Assembly (NCBI GenBank): GCA_903839465.1
Contig: CAIMCI010000077.1
Location: 1 to 32,308 of the forward strand
Reading direction: 5' to 3'
Source of the DNA: an uncultured Pseudomonadota bacterium
GTDB taxonomy: Bacteria > Pseudomonadota > Gammaproteobacteria > Steroidobacterales > Steroidobacteraceae
Length of the DNA stretch: 32,308 nucleotides
The position numbers were made by a program, and so were the translations under genes. Below are positions 1 to 32,308 of this stretch, piece after piece (position 1 is the stretch's first letter; the number at the start of each line of letters is the position of its first letter). The notes under the pieces are model-generated. The model saw only the letters and a program-made list of their open reading frames with translations, searched no databases and was not told the DNA's origin.

Positions 1-162
1 CCGCGCGGCCTCGGCGGGCGTCGGTGCGCGGACGCTCGCCAGTACCTCGCCGGTCGACGGGTTGAGGCTGGCGAAGGCAGTACCCGAGGCGAACGCGGTC
101 GTACCGCCGTGGGCACCGTCATTGACGGCGCCGAGGCCGAGAGGGGCGAGCAGGTCTGTCAT
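1..162 (-). CDS. Aldehyde dehydrogenase family protein, N-terminal 54 residues (truncated by window edge)
   Basis: Only the first 54 codons are visible; the gene continues past position 1. The start ATG reads at 162-160, with a GGAG about 9 nt upstream on the minus strand. The protein opens with MTDLLAPLGLGAVNDGAH and then reads ASLNPSTGEVLASVRAPT. This is the usual N-terminal beta strand of NAD(P)-dependent aldehyde dehydrogenases, where the substrate-side phrase NPSTGEVL is typical. The LGL..N.GA opening is most like the ALDH7 (aminoadipate-semialdehyde dehydrogenase) branch. The catalytic Cys and Glu lie outside the window, so substrate and subfamily are unproven. It is divergent from the DAHP synthase gene, with 182 bp between the starts. 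Confidence 0.7.
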   Translation of the reverse strand, partial: MTDLLAPLGLGAVNDGAHGGTTAFASGTAFASLNPSTGEVLASVRAPTPAEAAR

Positions 163-329
163 GGGCGATTCACTCCGGGACGGGTCGCGGTGGCGGGCGC
201 GGCGAGGGCGCATGGTACAAAAGTCGTGGCCGGGTCGGTGGGCGGCGGCCGGTGGCGCGTTTTGTCACGATTCCGTCGCATCCGGGCCCGCGGTCGCCCT
301 GCCGCAGTGCGGCGAAAGCCACGGGGCGA

Positions 330-338
330 TGCTAGGAT
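330..338 (+). promoter_or_regulatory. Extended -10 box of the DAHP synthase gene, apparently leaderless
   Basis: The sequence TGC-TAGGAT places an extended -10 element (TG at 330-331, hexamer 333-338) only 6 nt before the ATG at 345. Initiation about 7 nt after the hexamer would fall on or next to the start codon. No Shine-Dalgarno-like purine run is present in the gap. I saw no clear -35, which is common for extended -10 promoters. Confidence 0.5.
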
Positions 339-344
339 CCGGTC

Positions 345-1703
345 ATGGCCACCGTACCTGCACTGCATGAATGGGCACCGGACAGCTGGACGCGTTTCAA
401 GACGCTGCAGCAGCCGGTCTATCGCGACCAGGCCGCGCTGAAGAGCGCGGTCGACAGCCTCGCGGCGCTGCCGCCGCTGGTCGTCTCGTGGGAAGTCGAC
501 GCGCTGAAGCGCCAGCTGGCCCGCGCCCAGGCAGGCGAGTGCTTCGTGCTGCAGGGTGGCGACTGTGCCGAGTCGCTCGAGGACTGCGAATCCGGCCATA
601 TCGTCCAGCAGCTGAAGATCCTGCTGCAGATGAGCCTCGTCCTCGCGCACGGACTGCGCCAGCCGATCGTCCGGATCGGGCGACTGGCCGGTCAGTATGC
701 CAAGCCGCGCTCGGCCGATACCGAGACCGTGGACGGCGTGACGCTGCCGAGCTATCGCGGCGACATCGTCAACCGCGCGCCGTTCGACGCGGCCTCGCGC
801 GAGCCCGATCCGCAGCTCCTGCTGCGTGGCTACGAGCGGGCGGCGCTGACCCTGAATTTCGTCCGCGGCCTCATCGATGGCGGCTTCGCCGACCTGCACC
901 ACCCGGAGTACTGGGACCTGCAGTTCATGCGCCACTCGCCGAAGTACGAGGAATACCAGCGCGTCGTCGACAACCTGGTCGGCTCGATGCGTTTCTTCGA
1001 GTCCATGACGGGGCGTGCCGTCCACGACTCGAACCGCATCGACTTCTACTCGAGCCACGAAGGGCTGCATCTGCTCTACGAGCAGGCACAGACGCGGCAT
1101 ATCGCCCGCGTCAACCGCTGGTACAACCTGTCGACGCACCTGCCGTGGATCGGCGTGCGCACCGCCGCGCTCGATGGTGGCCACGTCGAGTATTTCCGCG
1201 GCATCGCCAATCCGGTCGCGGTCAAGGTCGGGGCGGATGCAGATCCCGCGTACCTGCGCGAGCTGATCCGCATCCTGAACCCGAACCGCGAGCCCGGACG
1301 CCTCGCGCTCATCCACCGGCTCGGCAATGCGAAGGTCGAGAGCGCGCTGCCGCGCCTGATCGAGGCGGTCCGCGGCCAGCACCAGGAGGTGCTGTGGATC
1401 TGCGACCCGATGCACGGCAACACCGAGAGCACGGCGACGGGCGTGAAGACCCGGCGCTTCGACAACATCCTCGGCGAGCTGGAAGCGGCCTTCAGGATCC
1501 ACCACGACCACGGCTCCCGTCTCGGCGGCGTGCATCTCGAGCTGACCGGCGAGAACGTCACCGAGTGCACCGGTGGCGCGCGCGGGCTCAGCGACGTGGA
1601 CCTCGCCCGCGCCTACCGCTCGACGGTCGATCCGCGCCTGAACTACGAGCAGGCCCTCGAGGTCGCGATGCGGATCTCGCGGCACGCCGAACTCCGTCGC
1701 TGA
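345..1703 (+). CDS. Class II 3-deoxy-7-phosphoheptulonate (DAHP) synthase
   Basis: The product catalyses condensation of phosphoenolpyruvate with erythrose 4-phosphate to DAHP, the first step of the shikimate pathway for aromatic amino acids, in the cytoplasm. The 452-residue protein has the length and motifs of the plant-like class II (AroA-II) family. These include [11 protein letters not shown], with the metal-ligand Cys at residue 74, then [15 protein letters not shown], the NPVAVKVG and NPNREPGRL region, [10 protein letters not shown], and the C-terminal [12 protein letters not shown] segment. The start is ATG 345 directly behind an extended -10 box. The gene is single and not coupled to other aromatic genes here. 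Its 3' end overlaps the convergent pseudouridine synthase frame by 116 bp. Class II enzymes occur in Xanthomonas-type gammaproteobacteria, whereas enterics use class I. Confidence 0.96.
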
Positions 1704-2286
1704 CGGGCGGCGCCGGCCCGAGCATCGCCACGAGCGCCGCGACCTCCGTCGCGGTCGCCTCCCGGTGCTCGCCGGGCGCGAGGCCGTCGAGCGTCAGCGG
1801 GCCGATCCGGTAGCGGACGAGGCGCAGGGTCGGCAGGCCGACCGCCGCGGTCATCCGCCGCACCTGGCGGTTGCGGCCCTCGCGCAGCGTGAGCTCCAGC
1901 CAGCTGGTCGGGATCCGTGCCCGGTGGCGTATCGGCGGCTCGCGCGGCCAGAGCGCGGGCGGCGTCGCCAGCAGGCGGGCGCCCGCCGGCCGGGTCGGGC
2001 CGTCGGCGAGCACCGGTCCGGCGGCGAGCGCGACGAGAGCGGCATCCGCGACGAGACCCTCGACCTGAGTCCAGTACACCTTGGGCAGCCGGTGCCGGGG
2101 CTCGGTGATCCTCGCCTGCAGGGCGCCGTCATCGGTCAGGAGCAGCAGACCCTCGCTGTCATAATCCAGCCGGCCGGCAGGCCGGACCCCCGGCGCCGAC
2201 AGGAGGTCCGCCAGGCAGCGGCGGCCTGCCGTCGCCGTGAACTGCGACAGCACCCGGAAGGGCTTGTTGACGAGAATGATTCGCAA
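1588..2286 (-). CDS. RsuA/RluE-family rRNA pseudouridine synthase
   Basis: The product isomerises a uridine in ribosomal RNA to pseudouridine. The family signature [14 protein letters not shown] contains the catalytic Asp at residue 41. It is followed by [14 protein letters not shown] and [12 protein letters not shown], the conserved C-terminal motifs. No N-terminal S4 domain is present and the protein begins almost at once with [14 protein letters not shown], which fits RluE (23S rRNA U2457) better than RsuA or RluB. No ATG fits. TTG at 2286-2284 gives the family-typical N-terminus; TTG at 2307-2305, with GAGG 8 nt upstream, is an alternative. The last roughly 35 residues are Arg/Ser/Gly-rich and are encoded antisense to the end of the DAHP synthase gene. 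The frame stays open to 2541, but that part runs antisense into isocitrate lyase and is not coding. Confidence 0.88.
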
Positions 2287-2356
2287 ACGGGTGTCCAGTT
2301 GCGGCAAGCGGGCTGCCTCGTGCCAAAGAACTATTTCGCATCGGCCGCGGCACGGA

Positions 2357-2362
2357 TAGTAT
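2357..2362 (+). promoter_or_regulatory. Candidate -10 element for isocitrate lyase, near-palindromic with a divergent -10
   Basis: TAGTAT lies inside GATAGTATC, whose reverse complement GATACTATC also offers a -10-like TACTAT for the pseudouridine synthase on the other strand. This is the most A/T-rich spot in the divergent intergenic region. It would give isocitrate lyase a leader of about 100 nt. No convincing -35 was seen. Confidence 0.3.
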
Positions 2363-2473
2363 CGCGGCGCAACATCGGTAAGTATGCTGCTGTGCAGCGG
2401 CCGGGCTTGCCGGTTGCCGACTTCCGGTGTCCTACAACGTGCCGCCTGCCGGCGGGCTTCCCAAGGAGTGACG

Positions 2474-3757
<1,284 letters not shown>

Positions 3758-3770
3758 GTCGGAGCCTGCG

Positions 3771-3800
3771 CCGGACGGACCCGCTGCGGGGTCCGTCCGG
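3771..3800 (+). terminator. Hairpin after isocitrate lyase
   Basis: The perfect 12-bp inverted repeat CCGGACGGACCC / GGGTCCGTCCGG has a 6-nt loop (GCTGCG). It begins 13 nt after the aceA stop. There is no T tract behind it, so it may act as a stem-only terminator or protect the aceA transcript 3' end. It also sits just upstream of the icd promoter. Confidence 0.65.
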
Positions 3801-3819
3801 CCGCCCCCGCGCCCGGCCG

Positions 3820-3828
3820 TGGTAGGCT
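3820..3828 (+). promoter_or_regulatory. Candidate extended -10 of isocitrate dehydrogenase
   Basis: TGG-TAGGCT matches a TGn-extended -10. It predicts a start near 3835 and a leader of about 22 nt containing the GGGGG run that precedes ATG 3857. No -35 is evident. Confidence 0.35.
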
Positions 3829-3856
3829 ACGCGCGCCGTTCTGCGGGGGTTTTTCG

Positions 3857-5191
<1,335 letters not shown>

Positions 5192-5195
5192 GCCG

Positions 5196-5897
5196 GTGGT
5201 GACGGCGGTGCGGGCAGGGCGCCGGGCGACGCCGGCGGTGGCGGTGGCCGGCGAGGCATTCAGCGCCGGTTGCGTGCGCTGCCCGCGCCTCGCGGAGTAT
5301 CTCGCCGACTGCCGGGCCCGGCTGCCGGGCTATCGCGGCCTGCCCGTGCCGGCCTTCGGCGTCGAGCGGCCGCGCCTCCTCGTCGTGGGCCTCGCACCCG
5401 GCCTGCACGGCGCGAACCGCAGCGGCCGGCCGTTCACCGGCGATCACGCCGGCATCCTCCTCTACGAGACGCTGCACGCCTTCGGCTTTGCGACGCGGCC
5501 ACAGAGCATGGCGGCCGACGACGGCCTCGAACTCATCGAGGCGCGCATCACCAATGCCGCCCGCTGTGCGCCGCCGGCCAACAAGCCGTTGCCGGCCGAG
5601 GTCCGCGCCTGCGCGGGGTACCTTGCCGCGGACCTGGCGGGCGTCCGCGCCGGTGGCGTGATCCTCGTCCTCGGCCGGATCGCCCACGAGGCGGTGCTCG
5701 CTGCGCTCGGCCTGCGTGCCAGGGAGTACGCGTTTGCGCACGCGGCGCGCCACGCGCTGCCGGCGGGGCACTCGCTTATCGATTCCTATCACTGCAGCCG
5801 CTACAACACCCAGACCCGGCGGCTGACGCCCGCCATGTTCGGCGCCGTGTTCGCCGAGGCCCGGGCGCTGCTCGACGGCCGCGCGCCGGACGGCTGA
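5196..5897 (+). CDS. Family 5 (UDGb-type) uracil-DNA glycosylase
   Basis: The product removes uracil and related deaminated bases from DNA, starting base excision repair. The 233-residue protein has the superfamily motif GLAPGLHGANRSGRPFTGD at residues 65-83. The C-terminal motif, around residues 199-212, is HCSRYNTQTRRLT. Four Cys (26, 29, 124, 139) are placed as in the 4Fe-4S cluster of the thermostable UDG families. Motif 1 has A-P-G rather than the catalytic Asp of family 1, as expected for family 5. The start is GTG 5196 or 5199, only 4-7 nt after the icd stop. The Shine-Dalgarno is weak, so translation may be coupled. It ends 5 nt before uvrC, forming a repair pair. Confidence 0.9.
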   Translation: MVTAVRAGRRATPAVAVAGEAFSAGCVRCPRLAEYLADCRARLPGYRGLPVPAFGVERPRLLVVGLAPGLHGANRSGRPFTGDHAGILLYETLHAFGFATRPQSMAADDGLELIEARITNAARCAPPANKPLPAEVRACAGYLAADLAGVRAGGVILVLGRIAHEAVLAALGLRAREYAFAHAARHALPAGHSLIDSYHCSRYNTQTRRLTPAMFGAVFAEARALLDGRAPDG

Positions 5898-5902
5898 CGG
5901 GG

Positions 5903-7780
5903 ATGACCGCCTCGGAGCGCGAGCCAGCGGCCGGAACCGGAGCGACGGACGGGGCGGGCGCGCCGCCACCGTTCGATGCGCGCGAGTTCGTCGCCTCGCT
6001 GCCGACCCGGCCCGGTGTGTACCGCATGCTGGATGCGGCCGGCGAGATCCTCTACGTCGGCAAGGCCAAGAACCTCAAGAGCCGCGTGGCGAGCTACTTC
6101 CGCCCCGACCAGCTGGCGCCGAAGGTCGCTGCCATGGTGCGCCAGGTCTGCGGCTGCGAGATCACGGTCGTCAACTCCGACACCGAGGCCCTGATCCTCG
6201 AATACAACCTGATCAAGAAGCACAGGCCGCGCTACAACATCCTGTTGCGCGACGACAAGAGCTTCCCGTACCTCTACCTGAACAGCACCCAGGAGTATCC
6301 GCGCCTCGCCTACTACCGCGGCACGCGGCGCGTGCCGGGCCGGCTGTTCGGCCCGTACCCCAATTCCCGCGCCGTGCGCGACACGCTCCAGCACCTGCAG
6401 AAGCTCTTCAAGCTGCGCAACTGCGAGGATTCCTACTTTGCGCACCGCACGCGCCCCTGCCTGCAGCACCAGATCGAGCGCTGCTCGGCGCCGTGCGTGG
6501 GACTTATCAGCCGCGAGGACTATGCCGCCGACGTCGGTGCCGCGGTGGCCGTGCTCGAGGGTCGCAACGACGATGTCGCGCGCGAGCTCGGCGCGCGCAT
6601 GGAGGCGGCCGCTGAGCGTCTCGAGTACGAGAAGGCGGCGGTCCTGCGCGACCAGCTGGCGGCGCTCAAGCAGGTGCAGGCCGACCAGATCGTGACCGAG
6701 ACGCGGGACACCGATCTCGACGTGGTGGCGGTGGCGACGGAGCCCGGCGAATACTGCGTCGCCGTTATGCACGTGCGCGGCGGCCGCAACCTCGGCACGA
6801 CGAATTTCTTTCCGCGCTCGGCGCTCGCCGAGGACGAGGCCGTCCTCGGCGCCTTCCTCGCCCAGTATTACCTCGCGCGCGAGGCGCCGGCCGAGATCGT
6901 CATCGGCGCCGAGGTCGAGGATGGCGCGGTGCTGGCCGCGACGCTCACGGAGCGGGCGGGGCGCAAGGTCGTGCTGCACCGGCCGAGTCGCGGCATCAAG
7001 GTGCGCTGGCTGGAGCTCACCCTCGAGAATGCGCGCCAGGCGCTGAAGATGCGCTCGGCCACGCAGGTCAGCGTCAGCGCGGCGCTGGCCGCCGTCGGCG
7101 AGGCGCTGGGCATGGACCGGGCGCCGTCGCGCATCGAGTGCTTCGACATCAGTCACACGGGTGGTGAGCTCACTGTCGCCTCCTGCGTCGTGTTCGGTCC
7201 GGAAGGGCCGCTCAAAAGCGACTACCGGCGCTTCAACATCGAGGGCCTGACGCCGGGCGACGATTACGGCGCCATGCGCCAGGCGCTGACCCGGCGTTAC
7301 CGGCGGGTGAAGGCCGGCGAGGCGCCGGTACCGGATCTCCTGCTGATCGACGGCGGCCCGGGCCAGCTGCAGCAGGCGGTCGAGGTGCTCGCCGAACTCG
7401 GCGTCGCCGTGCCGTGCGTCGCCGGCGTCGCCAAGGGCGCCGACCGGCGCCCGGGGCAGGAGCGCCTTTTCTTGTTGGGTCAGGAGGCGCCGACTATACT
7501 TTCGCCGGACTCGCGGGCCCTGCACCTGATCCAGCGGGTCCGCGACGAGGCGCATCGCTTCGCGATCACCGGGCATCGCGGCCGGCGAGCCAAGGCGCGC
7601 AGCGGCTCGGTGCTGGAGGAAGTGCCGGGCCTGGGTCCGCGGCGGCGTCGCGAGCTACTGAAGCGGTTTGGCGGCCTGCAGGCGATTGCGGGGGCCGGCA
7701 TCGAGGACTTAACCCAGGTACACGGCATCAGCCGGCGCCTGGCCGAGGCGATTTACGAGCACCTCCATCCCACCCGTTAG
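5903..7780 (+). CDS. uvrC: Excinuclease ABC subunit C
   Basis: UvrC makes the dual incisions around bulky DNA lesions in the UvrABC nucleotide excision repair complex. The 625-residue protein shows the family domains in order. An N-terminal GIY-YIG nuclease reads RPGVYRMLDAAGEILYVGK. Conserved LRDDKSFPYL and Cys-containing RPCLQHQIERCSAPCVG follow. The UVR helix pair (YEKAAVLRDQL) would bind UvrB. An RNase H-like nuclease core carries ECFDISHTGGE and LLIDGGPGQL, and a C-terminal helix-hairpin-helix region reads EVPGLGPRRRRELLKRFGG. The start is ATG 5903, because upstream in-frame sequence overlaps the glycosylase gene and is not UvrC-like. The short ACGGGG before the ATG is a poor ribosome site. 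About 20 extra Ala/Gly/Pro residues precede the GIY-YIG domain compared with E. coli. Confidence 0.97.
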   Translation: MTASEREPAAGTGATDGAGAPPPFDAREFVASLPTRPGVYRMLDAAGEILYVGKAKNLKSRVASYFRPDQLAPKVAAMVRQVCGCEITVVNSDTEALILEYNLIKKHRPRYNILLRDDKSFPYLYLNSTQEYPRLAYYRGTRRVPGRLFGPYPNSRAVRDTLQHLQKLFKLRNCEDSYFAHRTRPCLQHQIERCSAPCVGLISREDYAADVGAAVAVLEGRNDDVARELGARMEAAAERLEYEKAAVLRDQLAALKQVQADQIVTETRDTDLDVVAVATEPGEYCVAVMHVRGGRNLGTTNFFPRSALAEDEAVLGAFLAQYYLAREAPAEIVIGAEVEDGAVLAATLTERAGRKVVLHRPSRGIKVRWLELTLENARQALKMRSATQVSVSAALAAVGEALGMDRAPSRIECFDISHTGGELTVASCVVFGPEGPLKSDYRRFNIEGLTPGDDYGAMRQALTRRYRRVKAGEAPVPDLLLIDGGPGQLQQAVEVLAELGVAVPCVAGVAKGADRRPGQERLFLLGQEAPTILSPDSRALHLIQRVRDEAHRFAITGHRGRRAKARSGSVLEEVPGLGPRRRRELLKRFGGLQAIAGAGIEDLTQVHGISRRLAEAIYEHLHPTR

Positions 7781-7799
7781 TCCCCGCTTTGCGCGCGGC

Positions 7800-8354
7800 C
7801 TGCCGAACCTGCTGACAGGCCTCAGGATCGCCCTGATCCCGGTCGTGGTCGTGCTGTTCTACCTGCCGAGCGGCTGGTCGGACCGGGCGGCGGGGCTGCT
7901 GTTCCTGCTGGCCGGGATCACCGACTCGCTCGACGGCTGGCTGGCGCGCCGGACGGGCCAGGTGTCGCCGCTCGGCACCTTCCTGGATCCCGTCGCCGAC
8001 AAGCTGATGGTCGCCACGGCCCTCGTGCTCATCGTCAGTCGCGACCACGACTGGTACCTCGCGCTGACCGCGGCCGTGATCATCGGCCGGGAGATTGCCA
8101 TATCGGCGCTGCGCGAGTGGATGGCCGAGATCGGCGCCCGCAGGAAGGTCGCGGTCTCGGCGCTCGGCAAGGTCAAGACCGTGGCGCAGATCGTCGGCAT
8201 CTCGATGCTGCTCTACCGGGAGAAGCTGCTCGGCTTTCCGCTCTACGAGGCGGGTCTCGCGCTGACCGCCCTGGCGGCCGTGCTGACGCTCTGGTCGATG
8301 GCGCTCTACCTGCGGGCCGCGTGGCCGGACCTCAACCGTGCGCAGGATTCTTGA
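7800..8354 (+). CDS. pgsA: CDP-diacylglycerol-glycerol-3-phosphate 3-phosphatidyltransferase (start codon unresolved)
   Basis: The product transfers a phosphatidyl group from CDP-diacylglycerol to glycerol 3-phosphate in the inner membrane, the committed step to phosphatidylglycerol. The CDP-alcohol phosphatidyltransferase signature is split over DSLDGWLARR and GTFLDPVADKLMV. REIAISALREWMAE, GKVKTVAQ and several hydrophobic helices follow, all as in E. coli PgsA. The start is a problem. Family similarity begins at LPNLLTGLRIALIP (codons from 7800), yet between the upstream stop at 7710 and GTG 7845 there is no ATG, GTG or TTG in frame. GTG 7845 would delete most of the first helix. CTG 7800 is given as a provisional start (184 residues); ATC 7767 is another possibility. 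The gene follows uvrC as in other gammaproteobacteria. Confidence 0.9.
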   Translation: MPNLLTGLRIALIPVVVVLFYLPSGWSDRAAGLLFLLAGITDSLDGWLARRTGQVSPLGTFLDPVADKLMVATALVLIVSRDHDWYLALTAAVIIGREIAISALREWMAEIGARRKVAVSALGKVKTVAQIVGISMLLYREKLLGFPLYEAGLALTALAAVLTLWSMALYLRAAWPDLNRAQDS

Positions 8355-8378
8355 CAGCAGGAGTTTGGCCGCTACAAT
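8351..8378 (+). promoter_or_regulatory. Sigma-70 promoter of the tRNA-Gly/tRNA-Cys unit
   Basis: Consensus TTGACA (8351-8356) and near-consensus TACAAT (8373-8378) are separated by 16 bp, 17 nt upstream of the tRNA-Gly. The -35 box overlaps the pgsA stop codon (TGA 8352-8354), so the tRNA promoter begins inside the preceding gene. Confidence 0.85.
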
Positions 8379-8395
8379 TCCTGATTCGCCACGGG

Positions 8396-8471
8396 GCGGG
8401 AATAGCTCAGTTGGTAGAGCGCAACCTTGCCAAGGTTGAGGTCGCGAGTTCGAGCCTCGTTTCCCGCTCCA
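8396..8471 (+). tRNA. tRNA-Gly (anticodon GCC)
   Basis: The 76-nt cloverleaf has acceptor arms GCGGGAA / TTCCCGC and a D-arm AGCTCAGTTGGTAGAGC. The anticodon arm CAACC-TTGCCAA-GGTTG carries GCC, and the T-loop is GTTCGAGCC. The discriminator T is followed by an encoded CCA at 8469-8471. It corresponds in position to glyW downstream of pgsA in E. coli. Confidence 0.97.
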
Positions 8472-8560
8472 CATTTTCCCCGACGGCAACGCGGGGCCAG
8501 GCTCCGGACCCTGCCGCCGGGCGCCGGTCCGGGCTCGGTATTCCCGCAGCCGGGCGCTAT

Positions 8561-8634
8561 GGCTGGGTGGCAGAGTGGTCATGCAGCGGCCTGCAAAGCC
8601 GTCTACGCCGGTTCGATTCCGACCCCAGCCTCCA
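8561..8634 (+). tRNA. tRNA-Cys (anticodon GCA)
   Basis: The 74-nt cloverleaf has acceptor arms GGCTGGG / CCCAGCC, an anticodon arm GCGGC-CTGCAAA-GCCGT carrying GCA, T-loop GTTCGATTC, and encoded CCA at 8632-8634. It lies 89 bp after tRNA-Gly and is probably co-transcribed from the promoter at 8351-8378. In E. coli tRNA-Leu(UAA) follows cysT. Here no tRNA follows, and a tRNA-Leu(UAA) is found instead at 24305-24391. Confidence 0.97.
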
Positions 8635-8865
8635 TACCTGTTCCGTGCCATCCCGCGGTGACCGGTCCTCAGGGCCCGCCGGGGCTTGCGCCATTTTACC
8701 GTCCTCGCGCCTCGCCGGGTTCCGGCGGGTCCACGGCGCGGGTGCGTTCGCGGTGCGGGACTGGCGCTCCGGCGGGCCGCGGCAGGGTGTTCCGGGGCGT
8801 CGCTCCAGCCGACTCTGCCGGCCGGGAGTCTTCCCGCGGCCTGTGCCCTCTGTCCGGCGGTTCTC

Positions 8866-11800
8866 TCAGCGATCCCTGCCCCCGCCGTAGTGCAGCCGCA
8901 GGCCGAAGGTCCTCGGCGGGGTAACGATTTCCGGCATCGACAGTCCCGGGTAGTAGTCGTAGCCCGACGAGTTGAAGAAGACGACGCCGCGGGTGTTCCA
9001 GAGATTCGTGACGAAGGCCTCGAGGCGGATTGCGCCGTTGGCGCGTTCGGCACCCAGGCGCAGGTTTCCGAGCGTGTACGGGTCCTGGAACGTGCGCCGG
9101 TCGATCCGGAGGCTGTTCCACATGCCGCCCTTGTGGCTGCAGTCGAACTGGCCGAAGGCGACCCAGCCGCCGGTCACGAGCTGCTCGTAGCGCGCCGACG
9201 CGCTCCAGTTGAGGGTCGGTGCCGCGGCCAGGCGCTGGCCCGGCACCACTTGGAAGCTCGGCTGCAGGAACGCGTTGTTGACGAGCGTCGACTCGTTCAG
9301 GTTTCCGGCCCAACTCAGTTCCAGGCCGGTGAGTGGTTTCCACGCCAGCGCGGTCTCGGCGCCCCAGATCCGCGCATCGCCGATATTCGCAGCAAAGGAA
9401 TACGGCGCGGACGGGATGCTGACCGTCACCTGGTACTCCTTCCACGGCATGTAGTAGAGCGCGCTGTTCCAGGTCAGGCGCGCATCGGGTCGCTGGAACT
9501 TCGCGCCGACCTCGAAGCTGTTCAGCGTGTCGGGGCGGGCAAACGCGGGCACGAACTGCGCCGGGTTCGCCGGGACGGTATTGAATTCACCGTCGCGAAA
9601 GCCCTGCGCGAAGAGGAAATACAGCAGCGTGTCCGGTCGCAGCCGCAGGTTGAGACCTGCCCTCACGTTGGTCTTGTCCGAGTGCACGCCGCCGTCGCTC
9701 GGCGTCTTCGCGTTGAAGAAGTGTCCGGCCCAGTACTGGTGCTGCGATGACGACGTATGGAAGTGCTGCAGGCCGGTCTCGATACTGACGCGCGGGCTCA
9801 AATCGATCGTCACGTCACCGAACCCGGAGCGGTGCGTCGTGCGGTAGGAGGCATAGCCGCTGTAGAACTCCTCGGGCAGGGGAGTCGCCGTATTGCCGTA
9901 CGCCGAAATGGCGTGCCGTGCAAAAGCCCCGCTGAAATCAATGTTGGGCAGGTGCTCGAACCCGTGGTAGGGATCGAGTGTCTTTTCCCAGTACGCGCCC
10001 ACCGTCCAGTGCGCGCGGCCGCCGCCCTGCGACTGCAGGCGCAGTTCGTTCGAATACCGTTCAATCTCGCCCGCCACCTCGCCGTACATGACCGGTGCCC
10101 TGCAGCCGCGGTAGCCGGTGCCCCAGGTGGGATCGGACGCGCAGGTGGCGGCATTGACGTAGTGCGAGTAGGAACTGTACTGCGCGTAGTCCGAGAAGTC
10201 GTAGAGCCGCCGGTTCGTCTGCTTGGAGACGCCGCCGACGTAGACCAGGTTGCCGATCGGTGTGTCACCGGCGACGTGCAGCTCCAGGAACCGCCCGTCG
10301 TTGGAGCCGCCCTGCGGCGCGAAGCGGCGCAGTTCGCGGGGGCCGACGGTCGCCGGGTTCTCGTCCCAGCTGCCGCGGTATTCCTGTCGCTGGTAGTACC
10401 CGGTCAGCCGTGCCGTCCAGCCGCCGGGAAACGCCTGCTGGACAGCCAGTCGCCCGCCCTGCACGTCGCGGGTGTTCCAGTTGCGTGCCGCCCAGGCGTC
10501 GTTCGTCGACACCACCCCGTTCAGCCAGTGCCGGGTACCGGGGACGTTGTCGATGTAGCCCCCCTCGTGCACGTCGTAGGCCGACATGCGCAGGCCCAGC
10601 GAGTCCGCGACGAGCGGCAGGTTGAGGTAGGCCTGGTAGGTACCGTTGCCGGCGCCGCCGTCGAACGTCGAGCCCTCGACGTCGACGCCGGCGGCCAGGC
10701 CGGTCGGATCGGGCTTCTTCGTGACGATCCGCACCGTACCGGACAGCGAACCGGGTCCGAGCAGCGTGCCCTGCGGACCGCTCTGGATTTCGATGCGCTC
10801 GATGTCATAGAGGTGCAGGTCCGGGTCGTGCCCGTAGAACGCGAGCGACAGGTCGTCCACCATGAACCCGGTCGTGGAGTGCTGCGAAGAGCCGTAGTTG
10901 GCGTTGCTGCCGTCGGACGCACCGCGGATGAAGAGGCGCTGGCCGCCGGGTCCCGTGCTGATCAGCGACAGCGAGGGGGCGATCGTCGCGAAATCCTCGA
11001 TCCGGACCACGTTGCGATTCTGGACGTCGCGGGCCGTGAGCACGTCGATGTTCTGCGGCACGTCCTGGAGGCGCTCAGTGCGCTTGCGGGCGGTCACGAC
11101 GATTTCCTCCAGCGCCGAGGGCAGGGGGTCGGCGGCGACCGGGTGCACCGCGAGCGCTGCCGCCACCGCGGCGCTGAGGGTCATGGCCTTCGCCGGTTGT
11201 TCGCGGGCCGGGCGCTTGTGCGCCCGGCCCGCCGGCGGGCGGGGCGCCGGTTCTCCCGCCCGTTCGCCGACCAGTTCCGCGGGAAAGCGCGCGAGGCAGG
11301 GCCCGAGCGCCGCGCGCAACGGCCGAAGGTGCCGCTCGAAGGCCCGGTACTGGCCGATCCCGGATTCGTACAGCGGCTGGCGCACCTGTTCGGAACTCGC
11401 GGTGCGCACCGGTCGGTCGTTGCGGTGGAAGTCGAGGCAGCGGGCGTCGAACGGTACGCCGCAGTGGGCGAGCAGTCGGCGCACCGCAGGCTCGGGGTCC
11501 CGGACCAGATCCTCGTAGGACAGGTGCAGCACGCGGCCCGGCAGCACCCGGTCCCAGTGGTCCATCAGCTCGAGGTACTGGCGGTAGTACCGTCCGAGCG
11601 TCGCCAGGTCGTAGGTGAAGCGCTGGCCCGCCGCGAAGTTCTGCTTGTAGCAGCTGAAGCAGCTGTCCATCGGGTTGCGGCGGACGTCGATGATCGTCGC
11701 GTTCGGCAGCATCGCGTGGATGAGCCCGATGTGCAGGAAGTTGTTCGGCAGCTTGTCGATGAAACGCGGTCGACCGGTGCGCAGGGGCCGGGTCTCGGCG

Positions 11801-12675
11801 AGGTAGCGCTGCCCGAGCCGCCGGAAGGTCGTGGCGGGTGAGGCGACCGCGGACTCGGGATAGGCGTCGCCGTTCCCGGCAAGGCGCTCGAAGTCACCGA
11901 TGTACATCGGGACGTTCGGCAGCTCCATCGTCCCCTCGATGTCCGGATGGCTGGACAGGATCTGCTCGACGAGCGTCGAGCCCGACCGCGGCAGGCCGAC
12001 GATGAAGATCGGATCGGGGTCCGCGCAGCCACTTCCCGGCCATCGGCCAACGAAGGACGTGTCGAAGGCCTCGATGACCCGGCGGCATTTGGCCTCGAAC
12101 GCCTCGGCGTCGAACGGCGATTTGCGGTACCGGAGCGTGTTTCCGGTCGCGTAATGCGCGAACGCGCGGTCGGCGGCGCCACGCTGCTCCCAGGCCCGGC
12201 CCAGCGCGAAATGCAGCCGGGACTGGTTCGGCGCGCCGCCCGCCCCGGAGCGGACGGCGGCTTGCATCGCACGGATTTCCGCGTCGTCGAAGCGGTAGGT
12301 CTTGAGGTCCGCGAGGCTCCAGTAGGCCTCGCCCGAGGCGGGATCCGCCTCCACGCACTCCCGGTAGGTGCGCTCGCACTCCGCCCGCCGGCCGAGCGTT
12401 TTCAGCACGTGGCCGATCGAGAGGTGGAGGAGCGGTACACCGGGGTCCAGCCGCTCGGCGGCCCGGTAGGCATCCAGCGCCGCTTCCGGGCGCTGCAGCC
12501 GGCTGTGCACGGAGGCGAGCGCCACCCAATGGGCGGCAACGTCCGGGCACAGCGCCAGCGCCTCGGAAATCGCGGCTTCGGCCTCGACCAGCCTGCCGCG
12601 GGCGATCAGCTGCTGGCCGTGCTCCGCCCGGCGACGCGCCAGCGCTCGCCGTTCCTGGTCCGCCGACGCTTCCAT
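8866..12675 (-). CDS. TPR-sulfotransferase fused in frame to a TonB-dependent receptor
   Basis: One uninterrupted 1269-codon frame joins two proteins normally made separately. Residues 1-200 are TPR-like helices (EAALDAYRAAERLDP, ECERTYRECVEADP). Residues 220-460 form a PAPS-dependent sulfotransferase domain: the 5'-phosphosulfate loop is FIVGLPRSGSTLVEQIL, the 3'-phosphate region is VRRNPMDSCFSCYKQNF, and HLSYEDLV follows. After an Ala/Pro/Arg-rich linker (467-497) comes a signal-peptide-like stretch at M498-A515, a TonB box EEIVVTA at 523-529, then plug and beta-barrel to the end, a normal 754-residue mature receptor. The start ATG 12675 has GGAG 6 nt upstream. The internal ATG 11184-11182 has only GAAGG 2 nt before it. 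The gene may work as a true fusion, may reinitiate at M498, or may be two genes whose separating stop has been lost. Substrates of both halves are unknown. Confidence 0.85.
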   Translation of the reverse strand: MEASADQERRALARRRAEHGQQLIARGRLVEAEAAISEALALCPDVAAHWVALASVHSRLQRPEAALDAYRAAERLDPGVPLLHLSIGHVLKTLGRRAECERTYRECVEADPASGEAYWSLADLKTYRFDDAEIRAMQAAVRSGAGGAPNQSRLHFALGRAWEQRGAADRAFAHYATGNTLRYRKSPFDAEAFEAKCRRVIEAFDTSFVGRWPGSGCADPDPIFIVGLPRSGSTLVEQILSSHPDIEGTMELPNVPMYIGDFERLAGNGDAYPESAVASPATTFRRLGQRYLAETRPLRTGRPRFIDKLPNNFLHIGLIHAMLPNATIIDVRRNPMDSCFSCYKQNFAAGQRFTYDLATLGRYYRQYLELMDHWDRVLPGRVLHLSYEDLVRDPEPAVRRLLAHCGVPFDARCLDFHRNDRPVRTASSEQVRQPLYESGIGQYRAFERHLRPLRAALGPCLARFPAELVGERAGEPAPRPPAGRAHKRPAREQPAKAMTLSAAVAAALAVHPVAADPLPSALEEIVVTARKRTERLQDVPQNIDVLTARDVQNRNVVRIEDFATIAPSLSLISTGPGGQRLFIRGASDGSNANYGSSQHSTTGFMVDDLSLAFYGHDPDLHLYDIERIEIQSGPQGTLLGPGSLSGTVRIVTKKPDPTGLAAGVDVEGSTFDGGAGNGTYQAYLNLPLVADSLGLRMSAYDVHEGGYIDNVPGTRHWLNGVVSTNDAWAARNWNTRDVQGGRLAVQQAFPGGWTARLTGYYQRQEYRGSWDENPATVGPRELRRFAPQGGSNDGRFLELHVAGDTPIGNLVYVGGVSKQTNRRLYDFSDYAQYSSYSHYVNAATCASDPTWGTGYRGCRAPVMYGEVAGEIERYSNELRLQSQGGGRAHWTVGAYWEKTLDPYHGFEHLPNIDFSGAFARHAISAYGNTATPLPEEFYSGYASYRTTHRSGFGDVTIDLSPRVSIETGLQHFHTSSSQHQYWAGHFFNAKTPSDGGVHSDKTNVRAGLNLRLRPDTLLYFLFAQGFRDGEFNTVPANPAQFVPAFARPDTLNSFEVGAKFQRPDARLTWNSALYYMPWKEYQVTVSIPSAPYSFAANIGDARIWGAETALAWKPLTGLELSWAGNLNESTLVNNAFLQPSFQVVPGQRLAAAPTLNWSASARYEQLVTGGWVAFGQFDCSHKGGMWNSLRIDRRTFQDPYTLGNLRLGAERANGAIRLEAFVTNLWNTRGVVFFNSSGYDYYPGLSMPEIVTPPRTFGLRLHYGGGRDR

Positions 12676-13009
12676 GCTGCGCTCCGACTCCGATGCCGTG
12701 GCCCGTCCCGGGGCCTGGTGCCGAACCCGCCCCTATCCTATAACGGCCACGGGGAGCGCCGCCTGACGGAGCCGTGACTGCGGCGACCGGGTGCGCCGAT
12801 TTGTGGCGGCGCGTCACGCCCGTGCGGGGCCCGCCGCCGGCCCGGTCGCGGACGGCGCCGTCCGAATGCCGAACTTTCCGACGGACGCCCCGAATCGCGG
12901 AGTGAACGCCTTGGCGCGCTGCGTGACCGCGTGCCCGAGGCGTCCGCGGGGCCCGATCGCGGGCCCGCGCCGCGTGCGGGGGCTGGAACGGCTTGCTAGC
13001 ATCGCCTTC
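12676..13009. other. Divergent intergenic region between the fusion gene and the LytS operon
   Basis: These 334 bp hold no supported gene; the in-frame extension of the kinase to 12791 is low-complexity Arg/Pro/Ala sequence. On the minus strand TATAGGAT near 12735-12742 could be the -10 of the fusion gene, about 60 nt before its ATG. An inverted repeat GGGCCCG-ATCG-CGGGCCC at 12949-12966 lies about 28 nt upstream of the kinase -10 and could be a protein-binding site. That role is inference. Confidence 0.4.
12994..13002 (+). promoter_or_regulatory. Extended -10 of the LytS-type operon, apparently leaderless
   Basis: TGC-TAGCAT ends 7 nt before the kinase ATG at 13010, so transcription should begin at or beside the start codon. 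There is no Shine-Dalgarno-like sequence in the gap. It has the same arrangement as the DAHP synthase and SUI1 genes. Confidence 0.5.
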
Positions 13010-14083
13010 ATGGGCACACGCGAAGGGCTGCAGCTGCCGGGATTTCGCTGGATTGCGCGCCTGCGCGATCGCGGCCTGTTCGCGGGCTGGCGTTACACGC
13101 TGTTCGTCACGCTCGGGCTGATGACGGCGTGGGATCTCGATAGCTTTTCCTACCACTGGATCGAGCACGGCTTCGTGACCGCGGTGCGCGAGGCATTCTG
13201 GTTCTGGCTGATCATGACGGCCCACCAGCTGCCGACCGTGCCGCTGATCACGGCCGGCATCAACACGGCGCCGGCGTTCGGCGCGCGCCGCTACGCGTGG
13301 CTCACCATGGTGGGCGTCGTCGCATGGGCGTTCTGCACGCTTTTCTTCACGATCGAGGACCGGGCTTTCGTGCCGAACCTCCAGTACGCGCTGATGGTCG
13401 CCATGATCATCGCTGCCTGCGTCTACAGGGGCTCTGCCCGCACGACCAGCACGCGCCTCATCCAGGAGCGGGTCGAGGCCGTTGCGCTCGATGCGGACGT
13501 CAAGCGAACCCGCCTGCAGCTCCTGCGCGCGCAGATCGAGCCGCACTTCCTGTTCAACACGCTTGCCAACGTGCGTACGCTGGCGCGCGTCGACCGGCTC
13601 GCGGCGGTCGCGATGCTCGACCACCTGATGCGGTATTTCTCCGAGGCCCTGCCCAAGCTGCGCCAGGAGGAATCCTCCCTTGGTGACGAGTTGCACCTGA
13701 TTGACTCGTATCTGTCCATACACCAGATCCGGATGGGCGCGCGCCTGACCTACGAGCTGCAGGTCCCGTCGGAGCTGGCGGTTGCGCGCATTCCGACGAT
13801 GATGCTCCTGACGCTGGTCGAGAACGCGGTCAAGCACGGCATCAACCCGGCCCGCGACGGCGGGTCCATCGAGGTCTCGGCCAGCCGTGAGCAAGGCCAT
13901 CTGGTGCTCAAGGTCGCCGATTCCGGCAACGGGCTGTCCGTGACGGACGGCAACGGGACCGGGCTTGCCAATATCCGCCGCCGGCTCAGCATGCTCTACG
14001 GCGATGAGGCCGTGCTGTCGCTCGCCCCGGCCGCGAGGCGCGGCGTCGTCGCGACGGTGTCGATCCCGCTCGCCGCGGCATGA
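13010..14083 (+). CDS. LytS/YehU-family sensor histidine kinase
   Basis: This is a 357-residue membrane kinase. About four hydrophobic segments occupy residues 28-140 (for example FWFWLIMTAHQLPTVPLI and ALMVAMIIAACVY). The His_kinase phospho-acceptor region reads LRAQIEPHFLFNTLANV with His 179. The GHKL ATPase has its N box at LVENAVKHGI (269-278), a G1-like box at VADSGNGL, and GTGLANIRRRL. This domain set pairs with LytTR response regulators, and one is encoded two genes downstream. The start ATG 13010 is chosen because upstream sequence is not protein-like and an extended -10 sits 7 nt before it. The stop overlaps the next gene by ATGA. The signal sensed is unknown; no extracytoplasmic ligand-binding domain is visible. 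Confidence 0.92.
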   Translation: MGTREGLQLPGFRWIARLRDRGLFAGWRYTLFVTLGLMTAWDLDSFSYHWIEHGFVTAVREAFWFWLIMTAHQLPTVPLITAGINTAPAFGARRYAWLTMVGVVAWAFCTLFFTIEDRAFVPNLQYALMVAMIIAACVYRGSARTTSTRLIQERVEAVALDADVKRTRLQLLRAQIEPHFLFNTLANVRTLARVDRLAAVAMLDHLMRYFSEALPKLRQEESSLGDELHLIDSYLSIHQIRMGARLTYELQVPSELAVARIPTMMLLTLVENAVKHGINPARDGGSIEVSASREQGHLVLKVADSGNGLSVTDGNGTGLANIRRRLSMLYGDEAVLSLAPAARRGVVATVSIPLAAA

Positions 14084-14778
14084 GCGCCTTTCTGTGCGCG
14101 GCTCTCCGCCCGCTGCGCGCGCTGCGGTGGCGGACGCTGTTCGCCCTTGAGGTGCTCGGGCAATGCGCGATCCTGGTCGAATCGACGGAGGATTTCCTGT
14201 TCGGCACATGGTTCGGCCACCCGAGTCTGCACTATGCCTCCATGGCGCTGAACGTCCTGCTGCTTATCCCGGTCGGCCTCGTCGCGGATGCGCTGGTCGC
14301 TCGCGGCGCCCGCGAGCGCTACGTGTATACAACGGCCGTTTTCGCCACCTGGCCGGTGGCGTTTCTGTCGACCTGCACGATGGAGTGGCTGTACCTGAGG
14401 GTCTTTGCCGTGCCGCCGGGTGTGCCAAACCTGTTCTGGAAGGCGGCGTTCATGACCAGCAATCACTTGTACATCTACGGCGCGTTCGCGCTGCTCGTCT
14501 ACTTCAACCAGCGGATGGCCGACCGGCTGCTCGAGAATTTCCGCGACGCCGAGTTGCGCCGCGTCACGCTCGAGCAGCAGCTGGCGGCATCCCGGCTTGC
14601 CGCGGAAGAGGCGCAGGTAGACCCGCGCCGGCTGTTTGACGACCTCGCGCGGATACGCGGGGAATTCGCCGACGACGCCCCGGGCGCCGAAGACAGCCTG
14701 AACGACCTGATCCAGTCGCTGCGGACCGCCATGGGGCGCACCAGGGAGGTCGATGCGCCCAGGGGAGAAGTCCCTTGA
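14080..14778 (+). CDS. Degenerate LytS-like membrane protein lacking phospho-acceptor His and ATPase domain
   Basis: This 232-residue protein sits between a histidine kinase and its response regulator, overlapping both (ATGA at 14080-14083, TTGA at 14775-14778). Residues 15-145 hold about four hydrophobic segments, like the neighbouring kinase. The next part, LEQQLAASRLAAEEAQ then VDPRRLFDDLARIR, lines up with the kinase His region (AQIEPHFLFNTLANVR). The invariant His-Phe is replaced by Arg183-Arg184 and Asn by Asp187. The protein then ends without any ATP-binding domain. It can neither be phosphorylated at the usual site nor bind ATP. I infer a pseudokinase or co-sensor that may dimerise with the active kinase. 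A decayed duplicate kinase is the alternative, but the intact frame and tight coupling argue for function. Confidence 0.8.
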   Translation: MSAFLCAALRPLRALRWRTLFALEVLGQCAILVESTEDFLFGTWFGHPSLHYASMALNVLLLIPVGLVADALVARGARERYVYTTAVFATWPVAFLSTCTMEWLYLRVFAVPPGVPNLFWKAAFMTSNHLYIYGAFALLVYFNQRMADRLLENFRDAELRRVTLEQQLAASRLAAEEAQVDPRRLFDDLARIRGEFADDAPGAEDSLNDLIQSLRTAMGRTREVDAPRGEVP

Positions 14779-15527
14779 AGGGACCCACCGCCGTCATCGC
14801 CGAGGACGAACCGATGCTGCGCGCGGAGATCCGCGACCTGTTGCGAACGCACTGGCCGGAGCTCGAAATCAGCGCCGAGGCCGAGGACGGCGTGCAGGCC
14901 ATCGAGGCGCTCGAGCGGTACGGTCCGAACGTCCTCTTCCTCGACATCCAGATGCCCGGGGCGACCGGCATCGAGGTGGCGCGGCACGCAAGCGGCAGGG
15001 CCCACGTCGTGTTCCTCACCGCGTACGACGCCTATGCGCTGCAGGCCTTCGAGCAGGGTGCCGTCGACTACCTCCTGAAGCCCGTGGCGGCCGACCGCCT
15101 GCAGGTCGCCATCGAGCGGGTGCGCGGACGCCTGCGCGAGCCGCCGGCGGATCTCAACGGCCTTACCGAGCTGCTGCGAAGCGCGCTCGGCAAGGAACGC
15201 CAGTACCTGAAATGGCTGACCGTGCCGCGAGGGACGGAGCTGCGCGTGGTCGCGACCGACGAAATCGACTACCTGCAGGCTTCGAACAAATACACGACGG
15301 TCAACACGCGCGGGGGCTCCTTCCTGCTGACCTCGTCGCTGAAAGAGATGCAGGAGAAGCTCGACCCGGCGGTCTTCCTGCAGATCCATCGCGGCATCAT
15401 CGTCAACGTCAGTCGCATCGAGACGATCTACCGGTCCTTCCGCGGCTCGCTCGAAGTGAAGCTCAAGGACCGCAAGGAGCTGCTCCCGGTGAGCGGCTCG
15501 CACGCGCACCTGTTCCGGCAGTCCTGA
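14775..15527 (+). CDS. LytTR-family response regulator
   Basis: This 250-residue cytoplasmic regulator has a receiver domain at residues 5-120, with acidic pocket EDE at 10-12, phospho-acceptor Asp 57 in VLFLDIQMPG, the LTAYD switch region and Lys 102 in YLLKP. A LytTR DNA-binding domain covers roughly 150-248 (IDYLQASNKYTTV, FLQIHRGIIVNVSRI). It probably receives phosphate from the kinase at 13010-14083. The start is TTG 14775, with AGGGGAG at a good distance, and the codon overlaps the stop of the preceding gene. Targets are unknown; the divergent sulfotransferase-receptor gene and the secreted protein downstream are the natural candidates. Confidence 0.95.
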   Translation: MKGPTAVIAEDEPMLRAEIRDLLRTHWPELEISAEAEDGVQAIEALERYGPNVLFLDIQMPGATGIEVARHASGRAHVVFLTAYDAYALQAFEQGAVDYLLKPVAADRLQVAIERVRGRLREPPADLNGLTELLRSALGKERQYLKWLTVPRGTELRVVATDEIDYLQASNKYTTVNTRGGSFLLTSSLKEMQEKLDPAVFLQIHRGIIVNVSRIETIYRSFRGSLEVKLKDRKELLPVSGSHAHLFRQS

Positions 15528-15535
15528 CGTCTACC

Positions 15536-15557
15536 CGCCCGGGCGACGGTCCGGGCG
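15536..15557 (+). terminator. Hairpin after the LytTR operon
   Basis: The inverted repeat CGCCCGG / CCGGGCG has an 8-nt loop and starts 9 nt after the response-regulator stop. There is no T tract, so termination strength is uncertain. Confidence 0.4.
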
Positions 15558-15741
15558 CTGGCCGGTCCGCACCGCAATTCGCACCGGTATTCGCCCAGTC
15601 CACTCCGTTCCGGTTGGCATTCGTCGGATTTTCGCTGTGCCCCGTCCCCCGATTGCGCAATCTGCGGCGGTGTTCGACACCCAGCCCATCGGGATCCAAC
15701 GTCGGGCATCCGTCCACTACCAATCCTTAAGGGGAACGACC

Positions 15742-16263
15742 ATGAAGAACGCCTACATCGGAGCCGCCGTCACGGCGGCGCTCGCCCTCTCTGCCGTCTC
15801 GGCCCACGCCGCCTGCGTGGACCCGCGGGTCGCGCGCGGTACCGCGCCGGCGCACGCGCAGTCGCGCGTGGCGCTGCCGCTCGGTGCCGCGAGCGAGCGC
15901 GAAGGGCCGGGCGGCATCGTCGGCACCTGGCTTGCGACCTATAGCCTCGGCGGCGAGGCGATCATCCAATGGCACAGTGACGGCACGGAATGGGAAAACA
16001 TCGACCACCCGACGCAGGGCGGCAACATCTGCCTCGGCCGGTGGGAGCAGACCGGCAAGCGCACCTACGCCCGCCATCACATCGGCTGGATCTACGAAGT
16101 GTCCGGGGCGCCGGCGAGCAACTACTTCATCGAGGACGAGACCGTCGTGCTCGCCGCCGATGGCAAGTCCTACTCCGGTACCGATACGTTCACGATCTAT
16201 AACCGTGACGGGACCATCCAGGTCGGGCCGCTGGCCGGCACGGCGTCCGCCACGCGCTTCTGA
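15742..16263 (+). CDS. Small secreted protein of unknown function
   Basis: This 173-residue protein has a clear Sec signal peptide (MKNAYIGAAVTAALALSAVS, then AHA before ACVDP). The start is ATG 15742, with AAGGGGA about 8 nt upstream. The mature part contains GPGGIVGTWLATYSLGGEAI, IQWHSDGTEWENI and GGNICLGRWEQTGKRTYAR, an alternating hydrophobic and aromatic pattern that suggests a small beta-barrel or lipocalin-like sheet domain. I recognise no named family or catalytic motif. It stands alone, downstream of the LytTR operon and ahead of a strong hairpin, so it is probably a single-gene unit exported to the periplasm or beyond. Confidence 0.8.
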   Translation: MKNAYIGAAVTAALALSAVSAHAACVDPRVARGTAPAHAQSRVALPLGAASEREGPGGIVGTWLATYSLGGEAIIQWHSDGTEWENIDHPTQGGNICLGRWEQTGKRTYARHHIGWIYEVSGAPASNYFIEDETVVLAADGKSYSGTDTFTIYNRDGTIQVGPLAGTASATRF

Positions 16264-16278
16264 GCGGCGCGGAAACGG

Positions 16279-16304
16279 GCCCGAGCCGGGACGCCGGCCC
16301 GGGC
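16279..16304 (+). terminator. Hairpin after the small secreted protein gene
   Basis: Arms GCCCGAGCCGG and CCGGCCCGGGC pair with a single A-C mismatch around a GACG loop, 16 nt after the stop. A second, shorter inverted repeat (GACGAC / GTCGTC) follows near 16315-16335, then a TTTT at about 16347. Confidence 0.55.
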
Positions 16305-16445
16305 ACGTCGGGAGGACGACGGGTCGGTCGTCGTCTTCCCGGCGGTTTTGGCCGGCCGGCATCGTCGATGACGCCGGCGCGAGCGCGAGCCGCTGCCCGC
16401 GTCCCTCGACTCTGAATCCCTCGCTGCCTCGCTCGGGCGACCGGC

Positions 16446-17363
16446 TTACCACGGTGTGTGATCCTTGCCGGACGACCGAACGCCGGTCGCCACGGGGTCG
16501 GTCGACGCGACCCGGACCCTGGCCGGTGGTGGCTCGGTAAAGAGCTGCGTCCAGTAGAGGACGCCGCGGCTTCGCGGCGCGAGCGCGTAACCGAGGCCCA
16601 TGGCCGTGAAGCGCGGGTCCATGATGACTTCGCAATGACCGGGACTGGCGAGCCAGCCGGCGACGACCTCCGCGGCGGTGGGCACACCCGAGGCGATGTT
16701 TTCACCGACGTGGCGGGCCGCGAGCCCGGCGCGGCGCACCCGCTCGGCGGCCGTCCGGCTGTCGGCCGCCTCGTGCCGGAGAACGTCATCATCCGCCATC
16801 GTCTGCGCATGGGCCTGCGCGACCGCGCTCAGCGCGTCCGCGAGTGACACCGGCGGTGAGGGAGAGAAGTGCGTGGCGCCACAGCGCCGCGGTCGCGAGC
16901 GCGCTTCGTTGACGAGCTTTAGCGCCACGTCGGCGACGCGCTCGGCGTCGGTCGTGCGCGGCGACGTGAACGGTGCGGCCACGACGACCCACACGGTCGC
17001 TCCGCGCCGCGCCACGCCGATCTGGCGCAGGTCCTGACGGGCCAATACCCGGCAGTAACCGCGGGTCACGGCACGGCGGATCTCCTCGTCGCTGAGCGCA
17101 CCGACCAGCCTGGCATCGGCGACGTAACCCGGGCGGGCGTCGAGTGCGGCGACCGCGTCGTGCAGGGTCGCGCCGCCGGCGAGGCGCCCGGCCAGCGCGT
17201 CGAGCGATGGCGCTTCGGTGAGGGCCGTGAGCGTCCCCGGCGGCGCACACAGCGTGCGGCGCGCGTCGTTGATGGCGGCGATCGCGGTCGCACCGGCGAG
17301 GCACGGCGCCAGCAGCGCCAGCAGCGTGAGTACCCACAGGGCCCGCGGCGGCGTCAGGTACAT
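16446..17363 (-). CDS. Secreted CAP (SCP/PR-1-like) domain protein
   Basis: This 305-residue protein starts at ATG 17363-17361 with a GGGGA ribosome site. The N-terminus PPRALWVLTLLALLAPCLAG is a Sec signal peptide. The C-terminal half, from about residue 180, is a bacterial CAP domain: ALKLVNEARSRPRRCG, AQAHAQTMADDDVLRH, HVGENIASG, AGWLASPGHCEVIMDP and VLYWTQLF. These supply the two His and the Glu of the CAP cavity. The preceding segment (residues 40-175) has no domain I can name. Bacterial CAP proteins are extracytoplasmic and mostly of unknown biochemical role. Longer in-frame sequence up to 17546 lacks a signal peptide and is not used. Confidence 0.85.
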   Translation of the reverse strand: MYLTPPRALWVLTLLALLAPCLAGATAIAAINDARRTLCAPPGTLTALTEAPSLDALAGRLAGGATLHDAVAALDARPGYVADARLVGALSDEEIRRAVTRGYCRVLARQDLRQIGVARRGATVWVVVAAPFTSPRTTDAERVADVALKLVNEARSRPRRCGATHFSPSPPVSLADALSAVAQAHAQTMADDDVLRHEAADSRTAAERVRRAGLAARHVGENIASGVPTAAEVVAGWLASPGHCEVIMDPRFTAMGLGYALAPRSRGVLYWTQLFTEPPPARVRVASTDPVATGVRSSGKDHTPW

Positions 17364-17473
17364 CGGCTGGTCCCCGGGGAAACGGTCCCCTTCAGGTCGA
17401 TGGAGCGCGCGAGCCGCGTATCGGCTGACCGTGGCAGTCAAAAAAGAAGAACGGGTACGTCCCGCGGGCGTGC

Positions 17474-18211
17474 TCAGGTGGTCGAACCGGCGCCCGGCTC
17501 GAAGATCACGATGCGCCGCACCGTCCAGTCGTCGGTCGCCCGCCACAGGCGGATCGTGGTGTCGCTGCCGGGGGCGGGTTCGAGCCCCGTATCGCCGACA
17601 AAGAAGGCAATGCCATCGGCGTAGGAGGCCTGGTCCAGCCGGTCGTTGACCTTCGCATCGCCGGCCGCCGGTGGCGCGCTCAGCGCCACGATCGTGCCGT
17701 AGCGAGCCAGCACGTCACGGGTGTGCTGGCCGAGCCGGATGCCCCGGTCCGTGGCGCCGTGAAACGTGCGCCCCTGCACGGCAATGCTGTGCAGGGGCGC
17801 GAGGCGGCAGGCGGGGTAGGACTTGAAGAAGCGCTCGGGCTTGCCAAGGCCGCGCGCGTTGTCCTCGGCCTTGCCGGCCACCGACAGGGCCGCGAGGCAC
17901 GCGCCGTTCAGGGTAAAGCGGAAGGTCATGCCCTGGTCCCGGAAGCCCAGGTCCGTGGCGTAGCCCGTGTCGCCGGCGACGACGGTGAGTTCACCCGTGC
18001 CGAAGCGCTGGACGAAGGCGTGGAGGGTGCTGCCGAGCGGGATGTCGTCCAGCCCGCGGCCGGCGACGAGCACGCTGTCGCGGTAGCGGCCAAGCCCGGT
18101 CGGAAACCGGTCGCAGCCGCCGCCACCGAGGCCGACGGCGAGCGCGAGGCCAAGCGCGGTCGCGGCGCGGCGCAGGTGTCGGCGGTCGACGGTGATCGAC
18201 GGGGGCGGCAT
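17474..18211 (-). CDS. Probable exported lipoprotein of unknown function
   Basis: This 245-residue protein begins with a basic n-region (DRRHLRRAATALGLALAVGL) ending in GGGGC. Cys 33 could be lipidated, although GGGGC is a weak lipobox. The mature part has no family I recognise; it contains GRGLDDIPLGSTLHAFVQRF and a related later segment DRGIRLGQHTRDVLARYG. These two look like an internal duplication in which a short strand is followed by a helix and a Gly-rich turn. It lies 110 bp upstream of the CAP-domain gene on the same strand and may be co-transcribed with it. The start ATG 18211-18209 is preceded by GGCGAGA. Confidence 0.7.
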   Translation of the reverse strand: MPPPSITVDRRHLRRAATALGLALAVGLGGGGCDRFPTGLGRYRDSVLVAGRGLDDIPLGSTLHAFVQRFGTGELTVVAGDTGYATDLGFRDQGMTFRFTLNGACLAALSVAGKAEDNARGLGKPERFFKSYPACRLAPLHSIAVQGRTFHGATDRGIRLGQHTRDVLARYGTIVALSAPPAAGDAKVNDRLDQASYADGIAFFVGDTGLEPAPGSDTTIRLWRATDDWTVRRIVIFEPGAGSTT

Positions 18212-18365
18212 GGGTCTCGCCTGGTCGGGGGTACGTGCGGGGCGTCACGGTAGCAGCCCCGCGCGCGCCGGACTGCGGCCGGTATCACAGTGCTTGACCC
18301 TGCCCCCGGGGCCGCGCGTCCGGCGTGGCGGCAGCACGACCGCCGACGGTCTGCCCTAAGGCCGC

Positions 18366-19241
18366 TCAGCCGGCCGGGCGCACCGCCCGATGGCGCGCCC
18401 AGTAGGTGTACGGCAGCGAGACGGCGGCCGAGGTCAGCACGTAGGTGGCGACGAGCACCACGGTCGGTGGCCCCGGCAGTGCAGCGGCGACCAGGACCGC
18501 GATGCCGATGTGACGCGTCGCGCACGCGATCGCGAGGACCGAGCGATTGCCGGGCTCGGGACCGCCGAGCCAGTGCCCGACGGCCAGCGCGCCGCCGACC
18601 AGCAGCCCGAGCGCCAGCGCACCGTGGCCGTTCGACGCCCAGACGGTCGGTCCGTACAGCACGAGCAGCCCCACCGCGGCGAGCAGCAGAACGCCGCCGC
18701 CGAGCCGGTTGAGGAGGGCGGCGAGGCGCGCCGCCTGACGGCCGAACAGCGGTCTCAGCGCCAGGCCGGCCGCCAGCGGCACGAACAGGGAGCGCGCCAG
18801 GAGGCCGGCGACGTCACGCGGCGTCAGTCCCGCGGCGGTCGCGAACTCGGGTTGAAGGACGGCGTACCAGGCCGGGACGAGGAGTACCGCCAGCGCCGAG
18901 CTGACGATGACGAGACTGAACCCGTAGGCGGAATCGCCCAGATCGTGCGTCTTGCGCGGCAGGAGGGGCGCGCCACCCGACACGGCGAGCACGAGGAGGG
19001 CGAGCCGCACGGGCGCCGCGAGCGGCAGGCAGCGAGTGACGAGGAGGGCCGCCAGCGGCACCAGCACGTACATCGCGAGCAGCGAGCGGGCGAGGAGGCC
19101 CGGGCGGCGGACGAGATAGAGGGCGTCGCCCGCGCGCGAGCCGAGGCCGACGGCGACGATCATCAGCGACACGGTGGCCTTGAGGACGAGTGGCAGGAGC
19201 GGGTGCAAGGGTGGCGCGTCCTGAAACGGTGGCGTCATCAT
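18366..19241 (-). CDS. BASS-type (bile acid:sodium symporter-like) membrane transporter
   Basis: This 291-residue protein is almost entirely hydrophobic, with eight to ten probable transmembrane helices. The overall pattern fits the SBF/BASS superfamily: a Pro/Gly-rich VLAVSGGAPLLPRKTH loop, GLLARSLFVPLAAGLALRPL, and a late PEPGNRSVLAIACATRHIG segment that corresponds to the unwound core helix of these transporters. The substrate cannot be read from sequence; relatives move organic anions, often driven by sodium. The start is ATG 19241 (second ATG 19238) with no clear Shine-Dalgarno. The gene is divergent from the PQQ dehydrogenase across 83 bp, so shared control is possible. Confidence 0.75.
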   Translation of the reverse strand: MMTPPFQDAPPLHPLLPLVLKATVSLMIVAVGLGSRAGDALYLVRRPGLLARSLLAMYVLVPLAALLVTRCLPLAAPVRLALLVLAVSGGAPLLPRKTHDLGDSAYGFSLVIVSSALAVLLVPAWYAVLQPEFATAAGLTPRDVAGLLARSLFVPLAAGLALRPLFGRQAARLAALLNRLGGGVLLLAAVGLLVLYGPTVWASNGHGALALGLLVGGALAVGHWLGGPEPGNRSVLAIACATRHIGIAVLVAAALPGPPTVVLVATYVLTSAAVSLPYTYWARHRAVRPAG

Positions 19242-19324
19242 TCTAGCGGGCGCCGGCGGTGGCCGCGCGCGCGGTCCTGCCGTAGCATCGTCGGACCGCC
19301 GGGTCGGGTCGCGTGGGAGAGGGA

Positions 19325-21514
19325 ATGCCGATGGATCGACGTTCGAATCTGTGGGTGCTCGTTGCGCTGGGTGGGTTGCTCGCCGGCTGCCAGCGTCAGG
19401 CGTCGCCGCCGGTGGCACCCGTCGCCCCGAAGGTCGCGGCCGGCGCCATCGATGCCGTGCGCCTTGCCCGCGCCGCAGCGGAACCGGACCAGTGGCTGAC
19501 CACCGGCCGCGACGGCGGCGGCACCTACTTCAGCCCGCTCACCGACATCAACGACGGCAACGTTAAGCGTCTCGGCTTTGCCTGGGAGCGCAAGCTCGGC
19601 ACGCACCGCGGCCTCGAGGCGACGCCCGTGATCGTCGACGGCGCGCTCTACACGACCGGCGTCTTCGGCTGGGTGTATGCCGTCGATGCCGCGTCAGGCC
19701 GGGAGCTGTGGACCTACGACCCCGAGGTCGACGGCCAGTGGGGGCGCTACGCGTGCTGCGACGCGATCAACCGCGGTGTGGCGGTATGGCAGGGCACGGT
19801 CTACGTCGGCTCGCTCGACGGTTACCTGCACGCGATCGACGCCACCACCGGCAAGCGGGTGTGGAAGGTCGACACGCTGCCGGCCCGCGGCCCCAAGACG
19901 CCGTTCACGCTGTCGGCGACGCCGGTCGTGGCGGGCGACGCGATTGTCGTCGGCAGCGCCGGCGCCGACTTCGCGGGCGGGCGCGGCTACATTGCCGCCT
20001 ACGACCTGAAGACCGGCGCGCTGCGCTGGCGTTTCTACACGGTGCCCCACGATCCCTCGCTCGGTCCCCAGGAAGCGCCGCATCTCGTCGAGGCGATCAA
20101 GACCTGGGACCCGAAGCACCGCTGGGACCAGGGCTCCGGCGGCACGGCCTGGGACGGCATCGGCTACGATCCGGCGCTCAAGCTCGTCTTCTTCGGCACC
20201 GCGAACGGCTCGCCGTACAACATCAAGGCGGACGGCCGCCACGGTGGTGACGACCTCTACACCGCGGCGATCGTCGCGGTGCACGCCGAGACCGGTGAAC
20301 TTGCCTGGTACTACCAGACCACACCCGGTGACCGCTGGGACTACGACAGCACCCAGAAGCTCATCCAGACGGATCTCGACCTCGGTCACGGGCCGCAGCC
20401 GGTGCTGATGCAGGCGGCCAAGAACGGCTACTACTACGTGCTCGACCGGGCGACCGGCAAGCTGCTGTCGGCGAACAACTTCGCTTACGTGAACTGGGCG
20501 AAGGGCATCGATCCCGCGACCGGCCGGCCGATCGTCAACCCGGATGCGGAATATTCGAAGAAGCCGATCCTGCTCGCGCCCGCCAACGCCGGCGCGCACA
20601 GCTGGCAGCCGATGAGCTACAGCCCCACGACGGGGCTCACCTACATCCCGGCGATGGAATGGCCGATGGTGTACATGGACTCGGCGCACCAGCGCGCCGG
20701 CACCATCGAGGGCTTCTTCACGGTGCCCGCCTTCCCCGTCGAGGACTACGATCCGGCGGCGCTGAAGAGCCTGTACGGGACGCTGCCGGACCTGAAGACG
20801 CTGGCGAAAGGCCAGTCGACGCTGAACGAAGGCTACCTGCGTGCCTGGGATCCCGTGCACCAGAAGCTCGCCTGGCAGGTGAAGACCCTGAGCAACTGGG
20901 ACGGCGGCGTGCTGTCGACCGCCGGCAATCTTGTCTTCCAGGGCGATTCGGCCGGGCACCTGAACGTCTACGACGCCCGTGACGGCAAGGTGCTGGCCAG
21001 CATCCCGACCGGCACCGGCATCATGGCGGCGCCCGCCACCTACCGGGTCAACGGCGTGCAGTACGTCGTGGTCATGGCCGGCTTCGGCGGCAACATGGTC
21101 AACTACCCGTTAAAGCCGATCCATGCCGCCTCGAAGTACGACAACGAGGGACGGATCATCGCCTTTCGCCTCGACGGTGGCGCGGTGCCGTTGCCGCCGG
21201 CACTCGTCCCGGAGCCGTTCCCGGAGCCGCCAGCGCACGAGGGCAGCCCGGCACGCATCGCCGCGGGCGAGGTGCTCTACAACCGCTACTGCAGCCGCTG
21301 TCACCAGCTGGGTCCCGGCATCCTGCCGGACCTGCGCCGCCTGTCCGCGGCCAAGCACTCCATCTTCTACGACATCGTGCTCGGCGGCCTGCTGAAGGCG
21401 AAGGGCATGGCGCAGTGGGACGACGTGCTCTCGCGGCCGGATGCCGAGGCGATCCACGCCTATCTCGTCGACGAGGGCTGGAAGGCCTATAAGGCCGAGC
21501 GCGCCGGGCACTGA
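19325..21514 (+). CDS. PQQ-dependent quinohaemoprotein alcohol dehydrogenase, predicted lipoprotein
   Basis: The product oxidises alcohols in the periplasm using PQQ and passes electrons to its own c-type haem. The 729-residue protein shows an eight-bladed propeller, with repeated blades such as GWVYAVDAASGRELW and GYLHAIDATTGKRVW. The vicinal disulfide CC at 144-145, catalytic Asp 339 in GDRWDYDSTQ, and a C-terminal cytochrome c domain follow (CSRCH at 656-660, probable axial Met 695). The N-terminus VALGGLLAGC is a good lipobox with Cys 22, so the enzyme is probably membrane-anchored. Asp 341, two residues after the catalytic Asp, matches the D-x-D signature of lanthanide-using PQQ enzymes. 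The start is ATG 19325 behind GGGAGAGGG; ATG 19331 is possible. No PQQ biosynthesis genes are in the window. Confidence 0.93.
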   Translation: MPMDRRSNLWVLVALGGLLAGCQRQASPPVAPVAPKVAAGAIDAVRLARAAAEPDQWLTTGRDGGGTYFSPLTDINDGNVKRLGFAWERKLGTHRGLEATPVIVDGALYTTGVFGWVYAVDAASGRELWTYDPEVDGQWGRYACCDAINRGVAVWQGTVYVGSLDGYLHAIDATTGKRVWKVDTLPARGPKTPFTLSATPVVAGDAIVVGSAGADFAGGRGYIAAYDLKTGALRWRFYTVPHDPSLGPQEAPHLVEAIKTWDPKHRWDQGSGGTAWDGIGYDPALKLVFFGTANGSPYNIKADGRHGGDDLYTAAIVAVHAETGELAWYYQTTPGDRWDYDSTQKLIQTDLDLGHGPQPVLMQAAKNGYYYVLDRATGKLLSANNFAYVNWAKGIDPATGRPIVNPDAEYSKKPILLAPANAGAHSWQPMSYSPTTGLTYIPAMEWPMVYMDSAHQRAGTIEGFFTVPAFPVEDYDPAALKSLYGTLPDLKTLAKGQSTLNEGYLRAWDPVHQKLAWQVKTLSNWDGGVLSTAGNLVFQGDSAGHLNVYDARDGKVLASIPTGTGIMAAPATYRVNGVQYVVVMAGFGGNMVNYPLKPIHAASKYDNEGRIIAFRLDGGAVPLPPALVPEPFPEPPAHEGSPARIAAGEVLYNRYCSRCHQLGPGILPDLRRLSAAKHSIFYDIVLGGLLKAKGMAQWDDVLSRPDAEAIHAYLVDEGWKAYKAERAGH

Positions 21515-21525
21515 CCGGCCCGGGT

Positions 21526-21559
21526 GCCTGCCGCGCGCCGGGAGCGGCGCTCGGCAGGC
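21526..21559. terminator. Bidirectional hairpin between convergent genes
   Basis: A long stem is formed by 21526-21540 and 21545-21559 (GCCTGCCG-C-GCGCCG / CGGCGC-T-CGGCAGGC), with one mismatch and a GGAG loop. It lies midway between the stop of the PQQ dehydrogenase (21514) and the convergent lipoprotein (21570), so it can serve both. Confidence 0.75.
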
Positions 21560-21569
21560 GCGGGTGGGA

Positions 21570-22196
21570 TCAGCGGCAGGTCGGCTTCAGGCCGCGCTCG
21601 CTGCGCGCCTGCTGGACCTTGAGGATCCCGGAGAGCGCCTCGTTGCGCGCGCTCTCGAGGGTCTGGCGCTGCGGGTCGAGCGTGACCATCAGCGGGTAGA
21701 CCTTCTGCGCGGCCACCGTATCGCCCATCTCCTCGTTGGAGATCGCCTCGATCAGGAGCGCGTAGTGCTTCAGGTCGTCGGTGGAGGCAAGCCCGTAAGC
21801 CGTGCGCGCCTTGCCGATGGCGGTTTTGTGCTTGCAGTAGGCGAGTTCCTTGGCGGCCGCGAAGTTGTCCGGACCGATCTGGGCGAGGATCTTCGCGTCC
21901 TGCTCGCTCATGTTGCGGCGGGCCTCGATCTGCTTGTCTGCGGCCGCACCCTGCGCGCCGCCCATGACCGCCCCGGTCGCCGCGCCGACGACCGCGGTCG
22001 TCGCCATGTTCTGGACGACGTTGCCGCCCCAGAAGATGCTGCCCACCGCACCGGCGACCGCGCCGCCGAGCGCACCCTGCTTGCCGCCCTGGGCCGCGCC
22101 TTCGGCGCCGAGCGAGCCGGCGGCGCAGCCGGTGAGAGTGGCAGCAACGGCGAGAGCGGCCGAGGTCTGCGCGACCAGTCGTAGTGAAATCGTCAT
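21570..22196 (-). CDS. Glycine-zipper lipoprotein of unknown function
   Basis: This 208-residue protein starts at ATG 22196-22194, with AGGAG 8 nt upstream. The N-terminus SAALAVAATLTGC is a clear lipobox (LTGC). It is followed by a Gly/Ala-rich stretch with GxxxG spacing (GGKQGALGGAVAGAVG, then GAATGAVMGGAQG), a glycine-zipper segment likely to insert into or pack against membrane. The C-terminal 110 residues are helical and charged (MSEQDAKILAQIG, LKHYALLIEAISNEEMGDT, ESARNEALSGILKVQQ) with no catalytic motif I can name. It is convergent with the PQQ dehydrogenase and shares its terminator hairpin. Confidence 0.78.
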   Translation of the reverse strand: MTISLRLVAQTSAALAVAATLTGCAAGSLGAEGAAQGGKQGALGGAVAGAVGSIFWGGNVVQNMATTAVVGAATGAVMGGAQGAAADKQIEARRNMSEQDAKILAQIGPDNFAAAKELAYCKHKTAIGKARTAYGLASTDDLKHYALLIEAISNEEMGDTVAAQKVYPLMVTLDPQRQTLESARNEALSGILKVQQARSERGLKPTCR

Positions 22197-22498
22197 CGGA
22201 GTGCTCCTGATTTTGGGCAGTGCAAGGGAAAGTATGCGACGCGTCACGGCCTTGTGATCGGGGAAATTGATGCCCGAAGATTACTACAGGCGAGTGCCGT
22301 GCAGGCAGGCCGCTGTCGGCCAGCCGGCCGATCGCCGACTGATTTCTGCCGCTTCAGGCCGCAGGTTCCGATGACCAGGGATGCCAGGCGCTGCTATCCG
22401 CTGCGGGTCAGCCGCAGCGTCCACGGACCCGATAGCGGAGGGGGGGCACAGCTCCCGGCCTGACCAAGCGGGGGCACGTCAGGACGACGCGTTCCAAC
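22197..22498. other. Intergenic stretch without a supported gene
   Basis: No coding region, RNA gene or clear repeat was seen in these 302 bp. The first part will hold the promoter of the glycine-zipper lipoprotein. A run of seven or more G near 22440 precedes the visibly less GC-rich segment to the right. Confidence 0.4.
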
Positions 22499-23125
22499 TC
22501 AATTCAGTTCGATGACCGTGTCGGCTGTGATGACGGGGTCGCGTTGGTCCCGGTCCTTGCGGATGAGGATCTTGTTGCCCTCGACAATAACCTGTCCGTC
22601 GTAGCGGTCGCCTATCGGGATTTCCGTCAGCTTGCGAATGACGTGCCGCGTAGTCGGGCGGAGCGTGCCGTCACGATACGAAAGACCGGCGTCCGGCTCG
22701 ACCTTTACCAGCAACAGATTGCTGAAGGCGGCCGTGCCGCAGCCGCCGCTGACCGTGTGCAGGACGAAAACGTCCTTGATCCGACCGATGAGTTCGTAGC
22801 CGAAAGTCGAGGTGCCACCTTGGTCGCCGCAGCCATCCTTGTTGTCGATTTTCACAAACGGGCTTCTCGCCGCGGAATGCCCGTCGCTCTTGCGCGCCTT
22901 GTCGATGCTGAGGTCGCCGGAGTACCGGTTGGAGCTATTCGAGCCATCCAGATCGATTGAAATCACTTGATCCCCCGTATCGCTTATCCAGGTACTCAGG
23001 TCGCTGATGATTGCCGGACTGACAAACGGCGGTTTGTCGAAATGAAAAGGGCCCGCATCTTTGCCCGGCGCGCCTGCTGAGAAAAGGCACGCTCCCAGCA
23101 GAGTCAGAAAATGACCGATGTTCAT
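22499..23125 (-). CDS. Unrecognised exported protein
   Basis: This 208-residue protein starts at ATG 23125-23123, with GGCGAGG 5 nt upstream. The N-terminus MNIGHFLTLLGACLFSAG is a probable signal peptide. The mature part reads as mixed sheet with no family I know: VISIDLDGSNSSNRYSGDLS, then DNKDGCGDQGGTSTFGYEL, then VLHTVSGGCGTAAFSNLLLV. Two Gly-Cys-Gly elements could form a disulfide. Codon use is noticeably less GC-biased than in the genes around it, together with the vapBC pair to the right, which suggests recent acquisition. Function is unknown. Confidence 0.65.
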   Translation of the reverse strand: MNIGHFLTLLGACLFSAGAPGKDAGPFHFDKPPFVSPAIISDLSTWISDTGDQVISIDLDGSNSSNRYSGDLSIDKARKSDGHSAARSPFVKIDNKDGCGDQGGTSTFGYELIGRIKDVFVLHTVSGGCGTAAFSNLLLVKVEPDAGLSYRDGTLRPTTRHVIRKLTEIPIGDRYDGQVIVEGNKILIRKDRDQRDPVITADTVIELN

Positions 23126-23446
23126 GCGTGCCTCGCCTGTACGGTTGCCTGGATGCAAATGCAGACCAACGCCTGCACTGCCTCAAGTGACGTATTTGGA
23201 CATCCGTTGTCTGTGACCGCGTGCTCAAACGGGGCGCACGGCTTGTGGACGACGGTCGTGGCGCCGAGCCGGTGTTCAGTGCCCGCCGCCCGGTCGCGAG
23301 GTGGTCTCCAGGCCAAGGACCGCCAACCCGGAGTCCGATTCCTCACTGGGACAGGCCCCAAGCCGCCCGTCGTGAGTGCCGGCATTCGCGCTGTCACAAC
23401 CCGCACGGGGCACGGCAAAAGTCGAGGAGTCGGGCCGAAATCACGG

Positions 23447-23474
23447 TTGACGCCCGGCGTAGCCGGCGTATAGT
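23447..23474 (+). promoter_or_regulatory. Sigma-70 promoter of vapBC
   Basis: TTGACG (23447-23452) and TATAGT (23469-23474) are 16 bp apart. The predicted start, near 23481, falls inside the operator palindrome. Confidence 0.75.
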
Positions 23475-23477
23475 TTC

Positions 23478-23498
23478 GTTGTTGAATATTTCAACAAC
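23478..23498. promoter_or_regulatory. Operator palindrome of the vapBC operon
   Basis: The perfect 9-bp arms GTTGTTGAA and TTCAACAAC are separated by TAT. The site overlaps the predicted transcription start and ends 10 nt before the antitoxin ATG. Such sites are usually bound by the ribbon-helix-helix antitoxin, alone or with its toxin, for autorepression. Confidence 0.75.
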
Positions 23499-23508
23499 TG
23501 GGCGAGCC

Positions 23509-23742
23509 ATGGCCACCGTCAATTTCAGCGTTCCCGATGAAGTCAAGGCGGAGTTTGACAAGGCATTCGGCGGTCAGAACAAGAGTTCGATCATCGCTGA
23601 GCTCATGCGGCGGGCCGTGCGCGAACGCCAGCTCCAGATAAGGCGGGAACGGCTGTTTCGCCAGTTGAGCAGCGCCCATAGGCAGCGGCCTTCGTTCACG
23701 AGCGACGAGCTACGGGCGGCAAGATCGGCCGAAAGAGCGTGA
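23509..23742 (+). CDS. vapB: Ribbon-helix-helix antitoxin (VapB-like)
   Basis: This 77-residue DNA-binding antitoxin has an N-terminal MATVNFSVPDEVKAEFDKAF strand-helix and then KSSIIAELMRRAVRE, the classic ribbon-helix-helix (MetJ/Arc) pattern. A basic, flexible C-terminus (RRERLFRQLSSAHRQRP) would wrap the toxin. It overlaps the PIN-domain toxin by GTGA, so the two are translationally coupled. It probably represses its own promoter at the palindrome 23478-23498. The start is ATG 23509; GGGCGAG about 5 nt upstream may serve as ribosome site. Confidence 0.85.
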   Translation: MATVNFSVPDEVKAEFDKAFGGQNKSSIIAELMRRAVRERQLQIRRERLFRQLSSAHRQRPSFTSDELRAARSAERA

Positions 23743-24167
23743 TCGTCGTGCTCGATGCGAGCGTGGTTCTCAAATGGCTGTTTGAGGATCCCGCCCGCGA
23801 ACCCGACACGGAGAAGGCTTTAGCCATCGTTGAATCTGTCGTGCTAGGCCGAGTGGAGATCCTGCAGCCGGTGCATTGGCTGGCCGAAGTTGCCGCGGTC
23901 GCAGCCCGCCTCACGCCGGAGACGGCGGTCGGTGATGTCGAAATGCTCTGCGCGCTGGAGCTGCCAACGACTGATGATCCGAACGTCATCCGACGGGCAA
24001 CGTCCCTTGCGATCGAGACCAACCATCATCTATTCGATGCGCTGTATCACGCGATCGCGCTTGAGCACGAAGACGCACTGTTGGTGACAGCAGACGACCG
24101 CTACTATGGTAGGGCAAAGCATTACGGAAAGATTGCCACCCTGCACGACTGGGTTGCAGGGCGTTGA
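23739..24167 (+). CDS. vapC: PIN-domain ribonuclease toxin (VapC-like)
   Basis: This 142-residue endoribonuclease toxin has the four acidic PIN residues in place: Asp 6 in VVLDASVVLKWL, Glu 50 in HWLAEVAAV, Asp 100 in FDALYHAIALEH and Asp 119 in LLVTADDRYY. PIN toxins cleave tRNA or rRNA when the antitoxin is degraded. The start is GTG 23739, overlapping the antitoxin stop. The frame is intact, so toxin activity is likely. The pair sits beside the 3' end of a tRNA-Leu gene in a segment of lower GC, typical of mobile accessory genes. Confidence 0.9.
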   Translation: MIVVLDASVVLKWLFEDPAREPDTEKALAIVESVVLGRVEILQPVHWLAEVAAVAARLTPETAVGDVEMLCALELPTTDDPNVIRRATSLAIETNHHLFDALYHAIALEHEDALLVTADDRYYGRAKHYGKIATLHDWVAGR

Positions 24168-24304
24168 CGCGCTCGTCGGCAATTGGCCTGTTGATGACGG
24201 TCGCGAACCCCCGCAGTCTGAGGAACGCTTGGGCGGCTCACTGCCCTTCGTCAACGAGCGCCGTTTTGCCGAGTTAGAATTCGTTGACTTGGCTGATGAT
24301 TCGT

Positions 24305-24391
24305 TGGTGCCCCGGGCCGGACTCGAACCGGCATGACCTTGCGATCTGCGGATTTTAAGTCCGCTGCGTCTACCAATTTCGCCACCGGGGC
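24305..24391 (-). tRNA. tRNA-Leu (anticodon TAA)
   Basis: This is an 87-nt class II tRNA read on the minus strand. The acceptor starts GCCCCGG at 24391, the D-arm reads TGGCGAAATTGGTAGACGC, and the anticodon arm GCGGA-CTTAAAA-TCCGC carries TAA. A long variable arm and GTTCGAGTCC T-loop follow, with encoded CCA at 24307-24305. TACAAT at 24407-24402 on the minus strand is a likely -10. The 3' end faces the accessory segment with vapBC. Confidence 0.97.
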
Positions 24392-24415
24392 GGCACTGCG
24401 GATTGTAGGTGATTC

Positions 24416-24430
24416 GGCGCCGCCGGCGCC
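24416..24430. repeat. GC palindrome between divergent tRNA-Leu and SUI1 promoters
   Basis: GGCGCCG-C-CGGCGCC is a perfect inverted repeat with 7-bp arms. It lies between the -10 of tRNA-Leu (24407-24402, minus) and the -10 of the SUI1 gene (24436-24441, plus), where both -35 regions would be. It could bind a regulator or simply reflect high GC. Confidence 0.4.
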
Positions 24431-24432
24431 CG

Positions 24433-24441
24433 TGCGATAAT
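24433..24441 (+). promoter_or_regulatory. Extended -10 of the SUI1 gene, apparently leaderless
   Basis: TGC-GATAAT ends 6 nt before ATG 24448. This predicts transcription starting at or next to the start codon. No Shine-Dalgarno is present. Confidence 0.55.
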
Positions 24442-24447
24442 CGGACC

Positions 24448-24819
24448 ATGAACAACGGCCGGTTCGCCCGCGGCGCGCTCGTCTACAGCACGGGCGAGGG
24501 TCGCCTCTGTCCCGTCTGCGGCAAGCCGGTCGCCGGCTGCGCGTGCCGGCGCGCCGGTCAACCGGCGCCTGCCCGCAGCGACGGCATCGTGCGGGTCGCC
24601 CGCGAGACGAAGGGCCGTGGCGGCAAGGGCGTGACGCTCGTCAGCGGCGTGGCGCTCGGCGAGGCGGCGCTGCAGGCGCTTGCGAAGGAACTCAAGGCCC
24701 GCTGCGGTACCGGCGGCACCGTCCGCGACGGCGTCATCGAGCTGCAGGGCGAGCACCGCGACCGGCTGGTCGAGGAGCTCGGCCGGCGCGGCTACACCGT
24801 CAAGCGCGCGGGCGGCTGA
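24448..24819 (+). CDS. SUI1/YciH-family translation initiation factor-like protein
   Basis: This 123-residue homologue of eukaryotic eIF1 and E. coli YciH influences start-site fidelity on the small ribosomal subunit. The SUI1 domain covers about residues 45-123: RETKGRGGKGVTLVSGVAL, then LKARCGTGGTVRDGVIELQG and LGRRGYTVKRAGG. The N-terminus LVYSTGEGRLCPVCGKPVAG then CAC holds a CxxC...CxC cluster that could bind zinc, absent from E. coli YciH. The start ATG 24448 is preceded by an extended -10 at leaderless distance. That is notable for a protein whose relatives affect initiation on unusual mRNAs. The oxidoreductase gene follows after 2 nt. Confidence 0.93.
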   Translation: MNNGRFARGALVYSTGEGRLCPVCGKPVAGCACRRAGQPAPARSDGIVRVARETKGRGGKGVTLVSGVALGEAALQALAKELKARCGTGGTVRDGVIELQGEHRDRLVEELGRRGYTVKRAGG

Positions 24820-24821
24820 CC

Positions 24822-25283
24822 GTGCCGCGCCTCCTGCTCGTGCACGGCGGGCATCCGGGGGGGCGCATCGCGCGCCTCGTTGCCGCCATCCAGCAGACGG
24901 TACTGGCCGAGGTGCCGGAGGTGACGCTCGTGGTCCGCCCCGCGCTCGCCGCCGGCATCGCCGACCTCCTCGACGCGCAGGCACTGCTCTGCGCGACGCC
25001 CGAGCACTTCGGGTACATGTCCGGCGCGTTGAAGGACTTCTTCGATCGCACCTACTATCCCGCCGAGGGCAAGACCCAGGGGCTGCCGTACTCGCTGCTG
25101 GTCAGTGCCGGTACCGATGGCACGGGCACCTGCCGGGCGGTCGAGCGGATCGCGCGCGGCTATGGCTGGGTCGAGGTGGCCGCCCCGGTGATCGTCGTCG
25201 GCGAGCCGGATGCCGCCGGCGTCGGCCGGGCAACCGAACTGGCCGTCACGCTCGCCGCCGGTCTCGCCGTCGGCATCTACTGA
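24822..25283 (+). CDS. Flavodoxin-like NAD(P)H-dependent oxidoreductase
   Basis: This 153-residue protein of the flavodoxin/FMN-reductase fold opens with a beta strand VPRLLLVHGGHPGGRIARLV, whose GG-x-GGR turn sits where flavodoxin-like proteins bind the FMN phosphate. LLCATPEHFGYMSGALKDFF and DRTYYPAEGKTQGLPYSLLV are typical of NADPH-dependent FMN reductases and the WrbA group. The electron donor and acceptor are not identifiable. The start is GTG 24822, 2 nt after the SUI1 stop; the pair is likely co-transcribed. Confidence 0.82.
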   Translation: MPRLLLVHGGHPGGRIARLVAAIQQTVLAEVPEVTLVVRPALAAGIADLLDAQALLCATPEHFGYMSGALKDFFDRTYYPAEGKTQGLPYSLLVSAGTDGTGTCRAVERIARGYGWVEVAAPVIVVGEPDAAGVGRATELAVTLAAGLAVGIY

Positions 25284-25421
25284 GCGCCGGCCGCTTCGCT
25301 GCGGCGCCGCACGACGATCGCACCGGGACGGATGACGGCCGGGCTCAAGCCGCGCACACTGTAGCGATGGACGGCGGGCCGGTCGGCCGGCCGGCGACCG
25401 GGACGGTTGCGGGGAGGTCGT

Positions 25422-25850
25422 ATGCTGCGAGTGGCGGACGTACTTCGGGGCAAGGGCGGGACGGTCTTCGGCATCGGGCCTGAGGATCCGGTACTCGAGG
25501 CCATCCGGGTCATGGCCGAGCGCCACGTCGGCGCGCTCCTCGTCATGCAGGGTACGGAGCTGCGCGGCATCGTCTCCGAACGCGACTACGCGCGCAAGGT
25601 CGTGCTGCTTGGCCGCTCCTCGGCCGAGACGCCGGTCTGGCAGATCATGAGTTCACCGGTGATCTCGGTCGGCACGGACGACACCGTCCACGCCTGCCTC
25701 GAGCTCATGACCCGGCACCGCATCCGGCACCTGCCGGTGCTCGACGGCGCGACGGTGGTCGGCGTGCTGTCGATCGGCGATCTCGTCAAGGTCATCATCG
25801 ACAGCCAGCGCCAGCACATCGAAGACCTCGAGCGGTTCATCCACAGCTGA
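25422..25850 (+). CDS. Tandem CBS-domain protein
   Basis: This 142-residue stand-alone Bateman module has two CBS motifs, about residues 8-65 (DPVLEAIRVMAERHVGALLVM, GIVSERDYARKVVLLG) and 72-135 (ISVGTDDTVHACLELMTRH, LPVLDGATVVGVLSIGDLVK). Such proteins bind adenine nucleotides and act as energy sensors, usually by binding an unidentified partner. The start is ATG 25422 with GGGGAGG 6 nt upstream. It ends 37 nt before the -10 of the ccm operon. Confidence 0.92.
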   Translation: MLRVADVLRGKGGTVFGIGPEDPVLEAIRVMAERHVGALLVMQGTELRGIVSERDYARKVVLLGRSSAETPVWQIMSSPVISVGTDDTVHACLELMTRHRIRHLPVLDGATVVGVLSIGDLVKVIIDSQRQHIEDLERFIHS

Positions 25851-25887
25851 GGACTCCCGGCCGCCGCCGCCCGGGCAGCGCCTCGGG

Positions 25888-25893
25888 TACAAT
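25888..25893 (+). promoter_or_regulatory. -10 element of the ccm operon
   Basis: TACAAT lies 6 nt before an ATG at 25900 and 28 nt before the ccmA GTG. No -35 was recognised. The spacing to 25900 equals that of the DAHP synthase and SUI1 leaderless candidates. Confidence 0.45.
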
Positions 25894-25899
25894 GGCCGG

Positions 25900-25935
25900 A
25901 TGCGACCGAAGCCCCGTCCGCGTGCTCAGCCCTGA
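25900..25935 (+). CDS. Possible 11-residue leader peptide before ccmA
   Basis: ATG 25900 opens the short frame MRPKPRPRAQP, ending at TGA 25933-25935. It therefore overlaps the presumed ccmA GTG start (25922) by 14 nt in another frame. It is very basic and Pro-rich, as in some attenuator or stalling peptides. If the transcript begins at about 25900, ribosomes would load on this leaderless ATG first and could feed or block ccmA initiation. Its expression is unproven. Confidence 0.35.
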   Translation: MRPKPRPRAQP

Positions 25936-26551
25936 CGCCGTCCTCGAGGCGGACGGCCTGCACCTGTGGCGCGGCGACCGTCACGTGCTGCGCGGGGTGA
26001 GCGTCAAGGTGGCGGCCGGGCAGGCGGTGCACGTGCGCGGTCCGAACGGCGCCGGCAAGACCTCGCTGCTGCGGACCCTGGCCGGGTTCCTGTGGGCCGA
26101 GGAGGGCAGCATCCGCTGGTGCGGCCGGCCGGTAGGTACGGACCCGGACGGCTACGCCCGCGCGCTCGCCTACCTCGGGCACGAAAACGGCCTGAAGGCC
26201 GACCTCACGGCCGGCGAGAACCTGCACTACCTCACCCGGACGCGACGGGCCGCGGACGATGCGTCACTCACCGCCATGCTGGCGCGCGTGGGCCTCGGCG
26301 GGCGCGAGCACGTGGCCGTGCGCGCCCTGTCCGCCGGCCAGCGCCGGCGGGTGGCGCTCGCCCGGGTCGCGCTCTCCGGTGCCCAGCTGTGGCTCCTGGA
26401 CGAGCCGTTCACGAACCTCGACAGCGGCGCGGTCGAGACGCTGTCCGGGCTGATCGCGGCCCACGTCGACGCCGGCGGGATGGCGCTTTTCACGGCGCAC
26501 GCCGACGTGCCGCTCGGTGGCCGGACGCGGCATCTGGAGCTCGGCGCATGA
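25922..26551 (+). CDS. ccmA: Haem export ABC transporter ATP-binding subunit CcmA
   Basis: CcmA is the ATPase of the CcmABCD complex, which releases haem-loaded CcmE for cytochrome c maturation. The 209-residue protein has Walker A GPNGAGKTS at 40-48, signature LSAGQRRRVALARV at 136-149 and Walker B LWLLDEPF with Asp 160 and Glu 161. The start GTG 25922 gives the family-typical N-terminus. The in-frame ATG 25892 lies inside the -10 box and cannot be used from this promoter. The stop overlaps ccmB by ATGA. Confidence 0.95.
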   Translation: MLSPDAVLEADGLHLWRGDRHVLRGVSVKVAAGQAVHVRGPNGAGKTSLLRTLAGFLWAEEGSIRWCGRPVGTDPDGYARALAYLGHENGLKADLTAGENLHYLTRTRRAADDASLTAMLARVGLGGREHVAVRALSAGQRRRVALARVALSGAQLWLLDEPFTNLDSGAVETLSGLIAAHVDAGGMALFTAHADVPLGGRTRHLELGA

Positions 26552-27240
26552 CGGGCGCGCCGGTCGTTTCGCTGCCAGGGGCCTGCGCGCGCGTTTTCGG
26601 CCGCGAAGTGCGCCTCGCCGCGCGGCGTTTCGGCCAGATCCTCCAGCCGGTCACGTTTTTCCTGATGGTGACGACGCTCTTTCCGCTCGCGCTCAGCCCC
26701 GAACCGTCGCTATTAAGGAACATCGCGCCCGGTGTCGTCTGGGTGGGCGCGCTGCTATCCTCGCTCCTGAGCCTGGAGGCGCTGTTCAGGGTTGACCTGG
26801 ACGACGGCACGCTGGAGCAGCTCCTGCTGTCCGGCCAGCCGCTGGCCGGGCTCCTCGCCGCGAAGATGCTGGCGCACTGGCTCCTGACCGGCGTGCCGCT
26901 GGTGCTGGCCGCGCCGCTCGCGGCGGCGTCGCTCAGCGTGCCGGCGGATGCCCTGCCGGTGCTGATGGTCTCGGTGGCGCTCGGCACCGGCATCATCGGC
27001 TTCGTCGGTGCGATCGGCGCGGCCCTGACGCTGGCCGGCCGGCGCGGCAGCGTGCTGCTGTCGCTCCTGGTTCTGCCGCTCGTGATGCCGGTGCTGATTT
27101 TCGGGGCGCGGGCCACGGATCTTGCGATCCGCGGCGAGCCGGCGGCTGGCGGCATCTGGCTCCTGCTCGCGATGCTGATCCTGGCGATTACGCTCGCCCC
27201 GCTGGCGGCCGCCGCCGCGGTGCGTATCTGTCTGGAGTAA
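26548..27240 (+). CDS. ccmB: Haem exporter membrane subunit CcmB
   Basis: This 230-residue integral membrane protein of the CcmABCD complex has six hydrophobic segments, such as ILQPVTFFLMVTTLFPLAL, IAPGVVWVGALLSSLLSL and LLLAMLILAITLAPLAAAA. FRVDLDDGTLEQLLLSGQPL is the conserved cytoplasmic loop that docks on CcmA. It has the usual family length, overlaps ccmA by 4 nt and is followed by ccmC after 5 nt. Confidence 0.95.
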   Translation: MTGAPVVSLPGACARVFGREVRLAARRFGQILQPVTFFLMVTTLFPLALSPEPSLLRNIAPGVVWVGALLSSLLSLEALFRVDLDDGTLEQLLLSGQPLAGLLAAKMLAHWLLTGVPLVLAAPLAAASLSVPADALPVLMVSVALGTGIIGFVGAIGAALTLAGRRGSVLLSLLVLPLVMPVLIFGARATDLAIRGEPAAGGIWLLLAMLILAITLAPLAAAAAVRICLE

Positions 27241-27245
27241 GGGAA

Positions 27246-27989
27246 TTGGCAACCTGGACGTGGTTCCATCGACTGGCCTCGCCACCGTACGTGTACCGCA
27301 CGGCGGCGACCCTCACCCCGTGGTTTGCGGTGGTGGCCGCGCTCGCCATCGGCTACGGCTTCTTCGGCGGCCTCGTGCTGGCGCCTCCCGACTACCAGCA
27401 GAAGGATGCGTTCCGGATCATCTACGTCCACGCGCCGAGCGCCTGGCTGTCCCTGCTCGCCTATACGACGCTCGCGGTCGCGGCGGCGGTCGGCCTCGTC
27501 TGGCGCATGAAGGTCGCGCATGCGGTCGCCGCGGCGGCGGCGCCGATCGGCGCGAGCTTCACGTTCCTCGCCCTCCTGACCGGTTCGCTGTGGGGCAAGC
27601 CGATGTGGGGGACGTGGTGGACGTGGGACGCGCGGCTGACCTCGGAGCTGATACTCCTTTTCCTGTATCTCGGCTACATGGCGCTGCGCAGTGCATTCGA
27701 CGACCGCCAGCGTGCCGACCGCGCAAGCGCCGTGCTGGCCGTGGTCGGCGTCGTCAACGTGCCGATCATTCACTTCTCGGTGACCTGGTGGAATTCGCTG
27801 CACCAGGGCTCGACCGTGATGAAGCTTGCCAAGCCCTCGATGCCGGGCTCCATGCTCTGGCCGCTCCTCGCCTCGTTCCTCGGCTTCACGCTGCTGTTCG
27901 CCGCGCTCCTGTGCGTGCGGCTGCGCGCCGAGATCCTCGAGCGTGAGCGCCAGGCCAGTTGGCTGAAGTCGATCGTGGAGAAACGCTGA
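27246..27989 (+). CDS. ccmC: Haem-handling protein CcmC
   Basis: CcmC binds haem at the periplasmic face and loads it onto CcmE. The 247-residue, six-helix protein has the tryptophan-rich motif WGTWWTWDARLT at 121-132 and the two haem-ligand histidines (His 62 in YVHAPSAW, His 186 in WWNSLHQG). The start is TTG 27246, with TAAGGGA just before it overlapping the ccmB stop; no ATG or GTG lies nearer. The stop overlaps the ccmD ATG by one base. Confidence 0.96.
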   Translation: MATWTWFHRLASPPYVYRTAATLTPWFAVVAALAIGYGFFGGLVLAPPDYQQKDAFRIIYVHAPSAWLSLLAYTTLAVAAAVGLVWRMKVAHAVAAAAAPIGASFTFLALLTGSLWGKPMWGTWWTWDARLTSELILLFLYLGYMALRSAFDDRQRADRASAVLAVVGVVNVPIIHFSVTWWNSLHQGSTVMKLAKPSMPGSMLWPLLASFLGFTLLFAALLCVRLRAEILERERQASWLKSIVEKR

Positions 27990-28177
27990 TGGACCGCACT
28001 TTTACCGAGTTTCTGGCGATGGGCGGCTACGCGCCCTACGTCTGGGCCTCCTACGGCGCGTGGTGCCTGGTGATGCTCCTCAACATCCTCGGCGCGCGCC
28101 AGGCGCTGGACTCGGCCATGGAGCAGGCCCGCCGCCGCCTCGTGATGCGTGACGGTGACGAACGGGGTGCACCGTGA
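27989..28177 (+). CDS. ccmD: Haem exporter small subunit CcmD
   Basis: This 62-residue protein has one transmembrane segment (YGAWCLVMLLNILGA) preceded by FLAMGGYAPYVWASY and followed by a basic helix (ARRRLVMRDG). It stabilises CcmC-CcmE contact in the CcmABCD complex. ATG 27989 overlaps the ccmC stop by one base; the end overlaps ccmE by 4 nt. Identity rests mainly on size, topology and position. Confidence 0.88.
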   Translation: MDRTFTEFLAMGGYAPYVWASYGAWCLVMLLNILGARQALDSAMEQARRRLVMRDGDERGAP

Positions 28178-28632
28178 CGCCGCGCCGCAAGCGCCTGCTG
28201 CTCGTCGGCGGCATCCTCGTCGGCGTCGGGCTCGCCACCGGTGTGGCGACGATGGCGTTTCGGGAAAACCTCTCCTATTTCTACAACCCGACGCAGGTCA
28301 CCGAAGGCCAGGTGCCGAGGGGCCGGAGCTTCCGCGTCGGCGGGCTCGTGACCAAGGGCAGCCTGAAACGCGTGCCGGGCAACGAGGAGGTGCGCTTCGT
28401 CGTCACCGACCTCAACCGGGACGTCACGGTCGCCTACACCGGCGTGCTCCCCGATCTCTTCCGCGAGGGGCAGGGGATCATCGCCCACGGCCGGCTCGAC
28501 GGCAGCGGGGTCTTCGTCGCCGATGAAGTACTCGCCAAGCACGACGAGAAGTACATGCCACCCGAGGTGGCACAGTCACTGAAAAAAGCCCCGGGCGGCG
28601 CAGGCCCCGGCGGCGAGGGCAAGGGCACATGA
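28174..28632 (+). CDS. ccmE: Periplasmic haem chaperone CcmE
   Basis: CcmE holds haem covalently in the periplasm and hands it to the CcmF/H ligase. The 152-residue protein has an N-terminal anchor (RLLLVGGILVGVGLATG), an OB-fold beta barrel (GRSFRVGGLV, VRFVVTDLNRDVTVAYTGVLP), and the haem-binding motif VLAKHDEKYMPPEV with His 123 and Tyr 127. It is the His form rather than the Cys variant. GTG 28174 overlaps ccmD; the stop overlaps ccmF. The C-terminal Gly/Lys-rich tail is disordered. Confidence 0.96.
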   Translation: MTPRRKRLLLVGGILVGVGLATGVATMAFRENLSYFYNPTQVTEGQVPRGRSFRVGGLVTKGSLKRVPGNEEVRFVVTDLNRDVTVAYTGVLPDLFREGQGIIAHGRLDGSGVFVADEVLAKHDEKYMPPEVAQSLKKAPGGAGPGGEGKGT

Positions 28633-30590
28633 TTCCTGAACTCGGTCACTTCGCGCTGGTGCTCGCCTTCCTCCTGGCCTGCGCCACGACGTTTTTCGGC
28701 CTGGTCGGCGCCTGGCAGGGGCGGCGCACCTGGATGGCGGCCGCCCCGGGCGCGGTCGCAGGCCAGTGGGTGTTCGTCACGCTCGGCTTCGGTTGCCTCA
28801 CCTACGCGTTCATCACGCACGACTTCTCGGTCGCCTACGTCGCCCACAACTCGAATTCGCAGCTGCCGCTCCTGTACCGGATCGCCGGCGTCTGGGGCGC
28901 GCACGAGGGCTCGCTGCTGCTGTGGCTGGCGATTCTCTCGTCCTGGACGCTGGCGGTAGCCTTCTTCTCCGGCAGCCTCCCCGAACGATTCCGCGCCCGC
29001 GTGCTCGGCGTGCTTGGCCTCGTCAGCATGACCTTCATGGCCTTCCTGCTGTCGACCTCGAGCCCCTTCGCCCGGCAGGTTGCCGAACTCGACGGCGCCG
29101 ACCTCAATCCCCTCCTGCAGGATCCGGCGCTCGCGCTCCATCCGCCGATGCTCTACACGGGCTACGTCGGCACGGCGGTGGCGTTCGCGTTCGCGGTCGC
29201 GGCCCTCCTCGAAGGACGCCTCGATGCGTCCTGGGCGCGCTGGACGCGGCCCTGGACGACGACCGCCTGGCTCTTCCTGACGATCGGCATCGCGCTCGGC
29301 AGCTGGTGGGCCTACTACGTCCTCGGCTGGGGCGGCTGGTGGTTCTGGGACGCGGTCGAGAACGCCTCCTTCATGCCCTGGCTTGCCTCGACCGCGCTCA
29401 TCCATTCGCTGGCCGTCACCGAGAAGAGGGGTCTTTTCAAGAGCTGGACGCTGCTGCTCGCGGTGTTCGCCTTTTCGCTGAGCCTGCTCGGAACCTTCCT
29501 CGTCCGCTCCGGCGTCGTCGTGTCCGTGCATGCCTTTGCGTCCGATCCGTCGCGCGGCATCTTCATCCTGGCGCTGCTCGCCTTCTTCATCATCGGCGCG
29601 CTCGCGCTGTACGCGTGGCGGGCGCCGACGCTCGGCTCCGATGCCGGCTTCGAGCTCGTCTCGCGCGAGTCGTTCCTCCTGATCAACAACGCCCTGTTGG
29701 TGGCCTCGGCCGGCGTGGTGCTCTTCGGCACGCTGATGCCGATGTTCATGGACGCGTTCGGGCTCGGCAAGATTTCGGTTGGACCCCCGTTCTTCAACAT
29801 CGCGTTTCTGATCCCGACACTGCCGCTACTGGCGCTGATCGGCATCGGCATGCATGCCGGCTGGAAGCAGGCGCGCCTCGCGCGCCTGAAGAGCCGCTTC
29901 CTCGTGCTGCTCGGCGCCGCGCTCGGCGTCGCGGTCCTCGTCTGTGGCGCCTTCTTTTCCCACCTGTCGTTCATGACGGTCCTCGGCTTCACGCTCGGCG
30001 TCTTCGTCTGCGCCTCGGCGGCCTCGCTGCCGATAGAGCGCTGGCGGCGTGGCGAGCACCTGTCGCGGGCAGTGCTCGGCATGTCGGTCGCGCACCTGGG
30101 TATCGGCCTGTTCACGATCGGGGTGACGGTGGCGCAGTCGTACAAGATCGAGCGCGACATTTCGATGGCGGCGGGGGACTCCTATTCGATGGCCGGCTAC
30201 GCGTTCCATTTCGCCGGTACCAAGAACGTGTCCGGCCCGAACTGGGACGGCGTCGAGGGCGAGGTGTCGATCACGCGTAACGGACGCCCCGTGGCGACGC
30301 TGCATCCGCAAAAGCGCGTGTACCGCGTGCAGACCAATCCGATGACGCAGGCCGGCATCGCGGTCGGGCCGACGCGCGACCTGTTTGTGGCCCTCGGCGA
30401 GGACATCGGTGCCGGGCGCTGGAGCATGCGCCTGCAGTACAAGCCGTTCATCCGTTTCATCTGGCTGGGCGCCCTGACGATGGCGCTCGGTGGTGCGATC
30501 AGCGTGACCGACCGCCGCTACCGGCGAAATCCCGCCCGCGCGGCGGCGCCGGCGACGCTCGACGGCGGGGAGGCCAAGCATGGCGCCTGA
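28629..30590 (+). CDS. ccmF: Cytochrome c haem lyase subunit CcmF
   Basis: CcmF is the core of the haem ligase that attaches haem to CxxCH motifs of apocytochromes in the periplasm. The 653-residue polytopic protein has the tryptophan-rich WGGWWFWDAVEN at 234-245. The haem-ligand histidine regions are VAHNSNSQLP, VWGAHEGSLLLW, ALALHPPMLYTGYVG and ALIHSLAVTEKRG. A periplasmic domain lies near the C-terminus (FAGTKNVSGPNWDGVEGEV). ATG 28629 overlaps ccmE by 4 nt, and the end overlaps ccmG by 11 nt. Confidence 0.97.
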   Translation: MIPELGHFALVLAFLLACATTFFGLVGAWQGRRTWMAAAPGAVAGQWVFVTLGFGCLTYAFITHDFSVAYVAHNSNSQLPLLYRIAGVWGAHEGSLLLWLAILSSWTLAVAFFSGSLPERFRARVLGVLGLVSMTFMAFLLSTSSPFARQVAELDGADLNPLLQDPALALHPPMLYTGYVGTAVAFAFAVAALLEGRLDASWARWTRPWTTTAWLFLTIGIALGSWWAYYVLGWGGWWFWDAVENASFMPWLASTALIHSLAVTEKRGLFKSWTLLLAVFAFSLSLLGTFLVRSGVVVSVHAFASDPSRGIFILALLAFFIIGALALYAWRAPTLGSDAGFELVSRESFLLINNALLVASAGVVLFGTLMPMFMDAFGLGKISVGPPFFNIAFLIPTLPLLALIGIGMHAGWKQARLARLKSRFLVLLGAALGVAVLVCGAFFSHLSFMTVLGFTLGVFVCASAASLPIERWRRGEHLSRAVLGMSVAHLGIGLFTIGVTVAQSYKIERDISMAAGDSYSMAGYAFHFAGTKNVSGPNWDGVEGEVSITRNGRPVATLHPQKRVYRVQTNPMTQAGIAVGPTRDLFVALGEDIGAGRWSMRLQYKPFIRFIWLGALTMALGGAISVTDRRYRRNPARAAAPATLDGGEAKHGA

Positions 30591-31179
30591 ATCCGGGCCT
30601 GTGCCCGTGGCCACCGGCCGTGCCCGGGCCCTGGTGCCGGCGCTACTCTTCGCCGTCCTCCTCGTCGTCTGCGGCATCACGCTCTACAAGATCAGCAACC
30701 GCCAGCTCGACCTGCACGAGATCAAGTCGCCGCTCATCGGCCGGCCGGCGCCGGCCTTCAGCCTGCCGAGCGTCGCCGATCCGACGGTTACGGTCAGCAA
30801 CGCCACCTTCGCCGGCCGGACCTACGTGCTCAACGTCTGGGGAACGTGGTGCGCGGAGTGCCGGGCCGAACACGGCGCGCTGCTGCAGATCGCGCGCCGC
30901 GGTGGCGTGGCGGTTCTCGGGCTTGACTGGAAGGACGATCGGTCGGCGGCGATACGCTACCTCGCCGAGCTTGGCGATCCGTACACCGCGATCGCCGCCG
31001 ACGACGACGGCCGTGTGGCCATCGACTGGGGCGTGTACGGCGCACCCGAGACCTTCCTTGTCGGGCCGGACGGCCTGATCAAGCACAAGCACGTCGGGGC
31101 GCTGAGCATGAGCGATTGGGACAAGGAATTCGCACCGAAGATCGCCGCGCTCGCGAAGTCGCCGGGAGGCGCGCCGTGA
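30580..31179 (+). CDS. ccmG: Thiol:disulfide interchange protein CcmG (DsbE)
   Basis: This membrane-anchored thioredoxin-like reductase keeps apocytochrome or CcmH cysteines reduced before haem attachment. The 199-residue protein has one N-terminal anchor (residues 18-36), then the thioredoxin fold with NVWGTWCAECRAEH (Cys 91 and Cys 94) and the cis-Pro loop YGAPETFLVGPDG. The family-specific Glu-rich groove (ECRAEH) is present. The start ATG 30580 has GGGGAGG upstream, inside the end of ccmF. Confidence 0.96.
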   Translation: MAPESGPVPVATGRARALVPALLFAVLLVVCGITLYKISNRQLDLHEIKSPLIGRPAPAFSLPSVADPTVTVSNATFAGRTYVLNVWGTWCAECRAEHGALLQIARRGGVAVLGLDWKDDRSAAIRYLAELGDPYTAIAADDDGRVAIDWGVYGAPETFLVGPDGLIKHKHVGALSMSDWDKEFAPKIAALAKSPGGAP

Positions 31180-31640
31180 CGCCTGCCGCCCGCACCGCCG
31201 CCGCCGGTGTCCTGCTGCTTCTCGCGCTGCGTGCCTTCGCCATCGACGAGGCGCCGGCCTTTGCCGACGAGGCGCGCCAGGCGCGCTACGAGGCGCTCAC
31301 CCAGGAACTGCGCTGCGTCGTCTGCCAGAGCAACTCGATCGCCGATTCGAACGCGACCATGGCGGCGGATCTGCGCCGCCAGGTGCGCGAGATGATCGCC
31401 GCCGGCAAGACCGACGACGACGTCCGTGACTTCATGGTGGCGCGCTACGGCGATTTCGTCCTCTACAAGCCGCCGGTGACGGGTCGCACCTACCTGCTGT
31501 GGGCATCGCCCGTGCTGCTGCTCCTCGTGGGGCTCGGCAGCGCGCTGTACGTGATCCGCCAGCGGGCCGCCCGCCCGCTCGGTGCCGAGACCGACGATGA
31601 CGCGCCCGTGGCAGCGCAGGACGGGGACCCGCGCGCATGA
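31176..31640 (+). CDS. ccmH: Cytochrome c maturation protein CcmH
   Basis: CcmH is a periplasmic thiol-redox partner of the haem lyase. The 154-residue protein has a signal peptide ending LRAFA, the LRCVVCQSNSIADSN motif with Cys 47 and Cys 50 on a three-helix bundle, and a C-terminal transmembrane helix (YLLWASPVLLLLVGLGSALYV). This is the short form, with the TPR part in a separate ccmI gene rather than fused as in E. coli. GTG 31176 overlaps ccmG by 4 nt and the end overlaps ccmI by 4 nt. Confidence 0.96.
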   Translation: MTPAARTAAAGVLLLLALRAFAIDEAPAFADEARQARYEALTQELRCVVCQSNSIADSNATMAADLRRQVREMIAAGKTDDDVRDFMVARYGDFVLYKPPVTGRTYLLWASPVLLLLVGLGSALYVIRQRAARPLGAETDDDAPVAAQDGDPRA

Positions 31641-32308
31641 CGACGACTTTCCTTCTGCTCGCGGCCCTGATGTCGGGCGCGGCCATCGTGCTGCTCGTGC
31701 GGCCGCTCTTGCGTGACAACCTGGGCGAGCGGCCCGCGCTCGTGACAGCCGTCGTGATCGGGGTGCTGCTGCCGCTCGCCGGCGCCGGGCTCTACCACCG
31801 CTTCAGCAACTACTCGTGGGACACGACTGCGGTGACGGCCGGGGCCGACGGCACGCCCGACGTCAACCAGATGCTGGCGCGCCTCGAGCGCAAGCTCGAG
31901 GAGCACCCGGACGACGTCGCCAACTGGGCGATGCTCGGGCGCTCGAACCTCGTCCTCAAGAACTACCCGAAGGCGGTGGCGGCCTTCGAGCGGGCCTACC
32001 AGCTGACGGGCGGCAAGGATGCCGAGATCGACGCGAGTCTCGCCGAGGCGCTCGCCATGGCCGACGGCCAGTCGATCAATACCCGCGGCGCGGCGCTGCT
32101 CGAGCAGGCGCTGCAGGCCGATCCCAAGAACCCCCGGGCGCTCTGGTACGGGGGTGTGGTCGCGCGCAACCAGGGCAAGCGGGAGCTGGCGCGCGAGCGC
32201 TGGCTCGCGGTGCTCGACCTCGGCCCACCGCCGGAAGTGGCGCGTGCGCTCGCGATGCAGATCACGGCCATCGACCGCGAACTCGGCCGCACACCCGATC
32301 CGAAGCTC
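31637..32308 (+). CDS. ccmI: Cytochrome c maturation protein CcmI, 3' end beyond the window
   Basis: CcmI is a membrane-anchored TPR protein that captures apocytochromes for the haem lyase. The 224 visible residues start MTTTFLLLAALMSGAAIVLL (first helix), then VTAVVIGVLLPLAGAGLY (second helix). A TPR region follows from about residue 80: MLARLERKLEEHPDD, then ANWAMLGRSNLVLKNYPKAV and NPRALWYGGVVARNQGKREL. The frame is open to the window edge, so the C-terminal domain is not seen. ATG 31637 overlaps the ccmH stop. Confidence 0.93.
   Translation, partial: MTTTFLLLAALMSGAAIVLLVRPLLRDNLGERPALVTAVVIGVLLPLAGAGLYHRFSNYSWDTTAVTAGADGTPDVNQMLARLERKLEEHPDDVANWAMLGRSNLVLKNYPKAVAAFERAYQLTGGKDAEIDASLAEALAMADGQSINTRGAALLEQALQADPKNPRALWYGGVVARNQGKRELARERWLAVLDLGPPPEVARALAMQITAIDRELGRTPDPKL

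Follow-up and report, generated by a model that had tools for sequence, protein, structure and literature searches.

The window analysed here, a stretch of 32,308 nucleotides, is one contig of the 3.86-Mb, 421-contig assembly of an uncultured bacterium of the Steroidobacteraceae. Its reverse strand carries a reading frame, starting with an ATG at 12675, that is free of stop codons over 1269 codons and encodes a sulfotransferase with tetratricopeptide repeats (TPRs) and a TonB-dependent receptor in one piece. The features of this locus, in window positions, are as follows.

8561..8634, forward strand: tRNA-Cys, the left edge of a variable region extending from 8639 to about 19438
8866..12675, reverse strand: fused open reading frame (TPR-sulfotransferase, linker and TonB-dependent receptor), 1269 codons
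8866..11130, reverse strand: TonB-dependent receptor, residues 516-1269, with the TonB box at about 11089-11106, the plug at 10735-11070 and a 22-strand barrel
11131..11184, reverse strand: internal signal-peptide-like stretch, residues 498-515, beginning at ATG 11184, with the h-region LSAAVAAALAV and a putative cleavage site of the type VAA/D
11181..11184, reverse strand: ATGA, the internal ATG overlapped by a TGA of the +1 frame
11185..11268, reverse strand: linker, residues 470-497, rich in A, P, R and G, predicted to be disordered (pLDDT <50), with no stop in any frame
11203..11232, reverse strand: perfect hairpin with a 13-bp stem and a 4-nt loop (GCGGGCCGGGCGC-ACAA-GCGCCCGGCCCGC), of a type that in this genome is characteristic of 3' gene ends
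11235..11247, reverse strand: third copy of the hairpin arm with one mismatch, an alternative pairing partner
11269..12675, reverse strand: TPRs and sulfotransferase domain, residues 1-469, with Sulfotransfer_3 at residues 222-410; closest solved folds TPST1/2
12682..12685, reverse strand: Shine-Dalgarno-like GGAG at a spacing of 6 to ATG 12675

An earlier note on this DNA had described an uninterrupted frame of this length joining the two proteins, and our re-reading of the frame, the Pfam matches and the AlphaFold2 models agree with it; the TonB box, the ATG at 11184-11182, the signal-like stretch 498-515 and the basic segment KRPAREQPAK were likewise all found where it had placed them. The frame matches TPRs, Sulfotransfer_3 (residues 222-410, E 2e-51) and the TonB plug (residues 536-647, E 4e-13), and, judged by these matches, domain homology in one frame on both sides of the junction is beyond chance. 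Over 3.8 kb no stop or frameshift interrupts the frame, and the coding signal is strong in both halves. The in-frame join of two genes is real in the assembly. The open linker of about 30 codons says little by itself, since the genome is GC-rich (67%) and all three frames are free of stops from the end of the enzyme to ATG 11184.

The two halves were modelled separately with AlphaFold2, using alignments of the window sequence and its relatives. The model of the enzyme half (pLDDT 90.2) has helices from residue 2 onwards and a disordered tail at 470-497, and the first ten Foldseek ranks are all tyrosylprotein sulfotransferases. Both the 5' and the 3' PAPS-binding motifs of the TPST-like family PF13469 are present. 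R230, G232, S233, T234, E251, K308, R332, R333 and P335 are invariant across 32 sequences (31 unfused relatives and the window), and the fused enzyme thus has its PAPS-loop and catalytic-position residues in common with the unfused ones. E251 lies 21 residues after R230, at what we take to be the position of the catalytic Glu (base) of TPST2. An N-terminal TPR array is present, with TPR matches and helix pairs from residue 2, but it is shorter than that of the orthologues, which have about 230-260 TPR-rich N-terminal residues that are missing here, a shortfall that, like the junction hairpin, the earlier note does not mention. These residues are not hidden in another frame, as no TPR match was found upstream of the open reading frame. 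In the tree of this half the root-to-tip distance (0.72 vs a median of 0.73) indicates no acceleration. By analogy with the unfused pair, the enzyme half probably sulfates a protein or peptide substrate.

The receptor half contains the plug (PF07715, 536-647) and a TonB box, LEEIVVTARKR, that aligns with the box of the relatives. Its model (pLDDT 75.5) shows the plug and a barrel for which we counted 22 strands in the DSSP list; the first 73 residues (469-541 of the frame) have pLDDT values below 50. FyuA, Fiu, PiuA, PqqU and FhuA are near the top of the Foldseek matches, and TonB-driven ligand uptake, as in the unfused pair, is probably the function of this half.

To place the fused frame among its relatives, 1,344 genomes were searched, comprising relatives, the family of 217 and samples of the order, class and phylum. 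The species is represented by one genome in this set. Strict re-reading of the frames of the best loci gave 69 rows, four loci being counted twice, and hence about 65 distinct tandem pairs. The earlier note had proposed to count fused against separate architectures; the count is none fused among these approximately 65 enzyme-then-receptor pairs, with the stop kept in each. Open frames of a length of about 1500 had appeared to offer more fusions, but these lengths ran through stops and strict re-reading gave none; one further locus (L090), at first taken for a fusion, proved to be an artefact of the contig edge and not in the same frame. The fusion is private to one genome across all genomes searched, and the gene boundary was most likely lost in this lineage only, probably in a one-off event. 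That note had also regarded separate genes in all close relatives as speaking against its reading. Such separation is indeed what we find at family level and beyond; it makes a functional fusion maintained by conservation less likely, but casts no doubt on the DNA as read at the junction.

The orthologous enzymes end 0-12 residues after the last conserved segment, and the receptor, whose signal peptide has an n-region with basic residues, usually starts tens to about 150 nt downstream. The two genes are divided by nothing more than one in-frame stop in 17 distinct pairs, so that a single mutation would suffice for a fusion of this kind. Because the sample favours in-frame pairs, this number is not to be read as a frequency, and no meaning is attached to an excess of same-frame pairs among the relatives. 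The suggestion that genes of the two families often lie side by side was borne out, a receptor match lying near 15 of 23 sampled sulfotransferase loci (best per genome, flanks of 1.5 kb only). The neighbourhood of TPR-sulfotransferase and TonB-dependent receptor is general, and our literature search returned no paper on this gene pair and no described function for the neighbourhood. Gene fusion is a classical hint of joint function; here the stronger evidence for a functional link is the widespread neighbourhood, to which the fusion adds one weak vote. The intact frame and the adjoining genes in many genomes would also suit an uncleaved bifunctional protein, in which a receptor-attached sulfotransferase acts at the membrane. 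We consider this very improbable, as the fusion is kept in no other genome searched, PAPS is cytoplasmic and a barrel with a 50-kDa cytoplasmic N-terminal domain is not expected in the outer membrane unless it is cut.

The DNA between the two halves may retain a trace of its origin. The stem of the hairpin is composed of G and C only, the inverted-repeat stretch being 80% GC, and when the linker region was shuffled with its composition preserved, 2 of 20,000 shuffles contained a hairpin of this kind. We scanned 322 kb of this genome, 88% of it coding by a simple codon model. The six other perfect hairpins of at least 13 bp are all intergenic and follow shortly after stop codons, whereas the remaining 283 kb of coding sequence contain none. 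Intergenic hairpins of at least 12 bp show the same placement shortly after a stop, most of them where two genes converge. A repeated mobile palindrome was ruled out, the junction hairpin being a single genomic copy at up to 3 mismatches. Since such hairpins sit just behind stops in this genome, the linker appears to be a former intergenic spacer that is now read through: the junction hairpin is most likely the 3'-end hairpin of the enzyme gene and the linker its translated spacer. Because all three frames are free of stops, a substitution or a deletion would have removed the ancestral stop, which was not just shifted out of frame. One of the options raised earlier, that the stop separating two genes was lost recently, is thus supported by the uniformly separate relatives and by the intergenic-type hairpin in the linker.

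It is possible, alternatively, that the linker descends from a long basic n-region of the receptor. The in-frame codon score of the linker is intermediate (9th percentile of coding and 96th of non-coding windows). As a point in favour of such an n-region, this score leans towards coding and n-regions of relatives from the same clade are rich in A, P, R and G as well (L093, L091). We prefer the spacer origin, for which the hairpin argues.

The same hairpin might also have misled the assembly. If short reads mishandled the GC-rich inverted repeat, or if a lesion is restricted to one strain, the population would have two genes. The GC-only hairpin with a third copy of its arm, the fragmented, metagenome-type assembly of 421 contigs and the unfused state of all relatives read are compatible with this. 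Moreover, the +1 frame is open from the end of the enzyme to the TGA at 11183 that overlaps ATG 11184, and a 1-base indel in the linker would therefore place the enzyme stop at the ATGA over the receptor start, in a classical coupling arrangement. An A after ATG is, however, not rare by chance, and the stop that relatives have 0-12 codons past the last conserved residue is missing here in all three frames. A single indel would consequently not bring back the usual layout but create an overlap that does not resemble the spacers found in most relatives. An error or strain-level lesion is, in our estimation, unlikely, though it has to be taken seriously.

How the receptor is produced depends on the signal-like stretch at the junction. 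Its h-region LSAAVAAALAV resembles the signal peptides of the relatives (LAIAAALAG type), and together with VAA/D it forms a candidate signal peptide, yet an internal one, and a start at M498 would leave it without a basic n-region. The n-region would then be 'MT' with no K or R, compared with a median of four K/R in the relatives. Only 2 of 38 relatives have no K/R even from the nearest possible start codon, and in both of them the codon in question is a GTG that lies within the h-region or adjacent to it. In the full-length chain HKRPAREQPAK immediately precedes the h-region. The basic segment KRPAREQPAK pointed out previously is in place, but its standing as a signal feature is doubtful, as it is largely encoded by one hairpin arm and may not be designed.

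Reinitiation at ATG 11184, which the earlier note had offered as an option, can be dismissed, because a ribosome translating the fused frame passes this point without stopping. For the same reason translational coupling is of no help: the fused frame has no stop, and the ATGA overlap exists in the +1 frame only. Initiation de novo at this ATG would let the receptor also, or mainly, be made with a short signal peptide from a real fused frame. The ATG lies at the start of the h-region, 18 nt past the hairpin, where a receptor start is expected if the linker was a spacer. Its Shine-Dalgarno sequence is nevertheless poor (AGG at a spacing of 2, against GGAG at a spacing of 6 for ATG 12675), the n-region would be devoid of K/R in contrast to nearly all relatives, and a highly stable RNA structure lies directly upstream. 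We regard such initiation as clearly improbable.

The unavailability of reinitiation, the poor start at 11184, the 'MT' without K/R and the HKRPAREQPAK upstream lead us to favour a precursor that is cut at its internal signal. The ancestor would have been the conserved tandem pair, TPR-sulfotransferase and then receptor, in which the first gene lost its stop, so that the spacer and the 3'-end hairpin are now translated as a disordered linker. A single long mRNA would be translated from ATG 12675 into a precursor of 1269 residues, of which the sulfotransferase part would fold in the cytoplasm. The signal 498-515, with basic residues before it, may enter the Sec pathway N-in, and signal peptidase I may cut near A515 (VAA/D), freeing the receptor to the periplasm and outer membrane. 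The enzyme would stay behind in the cytoplasm, held at the membrane by a short anchor. Bacteria rarely use an internal signal sequence behind a folded domain of 50 kDa, and we give this course of events, from the lost stop to the cut by signal peptidase I, somewhat less than an even chance. That it constitutes a natural polyprotein, with both products equimolar, separated by signal peptidase and the enzyme tethered to the inner membrane, is a possibility we put forward tentatively and hold to be somewhat unlikely.

The surroundings of the gene bear on whether the locus is maintained. No neighbour shares the orientation of the fused gene. On the forward strand, pgsA, tRNA-Gly and tRNA-Cys point towards it, and about 115 nt from its ATG begin the genes, also on the forward strand, of a LytS-type histidine kinase and a LytTR regulator. 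In a relative of the same genus (G002) the uvrC-pgsA-tRNA-Gly-tRNA-Cys segment is 83% identical, the match ending at window position 8638, behind tRNA-Cys, and restarting at the PQQ dehydrogenase (19439). This interval comprises 10.8 kb in our genome, 2.8 kb with a sulfatase and a GNAT-like protein in G002, and about 9.7 kb with other genes in a second genus member (G001). The variable region in which the fused gene lies thus borders on tRNA-Cys. Neither of the two other genomes of the genus has a close orthologue. Integration with duplication of the tRNA-Cys end was ruled out, there being no repeat of the tRNA 3' end in the window.

No sequence of its set has a longer branch than the receptor half, whose root-to-tip length is at the long end (0.95 vs 0.84, midpoint rooting), and it deviates in 24 of 149 conserved columns, the highest number of the set (next highest 12); both measures are inflated because none of the other sequences is a near sister of it. 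Branch and deviations are compatible with relaxed constraint, although the sequence is the sole member of its lineage. Together with the loss of about 230-260 N-terminal residues from the enzyme and the position in a variable region, at a site where both other genus genomes lack the locus, the deviations might point to a decaying locus, with TPR truncation, a lost boundary and a receptor that is no longer exported, heading towards a pseudogene. A frame of 3.8 kb without stop or frameshift, the preservation of the PAPS-binding motifs, the TonB box, the plug and the complete barrel, and the strong coding signal in both halves make decay quite unlikely.

Compared with known systems, the enzyme half is like TPST1/TPST2 (PDB 5wrj, 3ap1, 8w5z) in its PRSG(S/T)T loop and in the Glu 21 residues after the Arg of this loop; it differs in being bacterial, in its N-terminal TPRs and in an identity of only about 20%. 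Given the TPST-like fold, one may hypothesise that tyrosines in the neighbouring receptor, or in its peptide ligand, are the substrates of these enzymes. The receptor half shares the plug, the 22-strand barrel and the TonB box with the siderophore-type receptors FyuA (TM 0.69/0.87), Fiu and FhuA and with PqqU, at 12-16% identity, but sits behind an enzyme. The tandem pairs of relatives (L089, L087, L039) have the same two families in the same order and on the same strand, with TonB box and signal h-region in matching positions, at about 55-61% identity for the enzyme and 39-45% for the receptor. Unlike the fused frame, they have a stop, a spacer, a separate receptor start codon and a basic n-region, and their enzymes carry 230-260 extra N-terminal residues.

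The closest parallel to the proposed processing is FbcH of Bradyrhizobium, a cytochrome b/c1 precursor that is cleaved at a signal peptide within the chain; this processing has reportedly been demonstrated by experiment. The fused frame departs from it in occurring in one genome, with none of the approximately 65 distinct tandem pairs of related species having the architecture, in a cleavage that is predicted and in a second product that is an outer-membrane barrel. As in FbcH, two proteins would arise from one gene with an internal export signal as the boundary, and, if the precursor is cut there, an outer-membrane barrel would be exportable from behind a large folded cytoplasmic enzyme.

The gene that joins a TPR-sulfotransferase to a TonB-dependent receptor lies in a variable region, where each of the genus's three genomes has a different gene content; at this site, G002 carries a sulfatase and a GNAT-like gene, and G001 carries other genes. 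The features concerned are the following:

8639-19438, variable region bounded by tRNA-Cys on one side and by a PQQ dehydrogenase on the other
12791-15524, genes of a LytS-type histidine kinase and a LytTR response regulator, divergent from the fused gene
3770-3801, perfect hairpin (12-18 bp), listed together with those at loci L137, L138, L139, L140, L142, L148 and L151

The divergently encoded kinase and response regulator might regulate the fused gene. At the junction of its two halves, a 13-base arm is present in three alternating copies (11203-11247), from which two mutually exclusive, attenuator-like hairpins could form. The perfect hairpins of 12-18 bp listed above mostly lack a T-run and are found shortly 3' of stop codons, in most cases between converging genes; they are perhaps the terminator type of this genome.

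TonB-dependent receptors adjoin TPR-sulfotransferases in many genomes of the phylum (many loci, L015-L037 and L075-L125), frequently in several copies within one genome, and a literature search on this pair found no paper. At L041 (G011, contig C57), the enzyme-adjacent receptor has several in-frame stops that break it up, and it appears to be a pseudogene. The sulfotransferases of these neighbourhoods (L015-L037, L075-L125) are relatives of one enzyme with a fold like that of tyrosylprotein sulfotransferase (TPST).
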